Part shown: positions 1 through 64,000 of the stretch, piece after piece
Numbering within the stretch: position 1 is the stretch's first letter
How the letters are laid out: each line of letters starts with the position of its first letter
Assembly (NCBI RefSeq): GCF_016412875.1
Contig: NZ_JAEKPD010000002.1
Coordinates: 186,001 to 250,000 of the forward strand
DNA length: 64,000 bases
Origin: Palleronia pontilimi
GTDB taxonomy: Bacteria > Pseudomonadota > Alphaproteobacteria > Rhodobacterales > Rhodobacteraceae
Direction: 5' to 3'
Notes under the pieces: generated by a model
Told to the model about the DNA's origin: nothing
Seen by the model: the letters and a program-made list of their open reading frames with translations, nothing else
The model's database searches: none
Translations under genes and position numbers: made by a program

Positions 1-347
1 GCCCCTTCAAGCGCCGCGGCCTGCTCGGGGTCGGCGAAGACGAAATACAGCGACAGGTTGCGGTCATCGCCGCCTTTTTGCGTCAGGTCGGTGGGGGGCA
101 CGCCCTGGCTCACCGACCAGTCCCAGCTGGCGCCGGTGGCATCGGTCGCGTCGTCGGTGCGCAGATAGACCAGCGACACCGTGCCGTCGGACGTCACGCC
201 CAGCGTATCGCCATTCAGCGCGTAGTCGTTGTCCGGCTGGAACGGAAATTTCTGGAACTTCCAGCTGTCGTCGAAGACCAGCTGCATGGCGGATGCGGGC
301 AGGGCAAGCGCGGTCAGCGCGATGGCGAGGGGGCGGAATAGCGTCAT
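1..347 (-). CDS. DUF3047-type secreted protein (C-terminus cut by window edge)
   Basis: The gene reads leftward and runs off the window, so only about 115 N-terminal residues are visible. The start ATG at 347 is preceded by a good ribosome-binding site (GGAGGTTATCC). The first 20 residues (MTLFRPLAIALTALALPASA) form a clear Sec signal peptide, so the protein is exported. The mature part begins with W-K-F-Q-K-F and contains the spaced W-D-W-S-V, GGDDRNLSLYFVFAD pattern that I associate with the DUF3047 family, periplasmic proteins of unknown function. It lies downstream of transketolase on the same strand, 168 bp away, and a separate transcript is likely. The family call is from memory of the pattern, not from a search. 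Confidence 0.6.
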   Translation of the reverse strand, partial: MTLFRPLAIALTALALPASAMQLVFDDSWKFQKFPFQPDNDYALNGDTLGVTSDGTVSLVYLRTDDATDATGASWDWSVSQGVPPTDLTQKGGDDRNLSLYFVFADPEQAAALEG

Positions 348-436
348 GGATAACCTCCGTTTGCGGGGAAGCTAGCACGCGTGCGGTCGGCAGAAAGGAC
401 ATGTCACCGGCCTCGCAGAACAGTGACCGAACGCGG

Positions 437-461
437 ACGGCCCGACGCGGGGCCGGGCCGT
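437..461 (-). other. GC-rich hairpin downstream of transketolase
   Basis: A perfect 8-bp inverted repeat (ACGGCCCG / CGGGCCGT, 9-nt loop) lies about 55 nt past the transketolase stop on the minus strand. There is no T-run, so it may be a Rho-assisted 3' end or an mRNA-stabilising structure rather than an intrinsic terminator. Confidence 0.4.
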
Positions 462-515
462 GTCGATTTGCGTCGCGCAGCCCGGACTAGCTCCGGGGTG
501 TCGCGGCCCAAGAGT

Positions 516-2531
516 TCAGAGCAGGGATTTCACCTTCTCGACGACGGCGTCGGCGGTGATGCCGAACTTCTCGAACAACTCTTCGGCCGGGGCCGACGCG
601 CCGAAGCTGGACATGCCGACAAAGCCCGCCTTGGCCTCGCGTCCGCGCTCGCCCAGAAGCCAGCGATCCCAGCCCTGGCGCACGCCGGCCTCGATGCCCA
701 CGCGCACGGCGGACGCGGGCAGGACGCGGCGGCGATAGCTTTCGTCCTGCTGCTCGAAAAGCTCCCAGCAGGGCATGGAGACGACGCGGGTGCCGATGCC
801 TTCGGCCTGAAGCTTTTCGCGCGCTTCCATGGCGATGGACACTTCCGAACCGGTGGCAAGCAGCACCGCCTGGCGCTTGCCGTCGGCATCGGCCAGAACG
901 TAGGCGCCTTGGGCGGTCAGGTTGCGGGTCTTGTGCTCGCGGCGCACGGTGGGCAGCCCTTGGCGCGTCAGTGCCAGGACCGACGGCGAGTCCTTAACCG
1001 ATAGCGCGATTTCCCAGGCCTCGGCCGTTTCCACCGTGTCCGCGGGACGGAAGACCAAGGTGTTCGGCGTGGCGCGGCACATGGCCAGGTGCTCGACCGG
1101 CTGGTGCGTGGGCCCGTCTTCGCCCAGGCCGATGGAATCGTGCGTCATCACGTAGACGACGGGGATACCCATCAGGGCCGACAGGCGCATGGCGGGGCGG
1201 GCGTAGTCGGTGAAGACGAAGAACGTCCCGCCATAGGGCCGGATGCCGCCGTGCAGCGCCAGGCCGTTCAGACAGGCAGCCATGCCATGCTCGCGGATGC
1301 CGTAATAGACGTAGCGGCCCTTGCGATCCTCGGCGGTGAAGGTGCCCAGATCGGCGGTCAGCGTGTTGTTCGAGCCGGTGAGGTCGGCCGAGCCGCCGAT
1401 GGTTTCGGGCATCACCGGGTTCACGACCTCCAGCACCATTTCGCTGGATTTGCGGGTGGCGACCTTCGGGCCGCTTTCGCTGATCTGCTTTTTCAGCGCG
1501 CGGATGGTGCCGGACAGCTTTTTCGGGGCTTCGCCGCTTTGCATCCGGTCGAACAGCGCGCGCTTGTTGGCCGATAGCTCTTCGACGCGGTCGTTCCACG
1601 CCTCGCGCGCTTCGGCACCGCGCGATCCGACCTTTTCCCACCACGACTTGATGTCTGCGGGGATATCGAAGGGCGCATGGTTCCAGCCATAGACCTCGCG
1701 CGTGTCGGAGATCAGTTGCGGATCGGTCAGCGCGCCGTGGCCCTTAGACGTGTCCTGCGCCGATGAGCCCAGGGCGATGTTGGTCTTGCAGGCGATCATC
1801 GACGGCTTGCCCGCCTTTTTCGCGGCCTCGATGGCCGCGTCGATCGCGTCGGGATCGTGGCCGTCGATTTCCTGGGTGTGCCAGTTGGCGGCATCGAAAC
1901 GCTTCACCTGGTCGGTGCTGTCGGACAGGCCGACCTTGCCGTCGATGGTGATGCCGTTGTTGTCCCAGAAGACGATCAGGTTTCCCAGCTTCAGGTGACC
2001 CGCCAGCGCGATGGCTTCCTGGCTGACGCCTTCCATCAGGCAGCCGTCCCCCGCGATGACGTAGGTCTTGTGATCGACGATCTTCTTGCCGAAACGCGCG
2101 CGCAGGGCTTCCTCGGCGATGGCGAAACCCACGGACGTGGCGATACCCTGGCCCAGCGGACCGGTCGTCGTTTCGATCCCCTTGGCGTGGCCGTATTCGG
2201 GGTGGCCCGCGGTCTTGGCGCCCCATTGGCGGAAATTCTTGATTTGCTCGAGGGTCATGTCCTCGTAGCCGGTCAGGTGCAGCAGGCCGTAAAGCAGCAT
2301 CGAGCCGTGACCCGCGGACAGGATGAAGCGGTCGCGATCGGCCCAGTCGGGCGCGCTGGCGTCGAATTTAAGGTGCTTCGCGTAAAGCACGGTCGCCACG
2401 TCGGCCATGCCCATGGGCATCCCGGTGTGACCGGAATTGGCGGCCGCGACGGCATCCATTGCCAGCATCCGCAGGGCGGCGGCCCGCATCCAGTGATCGG
2501 AATGTTGTTCGCGCAGGGTGGCGATATCCAT
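516..2531 (-). CDS. tkt: Transketolase
   Basis: 671-residue thiamine-diphosphate enzyme that moves two-carbon ketol units between sugar phosphates in the pentose phosphate and Calvin-type pathways; cytosolic. The N-terminal part has [12 protein letters not shown] and the ThDP/Mg motif GDGCLMEG followed about 30 residues later by NNGITIDG. The central pyrimidine domain has [13 protein letters not shown] and [13 protein letters not shown]. Length and domain order are normal for the family. The open frame extends to 3116, but I place the start at MDIATLREQ, which has GGAAGGAAG just upstream and leaves a 196-bp divergent intergenic region toward the coiled-coil/zapA pair. No frameshift or missing catalytic residue was noticed. 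Confidence 0.97.
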
Positions 2532-2727
2532 GGGTCTTCCTTCCTGTCTGGACGATGCTGGCCGGTTGAATACCAGCCCCGGGGTCAAGTTCAAGCTTGC
2601 TGGGCCCGTCACGGGCCGAAAGGGGGCTGAATTTGCCGCACGGATGCGATTTACTTGTCTCCAAGTGGACGAATCACGCGAATTCGCGCGGAACAAGCGC
2701 GATCCGGGCATAAAGGACGTCTGAGCA

Positions 2728-3255
2728 ATGCAGGACATCACGGAGTTGCAGCGTAGGCTTGCGGCGGCATTGGAACGGATCGGTGCGGGGCTCGACGGCC
2801 TCACGGCCGTGCCGGACGCGGCCGAAGCGTCCGAGGACGAGGGCCCCCAGCTCGACGCGGGCCAGCTTGCCGCCGATCTCGAGGCCGAGCGCGCCTTGGT
2901 CGCCCAGCTCGAGGAACGCCTGGCGGCGAACCGCGACAAGTCGAAAGCCACGGCCGACAATCTGCAGGCGAAGCTGGATGCGCTGCAGGCCCAGTTGAGC
3001 GCGATGGAAGAGGATCGCGGGCGGCTGAAGGCGGTGAACGATGCGCTGCGCGACAGCAACCAGGCCTTGCGCGAGGCGAACGAGGCGGGCGTCGGCGACG
3101 GCGCACTGATCAACACGGCGATGCAGACCGAGCTAGACGCTTTGCGCCAGGTCCGCCAGAGCGACCGGGCCGAGCTGGATGCCGTTCTGGGCTTGCTGGC
3201 ACCCGCGCTGGAAGACGTGCAAACCCAAGACGAGGAGGCCGAGCAGGATGCCTGA
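2728..3255 (+). CDS. Coiled-coil protein encoded with ZapA
   Basis: 175 residues with no recognised enzyme domain. Residues from about 40 to 130 are continuous heptad-rich helix (long runs of L, A, E, Q, K, R), so the protein is predicted to be a coiled coil, with no signal peptide or membrane segment. Its last 8 bases overlap the start of zapA (ATG within GCAGGATGCCTGA), so the two are translationally coupled and probably act together at the division septum. It is acidic at both ends. I infer a division-associated structural role from context only; the sequence itself shows only the coiled coil. Confidence 0.85.
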
Positions 3256-3655
3256 GGTCAAGGTGAAGATCGGCGGACGCGATTACGAGGTCGCGTGTCA
3301 GCCCGGCGAAGAACAGTTCCTGCGCAGCGCGGCGGCGATGCTCGACGTCGAAGCGGCGGCTCTTGCGGACATGGCGGGCCGCTTGCCCGAGTCGCGGATG
3401 CTGTTGATGGCGGGTCTCATGCTGGCCGACAAGACGGCGGGTCTGGACGAACAGATGCGCGCGCGCGAGGTCGAAGTGCAGGAGTTGCAGGGAAAGATCG
3501 CGGCGCTCGAGCGGGCCGAGCCGCCCGCGCCCGAACGGGTCGAGGTGCCGGTGATCCCGGCATCCGTGCTCGATACGATGGCCGAGCTTGCGGCGCATTC
3601 CGAAGCGCTTGCGGATGCGGTCGAGGAGAAGGCCGCGGGCGACAGCGCGGCCTGA
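3248..3655 (+). CDS. zapA: Cell division protein ZapA
   Basis: 135 residues. The N-terminal 70 residues match ZapA ([12 protein letters not shown], a P-G-E-E turn, then [15 protein letters not shown]), followed by a coiled-coil and an acidic, Ala-rich tail. ZapA binds FtsZ and bundles protofilaments in the Z ring. The start overlaps the upstream coiled-coil gene by 8 bp. The tail (about residues 95-135) is longer than in E. coli ZapA and is low complexity. The following 160 bp have no coding gene and hold hairpins (see the 6S RNA finding). Confidence 0.85.
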
Positions 3656-3767
3656 TAGACGGACAAGGGTGCTGGGAAAACCCGTTCGCTTCACAGACAG
3701 CGGGCGCGTCGGCGACTATCCTGAACGCTCGATCCGCCAGGATGCGCGGGTGCCGTCAGGCGCGGGA

Positions 3768-3786
3768 CGGATTTTTGTGAAATCCG
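3768..3786. other. Stem-loop between convergent zapA and grxD
   Basis: A perfect 7-bp stem (CGGATTT / AAATCCG) with loop TTGTG. It sits between two convergent genes and may end either transcript, or form the 3' part of a structured RNA downstream of zapA. No U-tract follows on the plus strand. Confidence 0.4.
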
Positions 3787-3817
3787 CCCCTACGGTCACG
3801 GAAGGCGCGCGGTCCGG

Positions 3818-4177
3818 TTAGGCGTTGGCTTCGCGGATCTTGTCGGCGGCTTCCTTGTCGAAGCTCACGCCTTCCTTGGCGAAAAGCTCATCCAGCTCGC
3901 CCGACAGGGTCATCTCGGTGATGATGTCACACCCGCCGACGAATTCACCCTTCACGTAAAGCTGCGGGATCGTCGGCCAGTCGGAATATTCCTTGATGCC
4001 CTGGCGCAGGTTCTCGTCGGCCAGCACGTTGATGTCGGCATAGTCGACGCCCATGAAGTTCAGCACACCCGCCACGCGGCTGGAAAAGCCGCATTGGGGC
4101 ATGGATTTCGTACCCTTCATGAACAGCACCACGTCATTGTTGGTGACGGTTTCCTTGATCTGGGTCTCGGCGCTCAT
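3818..4177 (-). CDS. grxD: Monothiol glutaredoxin Grx4 (CGFS type)
   Basis: 119 residues with the diagnostic CGFS active site (MPQCGFSSR, near residue 29), the cis-Pro segment WPTIPQLYVKGEFVGGCDI and the glutathione-binding GGCD motif. CGFS glutaredoxins bridge a [2Fe-2S] cluster with glutathione and hand it on, often as a heterodimer with BolA proteins. The bolA gene is two genes upstream in the same operon, which supports that role. The stop codon of the preceding small membrane protein gene ends 2 bp before this start, so translation is probably coupled. Confidence 0.96.
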   Translation of the reverse strand: MSAETQIKETVTNNDVVLFMKGTKSMPQCGFSSRVAGVLNFMGVDYADINVLADENLRQGIKEYSDWPTIPQLYVKGEFVGGCDIITEMTLSGELDELFAKEGVSFDKEAADKIREANA

Positions 4178-4178
4178 C

Positions 4179-4439
4179 TTACTTGTCCTTCTTGTCTGTG
4201 GTCTTGGGAACGAAAAGCAGCGCGTAGGCCTGCGGGTCTTTCGGAACGGTGTACTCGGAGGCCTGGCCGCCGCCGCCGCCGCCCGAGAAATACTCGGACC
4301 TCAGCTTGTGGTGGCCCTGGCCGGGCAGCGAGCCGGGACGCTGGTCGCGCTCGACGCGCAGAACATAGAAGGCGCGGACCAGCAGCACGGCCAGGATCAC
4401 CGCGCCGATGGCAGCCGACAGGGTGAGCGGGCCGGTCAC
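4179..4439 (-). CDS. Small membrane protein of the bolA-grxD operon
   Basis: 86 residues, unrecognised. One hydrophobic segment near the N-terminus (about residues 6-28, LSAAIGAVILAVLLVRAFYVL) is followed by a basic stretch, a run of six glycines, and a Lys/Asp-rich C-terminus, suggesting a single-pass inner-membrane protein with a cytoplasmic tail. It uses a GTG start whose bases overlap the bolA stop (GTGA), and its own stop lies 2 bp before grxD. Its position between the partners BolA and GrxD suggests co-regulation with iron-sulfur cluster trafficking, but no function can be read from the sequence. Confidence 0.75.
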   Translation of the reverse strand: MTGPLTLSAAIGAVILAVLLVRAFYVLRVERDQRPGSLPGQGHHKLRSEYFSGGGGGGQASEYTVPKDPQAYALLFVPKTTDKKDK

Positions 4440-4669
4440 GGCGCCCGCGTGGTCAGTGCCAGGGCGTGCAGCTCGCCCGCGGGGCCGTCCATCTTGCCCT
4501 TCAGGGCCGCGTAGACGGCCCGTTGCTGTTGCACGCGGTTCTTGCCCGCGAAGGACGGATCCACCACTTCGGCCGCGAAATGCGCCCCATCGTCGCCCTG
4601 CACGGTGATTTGCGCGTCGGGGAACGACTCGCGCAGCATCTTTTCGATCTGGTGGGCGTCAATTGGCAT
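4436..4669 (-). CDS. bolA: BolA-family protein
   Basis: 77 residues with the BolA/IbaG fold pattern: an N-terminal helix (IEKMLRESFPDA), a strand-rich centre (ITVQGDDGAHFAAEVVDPSFAGKN) and the signature RVQQQRAVYAALKGKM. The HFAAEVV histidine and the C-terminal HALAL histidine fit cluster ligation in BolA-GrxD complexes. First gene of the bolA - small membrane protein - grxD operon; the GTGA overlap with the next gene indicates coupling. At this length it is closer to the short IbaG/BolA2-like group than to the 105-residue E. coli BolA. Confidence 0.92.
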   Translation of the reverse strand: MPIDAHQIEKMLRESFPDAQITVQGDDGAHFAAEVVDPSFAGKNRVQQQRAVYAALKGKMDGPAGELHALALTTRAP

Positions 4670-4731
4670 GGGTGGGCTCCTGTTGGCCTTTTTTCTGATC
4701 TAGGGGCGCGCCGCGCGCGGCGCAAGCGGGC

Positions 4732-6894
4732 TCAGGCAAAGGTGTCCGCGAAGGTGTTGCGATAGATCGCGGACAGTTCGGACAGCGGCGCGCTGGCGCG
4801 GCCAAGGCTGACCTGGTCGCCGCCGAAGCGTCCGATGGGCGTCAGCCAGACCTGCGCCTTGCCCGCCGCGACCATCAGCGCGTCGGCCTGATCGAAGGTG
4901 CAGGCCAGAAGGTAGCGGCCTTGGTCTTCGCCGAACAGGCTGGCGGTCTTTCGCTTCTTGTCGACTGTGACACCGATGCCCGCGGCTTCTGCCATCTCGA
5001 AGGCCGCAAGGGCGATGCCGCCGTCCGAGACATCGGTGGCCGCCGTCACGCAGTCTCGGTTCTCCAGCAGGAAGCTGCCGTTCTTCCGCTCGGCTTCCAG
5101 GTCGACGGGCGGGGGCGGGCCTTCGTCGCGGCCCCAGGCGGCGGCCAGCAGGGCCGAGCGGCCCAGGTGGCCATGGGTCTGCCCGAGCACGAGCAGCAGG
5201 TTGCCGGGCTGCGGAAGGCCGCCGATTACCTGGTCCGCGCGGGCGATCAGCCCGACGGCGCCGATGGTGGGCGTGGGCAGGATGCCCTTGCCGTCGGTCT
5301 CGTTGTAAAGCGACACGTTGCCCGACACGATCGGCATGTCCAGCGCTTCAACCGCGGCGCCTATGCCTTTGATCGCGCCCACGAATTGGCCCATGATGCG
5401 GGGCTTTTCGGGGTTGCCGAAGTTCATGTTGTCGGTGGTCGCCAGCGGGGTCGCGCCCACGGCGACGAGGTTGCGATAGGCCTCGGCCACCGCCTGCTTG
5501 CCGCCTTCGACCGGGTCGGCAAAGACGTAGCGGGGCGTCACGTCGCTGGTGAAGGCCAGCAGCTTGTCGGTGCCGTGGACGCGCACGATGCCGGCACCCA
5601 GTCCGGGCGGGCGCACGGTGTCGGCCATCACTTGAGTGTCGTATTGCTCGTAGATCCACTGCTTGGCGGCGTGGTTGGGTTGCGAGATCAGCGCGCGCAG
5701 CCCTTCGATCGGGTCGATCTTGGGGGCGTCGACGAGGTCCGGCGCGGGCGGCGTTTCTTCCCAGGGGCGATCGTATTCCGGCGCGCTGCCCGACAGGGTG
5801 CGCAGGGGCAGGTCGGCCTTCACGTCGCCGCCATGCTCGATAATGAAGCGGTCCTCGGCGATGGTTTCGCCCACGATGGCGAAATCCAGGTCCCATTTGT
5901 CGAAGACGGCCTTCGCCTCGGCTTCCTTCTCGGGGCGCAGCACCATGAGCATCCGCTCCTGGCTTTCCGACAGCATCATCTCGTAGGCGGTCATGTTGTC
6001 TTCGCGGACGGGCACCGCGTCGAGGTTCAGCCGGATGCCAAGGCCGCCCTTGTCGCCCATCTCCACGGCCGAGCAGGTCAGGCCCGCGGCGCCCATGTCC
6101 TGAATCGAGATGACGGCGCCGGTCTGCATCAGTTCCAGGCATGCCTCCATCAGCGATTTCTCGGTGAAGGGGTCGCCCACCTGCACGGTCGGGCGCTTTT
6201 CCTCGATCGTGTCGTCGAACTCGGCGCTGGCCATGGTCGCGCCGCCGACGCCGTCGCGGCCCGTGCGCGCGCCCAGATAGACGACCGGCATCCCGATGCC
6301 AGAGGCGGCCGAGTAGAAGATCTTGTCGGCATCGGCCAGGCCCGCGGCAAAGGCGTTGACCAGGCAATTGCCATTATAGGAGGGATCGAACCGCACTTCG
6401 CCGCCGACGGTGGGCACGCCGAAGCAGTTGCCATAGCCGCCGATGCCCTCGACGACACCGTGGACCAGCTGCCGCGTCTTGGGATGCGTGGGGTCGCCGA
6501 AGGACAGCGCGTTCATGGCCGCGATGGGGCGCGCGCCCATGGTGAACACGTCGCGCAGGATGCCGCCGACGCCGGTGGCCGCACCCTGGTAGGGCTCGAT
6601 ATAGCTGGGGTGGTTGTGGCTTTCCATCTTGAAGACCACGGCCTGCCCGTCGCCGATATCGACCACACCCGCGTTTTCGCCCGGCCCGCAGATCACCTGT
6701 GGGCCGGTGGTCGGAAGGGTGCGCAGCCATTTCTTGGACGACTTGTAGGAACAATGCTCGTTCCACATGGCCGAGAAGATGCCGAGCTCGGTGAAGCTGG
6801 GCTCGCGGCCGATGATCTCGAGGATGCGCTGGTATTCGTCGTCGCTCAGACCATGGGCAGCGATCAGGTCGGGGGTGATGGCGGGATCAGACAT
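4732..6894 (-). CDS. purL: Phosphoribosylformylglycinamidine synthase subunit PurL
   Basis: 720 residues, the small (PurQ/PurS-dependent) form of FGAM synthase, fourth step of purine synthesis: an ATP-driven amidotransfer onto FGAR. Visible hallmarks are [15 protein letters not shown] and [30 protein letters not shown] at the N-terminal active site, [17 protein letters not shown], and the second half with [13 protein letters not shown] and [13 protein letters not shown] use the start MSDPAITPD rather than the more upstream in-frame ATG at 7041 because the family starts here and the upstream part is non-conserved; it would also overlap the terminator at 7006-7035. The BolA operon follows in the same direction 60 bp later. 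Confidence 0.96.
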
Positions 6895-7005
6895 GGCTCT
6901 CCGGCGGGATGGCGCGATTTGCGCCCTCATAGCCGCTTGAAGCGGGATTTGCCAACGGGGACACGAACGCAACGTGATGCGCATATCTCCTGAAGTGTCC
7001 GGGAC

Positions 7006-7035
7006 AAAAAAATGGCCGGGCACAAGGCCCGGCCA
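7006..7035 (-). terminator. Intrinsic terminator (minus strand)
   Basis: Perfect 8-bp GC stem (GGCCGGGC / GCCCGGCC, loop ACAAG), extended by one A-T pair, followed on the minus strand by seven Ts. It ends the sRNA candidate and/or lysR read-through before purL. Confidence 0.85.
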
Positions 7036-7084
7036 GTCCAACAGGGAGGTGAAGCCGACGAGAGCGTATCGTCGCCGTCTTCAC
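7006..7084 (-). ncRNA. Candidate trans-acting small RNA (about 79 nt)
   Basis: On the minus strand a promoter-like pair (TTGATA, 17-nt spacer, TATCTG) is followed 6-7 nt later by a first hairpin whose stem begins at the predicted first base (GTGAAG...CTTCAC outer stem, CGACGA...TCGTCG inner stem). A single-stranded linker containing CACCTCCCTG follows, then a GC-rich hairpin with seven Ts. This promoter, 5' hairpin, C/U-rich unpaired linker and intrinsic terminator layout is typical of Hfq-dependent sRNAs, and the linker is complementary to Shine-Dalgarno sequences. No protein is encoded. Not assigned to a named family. Confidence 0.6.
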
Positions 7085-7089
7085 GAGAG

Positions 7090-7118
7090 CAGATAGAGCC
7101 CAAGGTTTGACCTATCAA
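7090..7118 (-). promoter_or_regulatory. Sigma-70-type promoter for the sRNA candidate
   Basis: -35 TTGATA (7118-7113) and -10 TATCTG (7095-7090) with an ideal 17-nt spacer on the minus strand. The predicted transcription start falls at about 7084, exactly where the first hairpin of the sRNA candidate begins. It lies 52 bp past the lysR stop. Confidence 0.55.
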
Positions 7119-7169
7119 GCGCTGAGCGGTGATAAACTGTGCAGTTCAGCTATGCGCTTGGCGCATGGC

Positions 7170-8120
7170 TTACGAAGCCGCCGCTTCCAGCACCTTGGCC
7201 GAGAGCGCGAGCTCTTCCAGCACGAAGTCCCGAAAGGCGACGATCCTTTTGGAATTCCGCAATTCTTCTGGATAGGCAAGATAGACGGGGATCTGGGCGG
7301 ACTCGATTTCGGGCAGAACGCGGACGATCTCGGGGAAGTCCGCGATGACGTAATCGGGCAACACTCCGATCCCCAGGCCGTGCAGAACGCCCTGCAGCAC
7401 GCCGAAATAGTTGTTCACCGTCAGGGTGGACGGGGTGCCCATCGCCGTGAGCGACTGGATAAGCATCTCGCCCGCCGACGCCTGCTGCGAGCGCACGTTC
7501 TGCGAGATCAACCTGTGATCCTGAAGATCATCGGGCTTTTGCGGAACACCGTGCTCTTCCAGGTAGTCCGGCATCGCGTAAAGCCGCATCCGCACCGTGT
7601 TCAGCCGTTTGCGCACCAGGTCGGCCTGGCTGGGCTCTTTCATGCGGATGGCCAGATCCGCCTCGCGCATGGGCAGGTCCAGCACGCGTTCTTCCAGCAT
7701 CAGGTCGATCTTCAGATCGGGGTATTTCTCGTAAAGCTTGGGCAGTCGCGGCACCAGCCACAGGGTGCCGAAGCCGGTGGTGGTGGTCACGCGCAATTCG
7801 CCGAACACCTCTTCGCGGCTGTCGCGGATGCGGGCGGCGGCGGTTTCCAGGCGACGGTTCATGGACGACGTGGCGTCGTGCAGCAATTCGCCCTGTTCGG
7901 TCAGGATCAGGCCGCGGGCGTGGCGATGGAAGAGCGTCGTGTCGAGCGATTGCTCCAGCGCGCGGATCTGGCGCGACACGGCGGACTGGCTCAGGTGCAA
8001 GGTATCGCCGGCCGCGGTAAGGCTGCCTGCATCCGCCACTGCGTGAAAGATCCGCAGCTTGTCCCAATCCATGGCGCGATACATCCGAAGCTGTGTAATA
8101 TTGCGATCTTGTATCGACAT
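7170..8120 (-). CDS. LysR-family transcriptional regulator
   Basis: 316 residues. The N-terminal winged helix-turn-helix (about residues 18-78) reads WDKLRIFHAVADAGSLTAAGDTLHLSQSAVSRQIRALE, a textbook LysR DNA-binding domain, followed by a linker helix and the two-lobed periplasmic-binding-like effector domain (GTLWLVPRLPKLYEKYPDLKIDL onward). The start has GCAAAGGACGG upstream. It is divergent from the indolepyruvate oxidoreductase gene with only 94 bp between starts, the classical arrangement for a LysR regulator and its target. That gap carries a long inverted repeat (8133-8180), so I infer control of the oxidoreductase and autoregulation. The effector is unknown. Confidence 0.92.
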   Translation of the reverse strand: MSIQDRNITQLRMYRAMDWDKLRIFHAVADAGSLTAAGDTLHLSQSAVSRQIRALEQSLDTTLFHRHARGLILTEQGELLHDATSSMNRRLETAAARIRDSREEVFGELRVTTTTGFGTLWLVPRLPKLYEKYPDLKIDLMLEERVLDLPMREADLAIRMKEPSQADLVRKRLNTVRMRLYAMPDYLEEHGVPQKPDDLQDHRLISQNVRSQQASAGEMLIQSLTAMGTPSTLTVNNYFGVLQGVLHGLGIGVLPDYVIADFPEIVRVLPEIESAQIPVYLAYPEELRNSKRIVAFRDFVLEELALSAKVLEAAAS

Positions 8121-8132
8121 CGGTCCGTCCTT

Positions 8133-8180
8133 TGCAAACCCTCAAGCGCAGCTAGATGTGAATTGTTGTGCGGGTTTGCA
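8133..8180. promoter_or_regulatory. Candidate LysR operator: 9-bp inverted repeat in divergent promoter region
   Basis: Arms TGCAAACCC (8133-8141) and GGGTTTGCA (8172-8180) are perfect reverse complements separated by 30 nt, total span 48 bp. The left arm overlaps the lysR ribosome-binding site and the right arm lies about 35 bp before the oxidoreductase start. The spacing resembles paired recognition and activation sites bound by a LysR tetramer. Confidence 0.5.
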
Positions 8181-8214
8181 TCCCCTACGCTGATCTCATC
8201 AAGGGAGTGTGACC

Positions 8215-11200
8215 ATGCGCCACGACGTGAGCCTTCAGGACAAGTACGACCTGTCGAAGCACCACGTCTTGCTGAACGGCACACAAGCGCTGGTGCGGCT
8301 GATGCTGATGCAGAAGGCGCGCGACCGGGCGGCGGGGCATGATACGGCCGGTTATGTCACCGGCTATCGCGGCTCGCCGCTGGGGGCGGTGGACCTGCAG
8401 ATGGCCAAGGCGGGCAAGCTGCTGACCGCAAGCGACATCGTTTTCCAGCCCGGCCTGAACGAGGATCTCGCCGCCACCGCGCTGTGGGGCACCCAGCAGG
8501 CCGGGCTGCGCGGCGATGGCAAACATGACGGGGTCTTCGGCCTTTGGTACGGCAAGGGTCCCGGCGTCGATCGCTCGGGCGACGTGATGCGCCACGCCAA
8601 CATGGCGGGCACCGCGCCCTTGGGCGGCGTGATCATGGCCATGGGCGACGATCACACCGGCGAATCCTCCACCACCTGCCACCAGTCCGACTGGGCCATG
8701 GTGGATGCCTACATGCCCGTGCTCAGCCCGGCGGGCGTGCAGGAAATCCTGGATTTCGGGCTTTACGGCTTCGCCCTGTCGCGGTTCGCGGGCGTCTGGG
8801 CCGGGCTGAAGCTGATGAAGGACACGGTCGAGGTCACGAGCGTCGTGGATGGCCGCCCCGACCGCATGTCGTTCGTGACGCCCGACTTCGCGTTGCCGCC
8901 CGACGGGCTGCACATCCGGCTGGCCGATCACTGGGTCGCGCAGGAAGCGCGGATGGTGAATTACAAGCGCCACGCGGCCGAGGCGTTTTCGCGCGCCAAC
9001 CGCATGGACCGCCGGGTCTGGGGCAAGCCGGGCGCGAGTATCGGGCTGGTGGCGGCGGGCAAGAACTGGCTGGACCTGCAACACGCGCTGGGGCTTCTGG
9101 GCCTTGACGCGGGCGCGTGCGAGCGGCTGGGGATCACCACCTACAAGGTCGGCCAGACCTGGCCGCTGGACATGGACGGCTTCCACGACTGGGCCGAGGG
9201 GTTGGACCTGGTCATCGTGGTCGAGGAAAAGCGCAAGCTGATCGAGGTGCAGATCAAGGAGGCGCTGTTCGACGACCGCAAGGGCCGCCGCGTCTATGGC
9301 TGGCACAAGGGCGACACGTGGGAACATGGCCGCCGACTGGTGCTGTTTCCCGTCGCCATGGCGCTGGACCCGGTGCAGATCGCCGAAAAGCTGGGCGATA
9401 TCTTCATCGAGGAAGGGCGCGACAGCGACCACATGCGCGGTGCGCTGGGTCGGGTGCGCGACGCGCGCCGCGCCGACAACGCCCCCGAGATCGCGTCCCG
9501 GCTGCCCTATTTCTGCGCGGGCTGCCCGCACAACACGTCGACCAAGGTGCCCGAAGGCTCGCGCGCCTATGCCGGGATCGGCTGTCACTTCATGGTGCAG
9601 TGGATGGACCGCGACACGCAGGGCTTCACTCACATGGGGGCAGAGGGCGCGAACTGGATCGGCGAGGCGCCGTTTTCCAAGACCCACCACGTCTTCCAGA
9701 ACCTGGGCGACGGGACCTACAACCACTCGGGCCTGATGGCGATCCGCGCGGCGCTCGCGGCAAAGACCAACATCACCTACAAGATCCTCTACAACGACGC
9801 GGTGGCGATGACCGGCGGCCAGCCCAATGATGGCGACCTGCATCCCGACCGCATCGCGCGCGAAATCCAGGCGGCGGGCGTGAAGCATATCGCCGTCGTC
9901 TATGATCCCAAGGAAGAGCCGGTGCGCGACGGCTACCCAAAGGGGCTGACCTGGTATGAACGCGACGACATGCCCGCCGTGATGGAGCGGATGCGCGCGG
10001 TCGAGGGCGTCAGCGCCATCATCTACATCCAGACCTGCGCCGCCGAGAAGCGCCGCCGCCGCAAGCGCGGTACCTTCCCCGATCCCGACACCCGCGTCTT
10101 CATCAACACCGATGTCTGCGAAGGCTGCGGCGATTGCGGCGTGCAGTCGAACTGCGTCGCCATCGTGCCGGTCGAGACCGAGCTGGGCCGCAAGCGCGCC
10201 ATCGACCAGTCCAGCTGCAACAAGGATTACAGCTGTCTGAAGGGCTTCTGCCCGTCCTTCGTCACCGTCGAGGGCGGCGAGATCCGCAAGGAAGCCACCG
10301 CCGAGATCGACGTAGGCCATCTGCCGGACCCCGAATTGCCGAAGATCGACGGCACGCACAACGTCGTCATCACCGGCGTGGGCGGCACCGGGGTCGTGAC
10401 CATCGGCGCGGTGCTGGCGATGGCGGCGCATCTGGACGGCAAGGGCGCGGGCATGATGGAAATGGCGGGGCTGGCCCAGAAGGGCGGCGCGGTGCATATC
10501 CACTGCCGCCTGGCCGAGCGGCCCGAGGATATCAGCGCCATCCGCGTGGCCAGCGGCGAATGCGACGCGCTGGTAGGAGGCGACCTGGTGACCAGCGCGG
10601 GCGCCAAGACGCTGGGGCTGATGCGGACGGGGCGGACCGGGGGCGTGGTCAACAGCCACGAGATCATGACTGGCGATTTCACACGCGACACCGCGTTCCG
10701 AATCCCCGCGGACGAGCTGTCTATTGCCCTGGAGCGGCGCCTGGGAGACGATCTGCAGCTGTTCGATGCCTCCGAATTGGCGCGCGTGCTGATGGGCGAC
10801 ACGATCTTTTCCAACATGATCGTCTTCGGCGCGGTCTGGCAGCGCGGATTGATCCCGGTGGCCCATGACGCCATCCTGGCGGCGATCGAGATGAACGGCG
10901 CCGCGGTCGCGCGCAACCAGCGCGCGTTCGAGCTGGGACGCTGGGCGGCGGTGAACCCCGACGGCGTCGCGCGGGTCCTTCATCCAACCGTGGTCGCCAA
11001 GCCAAAGTCGCTGGACGAGCGCATCGCCTTTCGCGCCGAGCACCTGCGCGCATTTCAGGGCAAGCGGCTGGCGAAACGGTATCTGAAGCGGCTCGAAGGG
11101 ATCACCGACCTCGAGGTGAAGGCCGCCGTGGCCGAGGGCTATCACAAGCTTCTGAGCTACAAGGATGAATACGAAGTGGCGCGACTTCTGCGCGCAACCC

Positions 11201-11631
11201 GCGCGCAAGTGGCCGAAACCTTCAACAGTGCTCCGAAACTGACCTATCACCTGGCGGCCCCGCTTGTGGCGAAGACCGGTGCCGACGGGCGCCCGGGTAA
11301 ACGCGCCTTCGGGCCGTGGATCGAGCGTCTTTTTCCGCTGCTGGCGCGGATGAAGATGCTGCGCGGCACGCCGCTCGACCCCTTCGGCCGCACCGCCGAG
11401 CGCCGGTTGGAACGCGCGCTGATCGCCCAATACGAGGCTGACATCGACGCGGCCCTGCCCAAGGTGGGCTCTGCCCGCGACGCGGTGATCGCGCTGGCGC
11501 GGCTTCCGTTGGACATCCGCGGTTTCGGGCCGGTGAAACAGGCGAATGCGGATGCAGCCGCCCTGCGTCGCGAAGACCTGCTGGCGGCGATCGACGGGGG
11601 CGATGCAGGGATGCGACAGGCGGCGGAATAA
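8215..11631 (+). CDS. Indolepyruvate ferredoxin oxidoreductase, single-chain
   Basis: 1138-residue enzyme that oxidatively decarboxylates aryl-pyruvates (from Trp, Phe, Tyr transamination) to acyl-CoA and passes electrons to ferredoxin. The N-terminal pyrimidine/transketolase-like domain has GYRGSPLGAVDLQM; the ThDP domain has FCAGCPHNTSTKVP and AYAGIGCHFM; a ferredoxin-like segment has CEGCGDCGVQSNC and a further C-x5-C-x4-C around residue 670-680; the C-terminal gamma-like domain starts with ITGVGGTGVVTIGAVL. All archaeal-type subunits are thus fused in one chain, as is common in proteobacteria. The frame opens at a GTG two codons earlier, but ATG 8215 is 7 nt after AAGGGAG and fits better. 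Divergent from the LysR gene, its probable regulator. Confidence 0.93.
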   Translation: MRHDVSLQDKYDLSKHHVLLNGTQALVRLMLMQKARDRAAGHDTAGYVTGYRGSPLGAVDLQMAKAGKLLTASDIVFQPGLNEDLAATALWGTQQAGLRGDGKHDGVFGLWYGKGPGVDRSGDVMRHANMAGTAPLGGVIMAMGDDHTGESSTTCHQSDWAMVDAYMPVLSPAGVQEILDFGLYGFALSRFAGVWAGLKLMKDTVEVTSVVDGRPDRMSFVTPDFALPPDGLHIRLADHWVAQEARMVNYKRHAAEAFSRANRMDRRVWGKPGASIGLVAAGKNWLDLQHALGLLGLDAGACERLGITTYKVGQTWPLDMDGFHDWAEGLDLVIVVEEKRKLIEVQIKEALFDDRKGRRVYGWHKGDTWEHGRRLVLFPVAMALDPVQIAEKLGDIFIEEGRDSDHMRGALGRVRDARRADNAPEIASRLPYFCAGCPHNTSTKVPEGSRAYAGIGCHFMVQWMDRDTQGFTHMGAEGANWIGEAPFSKTHHVFQNLGDGTYNHSGLMAIRAALAAKTNITYKILYNDAVAMTGGQPNDGDLHPDRIAREIQAAGVKHIAVVYDPKEEPVRDGYPKGLTWYERDDMPAVMERMRAVEGVSAIIYIQTCAAEKRRRRKRGTFPDPDTRVFINTDVCEGCGDCGVQSNCVAIVPVETELGRKRAIDQSSCNKDYSCLKGFCPSFVTVEGGEIRKEATAEIDVGHLPDPELPKIDGTHNVVITGVGGTGVVTIGAVLAMAAHLDGKGAGMMEMAGLAQKGGAVHIHCRLAERPEDISAIRVASGECDALVGGDLVTSAGAKTLGLMRTGRTGGVVNSHEIMTGDFTRDTAFRIPADELSIALERRLGDDLQLFDASELARVLMGDTIFSNMIVFGAVWQRGLIPVAHDAILAAIEMNGAAVARNQRAFELGRWAAVNPDGVARVLHPTVVAKPKSLDERIAFRAEHLRAFQGKRLAKRYLKRLEGITDLEVKAAVAEGYHKLLSYKDEYEVARLLRATRAQVAETFNSAPKLTYHLAAPLVAKTGADGRPGKRAFGPWIERLFPLLARMKMLRGTPLDPFGRTAERRLERALIAQYEADIDAALPKVGSARDAVIALARLPLDIRGFGPVKQANADAAALRREDLLAAIDGGDAGMRQAAE

Positions 11632-11681
11632 GCCGCAGGTGGCGCTGCGGGCGGACGCCGTTCCGAGTTAGTCAGAAGGGC

Positions 11682-12599
11682 ATGAAACGCTTCCGCCCTC
11701 CGACCGGCCGCCACGCGGCGCGCGATATCTCTTATGCCAGCGCGGCGCAGTCACGCAGCGGCCAGGCGCTGATCCGCGCGGTCGAGAACGCCACCGGTCG
11801 GCTGCGGCTGATCCGGCGCGCCAATGGCTATGGCGACGAGATCGCAGGGGGGCGGATGTTCTGGGACGTCATGGCGGAAAGGTACGGGCTGCGCCTGGAC
11901 ATCGTGGACGGCGCGTTGGATCTGATCCCGCGCGATGGGCCGCTGGTGGTGGTGTCGAACCATCCCTACGGGATCCTGGATGGGCTGATGATGGGCCTGA
12001 TCCTGAGCCGGGCGCGGGGCGTTTTCCGGATCCTCGCCAATACCGTCTTTCGTCGCGCGGACGAATTGAACGGTGTCATCCTGCCCGTCAGCTTCGACGA
12101 GACGAAGGCGGCCCGGGCGCAGAACATCGGCTCGCGGAAGGCGGCGCTGGACTACCTGGCCGGTGGCGGCGCGATCGGCGTCTTTCCAGGCGGCACCGTG
12201 TCGACCGCGCCGCGCCCCTTCGGCGTCCCCCGTGATCCGATGTGGCGGGGCTTCACCGCGAAGATGATCGCCAGGTCCGGCGCGACGGTCGTGCCGATCC
12301 TGTTCCACGGCCACAATTCGCGCCTGTTCCAGCTTGCGTCGCACCTGCACCAGACGTTGCGGCTGGCGCTTTTGATCAAGGAATTCGGCGCGCGCGTCGA
12401 TGCTCCGGTAAAGGTGAGCGTCGGCACTGCGATCCCGCCCACCGAACTGGCCGCCCGCGCGGGCGATGCGCGCGCAATGATGGACTTTCTGCGAGACACG
12501 ACCTATGCGCTGTCACCGGAGCCGGTCCAATGCGGATACGGTTTCGAGTTCGAGCGGCGGTACAAGGCACTCACCCATGGCGATAGGCATATTCGATAG
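11682..12599 (+). CDS. PlsC-family lysophospholipid acyltransferase
   Basis: 305 residues. The acyltransferase signature is present as [10 protein letters not shown] (an N-H-x4-D variant, about residue 90) and the [14 protein letters not shown] block that corresponds to the substrate-binding EGT motif. The protein probably acylates a lyso-lipid at the membrane face, for example lyso-ornithine lipid (OlsA-like) or lysophosphatidic acid; the exact acceptor cannot be decided. It overlaps murI by 23 bp, so the two are probably in one transcript. Confidence 0.85.
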
Positions 12600-13386
12600 C
12601 GGATTGGGGGGCCTGACCGTGCTGGACGCGGTGCAGAGGCGTCTGCCGGACACTCCGTTCATCTACTTCGCCGACTCGGCCCACGCGCCCTACGGTGTGC
12701 GCGACGCCGACGACATCTTCGAGCTGACGACGGCTGCGGTGCAGGCGCTGTTCGACCGGGGCTGCGACCTGGTGATCCTGGCCTGCAACACGGCTTCGGC
12801 GGCGGCGCTTCGGCGGATGCAGGAAAGCTGGCTGCCCGAGGGCAAGCGCGTACTGGGCGTGTTCGTGCCGCTGATCGAGGCGCTGACCGAACGCCACTGG
12901 GGGGACAATTCGCCCCCGCGCGAGGTCGCGGTGCAGCACGTCGCGCTGTTCGCCACGCCCGCCACGGTGTCGAGCCGCGCGTTCCAGCGCGAACTGGCGT
13001 TCCGTGCCATCGGTGTCGATGTCGAGGCACAGGCCTGCGGCGGCGTGGTGGATGCCATCGAAGAGGGCGACATGATCCTGGCCGAGGCGCTGGTGCGCAG
13101 CCACGTGGACGCGCTGAAGCGCAAGATGCCGCATCCGCAGGCGGCCGTTCTGGGCTGCACCCATTACCCGCTGGTGCAGGAGATCTTCCAGGACGCGCTG
13201 GGCCCCGAGGTCAACGTCTTCAGCCAGGCGAACCTGGTGGCCGAAAGCCTGGCCGACTACCTCTCGCGGCATCCGAAGATGGTGGGCGCGGGCGAGGCGG
13301 GATACCTGACCACCGGCGATCCGAGGCGCGTATCGAACCGGGCCACCCAGTTTTTGAAGCGCAAGATCACCTTTGAGCAAGCTTGA
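12577..13386 (+). CDS. murI: Glutamate racemase
   Basis: 269 residues. Both catalytic cysteines are seen in their family contexts: [14 protein letters not shown] (N-terminal half) and [13 protein letters not shown] (C-terminal half), with the N-terminal [14 protein letters not shown] and the [11 protein letters not shown] block. It supplies D-glutamate for peptidoglycan. I start at ATG 12577 (MAIGIFDSG), which begins exactly at the conserved region and lies inside the last 23 bases of the acyltransferase gene. Ends 60 bp before argC. Confidence 0.96.
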
Positions 13387-13389
13387 GAG

Positions 13390-13428
13390 CATCCGAAAGG
13401 ATGTCCCCGCGACTATCCTGGATAGTCG
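13390..13428 (+). promoter_or_regulatory. Two adjacent hairpins upstream of argC
   Basis: CATCC-GAAA-GGATG (13390-13403, GNRA-type loop) and CGACTAT-CCTGG-ATAGTCG (13410-13428, perfect 7-bp arms) fill the gap between murI and the argC ribosome-binding site. The second is also a 19-bp palindrome and could be a protein operator; either an RNA leader element or a DNA operator is possible. Confidence 0.4.
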
Positions 13429-13446
13429 TGTTCCCGGAGAGAGAGC

Positions 13447-14475
13447 ATGAGCCACAGTATCGCAATCCTTGGTGCTTCTGGATATACGGGCGCGGAACTG
13501 GTGCGTCTGATCGCCACCCATCCGAGCTTCAAAATCGTGGCGCTGAGCGCGGACCGCAAGGCGGGCCAGCCCATGGGGGCGGTGTTCCCGCATCTGCGGC
13601 ACCTGGACCTTCCGGAGCTGGTGACCATCGACCAAATCGACTTCGGCGCCGTCGACCTGGTGTTCTGTGCCTTGCCCCACGCCACGTCACAGGCCGTGAT
13701 CGCCACCCTGCCGCGCGATCTGAAGATCGTGGATCTCAGCGCCGATTTCCGGCTGCGCGACCCTGCGGCCTACGCGAAGTGGTACGGCAAGGCGCATGAC
13801 GCGCCCGACCTGCAGGCCGAGGCGGTGTACGGGCTGACCGAGTTCTACCGCGACCAGATCCGGTCCGCGCGGCTGGTGGCGGGCACCGGTTGCAACGCGG
13901 CCACGGGGCAATACGCGCTGCGCCCCTTGATCGAGCGCGGGCTGATCGACCTCGACGACATCGTGATCGACCTGAAGGCCGGGGTCAGCGGGGCGGGGCG
14001 CGCGCTGAAGGAAAACCTGCTGCACGCCGAGCTGAGCGAGGGCACGCATGCCTACGGCGCGGGCGGCACCCACCGCCACCTGGGCGAGTTCGACCAGGAG
14101 TTCAGCGCCATCGCCGGGCGGCCGGTCGAGGTGCAGTTCACGCCGCACCTGTCGCCCGCCAACCGGGGCATCCTGGCCACGATCTACGTGAAGGGCGAGG
14201 CCGACGCGATCCACACGGCCTTCACCGATGCCTACACTGACGAGCCCTTCATCGTCGTGCTGCCCATGGGCGAGTTGCCGTCGACGCGCCATGTCCGGGG
14301 ATCCAATTTCGTGCATCTCGGGGTCGTGGCGGATCGGCGCGCGGGGCGCACGATCGTCTTCGCGGCGCTGGACAACCTGACCAAGGGCTCGTCGGGGCAG
14401 GCATTGCAGAACGCCAACCTGATGTTATCTGAAGATGAGACCGCCGGGCTGATGATGGCCCCCGTCTTTCCGTGA
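13447..14475 (+). CDS. argC: N-acetyl-gamma-glutamyl-phosphate reductase
   Basis: 342 residues; third step of arginine synthesis, NADPH-dependent reduction of N-acetylglutamyl phosphate. The N-terminal Rossmann motif is [16 protein letters not shown], followed by [10 protein letters not shown] and [11 protein letters not shown] typical of ArgC. The catalytic cysteine lies in [18 protein letters not shown]; most ArgC proteins have a PGCYPT-like loop here, so this is a variant, in my recollection usual for this bacterial family. The C-terminal [16 protein letters not shown] carries the conserved His. GAGAGAG precedes the start. ccmE begins 7 bp later, so they may be co-transcribed. Confidence 0.95.
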
Positions 14476-14482
14476 GGCCGCG

Positions 14483-14941
14483 ATGAAATCGCTCAAGAAA
14501 CAGCGCCGGATCCAGGTCATCGCCGTCACGGCGGTGGCGCTGATCGTGTCGACCGCGCTGATCGGCTACGCGATGCGGGACGGCATCAACTTCTTCCGCT
14601 CGCCCAGCCAGGTGGCCGAGGCACCGCCGGGCCCGACCGAGGTGTTCCGCATCGGCGGTCTGGTCGAGGACGGAACGCTCAAGCGCGGGCAGGGCGAGAC
14701 CGTGCTCTTCTCGGTCACCGATGGCGCCGCAAGCGTTCCGGTGGCCTATACCGGCGTGCTGCCGGACCTTTTCGGCGAAGGCGAAGGCATGGTCGGCACC
14801 GGCCGCTACGTCGACGGCACGTTCGTCGCCACCGAGATCCTGGCGAAACACGACGAATCCTACATGCCGGCCGAGGTGATCGACGCGCTGAAAGAGCAGG
14901 GCGTCTACCAGGATCCGAACGCAGAGTTGCCGACCAATTAA
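14483..14941 (+). CDS. ccmE: Cytochrome c maturation heme chaperone CcmE
   Basis: 152 residues. An N-terminal basic stretch and one membrane anchor (about residues 10-28) precede a periplasmic OB-fold. FRIGGLVEDGTLKRG and the heme-binding motif AKHDESYMP are visible; the His in AKHDE is the residue that binds heme covalently in this family. CcmE receives heme from the CcmABCD complex and passes it to CcmF/CcmH. In this window the ccm genes are split: a lysis cassette lies between ccmE and ccmF. Confidence 0.96.
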   Translation: MKSLKKQRRIQVIAVTAVALIVSTALIGYAMRDGINFFRSPSQVAEAPPGPTEVFRIGGLVEDGTLKRGQGETVLFSVTDGAASVPVAYTGVLPDLFGEGEGMVGTGRYVDGTFVATEILAKHDESYMPAEVIDALKEQGVYQDPNAELPTN

Positions 14942-14985
14942 CCGCGCCGCGCGACGGTGCTTTCCATCAGTTTCGAGGGAAAGCC

Positions 14986-15597
14986 ATGCGCAGTATCGAA
15001 GACATCGCAGAAGAGATCGTGGCCCGCGAAGGCGGCTACGTGAACGACCCCGACGATCCGGGTGGCGCCACGAAATACGGCGTGACCATCGGCACGATGC
15101 GGCGGCTGGGCCTGGATCTTGACGGCGACGGTGACGTGGACGCGGGCGACGTGCGCCTGATGACCCGCGAGCGGGCGCGCGACATCTTCCTGCAGCATTA
15201 CTTCCACCGGCCGCGCATCGCCGAGCTGCCCGAGAACCTGCAGGCAAGCGTGTTCGACATGTATGTGAACGCGGGCCGCAACGCCGTGCGAATCCTGCAA
15301 AAACTGCTGTGCGACATGGGGCAAACGGTCAGCATCGACGGGCTGATCGGCCCGCAGACGGCGGCGGCAGCCGCGCTGGCGCAGGCCCAGGCCCCGCACC
15401 ATCTGCGCGATGCCTACGGGATCGCTCGGCGCAACTATTACTACCGCTTGGGTGACCGGCGCCCGTCCCTGCGCAAATTCGCGCGGCGGCGCGACGGGGG
15501 CAAGGGCGGCTGGATCACGCGGGCCGAAGAGTTCATGTCCCCCCGCTATCACCTGAGCCCCGGCGAACATGCGAAGCGGGTGATGGCATGGGCATGA
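14986..15597 (+). CDS. GTA-type endolysin (GH108 muramidase with peptidoglycan-binding domain)
   Basis: 203 residues with no signal peptide. The N-terminal domain matches glycoside hydrolase family 108: AREGGYVNDPDDPGGATKYGVT, with the expected catalytic Glu at residue 15. It continues with an EF-like loop (DLDGDGDVDAGD), and the C-terminal part with QTVSIDGLIGPQTAAA resembles a PG_binding_3 domain. Without a signal peptide it needs a holin to reach the wall, and the next gene, overlapping by 10 bp, encodes one. In R. capsulatus an endolysin-holin pair outside the main cluster lyses cells to release GTA particles; I infer the same role here because a GTA cluster lies 35 kb downstream. Confidence 0.88.
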   Translation: MRSIEDIAEEIVAREGGYVNDPDDPGGATKYGVTIGTMRRLGLDLDGDGDVDAGDVRLMTRERARDIFLQHYFHRPRIAELPENLQASVFDMYVNAGRNAVRILQKLLCDMGQTVSIDGLIGPQTAAAAALAQAQAPHHLRDAYGIARRNYYYRLGDRRPSLRKFARRRDGGKGGWITRAEEFMSPRYHLSPGEHAKRVMAWA

Positions 15598-16091
15598 TAG
15601 ACAAACTCATGGGTGCGGTTTTCGGCTCGGGCAACAAGGCGCTGGTCGAGACGATCGAGGTCTTTCGCGAAAACTCCGAGGCCGGGGCCGAGCGCGATGC
15701 CGAACGGGCGAAGGCCGCGCTCGAGCAATTCGCATCCGAGTTCGCGCGGACCCAGAAAGGCGGCTTCGACCGTTTCATGGACGGTCTGAACCGCGTCCCG
15801 CGTCCCGCCATGGCCTTGGGCACGCTGGGGCTGTTCGCGGCCGCCATGATCGACCCGGCATGGTTTTCCTCGCGGATGCAGGGCCTTGCGCTGGTGCCCG
15901 AGCCGCTTTGGTGGCTTCTCGGGGCGATCGTGTCCTTCTATTTCGGCGCCCGTCACCAGGTGAAGGGACAGGAATTCCAGCGCTCGCTGGCGCAGACCCT
16001 GGCAGTGGCGCAGGCCGCCGCGCCGCGCCCGGAGCCAGGCGATGACACCAATGCTGCGCTGCGGGATTGGAAGGGATCCGATGGCGTCTGA
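15588..16091 (+). CDS. GTA 3TM-type holin
   Basis: 167 residues. A long charged N-terminal region predicted to be helical (EVFRENSEAGAERDAERAKAALEQFASEF) is followed by RFMDGLNRVPRPAMALGTLGLFAAAMIDPAWF, then a second hydrophobic segment (PLWWLLGAIVSFYFGARHQVKGQ) and an acidic tail. The RP-P-x4-GTLGLF...DP block and the YFGARHQ motif are what I know from the holin-of-3TM family involved in gene transfer agent release. Overlaps the endolysin by 10 bp and the next small gene by 11 bp, so the set is one operon. It would open the inner membrane for the endolysin. Confidence 0.88.
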   Translation: MGMIDKLMGAVFGSGNKALVETIEVFRENSEAGAERDAERAKAALEQFASEFARTQKGGFDRFMDGLNRVPRPAMALGTLGLFAAAMIDPAWFSSRMQGLALVPEPLWWLLGAIVSFYFGARHQVKGQEFQRSLAQTLAVAQAAAPRPEPGDDTNAALRDWKGSDGV

Positions 16092-16275
16092 CCTGGTCCT
16101 GAAGTTGGTGGCCGAGCATGGGCCGTGGGTGATGCTGGTCTTCTACCTGCTTTATCGCGACGGGCAGAAGGACGCGGCCACGCGCGAGATGCTGAACAAG
16201 AACACGGCCCTTCTGACGGAAATGACCACGCTGATCCGCGACCGTATGCCCGTGAGCTACGGGAGCTACCGATGA
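16081..16275 (+). CDS. Small one-TM protein of the lysis cassette
   Basis: 64 residues. A hydrophobic stretch (about residues 12-25, HGPWVMLVFYLLYRDG) is followed by a charged helix. I choose ATG 16081, preceded by AAGGGATCCG, over an in-frame ATG at 16042. It overlaps the holin gene by 11 bp and shares ATGA with the next gene. Size and topology fit a second holin, antiholin or spanin-like accessory; no family recognised. Confidence 0.75.
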   Translation: MASDLVLKLVAEHGPWVMLVFYLLYRDGQKDAATREMLNKNTALLTEMTTLIRDRMPVSYGSYR

Positions 16276-16391
16276 TCTGGTGCAGGATCCGCCGATTCAT
16301 CCTGGGGCGCGCCTTCCTGCGCGACTTGGCCCGCAACCGCGCTGCCGCCGACAGGCTGGACCGCGCATTGAGAGAGGTGATGGGGAAATGA
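16272..16391 (+). CDS. Very small basic protein of the lysis cassette (39 aa)
   Basis: 39 codons, ATG at 16272 overlapping the previous stop (ATGA) and its own stop overlapping the next start (ATGA). The product is strongly basic and amphipathic (MIWCRIRRFILGRAF...RAAADRLDRAL), with one cysteine near the N-terminus. Double ATGA coupling argues that it is translated. It could be a membrane-active peptide or a regulator of the holin; nothing in it matches a family known to me. Confidence 0.6.
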   Translation: MIWCRIRRFILGRAFLRDLARNRAAADRLDRALREVMGK

Positions 16392-16810
16392 AGATTGCCC
16401 TGACGCTGACCGCGATCAGCTTCGTCGCCCTGAGCGGGGTTGAAACCCTCTACGGGCAGGATGCGACGTACCAAGTGGCCTCGGGAGGGATCATCGCCAT
16501 GTCGGCGATCATCGCGGGGACGTTCCTGTGGCTCTGGCGGGTGCGCGCCACGCCGCTGGCGCTGGGGATGTCCTTCAGCTGGTCGGGCAGCGCGCTGGTC
16601 CTGGCCTGGTGGTGGGCGCTGGCCGCGCGGGGCGTATCGACCAGCATGAGCGACCATCCCGCGCTGATGGGCTTCGTGGCGATCTATACCACCGGCGCCG
16701 TGCTTCACTTCACGGTGATCGAGGGCTCGCTTGGCTGGCCCCGCCACAGCGGCGCCGTGATCCCCCTGCTGGCCTTCGCGGCATCGGGGCTCGCGACCTG
16801 GCTGATCTGA
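16388..16810 (+). CDS. Five-helix integral membrane protein of the lysis cassette
   Basis: 140 residues, nearly all hydrophobic: five predicted membrane helices (about residues 1-21, 31-53, 58-77, 85-105, 115-140) with short charged loops (WRVRATPL, SLGWPRHSG). Tryptophan-rich third helix (AWWWALAARG). Coupled to the preceding 39-aa gene by ATGA overlap. Unrecognised family. It is the last gene of the cassette; ccmF begins 57 bp later, so it might alternatively serve cytochrome maturation, but the overlap pattern ties it to the lysis genes. Confidence 0.75.
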   Translation: MKIALTLTAISFVALSGVETLYGQDATYQVASGGIIAMSAIIAGTFLWLWRVRATPLALGMSFSWSGSALVLAWWWALAARGVSTSMSDHPALMGFVAIYTTGAVLHFTVIEGSLGWPRHSGAVIPLLAFAASGLATWLI

Positions 16811-16867
16811 AGTCACGGTCGCGGGTGTCGCATTGGCACCGCCGCGTGGGCCGGATAAGATGACCTC

Positions 16868-18844
16868 ATGTTTATCGAACTCGGTCATTTCGCCCTTATC
16901 CTCGCCCTCGTGCTGGCCGTCGTTCAGACGGTGCTGCCCCTTCTTGGCGCGTCGCGCGGCTGGGACAGCGCGATGGCGGCGGGCGGTCCCGCCGCGACGG
17001 CCCAGTTCGGCTGCCTGGCGCTGGCTTTCGGCGCCTTGACCTACGGCTTCGTGACATCGGATTTCTCGCTGTCGCTGGTGGCGGCGAACTCGCATACCGA
17101 TAAACCGATGCTCTACAAGGTCACGGGCGTCTGGGGGAATCACGAGGGCTCGATGCTGCTCTGGTGCGTGATCCTGGCGCTTTACGCCGCCATGGCCGCC
17201 ACGTTTGGCACCAATCTCAGGCCCAGCCTGCGGGCGCGGGTGTTGGGTGTGCAAGGCGCGATCAGCGTCGCGTTCCTGAGCTTTCTGATCTTCACCTCCA
17301 ACCCGTTCACCCGCCTGAGCGTGCCGCCCATGAACGGGTCCGACCTGAACCCGCTGCTGCAGGATCCCGGCTTGGCGTTCCACCCGCCGTTTCTCTACCT
17401 CGGCTACGTGGGTTTGAGCATGGCGTTCAGCTTCGCCGTCGCGGCGCTGATCGAAGGACGCGTGGACGCGGCCTGGGGACGCTGGGTGCGGCCCTGGACG
17501 CTGGCCGCGTGGTTGTTCCTGACCGTTGGCATCGCGCTGGGCTCGTGGTGGGCCTATTACGAGCTTGGCTGGGGCGGCTTCTGGTTCTGGGACCCGGTGG
17601 AAAACGCCAGCTTCATGCCGTGGCTGATCGCGGCGGCCTTGCTGCATTCGGCCATCGTGGTCGAAAAGCGCGAGGCGCTGAAGAGCTGGACCATCCTGCT
17701 GGCGATCCTGGCCTTCGGGTTTTCGCTGATCGGCGCGTTCATCGTGCGCTCGGGCGTGCTGACCTCGGTCCATGCCTTCGCCAACGATCCCGAGCGCGGC
17801 GTCTACCTGCTGGCGATCACCGGCGTCTTCATGGGCGGTGCGCTGATGCTCTACGCCGTGCGGGCCAGCGCGATGGAGGCCAAGGGTGTCTTCGGGCTGG
17901 CCTCCCGCGAAAGCGCGCTCGTCGCCAACAACGTGCTGCTCGCCGTGTCGGCCTTCGTGGTCTTCATCGGCACGGTCTGGCCGCTGCTGGCCGAAATGGT
18001 GTGGGACCGCAAGCTCAGCGTCGGCGCGCCCTTCTTCGATGCGGCCTTCACGCCCTTCATGGTCGCCCTGGCGGCGCTTCTGCCCCTGGGGTCGCTGATG
18101 CCCTGGAAACGGGCGAAGATGGACCGGGTGATGGCACCGCTCTGGGGGGCGCTGGCGCTTTCCATCACGATGGGCGCCCTGGTCTGGGTCATCCAGACCG
18201 GCGGCTCGATGCTGGCACCCTTCGGTGCTGTGCTGGCGTCCTGGGTGGTGATGGGTGTCCTTGTGGATCTCTGGACGCGCGCCGGTCGGGGGCGCGAATT
18301 TTCGGCGAAAATTCGGCGTCTCAGGCGACTGCCGCGCGCCGATTGGGGCAAGTCGGTCGCCCATACGGGCTTCGGCGTGACGCTGTTCGGCATCTGCGCG
18401 CTGACCGCCTGGCAGGTCGAGGACATCCGCGTGGCGCAGGAAGGCGAAAGCTTCGACGTGGCGGGCTACACGATCACGCTGGCCGACGTGCGCGGGGCGC
18501 GCGGTCCCAATTACGAGGCGACATTGGCGGTGATGGAGATCGCGCGTGGCGACCGGTCCGTCGCGACGCTGATCCCCGAAAAACGCTTCTACCCCGTCGC
18601 GCGCATGCCCACGACCGAGGCGGCGATCGATAACGGCATCCTGCGCGACATCTACGTCGTGATCGGCGATCCGCAGGACGGCGGGGGCTGGGCCGTTCGG
18701 ACCTATATCAAGCCGTTCGCCAACTGGATCTGGGCGGGCTGCATCATCATGGCGCTGGGCGGTTGCCTGAGCCTGTCGGATCGGCGCCACAGGGTGGCCG
18801 CGGGGGCCGCGAAGGCCCCGCCCGCAGCGGTGCCCGCCGAATGA
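16868..18844 (+). CDS. ccmF: Cytochrome c heme lyase subunit CcmF
   Basis: 658-residue multi-spanning inner-membrane protein, normal family length. The WWD heme-handling domain is intact (WGGFWFWDPVENASFMPW, about residue 233), preceded by GVWGNHEGSMLLW and followed by IRSGVLTSVHAFANDP-type sequence (here VRSGVLTSVHAFANDP) typical of CcmF. With CcmH it attaches heme delivered by CcmE to CXXCH apocytochromes in the periplasm. Its stop overlaps the ccmH start (ATGA). Confidence 0.97.
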   Translation: MFIELGHFALILALVLAVVQTVLPLLGASRGWDSAMAAGGPAATAQFGCLALAFGALTYGFVTSDFSLSLVAANSHTDKPMLYKVTGVWGNHEGSMLLWCVILALYAAMAATFGTNLRPSLRARVLGVQGAISVAFLSFLIFTSNPFTRLSVPPMNGSDLNPLLQDPGLAFHPPFLYLGYVGLSMAFSFAVAALIEGRVDAAWGRWVRPWTLAAWLFLTVGIALGSWWAYYELGWGGFWFWDPVENASFMPWLIAAALLHSAIVVEKREALKSWTILLAILAFGFSLIGAFIVRSGVLTSVHAFANDPERGVYLLAITGVFMGGALMLYAVRASAMEAKGVFGLASRESALVANNVLLAVSAFVVFIGTVWPLLAEMVWDRKLSVGAPFFDAAFTPFMVALAALLPLGSLMPWKRAKMDRVMAPLWGALALSITMGALVWVIQTGGSMLAPFGAVLASWVVMGVLVDLWTRAGRGREFSAKIRRLRRLPRADWGKSVAHTGFGVTLFGICALTAWQVEDIRVAQEGESFDVAGYTITLADVRGARGPNYEATLAVMEIARGDRSVATLIPEKRFYPVARMPTTEAAIDNGILRDIYVVIGDPQDGGGWAVRTYIKPFANWIWAGCIIMALGGCLSLSDRRHRVAAGAAKAPPAAVPAE

Positions 18845-19290
18845 TCCGCGTTGCGGTGCTTGTCTGGCTGCTCGCGATGCCCGCCTTCGCGGTGCAGCCG
18901 GACGAGATCCTGCAGAACCCCGCGCTGGAGGCGCGCGCGCGGGAGCTTTCGAAGAACCTGCGCTGCCTTGTCTGCCGCAACGAGAATATCGACGAATCCA
19001 ACGCCGATCTGGCGCGCGATCTGCGGCTGGCCGTGCGCGAGCGGCTGGTGGCGGGCGATGACGATGCCGAAGTCATCGACTACCTCGTCACGCGCTACGG
19101 CGAATACGTTCTTCTCAGGCCCAACGCGCGCGGCGTGAACCTGGTTCTCTGGCTGGCAGGGCCGATCATGGCCTTGGGCGGGGGGCTGATCGCACTGACC
19201 TATCTGCGGCGGCGCAAGGGGGCGGATGTGCGGCCCGACCCGCTGAGCGATGCCGAACGGGCCCGGCTGGAAGAGCTGACCGGCGACTGA
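18841..19290 (+). CDS. ccmH: Cytochrome c maturation protein CcmH (thiol reductant)
   Basis: 149 residues. A signal peptide (IRVAVLVWLLAMPAFA) precedes the LRCLVCRNENIDESNADLARDLR motif, whose LRCxxC cysteines reduce the apocytochrome heme-binding site. A C-terminal membrane anchor (LVLWLAGPIMALGGGLIALTYL) follows. Only the short N-terminal CcmH domain is present; the TPR CcmI part of E. coli CcmH is absent here. Overlaps ccmF by ATGA. Confidence 0.95.
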   Translation: MIRVAVLVWLLAMPAFAVQPDEILQNPALEARARELSKNLRCLVCRNENIDESNADLARDLRLAVRERLVAGDDDAEVIDYLVTRYGEYVLLRPNARGVNLVLWLAGPIMALGGGLIALTYLRRRKGADVRPDPLSDAERARLEELTGD

Positions 19291-19362
19291 CGGGGCGTCG
19301 GGCTTTGCGAAGCGTGCCCGCCGTGCCATCAAGGCGGCAACGCTTCGCGAAAGGATCCTGCG

Positions 19363-20139
19363 ATGAACTACGAGACCATCCGCCTGTCGGTTCGCGACGG
19401 CGTCGCCGTTCTCACCTTCCGCCGTCCCGAAAAGATGAACGCGCTCACAGCGCAGATGCGGGCAGAGATCCTGCACGCGGTCAAGAATCCCGGGGAAGAC
19501 GCGCGCGTGCTGGTGATGACGGGGCAGGGCGCGTCGTTTTGCTCAGGCCAGGATCTGGGTGACAGCGTCAGCCTGGACCAGGCCGACCTGGAACGCGTGC
19601 TGCGCGATGAATACGAGCCCATGCTGAAGGCCATCTACGACAGCCCGATCCCGACGATCAGCGCGGTCAACGGACCGGCGGCGGGCGCGGGTGCGAACCT
19701 GGCGCTGTCGGCGGACGTGGTGATCGCCACGCAAAGCGCGGTGTTCCTGCAGGCGTTCACGCGGATCGGGCTGATCCCGGATGCCGGTGGCACCTATTGG
19801 CTGCCGCGCCAGATGGGATTCGCAAAGGCCATGGGGGCGGCGCTGTTCGCCGAGCCGGTGACTGCACGCCAGGCGGCCGATTGGGGCATGATCTGGGAAG
19901 CGGTCGACGACGACGCCTTCCAGGATCACTGGTGGAGCCGTGCCCAACATCTGGCAAAGGGGCCGACCGTGGCCTATCGCAACGTGAAGCGGGCCTTGCG
20001 CGGCACCTACGAGAACGGCCTGCAGGCGCAGCTGGACCTAGAAGCGTCGCTTCAGGGGGAATGCGGGCAGACGCGGGACTTCAAGGAAGGCGTCGTTGCG
20101 TTCCTGGAAAAGCGCAAGCCCGACTACCAGGGCCGCTAG
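19363..20139 (+). CDS. Enoyl-CoA hydratase/isomerase family protein, PaaG-like
   Basis: 258-residue crotonase-fold protein. It has the oxyanion-hole segments SFCSGQDLGD and AVNGPAAGAGANLALSAD, and the LIPDAGGTYWLPRQMG block in which the Asp is the catalytic acid of PaaG-type isomerases, while the usual hydratase Glu pair is not evident. That points to a 2-(epoxydihydrophenyl)acetyl-CoA isomerase or related ring isomerase rather than a plain beta-oxidation hydratase. No other paa genes are in the window, so the pathway is unproven. Its stop shares the TAG of a CTAG with the convergent transglutaminase gene. Confidence 0.85.
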   Translation: MNYETIRLSVRDGVAVLTFRRPEKMNALTAQMRAEILHAVKNPGEDARVLVMTGQGASFCSGQDLGDSVSLDQADLERVLRDEYEPMLKAIYDSPIPTISAVNGPAAGAGANLALSADVVIATQSAVFLQAFTRIGLIPDAGGTYWLPRQMGFAKAMGAALFAEPVTARQAADWGMIWEAVDDDAFQDHWWSRAQHLAKGPTVAYRNVKRALRGTYENGLQAQLDLEASLQGECGQTRDFKEGVVAFLEKRKPDYQGR

Positions 20140-20912
20140 GCCTGCGAGACGGTGATCCGCTGATCTTTCAGCGTCACCCAGCCATAGCTTGTGAGAAAAG
20201 CGATGTCGGCGGCGTCGCGGCCCACGCCGATGATCGCGGTCTCTGAGGCGCTCGCCATCCCGGTCGGATCGACGATGCGCCAGTCCCCGTCCAGCCAGAC
20301 CTGAACGACGGCGTGGAAATCCTGCGGCGTGACGCGCGGCGCGTAGCAACTGACCATGCGCGCTGGGATCGCCGCGGCGCGGGCGAGCGAGATCATCACG
20401 TGGGCGTAATCGCGGCAGATGCCGCGGCGTGACACGAAGGTGTCGATGGCGGTGGTCGTGGCTTGCGAGGCTCCGGGCGCGTAGGTGAACCGCGTTTCGA
20501 TCCAGCGCGCGACCGCGTCCACGAAGGCCCCGCCCGACAGGTGGCCGAACTGCGAGTCGGTGAAGCTTTGGAACTCGTCGGACGGGCAGAAGCGGGACGC
20601 CATCAGGTAGCGAACGGCCTCGTGCGGCAATTGGTGGACGGGATCCTGGGACAGGGTGCTCAGGTCCGGGTCGGACCGGTCGATCCGGATCTCGGCGTTG
20701 TAGCTGCAGATCAGGCGTTGATCGCAATGCAGCCAGACCCGCGTGCCCACGCCGTCCTCGGCCGCGATCCGGTGCAGATGCGCCGTCTGGCCGGGATCGA
20801 ACTTGGCGCCGATCACGGACTGGTCGGGCATGGCGGCGGCTTCGATCTGGACCAGCAGATCGGCGGGCGCTTCGATGCCGTAATCGAGGGTGGCCGAGAC
20901 GTTGAGGCGCAT
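20136..20912 (-). CDS. Transglutaminase-like cysteine protease family protein
   Basis: 258 residues. The N-terminal beta domain (LNVSATLDYGIEAPADLLVQIEAA) is followed by the transglutaminase catalytic core with Cys in RRGICRDYAHVMI, His in QDFHAVVQVWLDG and Asp in WRIVDPTGMA, a complete triad. No signal peptide when started at MRLNVSA (cat at 20910-20912); a longer in-frame ATG at 21014 adds 34 unconserved residues. Such proteins are usually cytosolic amidase or peptidase-like enzymes with unknown targets. Convergent with the PaaG-like gene, 4-bp overlap. Confidence 0.88.
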   Translation of the reverse strand: MRLNVSATLDYGIEAPADLLVQIEAAAMPDQSVIGAKFDPGQTAHLHRIAAEDGVGTRVWLHCDQRLICSYNAEIRIDRSDPDLSTLSQDPVHQLPHEAVRYLMASRFCPSDEFQSFTDSQFGHLSGGAFVDAVARWIETRFTYAPGASQATTTAIDTFVSRRGICRDYAHVMISLARAAAIPARMVSCYAPRVTPQDFHAVVQVWLDGDWRIVDPTGMASASETAIIGVGRDAADIAFLTSYGWVTLKDQRITVSQA

Positions 20913-21049
20913 CCGGGCGCTCCTTGATGTGAGGGATGTGGACCGGCGCACATCGCATGCGCGGCATTTGAGCGAGGGGGGCGGGAACGCAGCGTGTCCG
21001 ACCTCGTTACCCATCCGAAGACGGAAACACCACGAAAGGATCCAGTCGA

Positions 21050-22150
21050 ATGCCCGATATGAGCAATCTTTTTTCGCCGATCATGATGGGCGGCGTCGAG
21101 CTGCCCAACCGCGTCCTGATGGCGCCCCTGACGCGCAACCGGGCGCAGTCGGACGGCACGCCCAAGGACATGGCGCAGATCTACTATGCCCAGCGGGCCA
21201 GCGCGGGCATGATCCTGACCGAGGCCACCCAGGTCTGCGCCATGGGCAAGGGCTACCTCGACACGCCGGGCATCTATACCGACGATCACGTGACGGGCTG
21301 GAAGAAGATCACCGATGCGGTGCACGCGCAGGGCGGCCGGATCTACATGCAGCTGTGGCATGTGGGCCGGATCAGCCACGTGTCGCTCTTGCCCGAAGGC
21401 CGCAAGCCTTTGGCGCCCTCGGCGGTGCGGGCCGACCAGCAGACCTTCACCGCCAACGGGTTCGAGGATTGCTCGGAACCCGAAGTCATGAGCGTCGAGC
21501 AGATCCGCGAGACCATCGAGCATTTCCGCCACGGCGCCGAGATGGCGAAGAAGGCGGGGTTCGACGGGGTCGAGGTCCACGCCGCGAATGGCTATCTTCT
21601 GGACCAGTTCCTGAAGGACGGCGTCAACAAGCGCGATGACGATTACGGCGGCACGCCCGAAAAGCGGATGCGGATCGTGTCGGAAATCATCGACGCGGTG
21701 GCCACTGTCTGGCCGCGCGACCGGATCGGCGTGCGCGTATCGCCCTACGGCAATTTCAACGACATGTCCGACAGCGACCCGGAGGCGCATTTCACGCCGG
21801 TCTACAAGATGCTGAGCGACAAGAAGCTGGCCTATCTGCACGTGGTCGAGCAATTCCCGGGCAGCGAGACGGACGACGCGACGATGCAAAGCCTGAAGCG
21901 GTTGGGCGATCTTTACGACGGGTTCATCATCAGCAACGGCGGCTACACGCCGGAGAAAGCGTCGCAGGCGGTCGCGTTGGGGCATTGCCACGCGGTGACC
22001 TTCGGGCGCGACTTCATCGCCACGCCGGACCTGCCCGAACGCATCCGCACGGGCGTCGCGTTGAACGAGCCGGACCCCGACACGTTCTATGGCGGCGGCG
22101 AGGAAGGGTACATCGACTATCCCTTCATGGACGAAATCAAGGCCGCCTGA
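21050..22150 (+). CDS. Old Yellow Enzyme family ene-reductase (NemA-like)
   Basis: 366-residue FMN-dependent NADPH oxidoreductase with a TIM barrel. Hallmarks: NRVLMAPLTRNRA near the N-terminus, MQLWHVGRISH, the substrate-binding H-x-x-N motif in VEVHAANGYLLDQFL, DDYGGTPEKRMRI, and the phosphate-binding FGRDFIATPDLPERI. It reduces activated C=C bonds in electrophiles such as N-ethylmaleimide, nitro esters or enals. Monocistronic, with an intrinsic terminator 24 bp after the stop. Confidence 0.93.
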   Translation: MPDMSNLFSPIMMGGVELPNRVLMAPLTRNRAQSDGTPKDMAQIYYAQRASAGMILTEATQVCAMGKGYLDTPGIYTDDHVTGWKKITDAVHAQGGRIYMQLWHVGRISHVSLLPEGRKPLAPSAVRADQQTFTANGFEDCSEPEVMSVEQIRETIEHFRHGAEMAKKAGFDGVEVHAANGYLLDQFLKDGVNKRDDDYGGTPEKRMRIVSEIIDAVATVWPRDRIGVRVSPYGNFNDMSDSDPEAHFTPVYKMLSDKKLAYLHVVEQFPGSETDDATMQSLKRLGDLYDGFIISNGGYTPEKASQAVALGHCHAVTFGRDFIATPDLPERIRTGVALNEPDPDTFYGGGEEGYIDYPFMDEIKAA

Positions 22151-22173
22151 GCGGTATCCAATCCGGCAAAACC

Positions 22174-22202
22174 AAAGGCCGCCCCCCGGGGGCGGCCTTT
22201 TT
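22174..22202. terminator. Bidirectional intrinsic terminator
   Basis: AAAGGCCGCCCCCC / GGGGGCGGCCTTT stem, T-run on the plus strand (TTTTT) and A-run on the left giving T on the minus strand. It separates the ene-reductase from the minus-strand acidic-protein gene that ends at 22222. Confidence 0.88.
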
Positions 22203-22221
22203 CTCGAGCGACTTTCGGGGG

Positions 22222-22965
22222 TCAAGCCACTTCGAGCGGGTCCTGGAATGGGTCTTCCGGAGTGTCGAAATCCGCCTGTTGTTCCTCGGTGAGCGGGTCG
22301 AGCAGCAGCAGATCGTCGTCGCCGGTGACCGCGCCGTCGAGCCCGGTGCCAAGGTCGCCGTAATCCACCTGCGTTTCGTCCTCGAGGACTTCGGCTTGCG
22401 GGGGTGCGTCCTGGGTCGCATCTTCCGCCGGGGGCTGCTCTTGCGGCGGCTCGTCCATTTCGGTGGCCGCGGGCGCGCTCCCGCCGATCGTCACGCTGGC
22501 GTCGCTGGCCTCTGCGTCCTCCAGGACAACGGTGAAATCCATGGCCTCGATATCAAGCAGGCTGAGATCGAATTGGGGGTGGGACAGCGTGAAAGAGGTC
22601 TCGTCCGGCTCGTCCGAACCGCGCCCCGCGGGTCCGAGCTTCACGCTGACATCCTGTGCCTCGGGGTCGTTCGTCTTGCCGCCTTTGAAGCCGGGCCCCT
22701 TGCCGGGATTGTCGAACGCGTTTTCGTTTGGGGACGATTTCGAGATGTTCGCGCCCTTCGCGATCAGCCCGTCCAACAGGTCCGGGTCGGCAAAGTCGAA
22801 AGACACGTTCTTGATATCCCCGGCCGCGCCATCGTCATTCAGGACGCTCAGCGTCATGTCCAGGTCGCCCTTTGCGGTTTCACTGACGGTGATCTCGATA
22901 TCCACGTCGCCGGAAATGACGAACGTCATGTTGGCAAACTCTTCCGCTCCAGTTTTTCGGCCCAT
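22222..22965 (-). CDS. Acidic paralog A of the 22-27 kb island
   Basis: 247 residues, very acidic, no signal peptide, no membrane segment and no cysteine seen. The N-terminal about 160 residues share a domain with the genes at 23222 and 24493: FVISGDVDIEITVSET, VSFDFADPDLLDGL, then TSFTLSHPQFDLSLLDIEAMDF and VTIGGSAP. This copy is the most diverged: the NLGGGVNIKG and GSRDGSLK blocks of the other two are missing or altered. An acidic Pro/Gln-rich tail follows, ending LTEEQQADFDTPEDPFQDPLEVA, very like the end of paralog B. TTGGAG precedes the start. Function unknown; similar domains, as I recall, occur inside large calcium-binding type I secreted proteins, so export by such a system is an inference. 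Confidence 0.8.
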   Translation of the reverse strand: MGRKTGAEEFANMTFVISGDVDIEITVSETAKGDLDMTLSVLNDDGAAGDIKNVSFDFADPDLLDGLIAKGANISKSSPNENAFDNPGKGPGFKGGKTNDPEAQDVSVKLGPAGRGSDEPDETSFTLSHPQFDLSLLDIEAMDFTVVLEDAEASDASVTIGGSAPAATEMDEPPQEQPPAEDATQDAPPQAEVLEDETQVDYGDLGTGLDGAVTGDDDLLLLDPLTEEQQADFDTPEDPFQDPLEVA

Positions 22966-23059
22966 GCCCTACTCCAATATGCTGTTGTTCAGGCACGAGA
23001 TTGACTCAGTTTGGGGCGAATTTTTGACAAGGCATTTTACGGCCGGATCACGGTTCAGA

Positions 23060-23067
23060 ATGGTTAA
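23060..23067 (-). promoter_or_regulatory. CtrA-like half-site upstream of paralog A
   Basis: TTAACCAT on the minus strand, about 95 bp before the start of paralog A. It matches the strong half of the CtrA consensus; a second half-site 7 bp upstream is poor (ATTA). Low confidence alone. Confidence 0.25.
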
Positions 23068-23169
23068 CAAAGCGTAATCGGACGTTGCATTGTGCACCGA
23101 TCTTTGCCGGGAGACGGCTTAATTCAAAAAAATCTGGCAGCGCGCATCACGCTTGCCGACATTTCGAAT

Positions 23170-23200
23170 AAAAAAGGGCCACCGAATTGGGCGGCCCTTT
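23170..23200 (-). terminator. Intrinsic terminator of paralog B
   Basis: AAAGGGCC / GGCCCTTT stem, 12-nt loop, six Ts on the minus strand. It lies 22 bp after the paralog B stop and shows that paralogs A and B are separate transcripts. Confidence 0.85.
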
Positions 23201-23221
23201 AAATTCTCTTCTGCACTGGTC

Positions 23222-24055
23222 TCAGCCGATTGGCATCGGATCGGCGATCAGGTCTTCGGGCTCGTCGAAGGCTGCGATCTCTTCGTCCGTGAGCGGTTCG
23301 AGCCACGGCAGATCCGTGCCGTCCAACACCGGCTCTTCCGTCGGGCCGTCGACCGGATCGATCTGCTCCGGTGGCGTATCTGACAGCAATGCGTCCTCGG
23401 CGGTGGGCTGTGCGTCGATCGGCTCGTCCGGCGGCATCCCGTCGATGGGCAGGTCCGCGATGGGCTCATCCACCACGGGTTCGTCGATCGGGATGTCGTT
23501 GTCGACCGGCGTGCCGTCAGGATCATCTACACCATCAAGAACGGTCGCTTCGGGTGCCGTTCCGCCGATTTTCAGCGAACCGTCACGCGAACCGTCAATC
23601 TCGCCGACCGACGTCATGCGGACACCGAAATCCATGTTCTCGATATCGGCCAGGCTCAGGTCGTAATCGGGATGGCTGAGCGTGAACGAGGTCATTTGGA
23701 TGTCGTCCTTGGCCATCCCGGACGTGCCAAACCGAACACCGATGTCGAAAAGATCGGTGTCGTTGACCAGCTCGCCCTTGATGTTCACGCCACCGCCAAG
23801 ATTGTCCACGGCATCGTATTCGAATTGGCTGTTCGTGATATCGGCACCGTCCGCCGTCAGGCTTCCGACGAGATCCGGATCCCCGAAATCGAAGAAAAGA
23901 CCGTTCAGATCGGCGGTCATTTCACCTTCCATGACCTCAACCGTGAATTCCAGACAGCCATCGGCGGTCTCGGTCACCGTCACCTTCACGTTGACGTCGC
24001 CAGCCAGGACGAATTCCATGCTCGCAGGTACTACTTCAGTTGCTAATTCTTCCAT
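23222..24055 (-). CDS. Acidic paralog B of the 22-27 kb island
   Basis: 277 residues, extremely acidic. Start ATG 24055 has GGAG 7 nt upstream; an in-frame ATG at 24109 would add a basic, unconserved leader. The conserved domain (about residues 15-165) reads EFVLAGDVNVKVTVTET, DLNGLFFDFGDPDLV, NLGGGVNIKGELVN, FDIGVRFGTSGMAKDD, MDFGVRMTSVGE and GSRDGSLKIGGTAPEA. A roughly 110-residue tail made almost only of D, E, P, I, V, L, G and T follows, ending LTDEEIAAFDEPEDLIADPMPIG. No signal peptide, no transmembrane helix, one Cys. Probably an exported or surface-associated Ca2+-binding-type module; no function can be assigned. Confidence 0.82.
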   Translation of the reverse strand: MEELATEVVPASMEFVLAGDVNVKVTVTETADGCLEFTVEVMEGEMTADLNGLFFDFGDPDLVGSLTADGADITNSQFEYDAVDNLGGGVNIKGELVNDTDLFDIGVRFGTSGMAKDDIQMTSFTLSHPDYDLSLADIENMDFGVRMTSVGEIDGSRDGSLKIGGTAPEATVLDGVDDPDGTPVDNDIPIDEPVVDEPIADLPIDGMPPDEPIDAQPTAEDALLSDTPPEQIDPVDGPTEEPVLDGTDLPWLEPLTDEEIAAFDEPEDLIADPMPIG

Positions 24056-24059
24056 TGTC

Positions 24060-24089
24060 TCACTCCGCCTTAAGCCCCTTGCGGAGTGA
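24060..24089 (-). promoter_or_regulatory. Hairpin sequestering the paralog B ribosome-binding site
   Basis: On the minus strand TCACTCCGC / GCGGAGTGA form a perfect 9-bp stem with a 12-nt loop. The right arm contains the GGAG that serves the ATG at 24055, so the folded leader would block initiation unless opened by a factor, an sRNA or temperature. Confidence 0.5.
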
Positions 24090-24455
24090 ATGACCGCACT
24101 TTGAGGCAAGTTTTAGGCAAGTGTGTTTGAGCAGCAGACTTGTTGTCCGATCGTGGATAAAGCTGTGACGATCGAGTGATTTCAGGCTATATTCAAAACA
24201 GAGATCCGCCGTAATTCGCATTAACCTGTATTTCGACGTTCGTTCTAAGTCCCCCTGGTCCGATTGCGCCCGCTTCGATTCGCGGATGCGGTCGAAGGCT
24301 TTCCGCCGGGGCCTTAATTCAGAGGAGCAACCAGCCCTCGATCAGAGATATAGCTAAATGAATTCGGCGAGTGATCCGGGGCGGACTTGGGTGTCGGCCT
24401 TGGTCGGAAATCATCCGAGCTCTGGGATGATCGCCCGGATCCGATTGGGCGGATG
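24090..24455. other. Non-coding, relatively AT-rich spacer between paralogs B and C
   Basis: About 365 bp with no supported gene on either strand. Apart from the weak promoter for paralog B I see nothing specific. Its composition is clearly less GC-rich than the surrounding core genes, in keeping with an accessory island. Confidence 0.6.
24186..24214 (-). promoter_or_regulatory. Weak candidate promoter for paralog B
   Basis: -35-like TTACGG (24214-24209) and -10-like TATAGC (24191-24186) with 17-nt spacer on the minus strand. It would give a leader of about 125 nt that includes the hairpin at 24060-24089. The -35 is poor. Confidence 0.3.
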
Positions 24456-24482
24456 GCGGATCGCGCCTGGGACGCGATCCGC
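24456..24482. other. Strong hairpin at the 3' end of paralog C
   Basis: Perfect 10-bp arms GCGGATCGCG / CGCGATCCGC with a 7-nt loop, 11 bp after the paralog C stop on the minus strand. No T-run follows, so it is either a Rho-assisted terminator or a 3' stabiliser. Confidence 0.55.
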
Positions 24483-24492
24483 ATCATTCGTG

Positions 24493-25287
24493 TCAGAGGA
24501 TCGAGAAATCGTCGGTGATCACGCCGGGATCGAGCGGATTGTCCACCAGCAGGCCACCGTCGATGGTCGTGCTCGGATCGCTCAGGCCAAAGTCGAGCTC
24601 GCCACCCAGCAGCGGATCGTCGCCCAGAAGGGGATCGTCAAAGCCGTCCCCTGGACCGCCGAGATCCCCGAAATCGAACTCGTCATCGCCCGGGGGCGGG
24701 TTGTCGGGCAGATCGCCACCGCCGCCCGAAGGCAGGTCGTCGACAACATCATCGACCGGATCTTCGATGGCGGGCGCATCGGGGCTGGTTCCGCCCAGCT
24801 TCAGCGAACCGTCTCGGCTGCCGCCAATTTCGCCGACGGACGTCAGGCGCACCGCGAAATCCATGTTCGCTACGTTTTCTAGCGTCAGCGGCTCAGACCC
24901 GTGGGTGAGCGTGAAGGTGGTGAACTGGATGTCGTCCTTCGACATGCCCGATGTGCCCAGACGCGCGCCCGCGTCGAATAGATCGGTGTTGTTGATCAGG
25001 TCGCCCTTGATGTTGACGCCGCCGCCCAGGTTCGACACCCCGTCATATTCGAACTGGGTATTGGTGACCATTTCGCCGTCGATCATCAGACCATCCACCA
25101 GGCCGGGATTGGCGAAGTCGAAGAACAGCCCGTTCAGGTCGCCGATCATCCCATTCTTGGTCAGGACGTCGACCGTGAAGGTCAGACCGCCTTCGCCGTT
25201 TTCGGTCACGGTGACTTCGACGTTCACCTCGCCTTCGATGATGAAGCTCATGCTGCGAGCGGTGATCGGGTTCGTCATATCTGTCAT
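24493..25287 (-). CDS. Acidic paralog C of the 22-27 kb island
   Basis: 264 residues. The start at ATG 25287 has GGAG 6 nt upstream; a GTG four codons earlier overlaps that site and is less likely. The domain is closest to paralog B: SFIIEGEVNVEVTVTENGEG, GDLNGLFFDFANPGLVDGL, NLGGGVNIKGDLINNTDLFD, GARLGTSGMSKDDIQ, MDFAVRLTSVGEIGGSRDGS. The tail (about residues 170-264) is Gly/Asp/Pro-rich (SGGGGDLPDNPPPGDDEFDFGDLG) and ends ITDDFSIL, an acidic residue followed by hydrophobic residues, which resembles the extreme C-terminus of type I secretion substrates. No signal peptide or membrane segment. Function unknown. Confidence 0.82.
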   Translation of the reverse strand: MTDMTNPITARSMSFIIEGEVNVEVTVTENGEGGLTFTVDVLTKNGMIGDLNGLFFDFANPGLVDGLMIDGEMVTNTQFEYDGVSNLGGGVNIKGDLINNTDLFDAGARLGTSGMSKDDIQFTTFTLTHGSEPLTLENVANMDFAVRLTSVGEIGGSRDGSLKLGGTSPDAPAIEDPVDDVVDDLPSGGGGDLPDNPPPGDDEFDFGDLGGPGDGFDDPLLGDDPLLGGELDFGLSDPSTTIDGGLLVDNPLDPGVITDDFSIL

Positions 25288-25467
25288 GTCTTGCTCCACG
25301 CGGTATCCGGTTGGCGGAGCGGTCCCATTTCACTGGGGCAACATTCGGGCGTGGACATGATAGATTTGGTCCCTCGCATCAAACTGGAGACAATAAGGCC
25401 GCGCGATGGAAATACGCGCGGCCCCTGACACAATTAACCCTGACGGGGGATGAAACGGGTCGGCCCG

Positions 25468-27242
25468 TCAGGCGAATGCGACGCCGTCGATCTCGACGCT
25501 TTCGTCGAAGGCGAAGTCGTCTTCGCTTTCATCCACCGGGATCATCGGAAGCGGGAAGGACGGATCGAGCTCGGTTTGAGGCCGCGTGATATCGTCGATC
25601 GGCTCGGGATCCAGGGTCGGCTCACCGTCGATGACGACGCCCGGATCAATCGTCGGATCCGGCAAATCCGCGCCTTCGATGACGGCCAGCGATTTCATCA
25701 GGAACTCGCCGCGGTCGTTTTCATCAAGGCAGAAGCCGATGGCGATTTCCGAGACGCCGAACTCCTTCACCGAGATGAATTCGCCATCTTCCGCCACGGC
25801 GTCCCCGTCGTCGATCCAGAACTCCAGCCCGTCAAGCTCGTCGTCGATCAGAACGCCGTCGCCATTGGCGTCCAGCAGGACTGACATCTTGTGATAGCCG
25901 TTGACGTATTTGCCGCCCTCGTCGCCGAACAGCCGCGCGCCGTCCATGTCGTTCATGGCGTTGCCGTCACGATTGTCGATCAGGAAGCCGTCGCCGTCGC
26001 CTGTCAGCCATTCCATCGTGTCAGCCTTGCCGTCGGCGTCGATGTCGAAGCTGACAGTGTCGCCCAGCTGGTTGCCCGCCGGGTCCATCGCCGTGGTCGC
26101 GCCGGTGGTCGCGATCTTGCCGTCCATGTTCAGATCGAAGGTCACTGGCGAATGGGGGTCGTAATCCTTGACGCACAGGTCCAGCGTGCCGTCGGTCATG
26201 TTGCCTTCGCCGTCCTGGGTCGTCAGGCCGAACGAGACATCGCCGGGCAGCTCGTAGACTTCCTTGTCGGTGATCTCGATGCCTTCGCCGATGATCTTGA
26301 TAGCGACCTTGTCGTGGCCGATGTCGAGCTTGTCGATGATGATCTCTGTCGCGCCCAGATCGGCCATGAGCGCTTCGACCGATGACGTGTCGATCTGGGT
26401 CACCAGGTCGTCGGCGCCTTCGCCGAACAGGCCCGCGGTCTCGAACTCGACCTCGAGCGTCAGCTTGTCGCCGCCGCGGCTGTAGTCCCATTCCATCTTG
26501 GTGAGCTCTTCGTCGTCCTTGCAGAGTGCATAGTCTCCTGCCCTGGGGCGACGCCGAACCAGACGTCTTCGGTCATCATCAGCTGGTCGGGGATGTCGCG
26601 GTCGGGGTCGTAATCGTGGAAGCTGTCGACGATTGCCGCGCATTCGGTGGGTCCGTAATCCCCGAGCACCTCTTCGATCTGGGCCTTGTTGGCCGCGCTG
26701 AGGTAGTCCGCGTAGCTTTCCATCATGGCGTCGAGATCGGTTTCGGCCAGCGCGTGGATCGGCGCGTCTTCCGCGCCCATGTGCAGCGCGATCTCGGCCG
26801 TGTCGCCGTCGGCGTCCTCGATGGTCAGGCCCATGGGCAGCACTTCGAGCTGTGCCGCCACCTGGGCTTCGGTGGCGGTGATGCCGTTCGCCACCAACTC
26901 GAACACGATCTCGTCGTCCTTGACCACGAACTTGGTGAAGCTCATGTCCGTCGCGCCCAGATCGGCCACCAGACCTTCGATCAGCGTGGTGTCGAAGCCC
27001 GCGAAGGAACTGCCCGTGTCCTTGCCGACCAGGTCTTCGAGCTTGATCGAGACCTTCAGCGTCAGCGTGCCGTCATCGGCCTTGTAGTCGTATTCGTTGC
27101 GTTCGACCTGGGTGTTGTCGGCGAAGAAGAACAGGATGTTGTCGAACCAGTGATGCGACAGGGACGATTGGAAGGTGAAAAGCTCTTCCACCGTGGGAAA
27201 GGCGCTGGGTGTATGGACGGTGCCGGAAGGGTTCATGTGCAT
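25468..27242 (-). pseudogene. Frameshifted acidic calcium-binding-type protein (duplicated N-terminal module plus EF-hand-like repeats)
   Basis: Two overlapping frames make one protein: residues from 27242 to about 26545 in one frame, then 26545 to 25468 in another. A single added base in the run GGGG at 26545-26548 (CCCC in the coding strand) joins them into about 591 residues. The two halves carry the same module: YDYKADDGTLTLKVSIKLEDL...LVADLGATDMSFTKF in the first and WDYSRGGDKLTLEVEFETAGL...LMADLGATEIIIDKL in the second. Then follow DLNMDGKI, DIDADGKAD, GDGDGFLIDN, LDANGDGVLIDDE, matching the EF-hand-like domain common in large RTX/VCBS-type secreted proteins, and an acidic Pro-rich tail ending EIDGVAFA. 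No canonical -1 slippery heptamer is present. A sequencing error, a real pseudogene or phase variation are all possible. Confidence 0.75.
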
Positions 27243-27447
27243 GACGGGTTCGCAGTCCTCGAATTACAGTTCCGCCCCCGCAGAAGCCCGCATCCGCAAC
27301 CCCGCGCTGGCCGGGATCGCGTCGCTGGCGCGACCGGGATCGTTCGTGGATGTGGCGAAATTCGGGCAGCGGCCGATCCAGCCGGTTTTCGGGCCGTGAC
27401 CGGAAACGATGCAGCTCAATTGAGTAAAATTGTCGAGGAACGAAACG

Positions 27448-27473
27448 AAAAAGGCCGCCCCAGCCGGGCGGCC
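27448..27473 (-). terminator. Intrinsic terminator of gltA
   Basis: GGCCGCCC / GGGCGGCC stem (5-nt loop CAGCC) followed on the minus strand by five Ts; 30 bp after the gltA stop. Confidence 0.88.
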
Positions 27474-27502
27474 CATTCATGGCATGCCGAGGTGTCGGCG
27501 TG

Positions 27503-28798
27503 TCAGCGATTCTCGACGTTCACGTAATCGCGGTAGGTCTCGCCCAGGTAAAGCTGGCGCGGGCGCCCGATCTTCAGTTGCGGATCGCTGATCTGCTCTT
27601 TCCACTGGGAAATCCACCCGACCGTGCGCGCCAGCGCGAAGATCGGTGTGAACATGGCGGTGGGAAAGCCCATCGCATCGAGGATGATGCCCGAATAGAA
27701 ATCCACGTTGGGATAGAGCTTCTTTTCGGCGAAATAGGGATCTTCCAGCGCGATCCGCTCGAGCTCTTTCGCCACCTGAAGGGTCGGGTTGTTCTCGATC
27801 CCCAGCAGGTCCAGCACCTCGTCGGCGGATTGCTTCATCACCTTCGCGCGCGGGTCGAAGTTCTTGTAGACCCGGTGGCCGAAGCCCATCAGGCGGAAGG
27901 GATCGTTCTTGTCCTTGGCGCGCTTGATATATTCGGGGATCTGGTCGGCAGTCCCGATCTCGCGCAGCATTTCCAGGCACGCCTGGTTCGCGCCGCCATG
28001 GGCCGGTCCCCAGAGGCAGGCGATGCCCGCGGCGATGCAGGCAAACGGGTTGGCGCCCGAGGACGAGGCAAGGCGCACGGTCGAGGTGGACGCGTTCTGC
28101 TCGTGGTCGGCGTGCAGCGTGAAGATCCGGTCCATGGCGCGGCTGAGGATCGGGTTCACGACGTAGTCTTCAGCAGGCACGCTGAAGCACATGCGCAGGA
28201 AATTGGACGCGTAGTCCAGGTCGTTGCGCGGATAGACGAAGGGCTGGCCGATGGAATACTTGTAGGCCCAAGCGGCGATGGTCGGCATCTTGGCGATCAG
28301 GCGGATCGACGCGACCTCGCGCTGCCAGGGATCGCTGATATCGGTGCTGTCGTGGTAGAAGGCCGACATGGCACCCACGACACCGACCATGACCGCCATC
28401 GGGTGCGCATCGCGGCGGAAGCCCCGGAAGAAGTTCATCATCTGCTCGTGCAGCATGGTGTGCTGTGTCACGCGATGCTCGAAATCCTCGAGCTGCGCGG
28501 CGTCCGGCAATTCGCCGTAAAGCAGCAGGTAGCAGACCTCGAGAAAGTGGGATTTCGCGGCCAGTTGGTCGATGGGATAGCCGCGGTGCAGCAATTCGCC
28601 CTTGTCGCCGTCGATGAAGGTGATCGTGCTGTCGCAGGCGGCGGTCGAGGTGAAGCCCGGATCGTAGGTGAACACACCGGCCTGCGCGTAGAGCTTGCGG
28701 ATGTCGATGACATCGGGACCGGCGGTGGGCGTGTGGATCGGCAGCTCGACCTCGGTATCACCGAAGCTGAGTTTCGCGGTCTTCTGTGCGTCGGCCAT
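27503..28798 (-). CDS. gltA: Citrate synthase
   Basis: 431 residues, type II hexameric length. It condenses oxaloacetate and acetyl-CoA to citrate at the entry of the TCA cycle. Catalytic residues are seen in context: His in [12 protein letters not shown], His in [16 protein letters not shown], Asp in [14 protein letters not shown], and Arg in [15 protein letters not shown]. The start MADAQKTAK at 28798 has GGGAGATC upstream; the frame extends further but without conservation. gltX lies 62 bp upstream on the same strand, so they may share a transcript. Confidence 0.97.
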
Positions 28799-28860
28799 GG
28801 CCTGATCTCCCTTGTTCCATTGAGCCACGGCGGCAAGGCGCGCGGGTCTCAATCCATACT

Positions 28861-30297
28861 TCAGGACGTCTGCGGCCCTGTTCTCACGGCGTCGCCGATG
28901 CGCGCCAGCGTCTCGTCGCGTCCTACCACGATCATCATGTCGAAGACACTCGGGCTTGCCGTTCGTCCGGCCAAAGCGGCGCGAAGCGGTCCGGCGATCT
29001 TGCCCAACCCTACGCCATGACTTTCGGCCAGCTTGCTGGCCGTAGCCTCAAGCGTATCACGGTCCCAGCTAGCAGTTTGCAGGTGCGGCGTCAATTCTGA
29101 CAGGATCCCGATGGATGCCGGGCCAAGCTGCTTGGCAGCCTTGGGTTCCAAGGCGATAGGCCGAGTTGCGAGTGCGAAATGAGCCTTCTCGAGCAGTTCG
29201 GGAAAGGTCTTCGCCGACGATTTCACCAGCGGCAGGGCCGGGCGCAACGCGTCTTCCGTCGCCTGGTCCATCTCGGGCAGACGGGCGGCGCTTTGCCACG
29301 CCCGCAGGCCCGCGATGAGCGTATCGTCGTCGAGCATCCCCATGTGTTGCCCCGAGATGTGGTCCAGCTTCTTGAAATCCAGCCGCGCGGGTGACTTTCC
29401 GATGCCTTTCAGGTCGAACCAGTCCTTCGCCTGCTCGGTGGTGAAGACCTCGTCGTCACCGTGGCTCCAACCCAACCGCGTCAGGTAGTTGCGAACGGCC
29501 GCGGCCGGATATCCCATCGCCGCGTATTCCTCGATCCCGAGGGCCCCGTGGCGTTTCGACAGTTTCTTGCCGTCCTCGCCGTGGATCAGCGGGATATGCG
29601 CGTAAATGGGCACGTCCCAGCCCATGGCGGCATAGACGAGCATCTGGCGCGCGGTGTTGTTCAGGTGGTCGTCCCCGCGAATGACGTGGGTGATCCGCAT
29701 GTCATGATCGTCGACCACCACGGCCAGCATGTAGGTGGGGCTGCCATCGGATCGCAGGCAAATCATGTCATCGAGCTGGTCGTTGGCGATGACGACATCG
29801 CCCTGCACCCTGTCCGCAATCACGGTCTTGCCGTCGAGCGGCGCTTTCACCCGGATCGCGTAGGGCGCGTCGGGATGGGTGGCCGGATCGGCATCGCGCC
29901 AGGGCGAGCGGAACAGCGTGCTGCGGCCTTCGGCGCGGGCCGTTTCGCGGAAGGCTTCGATGTCTTCTTGGGTCGAGAAGCACTTGTAGGCCGCTCCCGA
30001 GGCCAGCATCGCGTGCGCCACCTCGACGTGGCGCGCGGCGCGGCTGGCCTGGCTGACTGCGTCGCCGTCCCAGTCGAGCCCCAGCCAGCGCAGCCCCGCG
30101 AAGATCGCCTGGGTTGCGTCATCCGAAGAGCGCGCGCGGTCGGTATCCTCGATCCGAAGCAGGAACTTGCCGCCGCGCCCGCGGGCGTAGAGCCAGTTGA
30201 ACAGCGCCGTCCGCGCTCCGCCGATATGCAGAAAGCCGGTCGGCGACGGGGCGAAACGGGTGACGACCGGGGCGTCGGTCTCAGGCGCGTTAACCAT
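28861..30297 (-). CDS. gltX: Glutamyl-tRNA synthetase
   Basis: 478 residues, class I synthetase. HIGH motif as [15 protein letters not shown] near the N-terminus and KMSKS as KKLSKRHGA (about residue 250); [10 protein letters not shown] and the zinc-lacking connecting domain follow. The start [10 protein letters not shown] (ATG 30297) has no good Shine-Dalgarno sequence upstream and lies inside a CtrA-like box (30290-30305), which is odd and might mean a short leader. Divergent from comEC with 62 bp between starts. Confidence 0.96.
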
Positions 30298-30305
30298 TCG
30301 TAAAC
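30290..30305 (+). promoter_or_regulatory. Candidate CtrA-binding site upstream of comEC
   Basis: TTAA (30290-30293), 7-bp spacer CCATTCG, TAAAC (30301-30305): one mismatch from the CtrA consensus TTAA-N7-TTAAC. It ends 54 bp before the comEC start and covers the first codon of gltX on the other strand. In R. capsulatus competence genes needed for GTA uptake, comEC among them, depend on CtrA. Confidence 0.5.
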
Positions 30306-30359
30306 CATTTTGGGAGAGCGTTCGCAGCGGTCTAGTCAATCCTTTCGGGGGAAACAAGG

Positions 30360-32453
30360 GTGCCCCTGGCGCTGCTTTCAACCACGCTGTCGGCCCTGCG
30401 CCTGGACGGCCAGCGCGGCGCGCTGGTGCCGTGGATCCCGGTATGCCTGGCCTGCGGGATCGGTGCCTATTTCGCTTTGCCGGTCGAGCCTTCCACACGC
30501 CACTGGTGGATCCTGGCGATCGTGTTGCTGCTGTCGGTCGGCGGATTGCTCGCGGGCTTGCGACACTGGCCGTTGGCGGTGGCGCTGATCCTGATCGTTT
30601 TTGGCTTTGGCTTGGCTGGCCTGCGCACGTACATGGTTGCGGGTCCGGTTCTGGACTGGCGATATTATGGACCGGTGACGGGCCGGGTGGTCACGGTCGA
30701 TCGCTCGGGATCCGACAAGATCCGCCTGACACTGGACCGCGTGAAGCTTGACCGCGTCGCGCCGGAGGAAACGCCGCTGCGGGTCCGCGTTTCCCTGCAC
30801 GGGCAACAGGACTGGCTGGATCCGAGCCCCGGCCAAAGGATCGGCGTCACGGCACATCTGTCGCAGCCGCAAGGTCCGGTCGAGCCAGGCGGTTTCGATT
30901 TCCGGCGCATGGCCTGGTTTCGCGGCCTGGGTGCCGTGGGCTACGCCAGATCGCCCGCGATCCTGGTCCGGGACGACGATGGCACCCGTCCGATCGGTCG
31001 CCTGCGCATGGCCATTTCGCGCCACGTCCGCACGGTCCTGCCGGGTGAGGCGGGGGCATTCGCCGCTGCCATCACCACGGGCGATCGCTCCGCCATGGGG
31101 GCCGAAACCTTGGCAGCCCTTCGGGCGTCGAACCTTGCGCATCTGCTGGCGATCTCGGGATTGCACATGGGTTTGTTGACCGGAGCGGCCTTCTGGGCCC
31201 TGCGGCTGGCGTTTTCGCTGGTTCCCGGATGGGCCTTGTCGCGGCCCGTCAAGAAATACGCGGCCCTGGGTGCCTTGGCGGTGGGCGCGGTCTATCTGGC
31301 GCTATCGGGCGGCAACGTCGCGACGCAGCGGGCGTTCATCATGGCCGCCGTCATGCTGGTCGCCGTGTGCCTGGACCGGCGGGCCGTCACGCTGCGCGCG
31401 GTTGCCGTGTCGGCCACGATCGTGCTGATCCTGCGCCCCGAAGCACTGACCGAGCCGGGCTTCCAGATGTCGTTTGCCGCGACGACCGCCCTGGTGGCCG
31501 CATTCCGGATGATGCGCGACCATGCGCCGGTCGGGACGGGAAAATGGCGCAGATGGCTCCTTGCCCTGGTGTTCTCGTCGCTCGTCGCCGGGGTCGCGAC
31601 GGCACCCTACGGAGCGGCGCATTTCAATCAGCTCTCGCATTACGGCCTGCTGGCCAACGTGCTGGCCGTCCCGGTCATGGGGACGTTCGTGATGCCTGCG
31701 GCGCTTCTGGCGGCCTGCCTTGCGCCCCTCGGCCTGAGCTGGATCGGCTTTTGGCTGATGAAACCGGCGGTCGAGTGGATCATGGCGGTGGCCCACCAGG
31801 TCGCCGCACTGCCCAACGCCACATCCCATGTTCAATCCGCGCCCGCGGGCTTCCTGGGGCTGTTTTCACTGGGGATGCTTCTGCTCATCCTGTGGCGTGG
31901 GCCGATGCGGTTCTCGGGCGTGGCCGTCGCGGTGGCTGCGATTGCGCTGTGGGTCAACGCCGAGCGTCCGGCCGTGCTGATCGCCCCGTCAGGTGGGCTG
32001 ATCGGCGTGATGCAGGAGGGCAAGCGCCACTTGTCCAAGCCGAAGGGTGACGGATTTGCCGCGCGGGTCTGGCTTGAGAATGATGGCGATCTGACCGAGC
32101 AGTCGGCGGCCGCGGTCTTCGAGCCGGGCCATCGCTTCTGGGCGTCGGGGCTGAGCATCGTTCAGATCAGCGGGCGCGGGGCTGCTGATCGGGCGCGCGA
32201 ATCCTGTGCCGAAGGCGGCCTGGTGGTGGCCAGCGTCGAGGTTCCGGATGCCGCCGGATCGTGCCTGCTGCTCGACAGCGTGGATTTGACCCGGACGGGC
32301 GCGGTGTCGGTGCGGGTTCGGGACGGGCAGGCGCATCTGACGTCCGCGCGCGCCAAGACAGGTGCGCGCCCCTGGAACTCGGGACCCGCGCTTCCCGAGG
32401 CGTTGCCGACCCTTTCGATCACGCCCGACAAGGTCCTGATCGACGGTCAGTAA
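30360..32453 (+). CDS. comEC: ComEC/Rec2-family DNA import channel
   Basis: 697 residues with a GTG start after CGGGGGAAAC. N-terminal membrane helices and an OB-like region ([25 protein letters not shown]) precede the competence core with [27 protein letters not shown], the signature of ComEC, and several more helices ([21 protein letters not shown]). The C-terminal soluble part (about residues 535-697) is a shortened, apparently degenerate beta-lactamase-like domain without the HxHxDH metal motif. It carries single-stranded DNA across the inner membrane; in R. capsulatus ComEC is required in recipients of GTA DNA. Convergent with lexA, overlapping by 7 bp. Confidence 0.9.
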
Positions 32454-33151
32454 TTGCGGATCAATCCCACCAGGCGGCCCTGGACCTTCACCTGGTCGTC
32501 GGAAAAGAAGCGCGTCTCGTAGGCTGGGTTCGCGGCTTCCAGCGCGATGGTGGACTTGTTGCGGCGGAACCGCTTCAGCGTCGCCTCGTGGCCTTCGACC
32601 AAAGCGACCACGATATCGCCGTTTTCCGCGGTCGACGTCTCGCGGATCACGACGACATCGCCATCGTTGATCCCGGCTTCGATCATCGAATCGCCCTTGA
32701 CCTCGAGCGCGTAATGCGACCCCTTGCCGGACAGCATCTGGCTTGGAACGGCCACGTTGTGGGACACTTCCGAGATCGCTTCGATGGGCACACCCGCCGC
32801 GATCCGGCCCATGACCGGCAATTCGACAGCGGCCACTTCCACCGACAGCGCGGCGCGCGGGGGTGCGGCGTCGGGGCGGTCGCCGTCGATGACCTGCGGC
32901 TGAAATCCTTGGGACGCAGGGCTCTGACCCTCCAGCGCCTCGGGCAATTTCACGATCTCGATCGCGCGGGCGCGGTGGGCCAGGCGACGGATGAAGCCGC
33001 GTTCTTCCAATGCGGTGATCAGGCGATGGATGCCCGACTTCGAGCGCAGATCCAGCGCTTCCTTCATCTCGTCGAAGGACGGAGGAACGCCGTCGCGCTG
33101 CACGCGCTTGTTGATGAAAGTCAGCAATTCCAATTGTTTGCGGGTCAGCAT
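32447..33151 (-). CDS. lexA: SOS repressor LexA
   Basis: 234 residues. N-terminal winged helix ([50 protein letters not shown]), a Pro/Ala-rich linker, then the autoprotease domain with the Ala-Gly cleavage site in [11 protein letters not shown], the catalytic Ser in [11 protein letters not shown] and the Lys in [11 protein letters not shown]. It represses DNA-damage genes and is cleaved with RecA. Two overlapping SOS boxes cover its own promoter (33183-33208). In R. capsulatus LexA also influences GTA production through cckA, which gives it extra meaning in this window. Confidence 0.97.
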
Positions 33152-33182
33152 GATAAAATCGATCCTTGACCGTTGCCAGGTT

Positions 33183-33208
33183 GTTCGCCTTAGGTTCTAG
33201 GCGCGTTC
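33183..33208 (-). promoter_or_regulatory. Double (overlapping) SOS box
   Basis: GTTC occurs three times at exact 11-bp steps (33183, 33194, 33205): GTTC-N7-GTTC-N7-GTTC, i.e. two alphaproteobacterial SOS boxes sharing the middle half-site. They cover the -10 and spacer of the lexA promoter. Confidence 0.85.
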
Positions 33209-33222
33209 CTGATTTGTGTCAA
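33194..33222 (-). promoter_or_regulatory. lexA promoter
   Basis: Perfect -35 TTGACA (33222-33217), 17-nt spacer, -10 TAGAAC (33199-33194) on the minus strand. The -10 is itself one of the GTTC/GAAC half-sites, so LexA binding would exclude RNA polymerase. Confidence 0.75.
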
Positions 33223-33226
33223 CGCC

Positions 33227-34399
33227 CTAGATAGCGATGTAGTCCAGCCTGTCACCTGCCGCGCGCGCCTTGTCGTTCGGGGGGCGGCGCACAAGGGCGT
33301 TCGCGTGGGCCAGCACGCTCAGAAGCGAACTGTCCTGACGCTCGGCGATGGTGAGCGCGCCGTCGCAGAGCGTGGCGCGCATGTAATGTTCGCGGGCCCC
33401 GTTGGGCCCGATCGGTCGCGCCAGCGGGGCCTGATGCGTGGTGCGCGCGCGTCCCGCGCGTCCAAGCAGCATGTCGATGGCGGGGCGGATGAAGATCTCA
33501 CCACAGACCATGGACGAAACGGGGTTTCCCGGCACACCGATCATGGGAATGCCGTCGAGGCGTCCGGCCATCAGGGGTTTGCCCGGGCGCATGGCGATCT
33601 TGTAGAAGCTGCGCTCCAACCCGCGCGCGGCCGCGACATCTGCAACAAGGTCGTGGTCCCCGACTGACGCGCCGCCGATGGTGACGATCAGGTCCGACCC
33701 GCGCGCCAGGTCGAACGTGGCCCCGAGCGACGCCTTCGTATCCCGCGCGATGGGCAGAAGCCGCGCCTCGGCGCCCGCCCGTTCGACCAGGGCGGCAAGC
33801 CCGAGATGGTTGGAAGCCACGATCTGCGCGGGTCCCGGCACTTCGCCAGGCGCCACCAGCTCATCGCCCGTCGCGATGATCGCCACCTTGGGCTTTCGCG
33901 TCACCGCGACCGTGCCGTGACCCAACGCCGCCAGCAGCGCCAGATCCACGGGGCGCAACGGGTCTTTGAAGGTGATTTCCTGGCCGGCCGTGAAGTCCTG
34001 GCCCGCCGGGCGGATGTGGAGGCCGGTATCGAGCCCCTCTGACAGGCTGATCGTGTCGCCGCTTACGCGGACGTCTTCCTGGATCACCACGCGATGACCG
34101 CCGAGCGGGACCAGGGCGCCGGTGAAGATGCGAACGGCCTGCCTCTCCTGCAGGACGCCATCGAAGGCATGTCCGGCAGCACTTTCGCCGACCACGGTGA
34201 ATTGATCGCCGGGCGAGGCTTGTTTCGTCGCGATGGCGTAGCCGTCCATCGCGGAGGCATCGAACGGGGGTTGGGTGCGCAGGGCCGCCACGGGGGAAAG
34301 AACGGTGCGCCCCAGGGCGTGACGAAGGGGGATGGTTTCGGTCTCGAGCGGCGTGAGCAGGGCGAAGATCCTCTCGAGCGCCTCGTCGACCGAGATCAC
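33227..34399 (-). CDS. moeA: Molybdopterin molybdenumtransferase MoeA
   Basis: 390 residues with the expected blocks: [11 protein letters not shown], the MoaB/Mog-like domain with [13 protein letters not shown] and [22 protein letters not shown] and [16 protein letters not shown]. It inserts molybdate into adenylylated molybdopterin, the last step of Moco synthesis. GTG start overlapping the moaC stop (GTGA), so translation is coupled. The lexA promoter begins right after its stop. Confidence 0.96.
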
Positions 34400-34872
34400 G
34401 GCGCCGCCTCGAACCGCCCCGACTTGCCGCCATCCTTGTAGAGCAGGCGGATGCCGCCGATCTCCATGTCCTTCTGCACCGCCTTCACCATGTCGTAGAT
34501 CGTCAGGCAGGCGGTCGAGACGGCGGTCAGCGCTTCCATCTCGACGCCGGTCTGCCCGCCGGTTTTCACGGTGGCGGTGACGCGGATGCCGGGCAGGTCG
34601 CGGTCGGGCTCGAGCTCCAGCGCGACCTTTGTGACCGGCAGCGGGTGACAGAGCGGGATCAGGTCGGCGGTCCGCTTGGCGCCCATGATGCCCGCCAGCC
34701 GTGCGACACCCAGGACGTCCCCCTTCTTGGCGCGGCCTTCGGTAATCATCTCAAGAGTTTCCGGCGCCATCTTCACCCATCCCGCGGCCCGCGCCTCGCG
34801 TGCGGTCGACGGCTTGTCGGAAACATCGACCATGTGGGCGTTGCCCTGGCTGTCGAAATGGGTGAGCGGCAT
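34396..34872 (-). CDS. moaC: Cyclic pyranopterin monophosphate synthase MoaC
   Basis: 158 residues, family length. Signature blocks: KTA-type [49 protein letters not shown] and the catalytic Lys in [10 protein letters not shown]. It rearranges the MoaA product to cPMP in molybdenum cofactor synthesis. Start ATG overlaps the trpC stop by one base (TGATG) and its stop overlaps moeA, so trpC-moaC-moeA are one translationally coupled operon. Confidence 0.96.
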
Positions 34873-35681
34873 CAGCGACCCCCGGGGGCGTAGGGATCGG
34901 ACAGCAAGGTGCGGGTGGCCTGGGCGACGTCCTGCTCGCGCATCAGGCTTTCCCCGATCAGGAAGGCGCGGGCGCCGAACCGGGCCAGGTCGGCCAGGTC
35001 GGCGGGGGTCGACAGGCCGGATTCGGACACGATCAGCCGGTCGGCATCGACCCGGCGCGCCAGATCGCGGGTCGTCTCGAGCGATGTCTCGAACGTGTGC
35101 AGGTTGCGATTGTTGATGCCGATCAACGGCGATTTCAGGCGCTGCGCGCGGTCGAGCTCGTCCGCGTCGTGGACCTCGATCAACACGTCCATGGACCAGT
35201 CCTGCGCGGCGGCTTCCAGATCGGCGGCCTGACTGTCGTCGACGCTGGCCATGATGATCAGGATGCAATCGGCGCCCAGGCTGCGTGCCTCGGCCACCTG
35301 CCAGGGATCGTACATGAAATCCTTGCGCAGCACCGGCAGATCGCAGGCCTTGCGCGCGGCTATCAGGTAATCCTCGTGGCCCTGGAAGCTAGGCGCGTCG
35401 GTCAGCACCGACAGGCAGGTTGCGCCGCCCTTGGCGTAAGCCTGGGCCAGCGCGGCCGGGTCGAAATCGGGCCGGATCAGGCCCTTGGACGGGCTGGCCT
35501 TCTTGATCTCGGCGATCAGGCCATAGCCTTCGCGGGTGGCGTCGCTGAGCAGTTCCGCGAAGGGGCGGGGGGCCGGTGCGTTGCGCGCGGCTGTTTCGAT
35601 GGCGGTCTGGTCCCGCTCGGCCTTGCGGGCGGCGATCTCGTCCAGCTTGTAGGCTTTGATCTTGTCAAGAACGGTGGGCAT
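34872..35681 (-). CDS. trpC: Indole-3-glycerol phosphate synthase
   Basis: 269 residues, monofunctional TrpC TIM barrel of tryptophan synthesis. [55 protein letters not shown] and IVSESGL contain the conserved Lys and Glu catalytic residues. First gene of the trpC-moaC-moeA operon. A spacer of 96 bp separates it from the tyrS stop upstream. Confidence 0.96.
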
Positions 35682-35777
35682 GTATGTGTTTCCGCTGATG
35701 TCGGAGGGGGGCAGTCTGCCCCCCGCGGCCCCTGGCCGCCCCCCCGAGTGCTGTTTCATGAAGATAGGGGAAGGGGC

Positions 35778-37115
35778 TCATGGAGCGAGGGTCACCAGCG
35801 CATGGCGCTTCTTGCCGGCAGTGAGCTTCAGAGGGAACTGTTCGGCCGATATCATTTCAGAGGGATTAGAGACATCCTCGTCGTTGATCTTAGCTCCTCC
35901 GGAAGTAATGAGCCTTTTAGCCTCCTTGCCGGAGCCTGCGAGACCTGTTTTCACGAAGAGAGATGAGGCTGGAATGTGAAATTCTCTCTCCGCTTTTGTC
36001 AGAGTTGATACAAACTCGTTTCTTTCAGCGAGGCTCATTTGGCCAAGATAAGCGGAATTCTCGCCAATCCAGATGAGATCTGACCGTCTCAATGCGAGGG
36101 TGGGCAGATCTTCGCCAACGCCGCCCCGCTCGAACACTTCGCGCGCAGTGGCCTCGGCGGCCTCGGCGGCGGCGCGGCCGTGGCAGAGGGCCGTCACCTC
36201 GTTGGCCAGGATCACCTTGGCCTCGTTGATCTCGGCGCCCTGAAGCGCGCCTAGGCGATCGCATTCGTCCACCGGAAGTTCGGTGTAGAGCTTGGCAAAG
36301 CGGCCCACGTCGGCGTCGGTCGTGTTGCGCCAGAACTGCCAGAATTCGTACGGTGACAGCATGTCGGCGTTCAGCCACACGGCACCGCCCTGGCTTTTGC
36401 CCATCTTGCGCCCATCCGACGTCGTCAGAAGCGGCGAGGTCAGGCCGAACACCGTGACGTCGCTGACGCGGCGGGTCAGGTCGATGCCGTTGACGATGTT
36501 GCCCCACTGGTCCGAGCCGCCCATCTGCAGCAAGCAGCCATAGCGGCGGTTGAGCTCGAGAAAATCGTAGGCCTGGAGGATCATGTAGTTGAATTCCAGG
36601 AAGCTCAGCGATTGTTCGCGGTCGAGGCGCGACTTCACCGACTCGAAGCTCAGCATGCGGTTCACGCTGAAATGGCGGCCGATATCGCGCAGGAATTCCA
36701 GGTAGTTCAGGTCGTCCAGCCACTCGGCATTGTTCAGCATCAACGCGGCATCGGTCCCGTCGCCGTAATCGAGATACTTGGCGAAGACGCCTTTCATGCC
36801 GTCGATATTGGCGTCGATCTGCTCGGGCCCGAGCAGCGGGCGTTCATCCGACCGGAAGCTCGGATCGCCCACCTTCGTGGTGCCGCCGCCCATCAAAGTG
36901 ATCGGCTTGTGCCCCGTCTTCTGCAGCCACCGCAGCATCATGATGTTGAGCAGATGGCCCACATGCAGCGACCGGGCGGTCGCGTCATAGCCGATATAGG
37001 CGGGCACGGTGCCCGCGGTCATGGCGGCGTCAAGCCCTTCGTAGTCGGTGCAATCGGCCAGGTAGCCGCGCGCGATCATCACCTGAAGGAAGTCGGATTT
37101 CGGCTGGTAGGTCAT
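35778..37115 (-). CDS. tyrS: Tyrosyl-tRNA synthetase (mosaic composition)
   Basis: 445 residues, class I synthetase. HIGH motif in [20 protein letters not shown] as [10 protein letters not shown], tyrosine-pocket [11 protein letters not shown], and a C-terminal S4-like RNA-binding domain ([23 protein letters not shown]). I start at MTYQPKSD (ATG 37115); an ATG five codons earlier exists. Oddity: the 3' end, about 35840-36110, drops to about 43-57% GC per 60 bp (43-45% in its centre, 35941-36060) while the adjacent 36121-36180 block of the same gene is about 83%. Codon use changes abruptly within one intact reading frame. A recombined C-terminal segment is the likeliest reading. Confidence 0.96.
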
Positions 37116-37180
37116 CGGATTTCGTTCCATCCTTCGCGGGCAGGTCTCCGTATATCGGGGGCTTGGTAGAAGGGAAAGCC

Positions 37181-38311
37181 ATGTTGAAAGCTGCATTGAA
37201 AGCGGGGCCGGTCTGGGCGCTCGGCGCGATGTCCGGCACGTCGCTGGACGGAGTGGACGCGGCGATGGTGCTGACCGACGGGGCCCGGATCTTCCAGTTC
37301 GGGGCCAGCGACTATCGGCCGTATTCGAGCGATGAACGCAAGGTGTTGCGCGCTGCGATGGGCGGCTGGGACGATCTCGACGAGCCTGCCGCGGTCGTCG
37401 AGACCGCCCATGCCGAGCTTCTGTCGCAGATGACCGGTGCGCAGGTGATCGGTTTCCACGGACAGACGACGGCCCACGATCCGGGCGGTCGCGGCACCTG
37501 CCAGATCGGAGACGGGCGCATCCTGGCGCATGTGCTGGATTGCCCGGTCGTCTGGGATTTCCGCAGCGCGGATGTCGAGATGGGCGGGCAGGGCGCACCG
37601 CTTGCGCCGTTCTTCCACCATGCCTGCGCGCGGTGGATGAAGGCCGATGCGCCGCTGGCGTTCCTGAACCTCGGCGGCGTCGGCAACCTGACCTGGGTCG
37701 ATCCCAGTATCGAAAGCCCGGCCGATCCGGGGGCCTGCCTGGCGTTCGACACGGGCCCCGCGAACGCGCCGCTCAATGACCTGATGCAGGCGCGTCTGGG
37801 GCGCGACATGGACGAGGATGGCGCATTGGCGTCTCAGGGATCCCCGAATGCAGCGGTGCTGGAGCGTCTGGCGGGCCACGCGTGGTTTCACAAGATGCCG
37901 CCCAAATCGCTGGACCGGGACGCGTTTTCGTGGCTGACCGACGCGGTGGCGGACCTGTCCGATGCCGATGCCGCGGCGACGCTGACCGCGGCGGCCGCGG
38001 CCTCGGTGGCGCTGGGGCTCGAGCATTGCCCGTCGCCGCCAGCGCGTGTCCTGGTGACGGGCGGTGGAAGGCTCAACCCGGTGCTGATGGAAATGCTGGC
38101 GGCGGGCTGCACGTGCCCGGTCGAGCCGGTCGAAACCGTGGGCCTGGACGGCGACATGCTGGAAGCCCAGGCCTTTGGCTACCTCGCCGTGCGCGTGGCG
38201 CGGGGCTGGCCGACCTCGGCGCCTGGCACGACCGGCGTCGTCGCTCCCGTGGGCGGCGGCGTGCTGTCGATGCCGGGGGACGCGGCGCGGATGCTCGGCG
38301 AGGCGTCCTGA
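37181..38311 (+). CDS. anmK: Anhydro-N-acetylmuramic acid kinase
   Basis: 376 residues. N-terminal [19 protein letters not shown] is the ATPase phosphate-1 motif typical of Anm[37 protein letters not shown] and [15 protein letters not shown] follow. It converts recycled anhydroMurNAc to MurNAc-6-phosphate, a peptidoglycan recycling step. Start ATG 37181 has AGAAGGGAAAG upstream. Divergent from tyrS with 65 bp between starts. Confidence 0.95.
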
Positions 38312-38618
38312 ACACGCGCATTGCGCTGCGTATGAATTGGGTATGCCACGTCGCTCTGACTACGGTCGTCGGGTTCAACTTTCGACGGTCGGGCTCGAAA
38401 ATACGGGGCAGGGCAGGATACGGACACTGGTCAACGGCCGAGCGGCGCGATTGCTTCATTCAGCCCTGAACAGCATCACTATCGTTCTGCATCGGGATTT
38501 TGCATGGGTCGTCGATGTGCTCTGACCAGACGTCACTGCTTTGCCGTGGTCGATCGGGACTTATTGCTGCGCAGCAGCGCTTGTCCATCCTAGATCCGAC
38601 AGACGATCCGGCCTTGGA
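38312..38618. other. Non-coding spacer between anmK and the Hint-domain gene
   Basis: About 300 bp between convergent genes. No reading frame on either strand looks coding, and I see no strong terminator, repeat or RNA gene. It may be decayed sequence. Confidence 0.6.
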
Positions 38619-39113
38619 TTATTCGACGACGGTGGCCGTGGTCAGGGTCATCGCCAGCTCGACGCCTTCGGCATAGATGATGTGCGCGGCATCGAAGACC
38701 AGTTGGAACGTGCGCAGGGCCGATGGCGTGGCCGCTTGGCGGATGTGCTCGCCGTCGGCGATGCGGGAAGCGGGAACCAACGCGCTTTCGGCGCCGTAGA
38801 GCGCGCGGGCTTTCCAGCCACGCACGAGGATGTGCTGATCGGGCCCGACGACGATATCCTGTTCGGGACGGTCATGGGCCAGGACCGATGCGCTGATCGT
38901 CACGGCGCTCAGGGCCACGTGATTGGTCACCTTGATCCCGCGCAGAACGCTGACGCCGCCATCGCGCGTCACGATCCGGTCGCCCGGCGTCAGGAATTCG
39001 ACCGGAATCATGCCATCGAGCGTCATGACCCGGGTTCCGGTGACCAAACCTGCCTCGGTCGTATCGAGCTTGGCGTGGCGTTGGGCGCTGTGGGCGGGCT
39101 GCTGATGGGACAT
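38619..39113 (-). CDS. Small Hint-domain protein lacking the catalytic cysteine
   Basis: 164 residues. The region from about residue 20 (GLVTGTRVMTLDGMIPVEFLTPGDRIVTRDGG) matches the start of Hint (Hedgehog/intein) domains, and VGPDQHILVRGWKARALYGAESALVPA matches their later part with the conserved His. In functional Hint domains the first residue of the CFxxGTxV motif is the nucleophilic Cys; here it is Gly, so self-cleavage by the usual route is not expected. Such domains are frequent at the ends of Rhodobacteraceae type I secreted proteins; a stand-alone one is less usual. Start MSHQQPAH follows GAAGGCAGAAC. Confidence 0.82.
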   Translation of the reverse strand: MSHQQPAHSAQRHAKLDTTEAGLVTGTRVMTLDGMIPVEFLTPGDRIVTRDGGVSVLRGIKVTNHVALSAVTISASVLAHDRPEQDIVVGPDQHILVRGWKARALYGAESALVPASRIADGEHIRQAATPSALRTFQLVFDAAHIIYAEGVELAMTLTTATVVE

Positions 39114-39298
39114 GGTTCTGCCTTCTCGCTGTCGGTCCCCCTTCCTTGCGGCCAAATGTGTCAAAAGTTCGTTAGCAAACGGGATTTCTGTGCCTTTTTT
39201 GCAAGTCTCGCCCCTGTATTTTGGCCTCGCATCCCCGTCGCCGCTTTGCTAGGAAGGCGCGAATTTTCGGGGGTGGCCAGCGGTTGCCCCTTCGCTTT

Positions 39299-39383
39299 GC
39301 GGGTGTGGCGGAACTGGTAGACGCACTTGGTTTAGGTCCAAGCGCCGCAAGGCGTGGGGGTTCGAGTCCCTTCACCCGCACCA
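39299..39383 (+). tRNA. tRNA-Leu (anticodon UAG)
   Basis: 85-nt cloverleaf: acceptor GCGGGTG / CACCCGC, D-arm region with GGTAGAC, anticodon stem CTTGG / CCAAG with loop TTTAGGT (anticodon TAG at 39333-39335), long variable arm, T-arm GGTTCGAGTCC, discriminator A and encoded CCA. It reads CUN leucine codons. 23 bp upstream of tig. No integrated element is visible next to it. Confidence 0.95.
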
Positions 39384-39406
39384 GAGAGATGAGAAGGAAG
39401 AACGGC

Positions 39407-40741
39407 ATGCAGGTCAACGAGACCCTGAACGACGGCCTCAAGCGTGGCTACCACATCACGGTGACGGCCGATGAGTTGAACGCCAAGGTCGACGAGAAGC
39501 TGAAAGAAGCCCAGCCCGGGGTCGAGATGAAGGGCTTTCGCAAGGGCAAGGTGCCGATGGCGCTTCTGAAGAAGCAATTCGGGCAGCGCCTGATGGGCGA
39601 AGCGATGCAGGAAGCCGTCGATGGCGCCATGCAGCAGCATTTCGAAGACAGCGGCGATCGCCCGGCGATGCAGCCCGACATCAAGATGACCAACGAGAAT
39701 TGGAAGGAAGGCGACGATATCGAGGTCGAGATGACCTACGAAGCGCTGCCCGAGATCCCGGATCTGGATGCCTCGAGCCTGACGCTGGAAAAGATGGTCG
39801 TCACCCCCGACGAATCCGCGGTGGACGAAGCGCTGGAAAAGCTGGCCGAGAGCGCGCAGACCTTCGCGACGAAGAAGGGCAAGGCGGCCGATGGCGACCA
39901 GGTCGTGATCGATTTCTCGGGGTCGATCGACGGCGAAAAGTTCGACGGCGGCACCGCCGAGGATTATCCGCTGGTCCTGGGCTCGAACAGTTTCATTCCC
40001 GGTTTCGAAGACCAGCTGAAAGGCGCGAAAGCCGGTGAAGAAGTCGAGGTGAAGGTGAACTTCCCCGAAGACTACCAGGCCGATCATCTGGCCGGGAAGG
40101 AAGCCGTCTTCGCCTGCACCGTCAAGGAAGTCAAAAAGCCCGCCAAGGCGGAGCTCAACGACGAGCTGGCCAAGCAGTTCGGGGCCGAGGATCTGGAAAG
40201 CCTGAAGGGCCAGATCCGCGAGCGCCTGAGCGCCGAATACGGCCAGGCCGCGCGCGCGGTGATGAAGCGCCAGCTTCTGGACCAGCTCGACAAGAAGGTC
40301 AGCTTCGATCTGCCGCCTTCGCTGGTCGAGGCCGAGGCAAGCCAGATCGCGCACCAGCTGTGGCATGAGGACAACCCGGACGTGCAGGGCCACGATCACG
40401 ACAAGATCGAGCCCACCGAAGAGCACAAGACGCTGGCCGAGCGCCGCGTGCGCCTGGGTCTTCTGCTGGCCGAGCTGGGCCGCAAGAACGAGATCCAGGT
40501 GACCGACGCCGAGATGACGCAAGCGGTGATGAACCAGGCGCGCCAGTATCCCGGCCAGGAGCGCCAGTTCTTCGAATTCGTCCAGAACAACCCGCAGGCC
40601 CGCCAGCAGCTGCAGGCGCCGCTGTTCGAGGACAAGGTCGTGGACCACGTCTTCGACAGCGCCGAGGTCACCGAGAAGGAAGTGACCAAGGAGCAGCTGC
40701 AGGAAGCGGTCGAAAAGCTGGAAGAGGACGAAGCCGTCTGA
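39407..40741 (+). CDS. tig: Trigger factor
   Basis: 444 residues. Ribosome-binding N-domain with the signature [17 protein letters not shown], central FKBP-type prolyl isomerase domain ([35 protein letters not shown]) and a long helical, Gln/Glu-rich C-terminal chaperone domain. It receives nascent chains at the ribosome exit. The start has GAAGGAAG upstream. It ends at a strong terminator (40764-40794). Confidence 0.97.
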
Positions 40742-40763
40742 GCGGACGGGCCTTCGGACTCAG

Positions 40764-40794
40764 AAAAACGCGCCTTCCGGGCGCGTTTTTTTTT
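40764..40794 (+). terminator. Intrinsic terminator of tig
   Basis: AACGCGCC / GGCGCGTT stem with TTCCG loop region and nine Ts. Confidence 0.9.
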
Positions 40795-40961
40795 GTGGCT
40801 CACCAGGCGGGAACTTGGCTGCGGTTTGAACACGGGGTCCGTGAAAGAAGCCGCCCATGTTTGCTATCGGGATTGCAGAAAAGCTTCCGATGAACGCGTT
40901 ACGGCCAATGCCTGAGCGAATTGGTGTTGAGCTCGGGGCAGGCCCGGTCCCGGCAGCCCAT

Positions 40962-41000
40962 AAAAAAGGACCGCACGGTCACACCATGCGGTCCTTTTTT
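40962..41000. terminator. Bidirectional intrinsic terminator (rplI end)
   Basis: AAAAAAGGACCGCA / TGCGGTCCTTTTTT, perfect 14-bp arms around an 11-nt loop. On the minus strand it ends the rpsF-rpsR-rplI operon. Confidence 0.92.
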
Positions 41001-41019
41001 CGATGTTTTGGACTGTCGA

Positions 41020-41676
41020 CTAGTCTTCGTCGTCCGACAGGCGATCATCTAGTTCGGTCTTGTCCAGTGTCGCGGGCTGAGCGGTCTCTTGCTCGTCGAC
41101 GGTTTCGAGCTCGTCCAGCTGGGCGGCACCGATATCGTCGAACAGCTCCTGGATCTCGAACTCGGCGGCGGCTTCTTCTTCCGCGGCCAGTTCCTGGATC
41201 GACTTGCCCTGGGCCTGAAGCTCGGCTTCTTCCTGGGACCGTGCCACGTTCAGCTGGATCGTGACGTCGACCTCGGGGTGCAGCGTGATGATCACGTCGT
41301 GCAGCCCCAACTCCTTGATCGGAGCGGCCAGCGCGACCTGCTTGCGGTCCACGTCGAAGCCGTTTTCGTGGGCGGCATCGGCCGCGTCCCGGGTCGAGAC
41401 CGAGCCATAGAGCGCACCGCCGTCCGAAGCCGAACGAATCACGATGAACTGTTGGCCTTCCAGGCGGCTTGCCAGATCTTCGGACTCTTTCTTGGTCTCA
41501 AGATTGCGGGCTTCTAGCTGGGCCTTCTGGTCCTCGAAGGCCGCGACATTGGCCTTCGACGCCCAAAGCGCCTTTTTCTGGGGCAGCAGATAGTTGCGCG
41601 CGTAGCCTTCCTTGACGGACACGACATCGCCCATCTGGCCCAGCTTCGCCACGCGTTCGAGAAGAATAACGTCCAT
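41020..41676 (-). CDS. rplI: 50S ribosomal protein L9
   Basis: 218 residues. N-terminal domain with the L9 signature [22 protein letters not shown], long connecting helix, and C-terminal domain with [18 protein letters not shown]. About 60 extra residues of acidic Glu/Ala/Asp-rich tail follow, making it longer than the 149-residue E. coli protein; acidic tails are usual in alphaproteobacterial L9. Last gene of rpsF-rpsR-rplI, 11 bp after rpsR. Confidence 0.97.
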
Positions 41677-41687
41677 GGTCTTCCTCC

Positions 41688-41915
41688 TTATTTCACGGCG
41701 TAGGGCAGCAGGGCCAGGAAGCGGGCGCGCTTGATGGCGCGGGCCAGCTCGCGCTGCTTCTTGGCCGATACGGCGGTGATGCGGGACGGCACGATCTTGC
41801 CACGCTCGGAGATGTAGCGTTGCAGCAGGCGCGTGTCCTTGTAGTCGATGGCAGGTGCATTGTCGCCCGAGAAGGGGCAGACCTTGCGGCGGCGGAAGAA
41901 CGGTTTTGCAGCCAT
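41688..41915 (-). CDS. rpsR: 30S ribosomal protein S18
   Basis: 75 residues: [12 protein letters not shown], then the conserved [50 protein letters not shown] core (quoted in parts across the protein's length), which binds S6 and the 16S platform. Sits between rpsF and rplI in the standard order. Confidence 0.97.
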
Positions 41916-41936
41916 TTGTCTATTCCTTTCGTGGGC

Positions 41937-42290
41937 TTAGCGGCGGGGGCGACGGTCGTCGCGTTCGTCGCGCTTCTGCATCTGGATGGACGGGCCTTCG
42001 GCGTGCTCGTCGACCTTGATGGTCAGCACGCGCATGACGTCGTCGTGAAGGCGCATCAGGCGCTCCATCTCTTGCACGGCGTCGGCGGGGGCATCGGTGC
42101 GCAGATAGGCGTAGTGGCCCTTGCGGTTCTTGTTGATCTTGTAGGCCATCGTCTTGACGCCCCAGTATTCCTGATCAACCAGCTTGCCGCCGTTGTCGGA
42201 CAGCACGGTGCCGAAATGTTCGATGAGTCCCTCGGCCTGCGTGTTCGACAGGTCCTGACGGGAAATGAAGACATGCTCGTAAAGCGGCAT
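41937..42290 (-). CDS. rpsF: 30S ribosomal protein S6
   Basis: 117 residues: MPLYEHVFISRQDLSNTQ start, GGKLVDQEYWGVKTMAYKINKN and GHYAYLRTDAP typical of S6, with a basic C-terminal tail (DERDDRRPRR). Of two nearby ATGs (42296 and 42290) I take 42290 because the Shine-Dalgarno GGA directly abuts the first. Head of the rpsF-rpsR-rplI operon. Confidence 0.96.
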   Translation of the reverse strand: MPLYEHVFISRQDLSNTQAEGLIEHFGTVLSDNGGKLVDQEYWGVKTMAYKINKNRKGHYAYLRTDAPADAVQEMERLMRLHDDVMRVLTIKVDEHAEGPSIQMQKRDERDDRRPRR

Positions 42291-42399
42291 GGGCATTCCA
42301 GTTCTGTTTCAGGGCGCATTTCAAAGACAGGGCATTATGGCTTCCGCGGCCCTGTCACGAGAGGCTGCGCCGTTCATCGTTCTTCGCGGAAGTCGTGTG

Positions 42400-42428
42400 G
42401 CTATAGAAGCAGATGGCGATGGACGCAA
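42400..42428 (-). promoter_or_regulatory. Promoter of the rpsF-rpsR-rplI operon
   Basis: -35 TTGCGT (42428-42423), 17-nt spacer, -10 TATAGC (42405-42400) on the minus strand, about 110 bp upstream of rpsF. Confidence 0.55.
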
Positions 42429-42528
42429 GCGGACCGTCGCCCCTTCACGCAAACGCGCCAAACCAGCCCCATTTCGGCCCGCTTTCGCAAGAATAGTCGC
42501 CTGGCACAGCACAGCGGAGTTTCCGGCC

Positions 42529-43152
42529 ATGTCGTTCCCCCGGCTCAAACGTCTTACACGCCCCCTGACGCAAACGGCGCTGCGCGTCCGGGAAGAGGGC
42601 GCATGCACCTATTTCTACCGCGACACGCCGCTGGCGCGCCACGCAAGCCTGATCGAAGGCGCTCTTTGGATGGGAGCCCTTATCCTGGTCGCCTGGGCGG
42701 TCAGCTTGTGGACCACCCCGCGCGCCGGGATCGAGCCGGTGATCCTGCCGTTGAAGGTCGCGTTCAGCGCTGCCCTTCTGCTGGCCGCGACCTGCCTGGG
42801 CCGGGCGGCCGCGCAGGGCATGCGGATCGAGTTGCGGATCGATCGCGATGCCGGAACCTTGCAATGTCATCAATCCACGGCTGGCGGCAGCAGCCGCCAG
42901 GTCTTCGAGTGCCCGCTCGACCTGGTTGGCAGCTTTTACATCATGCGCGTGCCGGGGCCGCACAGCGCGTCACATTTCTACGCGCGCCTGACCGATGGCA
43001 GCGACGCGGTCTATCTGGGGTCGGACGACGATCGAAAGCTCGAACGCCTGCTGGACCGTCTGCGCAACCGCGACAGGCAAAGCGCCGCGGCACTGACGCG
43101 GGAACTGGTGGGACTGGCGCAGGTGAAGCGGCGCGGTCCGTCGGCGGCCTGA
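42529..43152 (+). CDS. Two-TM membrane protein of unknown function
   Basis: 207 residues, unrecognised. A basic N-terminus (FPRLKRLTRPLTQTALR) precedes two membrane helices (about residues 40-62 and 70-92), then a C-terminal soluble beta-rich domain (RIELRIDRDAGTLQCHQSTAGG...VFECPLDLVGSFYIM...SDAVYLGSDDDRKLERLLDRL) that looks like a small PH-like fold. I start at MSFPRLKRL, with GGAG 9 nt upstream; the frame is open further left but lies over the rpsF promoter. Divergent from rpsF. Confidence 0.65.
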   Translation: MSFPRLKRLTRPLTQTALRVREEGACTYFYRDTPLARHASLIEGALWMGALILVAWAVSLWTTPRAGIEPVILPLKVAFSAALLLAATCLGRAAAQGMRIELRIDRDAGTLQCHQSTAGGSSRQVFECPLDLVGSFYIMRVPGPHSASHFYARLTDGSDAVYLGSDDDRKLERLLDRLRNRDRQSAAALTRELVGLAQVKRRGPSAA

Positions 43153-43224
43153 CGCACGCAACTGTGTATCAGCGAGCAGACCCTGTTCGACCGTAAGCAA
43201 TTGAGCGGCCTGTGCGGTGGGCTA

Positions 43225-43245
43225 GTTGTCTGATCGCAAGACAAC
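43225..43245. promoter_or_regulatory. 21-bp palindromic operator candidate upstream of yceI
   Basis: GTTGTCT (43225-43231), spacer GATCGCA, AGACAAC (43239-43245): perfect 7-bp arms. It ends 29 bp before the yceI start and overlaps a possible -35/-10 (TTGTCT ... TATCCT), so a repressor bound there would block transcription. Confidence 0.5.
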
Positions 43246-43274
43246 ATATCCTATCCGTAATCAGGAGATTTCGA

Positions 43275-43847
43275 ATGTACCGCACGCTTATTCCCGCCGC
43301 GATGGTCCTTGGCCTGAGCGCCCCCGCGTTCGCCGAGCCGGTGACCTATAACCTGGATCCCAACCACACCGAGATCCTGTTCACCTGGACCCACGGCGGC
43401 TTTTCGACCACCCGTGGCATCTTCTTCGGCGCGGACGGCCAGTTCACCTTCGACGAAGAAGCCCCCGAAACCTCGTCGGTCAGCATCTCGGTCCCGACCG
43501 AGTCGATGCAGATCAACGCCGGGCTGAAAGAGCACCTGGCGAGCGGCGATTTCTTCGGCGAAAACTTCGCCAATGACATCACCTTCGCCAGCACGGCCAT
43601 CAACGTGACGGGCGAAAACACCGCCGAGATCACGGGCGATCTGACCGTGAACGGCGTGACCAACGAAGTCGTGCTCGACGCCATGCTGAACAAGACCGGT
43701 GACGGGCCGCAGGGCGATCCGGTCGCGGGTTTCGCCGCCACCACGACGCTGCTGCGCAGCGACTACAACCTGGGCGCCTTCGCACCCTTCGTCAGCGATG
43801 AGGTCGAAGTTCAGATCTCGGTCGAGGGCTCGCCCGTCGAGGGATAA
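43275..43847 (+). CDS. YceI-family periplasmic protein
   Basis: 190 residues. A 21-residue signal peptide (YRTLIPAAMVLGLSAPAFA) precedes a YceI lipocalin-like barrel: YNLDPNHTEILFTWTHGGFSTTRGIF, ANDITFASTAINVTGENTAEITGDLTVNGVT, LRSDYNLGAFAPFVSDEVEVQISVEG. The family binds isoprenoid quinone-like lipids in the periplasm. GGAG lies 8 nt before the ATG. The convergent neighbour is a b561-YceI fusion, so two YceI domains sit face to face. Confidence 0.93.
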   Translation: MYRTLIPAAMVLGLSAPAFAEPVTYNLDPNHTEILFTWTHGGFSTTRGIFFGADGQFTFDEEAPETSSVSISVPTESMQINAGLKEHLASGDFFGENFANDITFASTAINVTGENTAEITGDLTVNGVTNEVVLDAMLNKTGDGPQGDPVAGFAATTTLLRSDYNLGAFAPFVSDEVEVQISVEGSPVEG

Positions 43848-43918
43848 GGTCGACACTCCAAGACCAGCAAGACAGGCGCGGCCCGGTGGGTCGCGCCTTT
43901 TCGTTTCAGGCTCTGCGC

Positions 43919-45118
43919 CTAGCCCCCGACGCGCGTTGCCGTCAGGTCGATGGACGCGTCGACCTCGAAGCCAAGGGTCGACGGATCGCTCTGTCCTTCA
44001 CCGATGCCGTAGTTTCGCCGGTCCAGCGTCGTCGACCCCTGCATTCGGGCGGTGTCGCCGTCGATTTGCAGCGTGAAGGGAAGCGACACATCGGAAGTCT
44101 GGCCCGCCAGCGACAGGGTGCCTTGGGCAAGATACCCGGTTTCGGCGGGCAGGATCGTTGCCTCGTAAGTTGAAACCGGGTGGTTCTCGGCGTCGAAATA
44201 CTGCGCCGACATGGCTTGGTCGGTAACCGAGCCAAGCGTCAGGCTCGGGATCTCGATCGTGACGGTGACCGAGCCGTGGCTGCCATCCGTCGGCTCTTCG
44301 TCGAAGGTGATCTCGGCGCTCCATTCGGCGAAGCGACCTTCGATGGCCGATCCCATCTGTTGCACGGTGATCGCGATCTCGCCCTGCTCGACCTGCCAGT
44401 TTCCGCCAGTCCGCTCCGCCTGCCGTGGCCCGACCGCGGCTTCGGTCGGATCGTAGCTGAAGTAGATCACCGCCACGCCGCCGAAGACGTAGATGGCCGC
44501 GGCCAGAAGGGCGCCCGCCCCCTTGGGTTCCGCATGCGGCCGTGGATCCGCGCCCCCGCGCCCGAACCACATCCGCGCAAGCGTCCCGTCGCGGTCGATG
44601 AAGGCGTGCTTGAGCGCGCCCAGGATGTGCAGGATCAGCGATCCGATCAGCACGTTCGTAAAGACCCAGTGGGTCAGGAAGGCGGCGTGTTCGACCTCGG
44701 GCGATTTCGGCACGAAGGGCAGGCTGTCGGCGAAGGGAAGGTAGATCGGCGCGAAGCCCTCGGCCGCCGAATGCCCGATCCAGCCCGACAGCGGAACGAC
44801 GATCAGCGCGCTGTAAAGGCACCAGTGGACGGCTTCGGCCAGGAACGTCTCGGCCTGTCGTTCGGGATGGACGGGGACGGGCTTGGGCTGGGTCAGCGCC
44901 CACGCGATGCGCAGGAGGGCCACGAAAAAGATCGTCACGCCAAGCGTCTTGTGGATCGAATAGACAAGCGCTTTCACCGCCACCTGGTCCGAGGTTTCCT
45001 GCGGCAATTCCTCGCCGATCAGCGCCAGCGGTATGGCGGTCAGGATCAGCAGCGCGGTCAGCCAGTGGAAGCTTTTCGTGATCGTGCCATATCTTGACGC
45101 GGAATTGGTCAGGGCCAT
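43919..45118 (-). CDS. Cytochrome b561 fused to a YceI domain
   Basis: 399 residues. Residues about 1-185 form a four-helix b561 with paired heme histidines in SFHWLTALLIL, YSIHKTLGVTIFF, LTHWVFTNVLIG and ILHILGALKHAF; a fifth helix (GALLAAAIYVFGGVAVIYF) leads to a C-terminal periplasmic YceI domain (about 230-399: GNWQVEQGEIAITVQQMGSAIEG, TLGSVTDQAMSAQYFD, TLDRRNYGIGEG). I infer that the barrel binds the quinone or other lipid that the heme domain reduces or oxidises. Start MALTNSASRYG at 45118; the longer frame adds an unconserved leader. Confidence 0.92.
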   Translation of the reverse strand: MALTNSASRYGTITKSFHWLTALLILTAIPLALIGEELPQETSDQVAVKALVYSIHKTLGVTIFFVALLRIAWALTQPKPVPVHPERQAETFLAEAVHWCLYSALIVVPLSGWIGHSAAEGFAPIYLPFADSLPFVPKSPEVEHAAFLTHWVFTNVLIGSLILHILGALKHAFIDRDGTLARMWFGRGGADPRPHAEPKGAGALLAAAIYVFGGVAVIYFSYDPTEAAVGPRQAERTGGNWQVEQGEIAITVQQMGSAIEGRFAEWSAEITFDEEPTDGSHGSVTVTIEIPSLTLGSVTDQAMSAQYFDAENHPVSTYEATILPAETGYLAQGTLSLAGQTSDVSLPFTLQIDGDTARMQGSTTLDRRNYGIGEGQSDPSTLGFEVDASIDLTATRVGG

Positions 45119-45251
45119 GGGTGCGCTTTCGGTCGTTACGTGATGCCGCTGATCTAGATTTGTCGGTGTAAAGAACAATGGCGCGCTTTCATTGCGCCGC
45201 CGGGGCGATTTGGCTATGCCCCTGAAAAATGACACAACGATGGAGGCCGGC

Positions 45252-46184
45252 ATGGGCTTGGCGCTGGTATTTCCCGGACAGGGCGCGCAGACGATCGGAA
45301 TGGGGCGCGATCTGGCCGAGAGCTACCCCGAAGCGCGTGCCGTGTACGACGAGGTCGACGACGCCCTTGGCGAGCCGTTGAGCGCCTTGATCTGGGACGG
45401 GGACGCCGACACGCTGACGCTGACGGCCAATGCGCAACCCGCGCTGATGGCGACGTCGCTGGCCGCCTTTCGCGCGCTGCAATCCGAAGGCTTCGACACC
45501 GGCCGGATGCAGATGGTCGCGGGCCATTCGCTGGGCGAATACTCGGCACTGGCGGCGGCGGGGACCTTGTCCCTGGGCGATGCTGCGCGTCTGCTGCGGC
45601 TTCGCGGCCAGGTGATGCAGGACGCCGTGCCGGTCGGCGTCGGCGCGATGGCGGCGCTGCTCGGGCTGGACTTCGACACGGCGCAGGATGTGGCGCGACG
45701 GGCGGCGGGCGACCAGGTCTGCCAGGCGGCCAACGACAACGATCCCAGCCAGGTCGTGATCTCGGGGCACAAGGAAGCGGTCGAGCGCGCGGTCGAATTG
45801 GCCAAGGAGGCCGGTGCGAAACGCGCGATGCTGCTTCCGGTCTCTGCCCCGTTCCACTGCGAATTGATGGCGCCCGCGGCGGACGCGATGAAAAGGGCGC
45901 TGGCCGATGTCGAGTTGAAGGCGCCCGCCGTGCCGGTCATGGCCAATGTCACGGCCGCGCCCGTGCAGGATCCAGACGAGATCCGCAGGCTGCTGGTCGA
46001 GCAGGTCACAGGCTCGGTCCGGTGGCGCGAAAGCGTGGCCAACATGGCCGCGGCAGGCATCGACGAAATCTGGGAGGTCGGCGCGGGCAGGGCGCTGTCG
46101 GGCATGATCCGGCGCATCGACAAGACCATCACGACGCGCCAGGTCGGTACCGCCGACGATGTGCGCGCCGCGATGGAAGCATAG
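45252..46184 (+). CDS. fabD: Malonyl-CoA:ACP transacylase
   Basis: 310 residues. LVFPGQGAQTIGMG at the N-terminus, nucleophile Ser in AGHSLGEYSALAAAG, His in SAPFHCELMAPAAD, and Gln/Arg in the usual places. It loads malonate onto ACP for fatty acid synthesis. The ATG at 45252 has a perfect GGAGG 6 nt upstream; an open frame extends 60 bp left. fabG follows after 11 bp. Confidence 0.97.
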   Translation: MGLALVFPGQGAQTIGMGRDLAESYPEARAVYDEVDDALGEPLSALIWDGDADTLTLTANAQPALMATSLAAFRALQSEGFDTGRMQMVAGHSLGEYSALAAAGTLSLGDAARLLRLRGQVMQDAVPVGVGAMAALLGLDFDTAQDVARRAAGDQVCQAANDNDPSQVVISGHKEAVERAVELAKEAGAKRAMLLPVSAPFHCELMAPAADAMKRALADVELKAPAVPVMANVTAAPVQDPDEIRRLLVEQVTGSVRWRESVANMAAAGIDEIWEVGAGRALSGMIRRIDKTITTRQVGTADDVRAAMEA

Positions 46185-46195
46185 GGAGAGACGCC

Positions 46196-46933
46196 ATGTT
46201 CGATCTGAGTGGGAAGGCCGCGTTGGTCACGGGTGCGTCGGGCGGGATCGGCGGTGATATCGCGCGAACCCTGCACAGGGCCGGGGCAAAGGTGGGATTG
46301 TCGGGCACACGCCGCGATCCGCTGAACGCGCTGGCCGAAGAGCTTGGCGACGGGGCGTATCCGCTGCCCTGCGATCTGAGCGACGACGACGCCATCAAGC
46401 AGCTGCCCAAGGACGCGGCCGACGCGATGGGATCCATGGATATCCTGGTCAACAATGCGGGCATCACCCGCGACGGGCTGATGATGCGGATGAGCGACGA
46501 GGATTGGGACGCGGTGCTCGACGTCAACCTGACGGCGGTGATGAAGCTGACGCGCGCAAGCCTGCGCGGCATGATGAAGGCGCGCTGGGGGCGGATCGTG
46601 AATATCTCGTCCATCGTGGGCGCGACCGGCAATCCCGGCCAGGTGAATTATGCCGCCGCGAAGGCCGGAATGGTCGGCATGTCGAAATCCCTGGCTCAGG
46701 AAGTCGCGACCCGTGGTATCACGGTGAACTGCGTCGCACCCGGCTTCATCGAGACGGCGATGACCGAGAAACTGACCGATCAGCAGCGCGAGGCGATGCT
46801 GGAGCAGATCCCGGCCGGGCGCATGGGTGCCCCCGACGAGATCGCGGCGGCCGTTCTTTACCTTGCCAGTCCCGAGGCCGGCTATGTGACAGGAGCCACC
46901 TTGCATGTGAACGGCGGGATGGCCATGCTCTGA
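46196..46933 (+). CDS. fabG: 3-oxoacyl-ACP reductase
   Basis: 245-residue short-chain dehydrogenase: VTGASGGIGGDIAR (NADPH binding), NNAGITRDGLMMRM, catalytic Ser in VNISSIVGATG and Tyr-x3-Lys in NYAAAKAGM, C-terminal GYVTGATLHVNGGMAM. It reduces beta-ketoacyl-ACP in elongation. Co-transcribed with fabD; acpP has its own promoter 3' of it. Confidence 0.97.
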   Translation: MFDLSGKAALVTGASGGIGGDIARTLHRAGAKVGLSGTRRDPLNALAEELGDGAYPLPCDLSDDDAIKQLPKDAADAMGSMDILVNNAGITRDGLMMRMSDEDWDAVLDVNLTAVMKLTRASLRGMMKARWGRIVNISSIVGATGNPGQVNYAAAKAGMVGMSKSLAQEVATRGITVNCVAPGFIETAMTEKLTDQQREAMLEQIPAGRMGAPDEIAAAVLYLASPEAGYVTGATLHVNGGMAML

Positions 46934-46971
46934 GAAGAACGCGGGGACGAGCCCGGGCTTTTCGCAGTTGT

Positions 46972-46999
46972 TTGCCTTCACAAAGCTGTGTGTTATAGG
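46972..46999 (+). promoter_or_regulatory. acpP promoter
   Basis: -35 TTGCCT (46972-46977), 16-nt spacer, -10 TATAGG (46994-46999); leader of about 100 nt to acpP. Separate promoters for acpP are expected because ACP is made in large excess. Confidence 0.5.
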
Positions 47000-47104
47000 C
47001 GGCGCAATTTTTCCATCCGACTCGCTCGGGCGGAAGTGAGAGTGGCCCAGAAAGGGTCGAACGAAGATCGGGCCGCGGCCCGAAACACATATAAGGACAC
47101 GAGC

Positions 47105-47344
47105 ATGAGCGAAGGCGATATTAAGGAACGCGTCAGGAAGATCGTCGTAGAGCATCTGGGCGTCGACGAAGAAAAGGTCGTCGATAACGCGTCCTTCATT
47201 GATGATCTGGGCGCCGACAGCCTGGACACCGTCGAGTTGGTCATGGCGTTCGAAGAAGAGTTCGGCATCGAGATTCCCGACGACGCCGCCGAGACGATCC
47301 AGACCTTCGGCGATGCCGTGAACTTCATCAAGGGCGCCGTCTGA
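47105..47344 (+). CDS. acpP: Acyl carrier protein
   Basis: 79 residues, acidic four-helix ACP. The phosphopantetheine Ser is in [38 protein letters not shown] is the usual helix III-IV. It carries the growing acyl chain for FabD, FabG and FabF encoded around it. Starts at ATG 47105 and ends at a strong terminator. Confidence 0.98.
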
Positions 47345-47373
47345 TCGCCTGAAGCGATCGGCAAGATGCCATG

Positions 47374-47407
47374 AAAAGCGCTTCGGACCCGGGTCCGAAG
47401 CGCTTTT
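47374..47407 (+). terminator. Intrinsic terminator of acpP
   Basis: AAAAGCGCTTCGGACCC / GGGTCCGAAGCGCTTTT: a 34-bp perfect palindrome with a following T-run. It also terminates minus-strand traffic from the PilZ gene. Confidence 0.93.
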
Positions 47408-47425
47408 TTATTCTGGCCTGCGGAT

Positions 47426-48331
47426 TTAGGCCTCTGACAGATGGGCCTCGCGGCGCATCCGCTTTTGGGCGTCGCGTTCGGCCTTGGCCTGCCGCACCAG
47501 ATCGCGAACCTGCCCGGCGTCAAGGCTGTCCTCGAAGCGCAGACCGATCGCGGCCTCGGACGCCCAGATCACGATCGAGCCCAGATCCAGCCCACCGACC
47601 CGAAGGCTCAGGCGATCGGCGGTATCGAACGCGGCTTCGCCGACGGCGATCTTGCAGCCGCCCTCGGACAGGTCGATCATCCGCGCCGTCACGATGCGGT
47701 CGCCAGTGCCGAGCAATTGGCAATCGATGCCGCAGGTGTGGCGTTTGTGGCGTCTGGCCAGCACAGCCGTGAAGCGAAAAGCCGCGATCAGGGCGGCGAC
47801 TGCCGCGGCCACCGAGATCCCGACCGCGATCCGTTCGACCGTTTTGCGGGTCAGAAAGCTCTCGCTCTCGCGGCGCGCGTAGATCCGGCCGTCGTCGGAA
47901 TTGGCACCGCCATCGCGCGTCGCCGGACCCGAGCTTCGGCGCAGGTTCGTGGACCCCACGCCACAGGCCACGCGACCCACGGCCAACGAAGCCTGGCTTG
48001 CGGACCACCGCAATTGGGGATCCACGACGTAGAAGGTCGCTTCGCTTCGCGCGCGCACCGTGCTCAGGAAATCGGTGACGGTCTTCAGCTCTGATGGCGA
48101 CAGGCTGGCCTGCAGGTCGGCGCTGACATCGGCGGGCGCGAAGCGATGGCTCAGCCGATGAAGCCGGGATTGCGCGCCGGGATTGCGATGCGGGTCGCGC
48201 TGGGCGGCTTCGGCCACGGCCATGACCCAGCCCAGCGTTCCGCAGGACGTGACCTGCGCTTGCGCGACCACGGGCCATGTCATCAAGAACGCAAGCGCCA
48301 CGCGCCGCCGGATTGCCGCAAACAGGGTCAT
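47426..48331 (-). CDS. Membrane-anchored PilZ-domain protein
   Basis: 301 residues. A signal-like N-terminus (AFLMTWPVVAQA) leads to a periplasmic region of about 130 residues with three Cys, then one membrane helix (ERIAVGISVAAAVAALIAAFRFTAVLA) and a cytoplasmic PilZ domain: ARRHKRH (RxxxR c-di-GMP motif, partly altered) and DLSEGGCKIAVGE (D/NxSxxG motif), ending EAAIGLRFED. It probably senses c-di-GMP inside and something outside. It splits the common acpP-fabF gene pair and is convergent with acpP. Confidence 0.85.
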   Translation of the reverse strand: MTLFAAIRRRVALAFLMTWPVVAQAQVTSCGTLGWVMAVAEAAQRDPHRNPGAQSRLHRLSHRFAPADVSADLQASLSPSELKTVTDFLSTVRARSEATFYVVDPQLRWSASQASLAVGRVACGVGSTNLRRSSGPATRDGGANSDDGRIYARRESESFLTRKTVERIAVGISVAAAVAALIAAFRFTAVLARRHKRHTCGIDCQLLGTGDRIVTARMIDLSEGGCKIAVGEAAFDTADRLSLRVGGLDLGSIVIWASEAAIGLRFEDSLDAGQVRDLVRQAKAERDAQKRMRREAHLSEA

Positions 48332-48459
48332 CCCTTCGTGCTAGGCGATCAGCGTGAATTTTCCTTTACCATGCCATCTGTCCAGCGCACCCTTTCCACC
48401 CGGGGCGCGGCGGTGTATCGGTCGGCGACCTTGGCGGAACTTAAGGAAAAGGTGTCGGA

Positions 48460-49722
48460 ATGCGGCGAGTTGTGGTCACCGGACTAGGAATGGTCAGCCC
48501 CCTGGCGTCTGGCGTCGATGCGACGTGGACGCGTCTGCTCGACGGCCGCTCGGGTGCGGGCACGATCCAAAGCTTTGACGCGTCGCACCTGGCCACCGAT
48601 TACGCCTGCGAAGTGCCGCGCGGCAACGGCAGCGATGACAGCTTCGACGCCGACGCCTGGATGGAGCCCAAGGAACAGCGCAAGGTCGACGATTTCATCC
48701 TGTTCGGCATGGCCGCCGCCGACATGGCCATCGCGGATGCGGGCCTTGGCGATGCGACGGACGAGGACAAGCTGAAAATCGGCGTGATGATCGGATCGGG
48801 GATCGGCGGTCTTGGCTCGATCGCCGAGACGGCCGTGCTGCTGAAGGAACGCGGTCCGCGCCGGGTGTCGCCGTTCTTCATCCCGGGCGCGCTGATCAAC
48901 CTGGTTTCGGGCCAGGTCAGCATCAAGCACGGCTTCAAGGGGCCGAACCACGCGGTGGTCACAGCCTGCTCGACCGGGGCGCACGCCATCGGTGACGCGG
49001 CGCGGCTGATCCAGTGGGGCGACGCGGACGTGATGATCGCGGGCGGCACCGAAAGCCCGATCACCGAGATCGGCGTCGCGGGCTTCAATGCCTGCAAGGC
49101 CTTGAGCACCCAGCACAAGGACGACCCCACCAAGGCCAGCCGCCCCTGGGATGCCGACCGCGACGGTTTCGTCATGGGCGAGGGCGCGGGCGTCGTGGTG
49201 CTGGAAGACTACGAGCGCGCCAAGGCTCGCGGCGCGCATATCTACGCCGAGATCATCGGCTACGGGCTGTCGGGCGACGCCCACCACATCACCGCGCCCC
49301 CGCCCAACCACGAGGGCGCCGAGCGGGCCATGCGGGCCGCCGTTGCGCGGGCCGGGATCGAGACCTCCGAGATCGATTACGTCAACGCCCACGGCACCAG
49401 CACCATGGCCGACACCATCGAGATGGGCGCCGTCCAGCGTCTGCTGGGCAACGCGTCGGCCAAGGCCACGATGTCGTCGACCAAGTCCGCCACCGGTCAC
49501 CTGCTGGGCGCCGCGGGCGCGATCGAGGCGATCTTCTGCATCCTGGCGATCCGCGACCAGGTCGCGCCACCGACGCTGAACCTGGAGACCCCGCCCGAGG
49601 ATGCGATCATCGACCTTGCGCCCTTGAAGAAGGTCGAACGCAAGATCGACATCGCGCTGTCCAACAGCTTCGGCTTCGGGGGCACCAACGCGGCCCTTCT
49701 GATGCGAAGGGTCACCGACTGA
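48460..49722 (+). CDS. fabF: 3-oxoacyl-ACP synthase II
   Basis: 420 residues, complete Cys-His-His triad: Cys in VTACSTGAHAIGD, His in NAHGTSTMADTIE, His in KSATGHLLGAAGAIE. VVVTGLGMVSPLASG at the N-terminus and SNSFGFGGTNAALL at the end are typical. It extends acyl-ACP by two carbons. The stop overlaps the mltG start (TGATG). Confidence 0.98.
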   Translation: MRRVVVTGLGMVSPLASGVDATWTRLLDGRSGAGTIQSFDASHLATDYACEVPRGNGSDDSFDADAWMEPKEQRKVDDFILFGMAAADMAIADAGLGDATDEDKLKIGVMIGSGIGGLGSIAETAVLLKERGPRRVSPFFIPGALINLVSGQVSIKHGFKGPNHAVVTACSTGAHAIGDAARLIQWGDADVMIAGGTESPITEIGVAGFNACKALSTQHKDDPTKASRPWDADRDGFVMGEGAGVVVLEDYERAKARGAHIYAEIIGYGLSGDAHHITAPPPNHEGAERAMRAAVARAGIETSEIDYVNAHGTSTMADTIEMGAVQRLLGNASAKATMSSTKSATGHLLGAAGAIEAIFCILAIRDQVAPPTLNLETPPEDAIIDLAPLKKVERKIDIALSNSFGFGGTNAALLMRRVTD

Positions 49723-50882
49723 TGTGGAAGCATATTGCGGCAAACGGCATTTCGCTGCTGATCGTTCTGCTGATCGCCGTGGGCGGCATGATCGCCTGGG
49801 GCAAAGCTCAGTACGAGGCCCCCGGACCGCTGGCCCAGGCGATCTGCCTCAGGGTCGAATCCGGCAGCAACCTGCGCCGTGTCAGCGAAGAGCTCGCAGG
49901 CCGCGACGCGGTCAAATACCCGCAAATCCTGCGGATGGGCGCGGATTACACCGACCGGTCGGACAAGCTGAAGGCGGGCAGTTTCCTGATCGAGGAAGGC
50001 AGCTCGATGCAGGATATCGTCGCGCTGCTGACCGGCGACGGCCAATCCACCTGTGGCACCGAGGTCGTGTATCGCATCGGCGTGACCGGCCAGGAAATGC
50101 GCGTGCGCGAGCTTGATCCGGCGACGAACCGCTTCGAAGTCGTGACCGAGTTCGACCCGCTGGCGGGGGCGGCGCCCGACCTTTACGCCGATCTTCGCAG
50201 CCTGTCGGACACGCGCTACCGCATCGCTGTGGCCGAGGGCGTGACCTCGTGGCAGGTGGTCGAGGCGCTGAAGGGCGCGGACTTCCTGGCCGGGGACGTG
50301 GCCGATGTGCCGCCCGAGGGGCTGCTGGCGCCCAACAGCTACGAGGTTGAGCCGGGAACGCTGCGGCAGGACCTGCTGGGGCACATGCAGGAAATGCAGG
50401 GCGCGCGGCTGGCCGAGGCGTGGGACAACCGCGCCGACGGGCTGCCCTATGACACGCCCGAAGAGGCGCTGATCATGGCGTCCATCGTCGAGAAGGAAAC
50501 CGGCGTGCCCGAAGAACGGCGCCAGGTGGCCAGCGTCTTCGTCAACCGCCTGCGCGAGGGGATGCGGCTGCAGACCGATCCCACGGTGATCTACGGCATC
50601 ACCAACGGGCAAGGCGTGCTGGGCCGTGGCCTGCGGCGCAGCGAATTGCAGCGCGCCACGCCCTACAACACCTACGAGATCGACGGCCTGCCTCCGACGC
50701 CGATCGCCAATCCGGGCCTGGCCAGCATCGAGGCCGCGCTGAACCCCGACAGCACCGACTTCCTGTTCTTCGTCGCCGACGGGTCAGGCGGGCACGCATT
50801 CGCGCAGACGCTGGCCGAGCACAACGACAACGTCGCCAGGTGGCGCGCGATCGAGGCCGAGCAGGAGACGTCGTCGAATTAA
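49722..50882 (+). CDS. mltG: Endolytic murein transglycosylase MltG
   Basis: 386 residues. One N-terminal membrane anchor (GISLLIVLLIAVGGMIAW), a LysM-like subdomain, then the YceG catalytic domain: ALIMASIVEKETGVPEERRQVASVFVNRLREGM with the catalytic Glu in EKETG, LQTDPTVIYGI, YNTYEIDGLPPTPIANPG. It cuts nascent glycan strands to end polymerisation. Coupled to fabF by TGATG. A terminator separates it from the GTA cluster. Confidence 0.96.
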   Translation: MWKHIAANGISLLIVLLIAVGGMIAWGKAQYEAPGPLAQAICLRVESGSNLRRVSEELAGRDAVKYPQILRMGADYTDRSDKLKAGSFLIEEGSSMQDIVALLTGDGQSTCGTEVVYRIGVTGQEMRVRELDPATNRFEVVTEFDPLAGAAPDLYADLRSLSDTRYRIAVAEGVTSWQVVEALKGADFLAGDVADVPPEGLLAPNSYEVEPGTLRQDLLGHMQEMQGARLAEAWDNRADGLPYDTPEEALIMASIVEKETGVPEERRQVASVFVNRLREGMRLQTDPTVIYGITNGQGVLGRGLRRSELQRATPYNTYEIDGLPPTPIANPGLASIEAALNPDSTDFLFFVADGSGGHAFAQTLAEHNDNVARWRAIEAEQETSSN

Positions 50883-50956
50883 CGAAATCCGTGCGCAACG
50901 GTAAGGTGCGGGCAATGCATCGGGCGTAAGCTCAACCACAGCTGGACAGAATGAGA

Positions 50957-50990
50957 AGCGGTAAAGGGACGCACCCTTTGCCGCTTTTTT
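50957..50990 (+). terminator. Intrinsic terminator between mltG and the GTA cluster
   Basis: AGCGGTAAAGGG / CCCTTTGCCGCT (12 bp including one G-T pair), loop ACGCA, six Ts. It lies 35 bp before GTA g1, leaving little room for a promoter between it and g1. Confidence 0.88.
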
Positions 50991-51025
50991 CATGTCGCGG
51001 GCATAGCTTTTGAAATGAGGCAACG

Positions 51026-51388
51026 ATGGCGCGAAGCGATGACCAGAAAATTAGTCGGGACAAGGCGAAGAGGGCGGACAAGCTCTTCGAGATCGCCGTG
51101 TCGAATTACGAGGACGTCCTTCTCGAGTTGCACGAAATGAAAAAGGCCGTGCGCGCCTGCGAGAAATACTCGGAAGCCGAGGCCAAGCGCATCGTCTCCA
51201 TGGTCAACAGGACCATCCAGAACATCTATACCGAAAGGACCCGGCTCGATGAATTCCGCAAGAAGCAAGATGGCGAAAGCGCCGCGACCGAGCTGGACTT
51301 CGATGCAGTGCGCACTGAAATCAGGCGCCGACTTGATGAGCTCCGGGCCGCGCGAGGCCCAAGAGAAATTCCTGACGGGGCTGAGTGA
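51026..51388 (+). CDS. GTA protein g1 (small terminase-like)
   Basis: 120 residues, highly charged and mainly helical (KLFEIAVSNYEDVLLELHEMKKAVRACEKYSEAEAKRIV...), with no enzyme motif. By position, directly before the large terminase, and by its coiled-coil character it matches R. capsulatus GTA g1, which was shown to act as a small terminase without sequence-specific DNA recognition, in line with random packaging of host DNA. Its last 53 bp overlap the terminase gene. Heads the GTA cluster. Confidence 0.8.
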   Translation: MARSDDQKISRDKAKRADKLFEIAVSNYEDVLLELHEMKKAVRACEKYSEAEAKRIVSMVNRTIQNIYTERTRLDEFRKKQDGESAATELDFDAVRTEIRRRLDELRAARGPREIPDGAE

Positions 51389-52634
51389 CGACCAGCTTCT
51401 GGCGCTGCCTTATCTCTTCGACTTCTGGGCGCTCGATCACCAGCTCCCGCCCCAGGGCGCTTGGCGCAGCTGGGTGATCCTGGGCGGGCGCGGCGCGGGC
51501 AAGACGCGCGCGGGCGCCGAATGGGTGCGCGCGCAAGTCGAAGGTCCGCGGCCCGGCGATCCGGGCCGCGCGCGGCGCATGGCGCTGGTGGGCGAGACCT
51601 TCGACCAGGTGCGCGACGTGATGATCTTCGGCGACAGCGGCATCCTGGCCTGCGCGCCGCCCGACAGGGCGCCGGAATGGCAGGCCAGCAAGCGCCGCCT
51701 GGTCTGGCCCAACGGGGCGCAGGCGCAGGCGTTTTCGGCCCACGAGCCCGAGGCTTTGCGCGGTCCGCAATTCGACGCCGCCTGGGTGGACGAGCTTGCC
51801 AAATGGAAACGGGGTCAGGATGTCTGGGACATGCTGCAATTCTGCCTGCGGCTTGGCGATGATCCGCGCCAATGCGTCACCACCACGCCGCGCAACGTGG
51901 ACGTGCTGAAACAGCTTTTGGACAATGACAGCACCGTCGTCACCCGCGCCACGACCTTCGACAACCGCGCGCACCTGTCGGCCACCTTCCTGGAAGAGGT
52001 CGTGAAGCGCTACGGCCAGTCCCGACTTGGCCAGCAGGAGCTGGAAGGCAAATTGTTGCAGGACGTGGACGGAGCGCTCTGGACCCATGCGCTGCTGGAC
52101 GGGAACCGTCTGCGCGATAAGCCCGACCTGGCGCGCGTGGTGGTGGCGGTGGACCCGCCCGCATCGGACGGCAAATCCGCCGATACCTGCGGCATCGTCG
52201 TGGCGGGCGTCACGCCCGATGGCGTCGGCGTCGTGCTCGAGGATTGCTCGGTGCAGGGCCTGTCGCCCAGCGGTTGGGCGCAGGCGGCGATCGCGGCCTT
52301 CCATCGCCACGACGCGGATCGCCTGATCGCCGAGGTCAACCAGGGCGGCAACATGGTCGAGCAGATCATCCGCCAGCACGACCGTACGGTGAGTTACCGC
52401 GCCGTTCACGCCTCCCGGGGTAAGTCTGTTCGTGCAGAGCCGGTGGCCGCCCTTTACGAACAGGGCCGCGTGAAACACCTGGGCCTCTTCGACAAACTGG
52501 AGCCGCAGATGACGCAGATGGCCGTTCATGGATACCAGGGCACCGGCAGCCCCGACCGCGTGGACGCGCTGGTCTGGGCGCTGTCCGAGCTGATGCTGGG
52601 CAAGGCCGCGCGCCCCAACGTGCGGCGCCTCTAG
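51336..52634 (+). CDS. GTA large terminase (g2)
   Basis: 432 residues from MSSGPREAQEKF. ATPase domain with Walker A in WVILGGRGAGKTRAGAEWVR and Walker B in FDAAWVDELAKWKRG; nuclease domain with VVVAVDPPASDGKSADTCGIVVAGV and HASRGKSVRAEPVAALYEQGRVKHLG. It translocates and cuts host DNA into preformed heads. Start choice is uncertain: the frame is open from 51249 with further ATGs, all inside g1; a 53-bp overlap with g1 remains even at 51336. The portal gene follows after 122 bp. Confidence 0.93.
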   Translation: MSSGPREAQEKFLTGLSDDQLLALPYLFDFWALDHQLPPQGAWRSWVILGGRGAGKTRAGAEWVRAQVEGPRPGDPGRARRMALVGETFDQVRDVMIFGDSGILACAPPDRAPEWQASKRRLVWPNGAQAQAFSAHEPEALRGPQFDAAWVDELAKWKRGQDVWDMLQFCLRLGDDPRQCVTTTPRNVDVLKQLLDNDSTVVTRATTFDNRAHLSATFLEEVVKRYGQSRLGQQELEGKLLQDVDGALWTHALLDGNRLRDKPDLARVVVAVDPPASDGKSADTCGIVVAGVTPDGVGVVLEDCSVQGLSPSGWAQAAIAAFHRHDADRLIAEVNQGGNMVEQIIRQHDRTVSYRAVHASRGKSVRAEPVAALYEQGRVKHLGLFDKLEPQMTQMAVHGYQGTGSPDRVDALVWALSELMLGKAARPNVRRL

Positions 52635-52756
52635 TCCAGAAAGACGACCGGCGATCCCCGAAGGGGACCGCACCCGACCTCACCACGAGCATCGTTCGCG
52701 CCCCGCCTCGCGGGACCGGGAAAGATGTGTCCGACGACGTTTCGCAAGGAGCAGGC

Positions 52757-53920
52757 ATGTTCAAATTCCGCAAGACCAGGGACGCAGGTCCGACCGAGCA
52801 GAAGGCCTCGGCCACGGGGCCGCTGACCACGCCCGCCATCGCCTATGGCGCGGCCGGGCGCGTCGCCTGGACGCCGCGCGACACGGTTTCGATGACGCGC
52901 AACGGCTTCCAGGGCAACCCGGTGGGCTTTCGTTGCGTGAAGATGATCGCCGAAGCCGCCGCGTCGCTGCCGCTGGCGCTGTTCGGTGCGGACGGGCGCT
53001 TCGAGACGCACCCGGTCCTGCAGCTGGTCCGCAGGCCGAACGCCGCGCAGGGACGCGCGGAGCTGCTCGAGGCGCTGTTCGGCCAATTGCTGCTGTCGGG
53101 TGACGGATATCTCGAGGCCGTGGGCGATGGCGGACTGCCGCTGGAGCTGCACGTGCTGCGTTCGGACCGGATGAGCGTGATCCCCGGTGCCGATGGCTGG
53201 CCGGTGGCCTATGACTACGCGGTGGGGGGGCGCAAGCACCGCTTCCAGGTGGTCGATGGCGTGTCGCCTGTCTGCCATGTGAAATCGTTCCACCCGCAGG
53301 ACGACCATTACGGCCTGTCGCCCATGCAGGCGGCGGCGACGGCGCTGGACGTGCACAACTCGGCCTCGCGCTGGTCGAAGGCGCTGCTGGACAACGCCGC
53401 GCGGCCGTCGGGGGCCATCGTCTACCAGGGCGGCGACGGGATGCTCGCGCCCGACCAGTACGACCGGCTGGTGGCCGAGATGGAGGCGCATCACCAGGGC
53501 GCGCGCAATGCCGGACGCCCGATGCTGCTGGAGGGCGGGCTGGACTGGAAGCCCATGGGATTCTCGCCTTCGGACATGGAGTTCCAGAAGACCAAGGATG
53601 CCGCGTCGCGCGAGATCGCGCTGGCCTTCGGGGTGCCGCCGATGCTGTTGGGCATCCCCGGCGATGCCACTTACGCCAATTACGCCGAAGCCAATCGCGC
53701 GTTCTTCCGGCTGACGGTTCTGCCGTTGGCCAACCGGGTCGCGGCGGCCATGAGCCACTGGCTGTCGGGCTTTGCGGGCGAAGAGTCCGAGCTGCGCGTG
53801 GACATGGATCACGTGCCCGCCCTGGCGCTGGAACGCGACGCTCAATGGCGCCGCATCGCCGAGGCAGACTTCCTGAGCAACGACGAAAAGCGCGCCATCC
53901 TGGGGTTGGCCAGTGAATAA
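52757..53920 (+). CDS. GTA portal protein (g3)
   Basis: 387 residues, HK97-type portal: GNPVGFRCVKMIAEAAASLPLALF, HPVLQLVRRPNAAQGRAELLEALF, YGLSPMQAAATALDVHNSASRWSKALLDNAARPSG and GVPPMLLGIPGDATYANYAEANRAFFRLTVLPL. It forms the ring at one head vertex through which DNA passes. ATG 52757 has AAGGAG upstream. Confidence 0.95.
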   Translation: MFKFRKTRDAGPTEQKASATGPLTTPAIAYGAAGRVAWTPRDTVSMTRNGFQGNPVGFRCVKMIAEAAASLPLALFGADGRFETHPVLQLVRRPNAAQGRAELLEALFGQLLLSGDGYLEAVGDGGLPLELHVLRSDRMSVIPGADGWPVAYDYAVGGRKHRFQVVDGVSPVCHVKSFHPQDDHYGLSPMQAAATALDVHNSASRWSKALLDNAARPSGAIVYQGGDGMLAPDQYDRLVAEMEAHHQGARNAGRPMLLEGGLDWKPMGFSPSDMEFQKTKDAASREIALAFGVPPMLLGIPGDATYANYAEANRAFFRLTVLPLANRVAAAMSHWLSGFAGEESELRVDMDHVPALALERDAQWRRIAEADFLSNDEKRAILGLASE

Positions 53921-53936
53921 CGAAGGGGACCAAGCA

Positions 53937-54482
53937 ATGGATCTGGAACGGAAATTCTGCGCTGTCGAGGGCGATCTGAGCCTGACCGACGGCAGCGTGA
54001 TCGAAGGCTACGCGTCGCTCTTCGGCGCGCGCGACCAGGGCGGCGACACGGTCGAGCCCGGGGCCTATGCGGCGTCGCTCGACGCGCTGAAAGCGCGCGG
54101 TGGGCGGATCAAGATGCTGTGGCAGCACGATCCCGCCCAGCCCATCGGCGTGTGGGACGAGGTGCGCGAGGACGCGACCGGTCTTTACGTCAAGGGCCGG
54201 ATCCTGACGGACATCGACCGGGGCCGCGAGGCCGCGTCGCTGATCGCGGCGGGCGCCATCGACGGGCTGTCCATCGGCTACCGGACCCGGCGCGCGGTGA
54301 AGGATGGCAAGGGCCGCAGGCTCTTGTCGGAACTGGAGCTTTGGGAAGTGTCGCTTGTCACCTTCCCGATGCTTCCCGAGGCGCGCCTGGGGGGCGCGAA
54401 GGCGGCCGACGCCGACACCGACCCCTTGCGCGAAATGGCGGCCATCTTCCGGACCGCCGCCCGAGAGCTGGCGGGCGGCTGA
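53937..54482 (+). CDS. GTA prohead protease (g4)
   Basis: 181 residues, HK97 prohead protease family. IEGYASLFGARDQGGDTVEPGAY, catalytic His in KMLWQHDPAQPIGVWDEV and Ser in AAGAIDGLSIGYRTRRAV, WEVSLVTFPMLPEAR. It trims the capsid protein during maturation. AAGGGG precedes the ATG. Only 16 bp separate it from the portal gene: the small g3.5 found between g3 and g4 in R. capsulatus is not here. Confidence 0.94.
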   Translation: MDLERKFCAVEGDLSLTDGSVIEGYASLFGARDQGGDTVEPGAYAASLDALKARGGRIKMLWQHDPAQPIGVWDEVREDATGLYVKGRILTDIDRGREAASLIAAGAIDGLSIGYRTRRAVKDGKGRRLLSELELWEVSLVTFPMLPEARLGGAKAADADTDPLREMAAIFRTAARELAGG

Positions 54483-54520
54483 AGCCCGGCACAACCAACG
54501 CAACCACGAAGGAAATGCGA

Positions 54521-55708
54521 ATGAGCACGACCGAGACCAAGGGATCGGGCGATGGCAGCGCCATGCCTGACGCAACCGACGAGATGCGCGCCGCCATGGC
54601 CGATTTCGTCGCCGACCTGAAGGGATTTCAGGCCGGGATCAACGACCAGATGCAACAACAGGAAAAGCGAATGACCATGCTCGATCGGAAATCACGGATC
54701 GCGGGCCGCCCCGCGCTGGCCACCTCGGCCGAAATGGAAGTCCCCCACCAGAAGGCGTTCGAGGCCTATGTGCGCTCGGGCGACGACGACGCGCTGCGCG
54801 GCCTGGTGCTGGAAGGCAAGGCGCTGAACACGGCCGTCGCCGGTGACGGCGGCTACCTGGTCGACCCGCAGACCAGCGAAACGGTTCAGTCCGTGCTGCG
54901 CTCGACCGCGTCGATCCGCCGGGTCGCCAATGTCGTGAACGTCGAAGCGACGTCCTACGACGTGCTGATCGACACCACCGATATCGGTGCGGGCTGGTCG
55001 TCCGAGACCGGCAGCGAGGCCGAGACGGGCACCCCCCAGATCGACCGGATCAGCATCCCGCTGCACGAGCTCTCGGCCCTGCCGAAAGCGTCGCAGCGCC
55101 TGCTGGACGACGCGGCCTTCGACATCGAAGGCTGGCTGGCCGGTCGCATCGCCGACAAGTTCGCCCGCGCCGAAGCGGCGGCCTTCGTCAACGGCGACGG
55201 CATCGACAAGCCGCGCGGCATACTGAACCACCCCAGCGTCGACAATGACAGCTGGACCTGGGATTCGCTGGGCTACATCGCGACGGGCGCCGATGGCGAT
55301 TTCGTCGACGCGGACGCTCTGGTCGACCTGGTCTACGCGCTGGGCGCCCAGTACCGCGCCAACGGCACCTTCGTGATGAACTCGAAGACCGCCGGTGTCG
55401 TGCGCCGCATGAAGGATGCCGACGGCCGCTTCCTGTGGTCCGACGGCCTGGCCGCCGCCGAGCCCGCGCGCCTGCTGGGCTACCCGGTGCTGATCGCCGA
55501 GGACATGCCCGACATCGCGACCGGCGCCACCGCCATCGCCTTCGGTGACTTTGCCAGCGGCTACACCGTGGCCGAGCGCCCGGACCTGCGCATCCTGCGC
55601 GATCCGTTCAGCGCCAAGCCCCACGTGCTGTTCTATGCCACCAAGCGCGTCGGCGGCGACGTGAGCGATTTCGCGGCGATCAAGCTGCTGAAGTTCTCGG
55701 TGTCGTAA
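54521..55708 (+). CDS. GTA major capsid protein (g5)
   Basis: 395 residues, HK97 fold. About 100 N-terminal residues form the scaffold-like delta domain (ADLKGFQAGINDQMQQQEKRMTMLDRKSR), likely removed by g4; the mature shell begins around the ALNTAVAGDGGYLVDPQTSETV block. ISIPLHELSALPKASQRLLDDA, IADKFARAEAAAFVNGDG, GTFVMNSKTAGVVRRMKDADG and LLGYPVLIAEDMPDIA follow. Start at ATG 54521, 8 nt after GAAGGA; an ATG two codons earlier overlaps that site. A strong hairpin follows in the 93-bp gap to g6. Confidence 0.96.
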   Translation: MSTTETKGSGDGSAMPDATDEMRAAMADFVADLKGFQAGINDQMQQQEKRMTMLDRKSRIAGRPALATSAEMEVPHQKAFEAYVRSGDDDALRGLVLEGKALNTAVAGDGGYLVDPQTSETVQSVLRSTASIRRVANVVNVEATSYDVLIDTTDIGAGWSSETGSEAETGTPQIDRISIPLHELSALPKASQRLLDDAAFDIEGWLAGRIADKFARAEAAAFVNGDGIDKPRGILNHPSVDNDSWTWDSLGYIATGADGDFVDADALVDLVYALGAQYRANGTFVMNSKTAGVVRRMKDADGRFLWSDGLAAAEPARLLGYPVLIAEDMPDIATGATAIAFGDFASGYTVAERPDLRILRDPFSAKPHVLFYATKRVGGDVSDFAAIKLLKFSVS

Positions 55709-55717
55709 GGACTTCGC

Positions 55718-55748
55718 CGCCCGCGCGCGACCCTTGGGCGCGCGGGCG
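55718..55748 (+). other. Strong intercistronic hairpin after the GTA capsid gene
   Basis: CGCCCGCGCG / CGCGCGGGCG, perfect 10-bp stem with 11-nt loop, no T-run. In the gap between g5 and g6; suited to protect the 3' end of a capsid-containing mRNA or to dampen downstream expression. Confidence 0.55.
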
Positions 55749-55801
55749 CCGTCCCCAACCATCCGCAAAGAAGAACGACCCCCGCCCGAGGAGGCAAACC
55801 G

Positions 55802-56383
55802 ATGTTTCTGACCGAACAGACGCCCATCGCGTCCGAGGACTTGCCGATCCAGGCATTCAAAGCCCACCTGCGCCTGGGCACCGGCTTTTCCGACGACGAC
55901 GTGCAGGACGCGCTGCTCGATCGGTTGCTGCGCGGTGCCATCGGGCAGGTGGAAAACCTGTGCGCCAAGGCCTTGCTGATGCGCGGGTTCACCCTGACCG
56001 TCCATGCCTGGCGCGACCTGGGCCGACAGATCCTGCCGCGCGCGCCGCTGGCGACGGTCACGCAATTTGCCATCATCGACCTGGGCGGCACGCCCAAGGT
56101 GATCGCGCCCGAGCGGTTCCACGTCGAGCGCGACGCGCAGCGCCCGTCGATCGTGGCGCGCGGCTTCACGCTGCCGCAGATCCCCGTGGGCGGCCACGCC
56201 GAGATCGCTTTCACCGCCGGCTATGGCGCGAGCTGGGACGACGTGCCCGCGGACCTCGCCAACTCGGTTCTGGCGCTGGCCGCGCTGCAGTACGAGGACC
56301 GCACCGAGCTGGGCACCATTCCGCCGAACGTGCAGACGATGCTGGCACGTTACCGGCAGCCGCGTTTGCTGGGGGGCTTCTAG
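55802..56383 (+). CDS. GTA head-tail adaptor (g6)
   Basis: 193 residues, phage gp6-like adaptor: SEDLPIQAFKAHLRLGTGFSDDDVQDALLDRLLRGAIGQVE, then AEIAFTAGYGASWDDVPADLANSVLALAALQYEDR. Forms a ring under the portal. Starts after GAGGAGGCAAACCG. Next gene g7 begins 1 bp after its stop. Confidence 0.9.
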   Translation: MFLTEQTPIASEDLPIQAFKAHLRLGTGFSDDDVQDALLDRLLRGAIGQVENLCAKALLMRGFTLTVHAWRDLGRQILPRAPLATVTQFAIIDLGGTPKVIAPERFHVERDAQRPSIVARGFTLPQIPVGGHAEIAFTAGYGASWDDVPADLANSVLALAALQYEDRTELGTIPPNVQTMLARYRQPRLLGGF

Positions 56384-56384
56384 G

Positions 56385-56723
56385 ATGGCGCTTCCCGAAC
56401 TGAACCGCTGCCTGAAGCTCGAAGCGCCGCTGCGCGTCGCCGACGGGCAGGGCGGCTATACCCAAGGCTGGGAAACGCTCGGCACGATCTGGGCCGAGAT
56501 CGCCCCGCGCACCGGGCGCTCGGTCTCGGGGCTCGAAGTCAGCCTGTCGCGCATGAGCTACCGCATCACCGTGCGGGCCGCGCCGCAGGGCGCACCATCG
56601 CGTCCCAAGCCCGGTCAGCGTCTTCTGGACGGCGCGCGGGTGTTCGACATCCAGGCCGTGACCGAGTCTCGGGCGGGCGTGAAATACCTGGACTGCTTCG
56701 CGGAAGAGGAGCTGGCGCAATGA
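56385..56723 (+). CDS. GTA head-tail stopper (g7)
   Basis: 112 residues of the phage head-tail joining family: LNRCLKLEAPLRVADGQGGYTQGWETLGTIWAEIAPRTG, YRITVRAAPQG, GQRLLDGARVFDIQAVTES. It plugs the portal after packaging. Shares ATGA with g8. Confidence 0.9.
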   Translation: MALPELNRCLKLEAPLRVADGQGGYTQGWETLGTIWAEIAPRTGRSVSGLEVSLSRMSYRITVRAAPQGAPSRPKPGQRLLDGARVFDIQAVTESRAGVKYLDCFAEEELAQ

Positions 56724-57136
56724 CCTATGCCGTCTCCGAGCCGCTGCAGGCGGCGCTGTTTCAACGCCTGTCCACCGATGCCGCGCTGGCCGAGGTGGTG
56801 GGCGACGCGATCTACGACGCCGTGCCCTCGGGCAGCGTGCCATCCGTTTACGTCGTCTTGGGCGAGGAACGCGTGCGCGACCGGTCCGACAAGGACGCGG
56901 GCGGCGCATGGCACGACTTCACCGTGTCGGTGGTGTCGGATCAGCCCGGTTTCCAGACCGCGAAACGCGCGGCCGGCGCCGTGTCGGACGCGCTGCTGCA
57001 AGCGCCGCTCACCCTGTCACGCGGCAGCGTCACCGGGCTGTGGTTCCAGCGCGCGCAGGCCAGCCGCGTCGGCACCGGCGATCAAAGACGCATCGATCTG
57101 CGCTTCCGGGCGCAGGTCCAGGACGATCAACTCTGA
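56720..57136 (+). CDS. GTA tail terminator (g8, DUF3168)
   Basis: 138 residues, DUF3168 type: VSEPLQAALFQRLSTDAALAEVVGDAIYDAVPSGSVPSVYVVLGEE, HDFTVSVVSDQPGFQTAKRAAGAVSDAL. Caps the tail tube at the head end. Overlaps g7 by 4 bp. Confidence 0.9.
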   Translation: MTYAVSEPLQAALFQRLSTDAALAEVVGDAIYDAVPSGSVPSVYVVLGEERVRDRSDKDAGGAWHDFTVSVVSDQPGFQTAKRAAGAVSDALLQAPLTLSRGSVTGLWFQRAQASRVGTGDQRRIDLRFRAQVQDDQL

Positions 57137-57150
57137 CAAGGAGCACCACC

Positions 57151-57564
57151 ATGGCTGCACAAAACGGCAAGGACCTTCTCATCAAGCTCGACCAGACCGG
57201 GGACGAGCAGTTCGAAACCATCGCGGGGCTTCGCGCCACGCGGCTGTCGCTAAACTCGGAAAGCGTTGACGTGACCAGCATCGACAGCCCCGGCGGCTGG
57301 CGCGAGCTTCTGGGCAATGCGGGCGTGAAGACGGCGCAGATCTCGGGATCGGGCATCTTCAAGGACGCCAATACCGACGAACGCGCGCGGCAGATCTTCT
57401 TCAACGGCCTGACGCCCCGCTTCCAGGTCATCGTGCCCGACTTCGGCATCCTGGAAGGGCCGTTCCAGATCACGTCCGTCGAATATTCCGGCACCCATGA
57501 CGGCGAAGCGACCTACGAGCTGTCGATGGCGTCCGCCGGGCAACTGGACTTCACGGCGCTCTGA
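57151..57564 (+). CDS. GTA major tail (tube) protein (g9)
   Basis: 137 residues: AAQNGKDLLIKLDQTGDEQFETIAGLRATRLSLNSESVDVTSI..., SGSGIFKDANTDERARQIFF, YELSMASAGQLDFTAL, the phage major tail TP901-1-like pattern. CAAGGAGCACCACC before ATG. Stop overlaps g10 (TGATG). Confidence 0.93.
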   Translation: MAAQNGKDLLIKLDQTGDEQFETIAGLRATRLSLNSESVDVTSIDSPGGWRELLGNAGVKTAQISGSGIFKDANTDERARQIFFNGLTPRFQVIVPDFGILEGPFQITSVEYSGTHDGEATYELSMASAGQLDFTAL

Positions 57565-57878
57565 TGGCCAACCCGTACCAGGGCGAAGTGGCGCTGACAC
57601 TGGATGGCGAGCGGCACGTGGCCAAGCTGACGCTTGGCGCGCTGGCCGAGCTCGAGGCGCAGCTGGGCGAAGACACGCTGGTGTCGCTGGTGACGCGCTT
57701 CGAAAGCGGCGCGTTTTCCACCCGCGACACGCTGGCCCTGATCGTCGCGGGATTGCGCGGCGGGGGTTGGCGGGGCGAGCTGGCAGATCTGCTGAGCGTC
57801 GAGATCGCGGGCGGCCCGATGGAGGCGGCGCGCGTGGCGGGCCAGCTGCTCGCCCGCGCCTTCGCCGAGCCGCGATGA
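57564..57878 (+). CDS. GTA tail protein g10 (GTA_gp10 family)
   Basis: 104 residues: NPYQGEVALTLDGERHVAKLTLGALAELEAQLGEDTLVSLV, typical of the GTA gp10 family, thought to act as a tail chaperone. Overlaps both neighbours (TGATG, ATGA). Confidence 0.9.
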   Translation: MANPYQGEVALTLDGERHVAKLTLGALAELEAQLGEDTLVSLVTRFESGAFSTRDTLALIVAGLRGGGWRGELADLLSVEIAGGPMEAARVAGQLLARAFAEPR

Positions 57879-58081
57879 GTGCGGCCGCCTTCGACTGGGC
57901 GTCCATGATGCGGGCCGGGATCAACGGCCTGGGCCTGCGCCCGACCGAGTTCTGGGCGCTGACGCCCGCGGAATTCCTGATGATGCTGGGGCGCGGCGGT
58001 GGGACCGCGCCCCTGGGACGCGACCGGCTGGCCGAGCTGGAAGCGGGCTTTCCTGACACGCGAAAGGACACGACACCATGA
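57875..58081 (+). CDS. GTA tail assembly chaperone (g10.1)
   Basis: 68 residues: AAFDWASMMRAGINGLGLRPTEFWALTPAEFLMMLGRGG. The W-x-L-T-P-x-E motif is the family hallmark (GTA tail assembly chaperone). ATGA overlaps on both sides. With g10 it may play the part of the lambda G/GT chaperones, here as separate genes rather than a frameshift product. Confidence 0.88.
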   Translation: MSAAAFDWASMMRAGINGLGLRPTEFWALTPAEFLMMLGRGGGTAPLGRDRLAELEAGFPDTRKDTTP

Positions 58082-58734
58082 GCGATCCCGATTTCGACCT
58101 GCTTGAAGCCGACCTGTCGGCCTTCGAGCAAACGCTGGGTGCGACCCGCGTCGTGCTGGACGCCTTCGATGCCGAGGTGCGGGCCATGGGCTCGACCGTG
58201 GCGGATACGGGCCGCGAGGTGGGCGTGCTGTCGCGCGGGATCTCGCGCGGGCTGAAGCGCAGTTTCGAAGGGCTGGTCTTCGACGGCATGAAGCTGAGCG
58301 ACGCCTTGCAGGGCGTGGCGCAATCCATGCTCGATGCCACCTACAATGCCGCGATCAACCCGGTCGCCAGGCATTTCGGCGGCGTGTTGGCCACGGGTGT
58401 GCAATCGGCGATGCAGGGCTTCCTGCCCTTCGCAGATGGCGGCGCGTTCACGCAAGGCCGCGTCATGCCTTTCGCCAAGGGCGGCGTCGTCAGCCAGGCC
58501 ACGTCCTTTCCCATGCGGGGCGGCACCGGGCTGATGGGCGAAGCGGGCCCCGAGGCGATCATGCCGCTGGCGCGTGGGGCCGATGGCAAGCTCGGGGTGC
58601 AGGCGGGCGGCGGACGGCCCGTTCAGGTGGTGATGAACATCACCACGCCCGACGTGGAAGGCTTCCGCCGCTCGCAAAGCCAGATCGCCGCGCAGATGGG
58701 CCGGGCGCTGGCGCGCGGCCAGCGCAACCGCTGA
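58078..58734 (+). CDS. GTA tail tape measure protein (g11)
   Basis: 218 residues: a helical N-terminal half (LEADLSAFEQTLGATRVVLDAFDAEVRAMGSTVADTG), LSDALQGVAQSMLDATYNAAINPVARHFGGVL, then the C-terminal GGxxPFAxGG repeats (FADGGAFTQGRVMPFAKGGVVSQ, GGTGLMGEAGPEAIMPLARGADG) typical of tape measures. Its short length fits the short GTA tail. ATGA overlap with g10.1. Confidence 0.92.
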   Translation: MSDPDFDLLEADLSAFEQTLGATRVVLDAFDAEVRAMGSTVADTGREVGVLSRGISRGLKRSFEGLVFDGMKLSDALQGVAQSMLDATYNAAINPVARHFGGVLATGVQSAMQGFLPFADGGAFTQGRVMPFAKGGVVSQATSFPMRGGTGLMGEAGPEAIMPLARGADGKLGVQAGGGRPVQVVMNITTPDVEGFRRSQSQIAAQMGRALARGQRNR

Positions 58735-58818
58735 CCCGTTGCGCACCGTTCAAAGGCTGCGCGCGGTGGCGTGAGACGACCGTAACCCCGGTCGGGCGAT
58801 GACACAGCAAGACATTCC

Positions 58819-58835
58819 GGGCGCCCAGGGCGCCC
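58819..58835 (+). other. Hairpin upstream of GTA g12
   Basis: GGGCGCC-CAG-GGCGCCC, perfect 7-bp stem with a 3-nt loop, 20 bp before the g12 start in the only sizeable gap of the tail gene block. Confidence 0.4.
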
Positions 58836-58855
58836 CAGATCCGAAAGGACCCGCC

Positions 58856-59488
58856 ATGGCGTTTCACGAAGAGCGATTTCCCGTCAACCTGAGCTTCGGC
58901 GCGCTGGGCGGGCCCGAGCGGCGCACCCAGATCGTGACGCTGGCCAACGGCCACGAAGAGCGCAACACGCCCTGGCAGCATTCGCGCCGCCGCTACGACG
59001 CGGGGCTGGGCCTGCGCTCGCTCGACGACATGGAAAAGGTCGTCGCTTTCTTCGAGGCGCGGCGCGGCCCGCTGCACGCGTTTCGCTGGAAGGACTGGGC
59101 CGACTACAAATCGTCCCGCCCCAGCGAAGACCTGAACCACATGGACCAGGATATCGCCATCGCGGACGGCCAGACCGCCAGTTTCCAGCTGTCCAAGACC
59201 TATGGCCTGGGCCCGACCGCCTATTCCCGCCCTATCCTGAAGCCCGTCGAAGGCACCGTGACCATCGGGGTCGAGGGGGATCTGCTGCGCGAAGAGACCG
59301 ATTTCACGCTCGACCTGACCACGGGGATCGTGACCCTGAATTTCGTGCCCGTCGCGGGTGCGGCGATCAGTGCAGGGTTCGAATTCGACGTGCCCGCGCG
59401 GTTCGATACCGACCGGATATCGACATCCGTGGCGACCTTCCAGGCGGGCGAGATCCCGGACATTCCCGTGGTCGAGGTGCGGCTGTGA
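58856..59488 (+). CDS. GTA distal tail protein (g12, DUF2460)
   Basis: 210 residues: FHEERFPVNLSFGALGGPERRTQIVTLANGHEERNTPWQHSRRRYDAG (given as the span at the N-terminus), RRGPLHAFRWKDWADYKS, ISTSVATFQAGEIPDIPVVEVR, characteristic of DUF2460. The frame is open with an ATG at 58799, but conservation and AAAGGA before 58856 favour MAFHEERF. Stop overlaps g13 (TGATG). Confidence 0.93.
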   Translation: MAFHEERFPVNLSFGALGGPERRTQIVTLANGHEERNTPWQHSRRRYDAGLGLRSLDDMEKVVAFFEARRGPLHAFRWKDWADYKSSRPSEDLNHMDQDIAIADGQTASFQLSKTYGLGPTAYSRPILKPVEGTVTIGVEGDLLREETDFTLDLTTGIVTLNFVPVAGAAISAGFEFDVPARFDTDRISTSVATFQAGEIPDIPVVEVRL

Positions 59489-60360
59489 TGCAGATCCCCG
59501 CACCGCTTCTTCAGCACCTCGAGACCGGCGTCACGACGCTCTGCCGTTGCTGGCGCGTCACCCGGCGCGACGGCCGCGTCTACGGCTTCACCGACCACGA
59601 CCTGGGCGTCACCTTCGATGGCACGAGCTTTCGCGCCGATGACGGTCTGAGCGCCCGCACGCTGGAGCAGAGCACCGGCCTTTCGGTGGACAACTCCGAA
59701 GCGCTCGGCGTTCTCAGCGCGGCGGGCGTGACCGAAGGCGACATCCTGGCGGGCCGTTTCGACGGTGCGAAGGTCGAGTCGTGGCTGGTGAACTGGTCCG
59801 ACCCCGCGCAGCGCACGCTGCTGTTCACCGGCGAGATGGGCGAAATCCAGCGCGCGGGCGGCGCCTTCAAGGCCGAACTGCGCGGGCTGACCGAGGCGCT
59901 CAACCAGCCTCAGGGACGCACCTACCAGGAACCCTGCGCGGCCGTTCTGGGCGATGAAAGCTGCCAGGTGGACCTGGGTTTGCCGCAATTCTTCGTCGAA
60001 CGCGATATCGTGGACGTGGTGGGCGGGCGCATCTTCGATCTGGGGGATCTGTCCGACTTCGACGCGCGCTGGTTCGAGCGGGGGCGGCTCGTGGTGCTGA
60101 CCGGCAATTGCGCGGGCGACGTTCGGATCATCAAGTCCGACGAGCTGACCGGGGCCGACCGCCGTATCGCGCTTTGGGACACGGTGCGCGGCACGATTGC
60201 CCCCGGCGATCGGGTGCGGATCGAGGCCGGTTGCGACAAGCGCGTGGAAACCTGCCGGATGAAGTTCGCCAATATCCTGAACTTCCAGGGCTTTCCGCAT
60301 CTTCCGGGCGAGGACTTCCTGATGGCGTACCCGATCAAAGGACAGGAAGGCTCAAAATGA
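59488..60360 (+). CDS. GTA tail hub protein (g13, DUF2163)
   Basis: 290 residues: LETGVTTLCRCWRVTRRDGRVYGFTDHDLGVTFDGT, YQEPCAAVLGDESCQVDL, then EAGCDKRVETCRMKFANILNFQGFPHLPGEDF. The four cysteines in the second and third blocks are those expected to hold the iron-sulfur cluster described for this GTA hub protein. ATGA overlap with g14. Confidence 0.93.
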   Translation: MQIPAPLLQHLETGVTTLCRCWRVTRRDGRVYGFTDHDLGVTFDGTSFRADDGLSARTLEQSTGLSVDNSEALGVLSAAGVTEGDILAGRFDGAKVESWLVNWSDPAQRTLLFTGEMGEIQRAGGAFKAELRGLTEALNQPQGRTYQEPCAAVLGDESCQVDLGLPQFFVERDIVDVVGGRIFDLGDLSDFDARWFERGRLVVLTGNCAGDVRIIKSDELTGADRRIALWDTVRGTIAPGDRVRIEAGCDKRVETCRMKFANILNFQGFPHLPGEDFLMAYPIKGQEGSK

Positions 60361-60782
60361 CCGATCGTATCGTTGCCGCTGCGCGGGCCTGGATCGGCAC
60401 GCCCTATGTCCATCAGGCCAGCGTCCGGGGTGCGGGCACCGACTGCTTGGGCCTTGTGCGCGGGGTCTGGCGCGAAGTGGTGGGCGACGAGCCCGTCGTG
60501 CCGCCCGCTTACACCCCCGACTGGTCCGAGCCGCAGCGCGACGAGCAACTTCTGCGCGAGGCCATGCGCCACCTGCGACACGTGCCGGACGGGCCGATCC
60601 GTGCCGGGCAGGTCCTGTTGTTCCGGATGCGCGACGGGGCGGTGGCCAAGCATCTGGGCATCGTCGGCACCGGCGACCCCGCTCCCAGCGTGATCCATGC
60701 CTATTCGGGGCACGGCGTCGTCGAATCCCCCCTGAGCCGTCCCTGGCTGCGCCGCGTCATCGCGCGGTTCGAATTCCCCTAA
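60357..60782 (+). CDS. GTA tail peptidase (g14, NlpC/P60)
   Basis: 141 residues. NlpC/P60 Cys in GAGTDCLGLVRGVWREV and His in VAKHLGIVGTG; a third polar residue lies in VIHAYSGHGVVES. It cuts recipient peptidoglycan peptides during DNA entry. Overlaps g13 by ATGA; g15 starts 16 bp after its stop. Confidence 0.93.
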   Translation: MTDRIVAAARAWIGTPYVHQASVRGAGTDCLGLVRGVWREVVGDEPVVPPAYTPDWSEPQRDEQLLREAMRHLRHVPDGPIRAGQVLLFRMRDGAVAKHLGIVGTGDPAPSVIHAYSGHGVVESPLSRPWLRRVIARFEFP

Positions 60783-60798
60783 CTCGGAGACCCCTCAC

Positions 60799-63700
60799 AT
60801 GGCGACGATCATTCTTGCAGCCGCCGGAGCGGCAGCGGGCGCTTCCCTTGGGGGCGGCGTCCTGGGTCTCAGCTCGGTCGTGATCGGCCGGGCCATCGGT
60901 GCCACGGTCGGCCGCGTCATCGACCAGGCGATCATGGGCTCGGGCAGCGATCCGGTCGAAACCGGGCGCGTCGATCGCTTTCGGCTGACCAGCGCGGGGG
61001 CAGGCAGTCCCATCGCGCAGATCCATGGCCGGATGCGGATCGGCGCCCAGGTGATCTGGGCGTCCGATTTCGTCGAAGAGGTCTCGCGCTCGGGCGGTGG
61101 CGGCAAGGGGCAACCGCGCCAGCCCGAAATCCGCGAATACAGCTATTCGATCTCGCTGGCGCTGGGCCTGTGTGAGGGCGTGATCGGGCGGGTTGGCCGC
61201 GTCTGGGCCGACGGGCGAGAGATCGACCCGACCACGCTGGATCTGCGGGTCTATGACGGCGCGCCCGACCAGCAGCCCGATCCGCTGATCGAAGCCCATG
61301 AAGGGCAGGGACAGGTGCCCGCCTATCGCGGTCTGGCTTACGTGGTGATCGAGAACCTGCAGCTTGGCGACTTCGGCAACCGGGTGCCGCAATTTACCTT
61401 CGAAGTCATCCGCACGGAACAGGACTCCACCGACAAAAACCTGGTGGATATGAGCGAGCAGGTCCAGGCCGTCGCCATGCTGCCGGGAACCGGCGAATAC
61501 GTCTTGGCGACAACGCCGGTGCGCCTGGGCGCGGCCGAGGGCGAAGACGCCTACATCAACGTCAACACGCCGCTCGGAAAGACCGATTTCGCCGTTTCGC
61601 TCGACGCGCTGACGGGCGAGCTTCCGCGCTGCGGGGCGACGTCGCTGATCGTGTCGTGGTTCGGCAGTGACCTGCGGTGCGGCACGTGCGACATCCGGCC
61701 GAAGGTCGAGCAAACGGCCATCGACGGCAAGGAAATGAAGTGGCGCGCGGGCGGCATCGCGCGCAGCCAGGCGCAGCCGGTCGCACGCTCGGACGGGCGC
61801 GTGGTCTATGGCGGCACGCCCGCCGACGGATCGGTGATCGAAGCCATCCGCGCGATGAACGACGCGGGACAGAAGGTGATGTTCTACCCGTTCATCCTGA
61901 TGGACCAGCTGGACGGCAATACCTTGCCCGACCCCTACAGCGACAGCCCGAGCCAGCCCGCGCTGCCCTGGCGCGGCCGGATCACGCTGGACCAGGCGCC
62001 CGGGCGCCCGGGCAGCCCGGACGGCACCGCCGGGGCCGACGCGCAGGTCGCCGCGTTCTTCGGCGATGCGCAGGCCGACGACTTCTCGACCTCGAAGGGG
62101 CGGATCGTCTTCGACGGTCCGGACGGCTGGGGTTACCGCCGCTTCATCCTGCACAACGCCCATCTGTGCGCGTTGGCGGGCGGCGTGGACGCCTTCTGCA
62201 TCGGCTCGGAAATGCGTGGCCTGACCACCATCCGGGGTGCCGCGGGCTTTCCGGCCGTGGCCGCCCTGCGCCAGCTGGCGGCGGACGTGCGGGCCATCCT
62301 GGGGCCCGATACGAAGATCAGCTACGCGGCGGACTGGACCGAGTATTTCGGCTACCAGCCGCAGGACGGCTCGGGGGATCTCTATTTCCACCTCGACCCG
62401 CTCTGGGCCGACGCCAACATCGACTTCATCGGCATCGACAACTACATGCCCCTGTCGGACTGGCGCGATCAGCCGGACGAGGCGGACGCGGCATACGGTG
62501 CGATCTACAACCTGGACTACCTCAAGGCCAACATCCTCGGCGGGGAAGGCTACGACTGGTACTACCCGTCGCCCGAGGCCGAGGCCCTGCAGATCCGCGC
62601 GCCCATCACCGACGGCGCCCATGGCGAGCCTTGGGTCTATCGTTACAAGGACCTGACCAACTGGTGGCGGCTGTCGCATCACGAACGCATCGGCGGCGAG
62701 CGGCAGAACACGCCCACCCCCTGGATCGCGCAAAGCAAGCCCATCTGGTTCACCGAACTCGGCTGCGCGGCCATCGACAAGGGTACCAACCAGCCCAATA
62801 AATTCCTGGACCCCAAGTCGTCGGAATCCGGTCTGCCGAAATATTCCGATGGCAGCCGCGACGACTTCATGCAGCTTCAATACCTGCGCGCGATGCACGA
62901 ATTCTGGGGCGACACCGCGAACAATCCCGTGTCGGTCCAGTATGGCGGGCCGATGGTCGACATGGGCCGCGCCCATGTCTGGGCCTGGGACGCGCGGCCC
63001 TATCCCTGGTTTCCCGGCAACCCGGACCTGTGGGACGACGCCGAGAACTACAATCGCGGCCACTGGATCACCGGTCGCGCGACATCGCGCGCGCTGGCCG
63101 CCGTGGTGCGGGAAATCTGCGGCCGCTCGGGTGTCTCCGAGCTGGATACGGATGCGCTGTTCGGCGTCTTGCGCGGCTACACGATTACCGAGATCGGCGA
63201 CGCCCGCCGCGCGCTGCAGCCGCTGATGCTGGCCTTCGGCTTCGACGCGATCGAACGGGGCGGCAAACTGGTGTTCCGCTCCCGCACCGGCGATCCGGAT
63301 CACGCGCTCGACGCCGAGCGGGTCGCCGTCACCGACGACCTGGACGGCGATATCGTCGCGGTGCGCGCGCCCGACGCCGAGCGGGTGGGTCGCCTGAAGA
63401 TCACCTTCGTGGGCGCCGATGGCGATTTCGAAACCCAAAGCGCCGAGGCGATCTTCCCCGACGCGCGCAGCCATGGCCTGTCGCAAAGCGAACTGCCGAT
63501 CCTGCTGTCGCGCGGTGAGGCGCGCGAGATCGCCGAGCGCTGGCTGGCCGAGGCCCGCGTCGCGCGCGACCGGCTGCGCTTTGCCCTGCCGCCCTCGGAT
63601 CTGCCGGTGGGCGCGGGCGACGTGGTCGACATCAAGGATGGACGCTACCGGGTCGATCACGTCGAGCAGGGCGAGATGCAGCTGATCGACGCCGTGCGGA

Positions 63701-64000
63701 TCGAAAGCTCGGTCTACGATCCCGCGCGCCGTGTCGAGGGGCCGATCGAAATGCCACGCTATCGCGCGCCCACACCGCCCGTGATCGTGTTTCTCGACCT
63801 GCCGATCCTGGCCGTCGATGCCAAGCCGCATGCGCCCTATATCGCGGCTTCGGGGCGGCCGTGGGACGGCTCGGTGAACGTGCTTTCGTTGCCCGAGCGG
63901 GCGGATTACCGGCTCAACACCGTCATCGATGCGCCCACGACCCTGGGGGTGACGGAAAATTCGATGCTCGCGGCCCGACCCAGCCTGCCGGATCGCGGCC
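60799..64000 (+). CDS. GTA host-specificity / tail fibre-hub protein (g15), 3' end beyond window
   Basis: At least 1067 residues; the frame is open from ATG 60799 to the window edge. A glycine/alanine-rich N-terminus (LAAAGAAAGASLGGGVLGL) is followed by a beta-rich region (IAQIHGRMRIGAQVIWASDFVEE, YSISLALGLCEGVIGRVGRVWADG), the GTA TIM-barrel-like domain (about residues 400-770: AFCIGSEMRGLTTIRGA, ISYAADWTEYFGYQPQDGSGDLYFHLDPLW, FIGIDNYMPLSDWRD, KPIWFTELGCAAIDKG) and a phage-tail_3 domain (RRALQPLMLAFGFDAIERGGKLVFRSR). Pairs of acidic residues in the barrel suggest a glycosidase-like fold. It sits at the tail tip and recognises the recipient envelope. R. capsulatus g15 is about 1300 residues, so roughly 240 are missing here. 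Confidence 0.95.
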   Translation, partial: MATIILAAAGAAAGASLGGGVLGLSSVVIGRAIGATVGRVIDQAIMGSGSDPVETGRVDRFRLTSAGAGSPIAQIHGRMRIGAQVIWASDFVEEVSRSGGGGKGQPRQPEIREYSYSISLALGLCEGVIGRVGRVWADGREIDPTTLDLRVYDGAPDQQPDPLIEAHEGQGQVPAYRGLAYVVIENLQLGDFGNRVPQFTFEVIRTEQDSTDKNLVDMSEQVQAVAMLPGTGEYVLATTPVRLGAAEGEDAYINVNTPLGKTDFAVSLDALTGELPRCGATSLIVSWFGSDLRCGTCDIRPKVEQTAIDGKEMKWRAGGIARSQAQPVARSDGRVVYGGTPADGSVIEAIRAMNDAGQKVMFYPFILMDQLDGNTLPDPYSDSPSQPALPWRGRITLDQAPGRPGSPDGTAGADAQVAAFFGDAQADDFSTSKGRIVFDGPDGWGYRRFILHNAHLCALAGGVDAFCIGSEMRGLTTIRGAAGFPAVAALRQLAADVRAILGPDTKISYAADWTEYFGYQPQDGSGDLYFHLDPLWADANIDFIGIDNYMPLSDWRDQPDEADAAYGAIYNLDYLKANILGGEGYDWYYPSPEAEALQIRAPITDGAHGEPWVYRYKDLTNWWRLSHHERIGGERQNTPTPWIAQSKPIWFTELGCAAIDKGTNQPNKFLDPKSSESGLPKYSDGSRDDFMQLQYLRAMHEFWGDTANNPVSVQYGGPMVDMGRAHVWAWDARPYPWFPGNPDLWDDAENYNRGHWITGRATSRALAAVVREICGRSGVSELDTDALFGVLRGYTITEIGDARRALQPLMLAFGFDAIERGGKLVFRSRTGDPDHALDAERVAVTDDLDGDIVAVRAPDAERVGRLKITFVGADGDFETQSAEAIFPDARSHGLSQSELPILLSRGEAREIAERWLAEARVARDRLRFALPPSDLPVGAGDVVDIKDGRYRVDHVEQGEMQLIDAVRIESSVYDPARRVEGPIEMPRYRAPTPPVIVFLDLPILAVDAKPHAPYIAASGRPWDGSVNVLSLPERADYRLNTVIDAPTTLGVTENSMLAARPSLPDRG

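Follow-up and report, generated by a model that had tools for sequence, protein, structure and literature searches.

A gltA-linked cluster of genes for very acidic proteins in a roseobacter-type marine bacterium shares a domain named by no curated library searched

The window, by which we mean the whole stretch of 64,000 nucleotides of Palleronia pontilimi DNA analysed here, contains three related genes (W1–W3) and a broken fourth (gene 4), all for very acidic proteins of this roseobacter-type marine bacterium. W1–W3 have in common an all-beta domain of ~160 residues that neither curated library searched (Pfam, NCBIfam) names, as the initial annotation had anticipated. Because no library names the domain and its relatives occur in extracellular architectures, W1–W3 are best read from sequence as extracellular or surface proteins of an undescribed kind, which agrees with that annotation. 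Probably, W1–W3 and gene 4 encode acidic, calcium-dependent exoproteins of the matrix, biofilm or cell surface that are free of RTX repeats and are exported by a type I system of the PrtD/PrsD type. Directly observed are the domain common to W1–W3, the lack of any entry for it in the libraries searched, a recurrent chromosomal site, the extracellular architectures of relatives and a bias in C-termini and in lysine and arginine (K/R) content; type I export, the binding of calcium, a role in the matrix and the sequence of duplications are inferred.

The cluster is flanked by genes that we take, from their sequences, to be gltA (citrate synthase) and an OYE-type oxidoreductase gene; the enoyl-CoA hydratase-type gene (ECH) beyond them was named in the same way (Table 1). 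Matches within the own genome, the coordinates and the alignment bear out three minus-strand paralogs with one common domain: W2 is 56% identical to W3 (E 3.4e-62) and W1 is 35% identical to it (E 7.4e-28), and beyond these three no further copy was found at E<=1 in the 64 contigs (3.72 Mb) of the assembly. The calculated pI of each is about 4.05. Of 27 test columns, namely those at least 90% conserved in the remaining alignment, W2 and W3 keep all 27 and the strongly diverged W1 keeps 15. Two of the motifs originally quoted for the domain, GTSGMxKDD and RLTSVGE, are lost in W1. The last ~35 residues of W1 can still be aligned by eye with W2. For W2, the mechanical ORF is 23222–24109 with a TTG start at 24109, the ATG at 24055 being the likelier start.

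Table 1 Features of the gltA-linked cluster and its flanks
Feature	Position	Strand	Remarks
ECH (presumed enoyl-CoA hydratase-type gene)	19363..20139	+	second flank of the site in relatives
Presumed OYE-type oxidoreductase gene	21050..22150	+	convergent downstream flank
W1	22222..22965	-	diverged paralog, 247 aa; domain and acidic tail; C-terminus ...DPLEVA
Shared domain in W1	22462..22929	-	15/27 conserved columns kept
Terminator-like hairpin after W2	23173..23200	-	
W2	23222..24055	-	paralog, 277 aa from likely ATG 24055; C-terminus ...IADPMPIG
Shared domain in W2	23525..24022	-	
W3	24493..25299	-	paralog, 268 aa; GTG 25299 or ATG 25287; C-terminus ...TDDFSIL
Shared domain in W3	24766..25263	-	AlphaFold2 model, all-beta
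Gene 4, second frame (module copy 2)	25468..26535	-	acidic tail, end ...DGVAFA; open to 26643
Gene 4, first frame (module copy 1)	26460..27242	-	out of frame with copy 2
Terminator-like hairpin after gltA	27452..27474	-	a shorter one overlaps
gltA (presumed citrate synthase)	27503..28852	-	upstream flank; orthologs matched in this analysis

Gene 4 consists of two overlapping frames rather than one ORF, and the coding signal switches frame near 26535. The duplicated module described for it at the outset is real (the copies are 28% identical over 129 aa, E 2e-10), but an intact gene is not supported. The second frame bears calcium-type DxDxDG loops. The proposed EF-hand-like repeats found no support in Pfam, the model EF-hand_5 giving only E 5.4 over 9 residues; by eye, the loops look like those in the long module relatives L059 and L060. 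A structure model of this frame reached a mean pLDDT of 46.2, with moderate confidence only at residues ~1–122, and was left out of the fold search. Genes 1–3 are linked with gene 4 by a relative (L037) in which a single 771-aa frame joins the domain, the gene-4 module and two CARDB stretches.

At E<=10, W1–W3 matched nothing in Pfam or NCBIfam, and among five window frames compared with both libraries gene 4 alone matched, weakly; despite this setting, HMMER filters discard most matches above about E 0.1. When 26 aligned domains were compared with Pfam, stray matches alone appeared, the best (E 0.016, 3/26) to the Ig-like PKD. The contrary evidence named beforehand, coverage of the domain by a Pfam family of intracellular role, was not found, and the domain profile matched no PDB sequence at E<=10. 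The AlphaFold2 model of the W3 domain (mean pLDDT 80.5) is all-beta; in a Foldseek search of the PDB its best E was 3.2e-3, with none at E<=0.001, and among the 50 matches listed TM reached no more than 0.39 (query length) and 0.47 (target length). The nearest folds are Ig-like beta-sandwiches (p53/p73 DNA-binding domain, gamma-adaptin ear), and the likeness is limited to the general fold class. In the literature, we found nothing on this domain among the related papers listed, no report of a gltA-linked acidic secreted protein and none on an exosortase E context of the domain.

The architectures of relatives point outside the cell, as had been proposed. One relative (L040) combines the domain with RTX nonapeptides and a serralysin C-terminal-like stretch, the serralysin match lying below the curated cut-off. 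Big_9 or Cadherin_4/5 modules occur in five domain proteins (L040, L043, L046, L048, L049), a VWA module in L048 and weakly in L043, and CARDB in L037. L043 also has BapA-family repeats below cut-off. One Limimaricola plasmid has the domain gene amid genes for polysaccharide synthesis and export and for exosortase E.

Of 295 genomes sampled from the family, 41 have the domain or a divergent sister form (20 by single-sequence search, 36 and 38 by profiles, the union counted by hand). In 24 of the 41 its neighbour is gltA or the ECH gene close by, including G165 (a weak match of about 70 residues) and G099 (linked to ECH only), and relatives in about two dozen genera keep the same kind of protein on the gltA side. 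For the 17 unlinked carriers, neither gene was in the fetched stretch, which extended about 6–8 kb to either side, or less where the contig stopped short (0.8 kb away for G161). Of 398 genomes sampled across the phylum, three carry the domain, and each belongs to the same family as the window's genome. Palleronia pelagia and P. salina have a single copy at the gltA site, to which W3 is the closest window paralog, and one genome of the same genus has the site without a domain gene. With 24 of 41 carriers linked, the site recurs across the genomes sampled, and the tandem copies are a local feature of the window. The cluster is a local variant of this recurrent chromosomal position and not a free-standing island; the accessory island first described is only partly right. 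The three copies would have arisen by local duplication downstream of gltA, where many roseobacter genera hold such a putative exoprotein gene.

Two other accounts of the site and its copies deserve weight. There is a real but minority chance that the cluster is a decaying remnant in which W3, and perhaps W2, still functions and W1 and gene 4 are pseudogenes or duplicates in decay. The loss of conserved columns in W1, the broken frame of gene 4, the single W3-like copy in P. pelagia and P. salina and damaged copies in other genomes (G070 with a stop, G107 degenerate) are all consistent with this; however, the 247-aa frame of W1 is intact, with an end that aligns by eye to W2, and W2 itself has every conserved column. 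There is a similar minority chance that the gltA–ECH interval is a neutral insertion hotspot at which exoprotein genes arrive by horizontal transfer. Empty and filled sites occur within one genus, and proteins with form A or B of the domain alternate there with RTX-type proteins, the latter in four other sampled genomes. Other genes occupy the position in other regions. We fetched the gltA-downstream region for 40 of 60 genomes with a gltA match, 39 of them without a match to the domain alignment A2 and one (G038) with its A2 copy elsewhere. Tracking of gltA by the domain is not supported: at 12 linked loci the two sets of distances gave a Spearman coefficient of 0.16 with a permutation p of 0.20, although the test is weak because gltA is so conserved. 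Against a hotspot, no relative of the domain was found in phage records or viral contigs, for which reason phage origin was set aside, and the window's only tRNA is at 39299.

The ends of the proteins bear on export. W1–W3 and the first frame of gene 4 have no hydrophobic N-terminal stretch (highest 15-residue Kyte-Doolittle mean in the first 60 aa, 0.61–1.35), so the earlier statement that there is no signal peptide stands. At the C-terminus, acidic residues followed by a hydrophobic end, a pattern defined after looking at the sequences, occur in 36 of 48 proteins versus 4 of 167 neighbouring ORFs and 950 of 9600 internal positions. These 48 are the second frame of gene 4 and 47 proteins with the domain in form A or B, W1–W3 included; L028 and L029 (same genes as L034 and L036) were left out, as were L052, L053, L117, L120 and L211–L213. 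Among the 12 that fail are L126B and L128B, both probably mis-extended or degenerate. Since the 167 controls were chosen by length alone and contain some false frames, the comparison was repeated with a third-position GC filter, and the contrast held (6 of 154). Two of only three acidic control ORFs pass, so composition alone could yield part of the signal.

A published C-terminal RTX motif, the ending [FLI][VAI] (given in an excerpt of PMC8861453), was found in 13 of the 48, L128B counted, versus 2/167 and 3/154 controls; it is absent from W1–W3, and gene 4 alone has it among the window's four. In the same excerpt the RTX C-terminal profile is depleted in E and P; here E is enriched in the last 20 residues (0.115 vs 0.051) and P is little depleted. 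Of 11 RTX frames in the own genome, some of which may be false genes, 3 pass the acidic-then-hydrophobic pattern, and two more have a hydrophobic end with an acidic residue 7–8 from it. The median K+R content is 1 per 29 residues (n=48) versus 1 per 8.4 (n=167) and 1 per 9.5 (n=154) in the controls; for 107 roseobacter RTX proteins, excerpted text of PMC3933643 gives 1 per 27, against a proteome mean of 1 per 11.

A candidate exporter is encoded elsewhere. Two ABC proteins of the own genome (at C1 and C45) score above the PrtD-type cut-off TIGR01842, which none of 14 control genomes passes, and the genome also contains RTX proteins. PrsD is a member of the PrtD-like ABC class. Adjacent type I transporter genes, which the initial annotation had suggested looking for, were not found: with the two own-genome PrtD-type proteins as queries, there was none at tblastn E<=1e-30 in 51 stretches around relatives (one of them, L214, a flank without the domain) and none in the window at E<=1e-3. 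It is unlikely that W1–W3 are cytoplasmic or periplasmic proteins (e.g. calcium or metal buffers) sharing a beta-sandwich with exoproteins: acidic proteins may be cytosolic in some organisms, W1–W3 have neither RTX repeats nor a signal-peptide-like stretch nor a linked transporter in the stretches searched, and some short relatives show no known extracellular module (L036 by Pfam and NCBIfam, L035 by NCBIfam only), but short gltA-linked proteins often have exoprotein-like C-termini and very low K/R, and among the longer ones there are RTX, VWA, cadherin-like and CARDB modules.

Under type I export, the preferred reading, the products of W1–W3 and gene 4 would leave the cell in one step through the PrtD/PrsD-type system encoded elsewhere in the genome. 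Their signal would be the uncleaved C-terminus, acidic residues and then a short hydrophobic end, with no N-terminal signal peptide and no RTX. Outside the cell, the N-terminal beta-sandwich domain may have a binding or structural role in the matrix or at the surface, and the acidic tails and the DxDxDG loops of gene 4 may bind calcium. As sea water supplies calcium, folding and association would happen after export.

The model for this reading, by analogy, is the rhizobial Rap proteins (RapA2, RapD), alphaproteobacterial PrsDE cargo that an excerpt of PMC9298526 describes as secreted matrix proteins binding calcium and polysaccharide. Rap proteins are defined by Ra/CHDL, whereas the window domain has no Pfam cadherin-like match (Ra judged via Pfam models). 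Roseobacter RTX exoproteins, such as the abundant RTX protein of Phaeobacter DSM 17395 (excerpt of PMC3933643), have very low K/R, as here; RTX repeats accompany the domain in L040, and RTX-type proteins share the gltA site elsewhere. Unlike them, W1–W3 and both frames of gene 4 have no PF00353 match. Large adhesins of the BapA/LapF type are approached by L043, which contains the domain with Big_9 and Cadherin_4 above cut-off and NF045619 and tandem-95 below it, whereas the window proteins are short and without tandem-95, VCBS or cadherin-like repeats.

Tentatively, but plausibly, the reading may extend to a whole family, whose one new domain has two forms, A and B: an undescribed, type I-secreted and mostly RTX-free acidic family beside gltA in about two dozen of the roseobacter genera sampled, forming a hidden calcium-dependent part of the marine extracellular matrix. 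If this is right, an uncatalogued domain family would be added to the type I exoproteins of roseobacters, an abundant group in the sea, and the gltA side would be a genomic address for finding such proteins. They would also offer small RTX-free cargo for probing which C-terminal features a PrtD-type transporter recognises. Having almost no K/R residues, such proteins would be hard to see by trypsin-based proteomics, and standard tryptic exoproteomics may overlook this acidic class.

Individual regulation of the copies, first proposed from separate terminators and promoters, fared unevenly. The promoters found no support, with a single promoter-like site, on the opposite strand, where 1.1 were expected. 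There were six terminator-like sites (5.2 expected), the minus-strand ones being the hairpins after gltA and W2. A GC-rich hairpin 3' of W1 is readable by eye.

Three acidic proteins, W1, W2 and W3, carry the same N-terminal domain, which is a real family, locally tripled and undescribed in the libraries and literature searched. A search of the whole Palleronia pontilimi genome with W3 returned exactly W1–W3 (E 5.9e-171, 3.4e-62 and 7.4e-28), placing their similarity far above chance and, with the shared N-terminal domain, bearing out the three paralogs of the initial annotation. W1 has diverged strongly, keeping 15 of 27 conserved columns vs all 27 in W2 and W3. The domain had also been called undescribed, and it stayed so: W1–W3 had zero family matches in Pfam and NCBIfam (E ≤ 10), 26 aligned domains gave only stray Pfam matches (best E 0.016, to a PKD model, in 3 of the 26), and a domain profile matched no PDB sequence at E ≤ 10. 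An AlphaFold2 model, for which 11 sequences were allowed, was all-beta (mean pLDDT 80.5, pTM 0.81). Foldseek paired it only with Ig-like sandwiches (best E 3.2e-3; among the 50 matches listed, TM was ≤ 0.39 when scaled to the query length and ≤ 0.47 when scaled to that of the target). A divergent sister, form B, was first noticed as the N-terminal repeat in three two-domain proteins (L039, L042, L047) and is homologous to form A, the form in W1–W3 (hhalign probability 98.9, E 1.1e-17).

Coordinates of the acidic paralogs and the gene 4 module copies in the window
Feature	Position	Strand	Description
W1	22222-22965	minus	acidic protein, N-terminal shared domain
W2	23222-24109	minus	acidic protein, N-terminal shared domain
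W3	24493-25299	minus	acidic protein, N-terminal shared domain
Gene 4 frame with module copy 1	26460-27242		open frame
Gene 4 frame with module copy 2	25468-26643		open frame overlapping copy-1 frame

The neighbouring gene 4 had been read as one gene with a duplicated module. The duplication is real (28% identity over 129 residues, E 2e-10), but in place of a single gene there are two overlapping frames, and the coding signal switches frame near 26535. This break, seen in one assembly, may stem from a sequencing error, mark a pseudogene or have some other cause. The proposed separate promoters were not supported: promoter-like sites were at chance level and on the opposite strand (1 vs 1.1 expected). 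Terminator-like sites were near chance level (6 vs 5.2 expected), although hairpins 3' of gltA and of W2 look good as terminators.

Among 295 genomes sampled from the family, the form-A profile (A2) had matches in 36 and the form-B profile (A4) in 38, the union being 41 carriers. Outside the family the domain looks rare: a phylum sample held it in 3 of 398 genomes, all from this family, and the eight loci on named genome contigs comprised seven roseobacter-type loci and one from Arthrospira. The latter (L033, 166-7641), the sole carrier among the eight outside roseobacter-type bacteria, is a 2,492-aa open frame with one domain copy at residues 1947-2084.

The domain genes recur at one site, the interval between gltA and ECH, an enoyl-CoA hydratase-type gene; in the window this interval also contains an OYE-type oxidoreductase gene (OYE). 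In 24 of the 41 carriers, counting one linked via ECH only (G099) and one weak match (G165), a domain gene lay within this interval or adjoined either end; in the other 17, neither gltA nor ECH was seen within the fetched stretch. Palleronia pelagia and P. salina have one W3-like gene apiece between gltA and OYE (12.5 kb fetched), and a same-genus genome with no domain copy has its gltA and OYE stop codons only ~70 bases apart. The window is not alone in having tandem copies: genome G097 has two inside the interval, both of form B and in two frames (L211, ~6720-7193 and ~9205-9636). We also inspected 40 gltA-downstream regions, chosen without a linked form-A match from 60 with a gltA match. 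ECH lay within ~6.5 kb of gltA in 23 of them (fewer than 200 bases between in eight), and six of the 40 encoded an acidic protein low in K and R, two of form B and four with GGxGxD repeats. Domain distances did not track those of gltA (n = 12, rho 0.16, p 0.20), a weak test because gltA hardly varies; the site may thus have been refilled rather than strictly inherited. GGxGxD-repeat proteins occupy the same place downstream of gltA in other genera (L143, L144, L145, L149), and the site also has form-B frames, 740-772 aa long (L125, L127, L129, L139, L150), that appear by eye to be alike beyond the domain. One copy at the site is degenerate (L128, 6535-7134, genome G107). A domain copy in genome G070, broken by a TAA stop, is apparently decaying (L053, G070:C1:379259-379787).

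Relatives of W1–W3 have extracellular architectures. Pfam, run on ten of them, found RTX repeats in L040, Big_9 or cadherin-like repeats in L040, L043, L046, L048 and L049, VWA in L048 and weakly in L043, and CARDB in L037; L125 and L036 had no match, and L129 and L054 weak ones only. NCBIfam, also run on ten, gave partial matches below curated cut-offs, including those to serralysin and RTX-toxin C-terminal models in L040 and to BapA-family and tandem-95 repeat models in L043, and nothing for L048, L054, L125, L129, L036 or L035. The 771-aa L037 protein combines the domain, two CARDB stretches and a module like that of gene 4 (43% identity to its second frame, E 2.3e-69), a fusion that ties W1–W3 to gene 4. 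A Paracoccus SdrD B-like protein likewise contains the putative calcium module of gene 4. On a Limimaricola variabilis plasmid (NZ_CP139694.1), a domain gene sits amid polysaccharide synthesis/export and exosortase E genes; its product (L054) has a weak, below-cut-off thioester-domain match (E 0.0082).

In line with the initial annotation, which saw no signal peptide, the N-terminus has no hydrophobic stretch. We compared the C-termini of 47 carriers of either form (W1–W3 included) and the gene 4 second frame, two of these 48 proteins being probably mis-extended or degenerate. An acidic-then-hydrophobic ending, a pattern fixed post hoc after the sequences were viewed, occurred in 36 of 48. It was seen in 4 of 167 ORFs nearby, in 6 of the 154 making up a cleaner control set, and at 950 of 9600 positions inside the proteins; of the control ORFs only three were acidic, and two of these also passed. 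ABC-exported proteases and a lipase are described as ending in an acidic residue followed by hydrophobic ones, a motif that one study found dispensable (PMC2642768). The published RTX ending [FLI][VAI] (PMC8861453) closed 13 of 48 proteins, vs 2 of 167 and 3 of 154 control ORFs, and was absent from the C-termini of W1–W3. Over the last 20 residues D was enriched and K and R were almost absent, as in the published RTX profile; unlike in that profile, E was enriched too (PMC8861453). Median K+R was 1 per 29 residues, vs 1 per 8.4 or 1 per 9.5 in the two ORF controls, resembling the 1 in 27 reported for 107 roseobacter RTX proteins (PMC3933643).

Judged by sequence, proteins bearing the domain would be a known kind of secreted protein, with a probable matrix or surface role for the family. 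We propose that the products of W1–W3 and gene 4 would be exported in one step by a PrtD/PrsD-type system, would fold outside the cell with the help of calcium, and would act in the matrix or at the surface. The closest working analogy is with the rhizobial proteins RapA2 and RapD, described as PrsDE cargo that binds calcium and capsular or exopolysaccharide (PMC9298526); we draw an analogy only and claim no Rap membership. PrsDE is also reported to export non-RTX glycanases (PMC3034196). By Pfam, neither W1–W3 nor either frame of gene 4 has RTX repeats, which sets them apart from RTX proteins. The interest of these genes lies in their site linkage and in the likely proteomic invisibility of their products.

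The initial annotation suggested looking for adjacent HlyB/HlyD genes; none of 51 stretches around relatives yielded a PrtD-type transporter gene. Elsewhere in its own genome, P. pontilimi has two ABC proteins over the PrtD-type cut-off and 104 RTX-repeat matches, yet only 3 of its 11 RTX frames end in the acidic-then-hydrophobic pattern. One set of RTX repeats, on the same contig outside the window (G000:C12:338560-341256), falls within a 13,191-aa open frame that is perhaps a giant adhesin.
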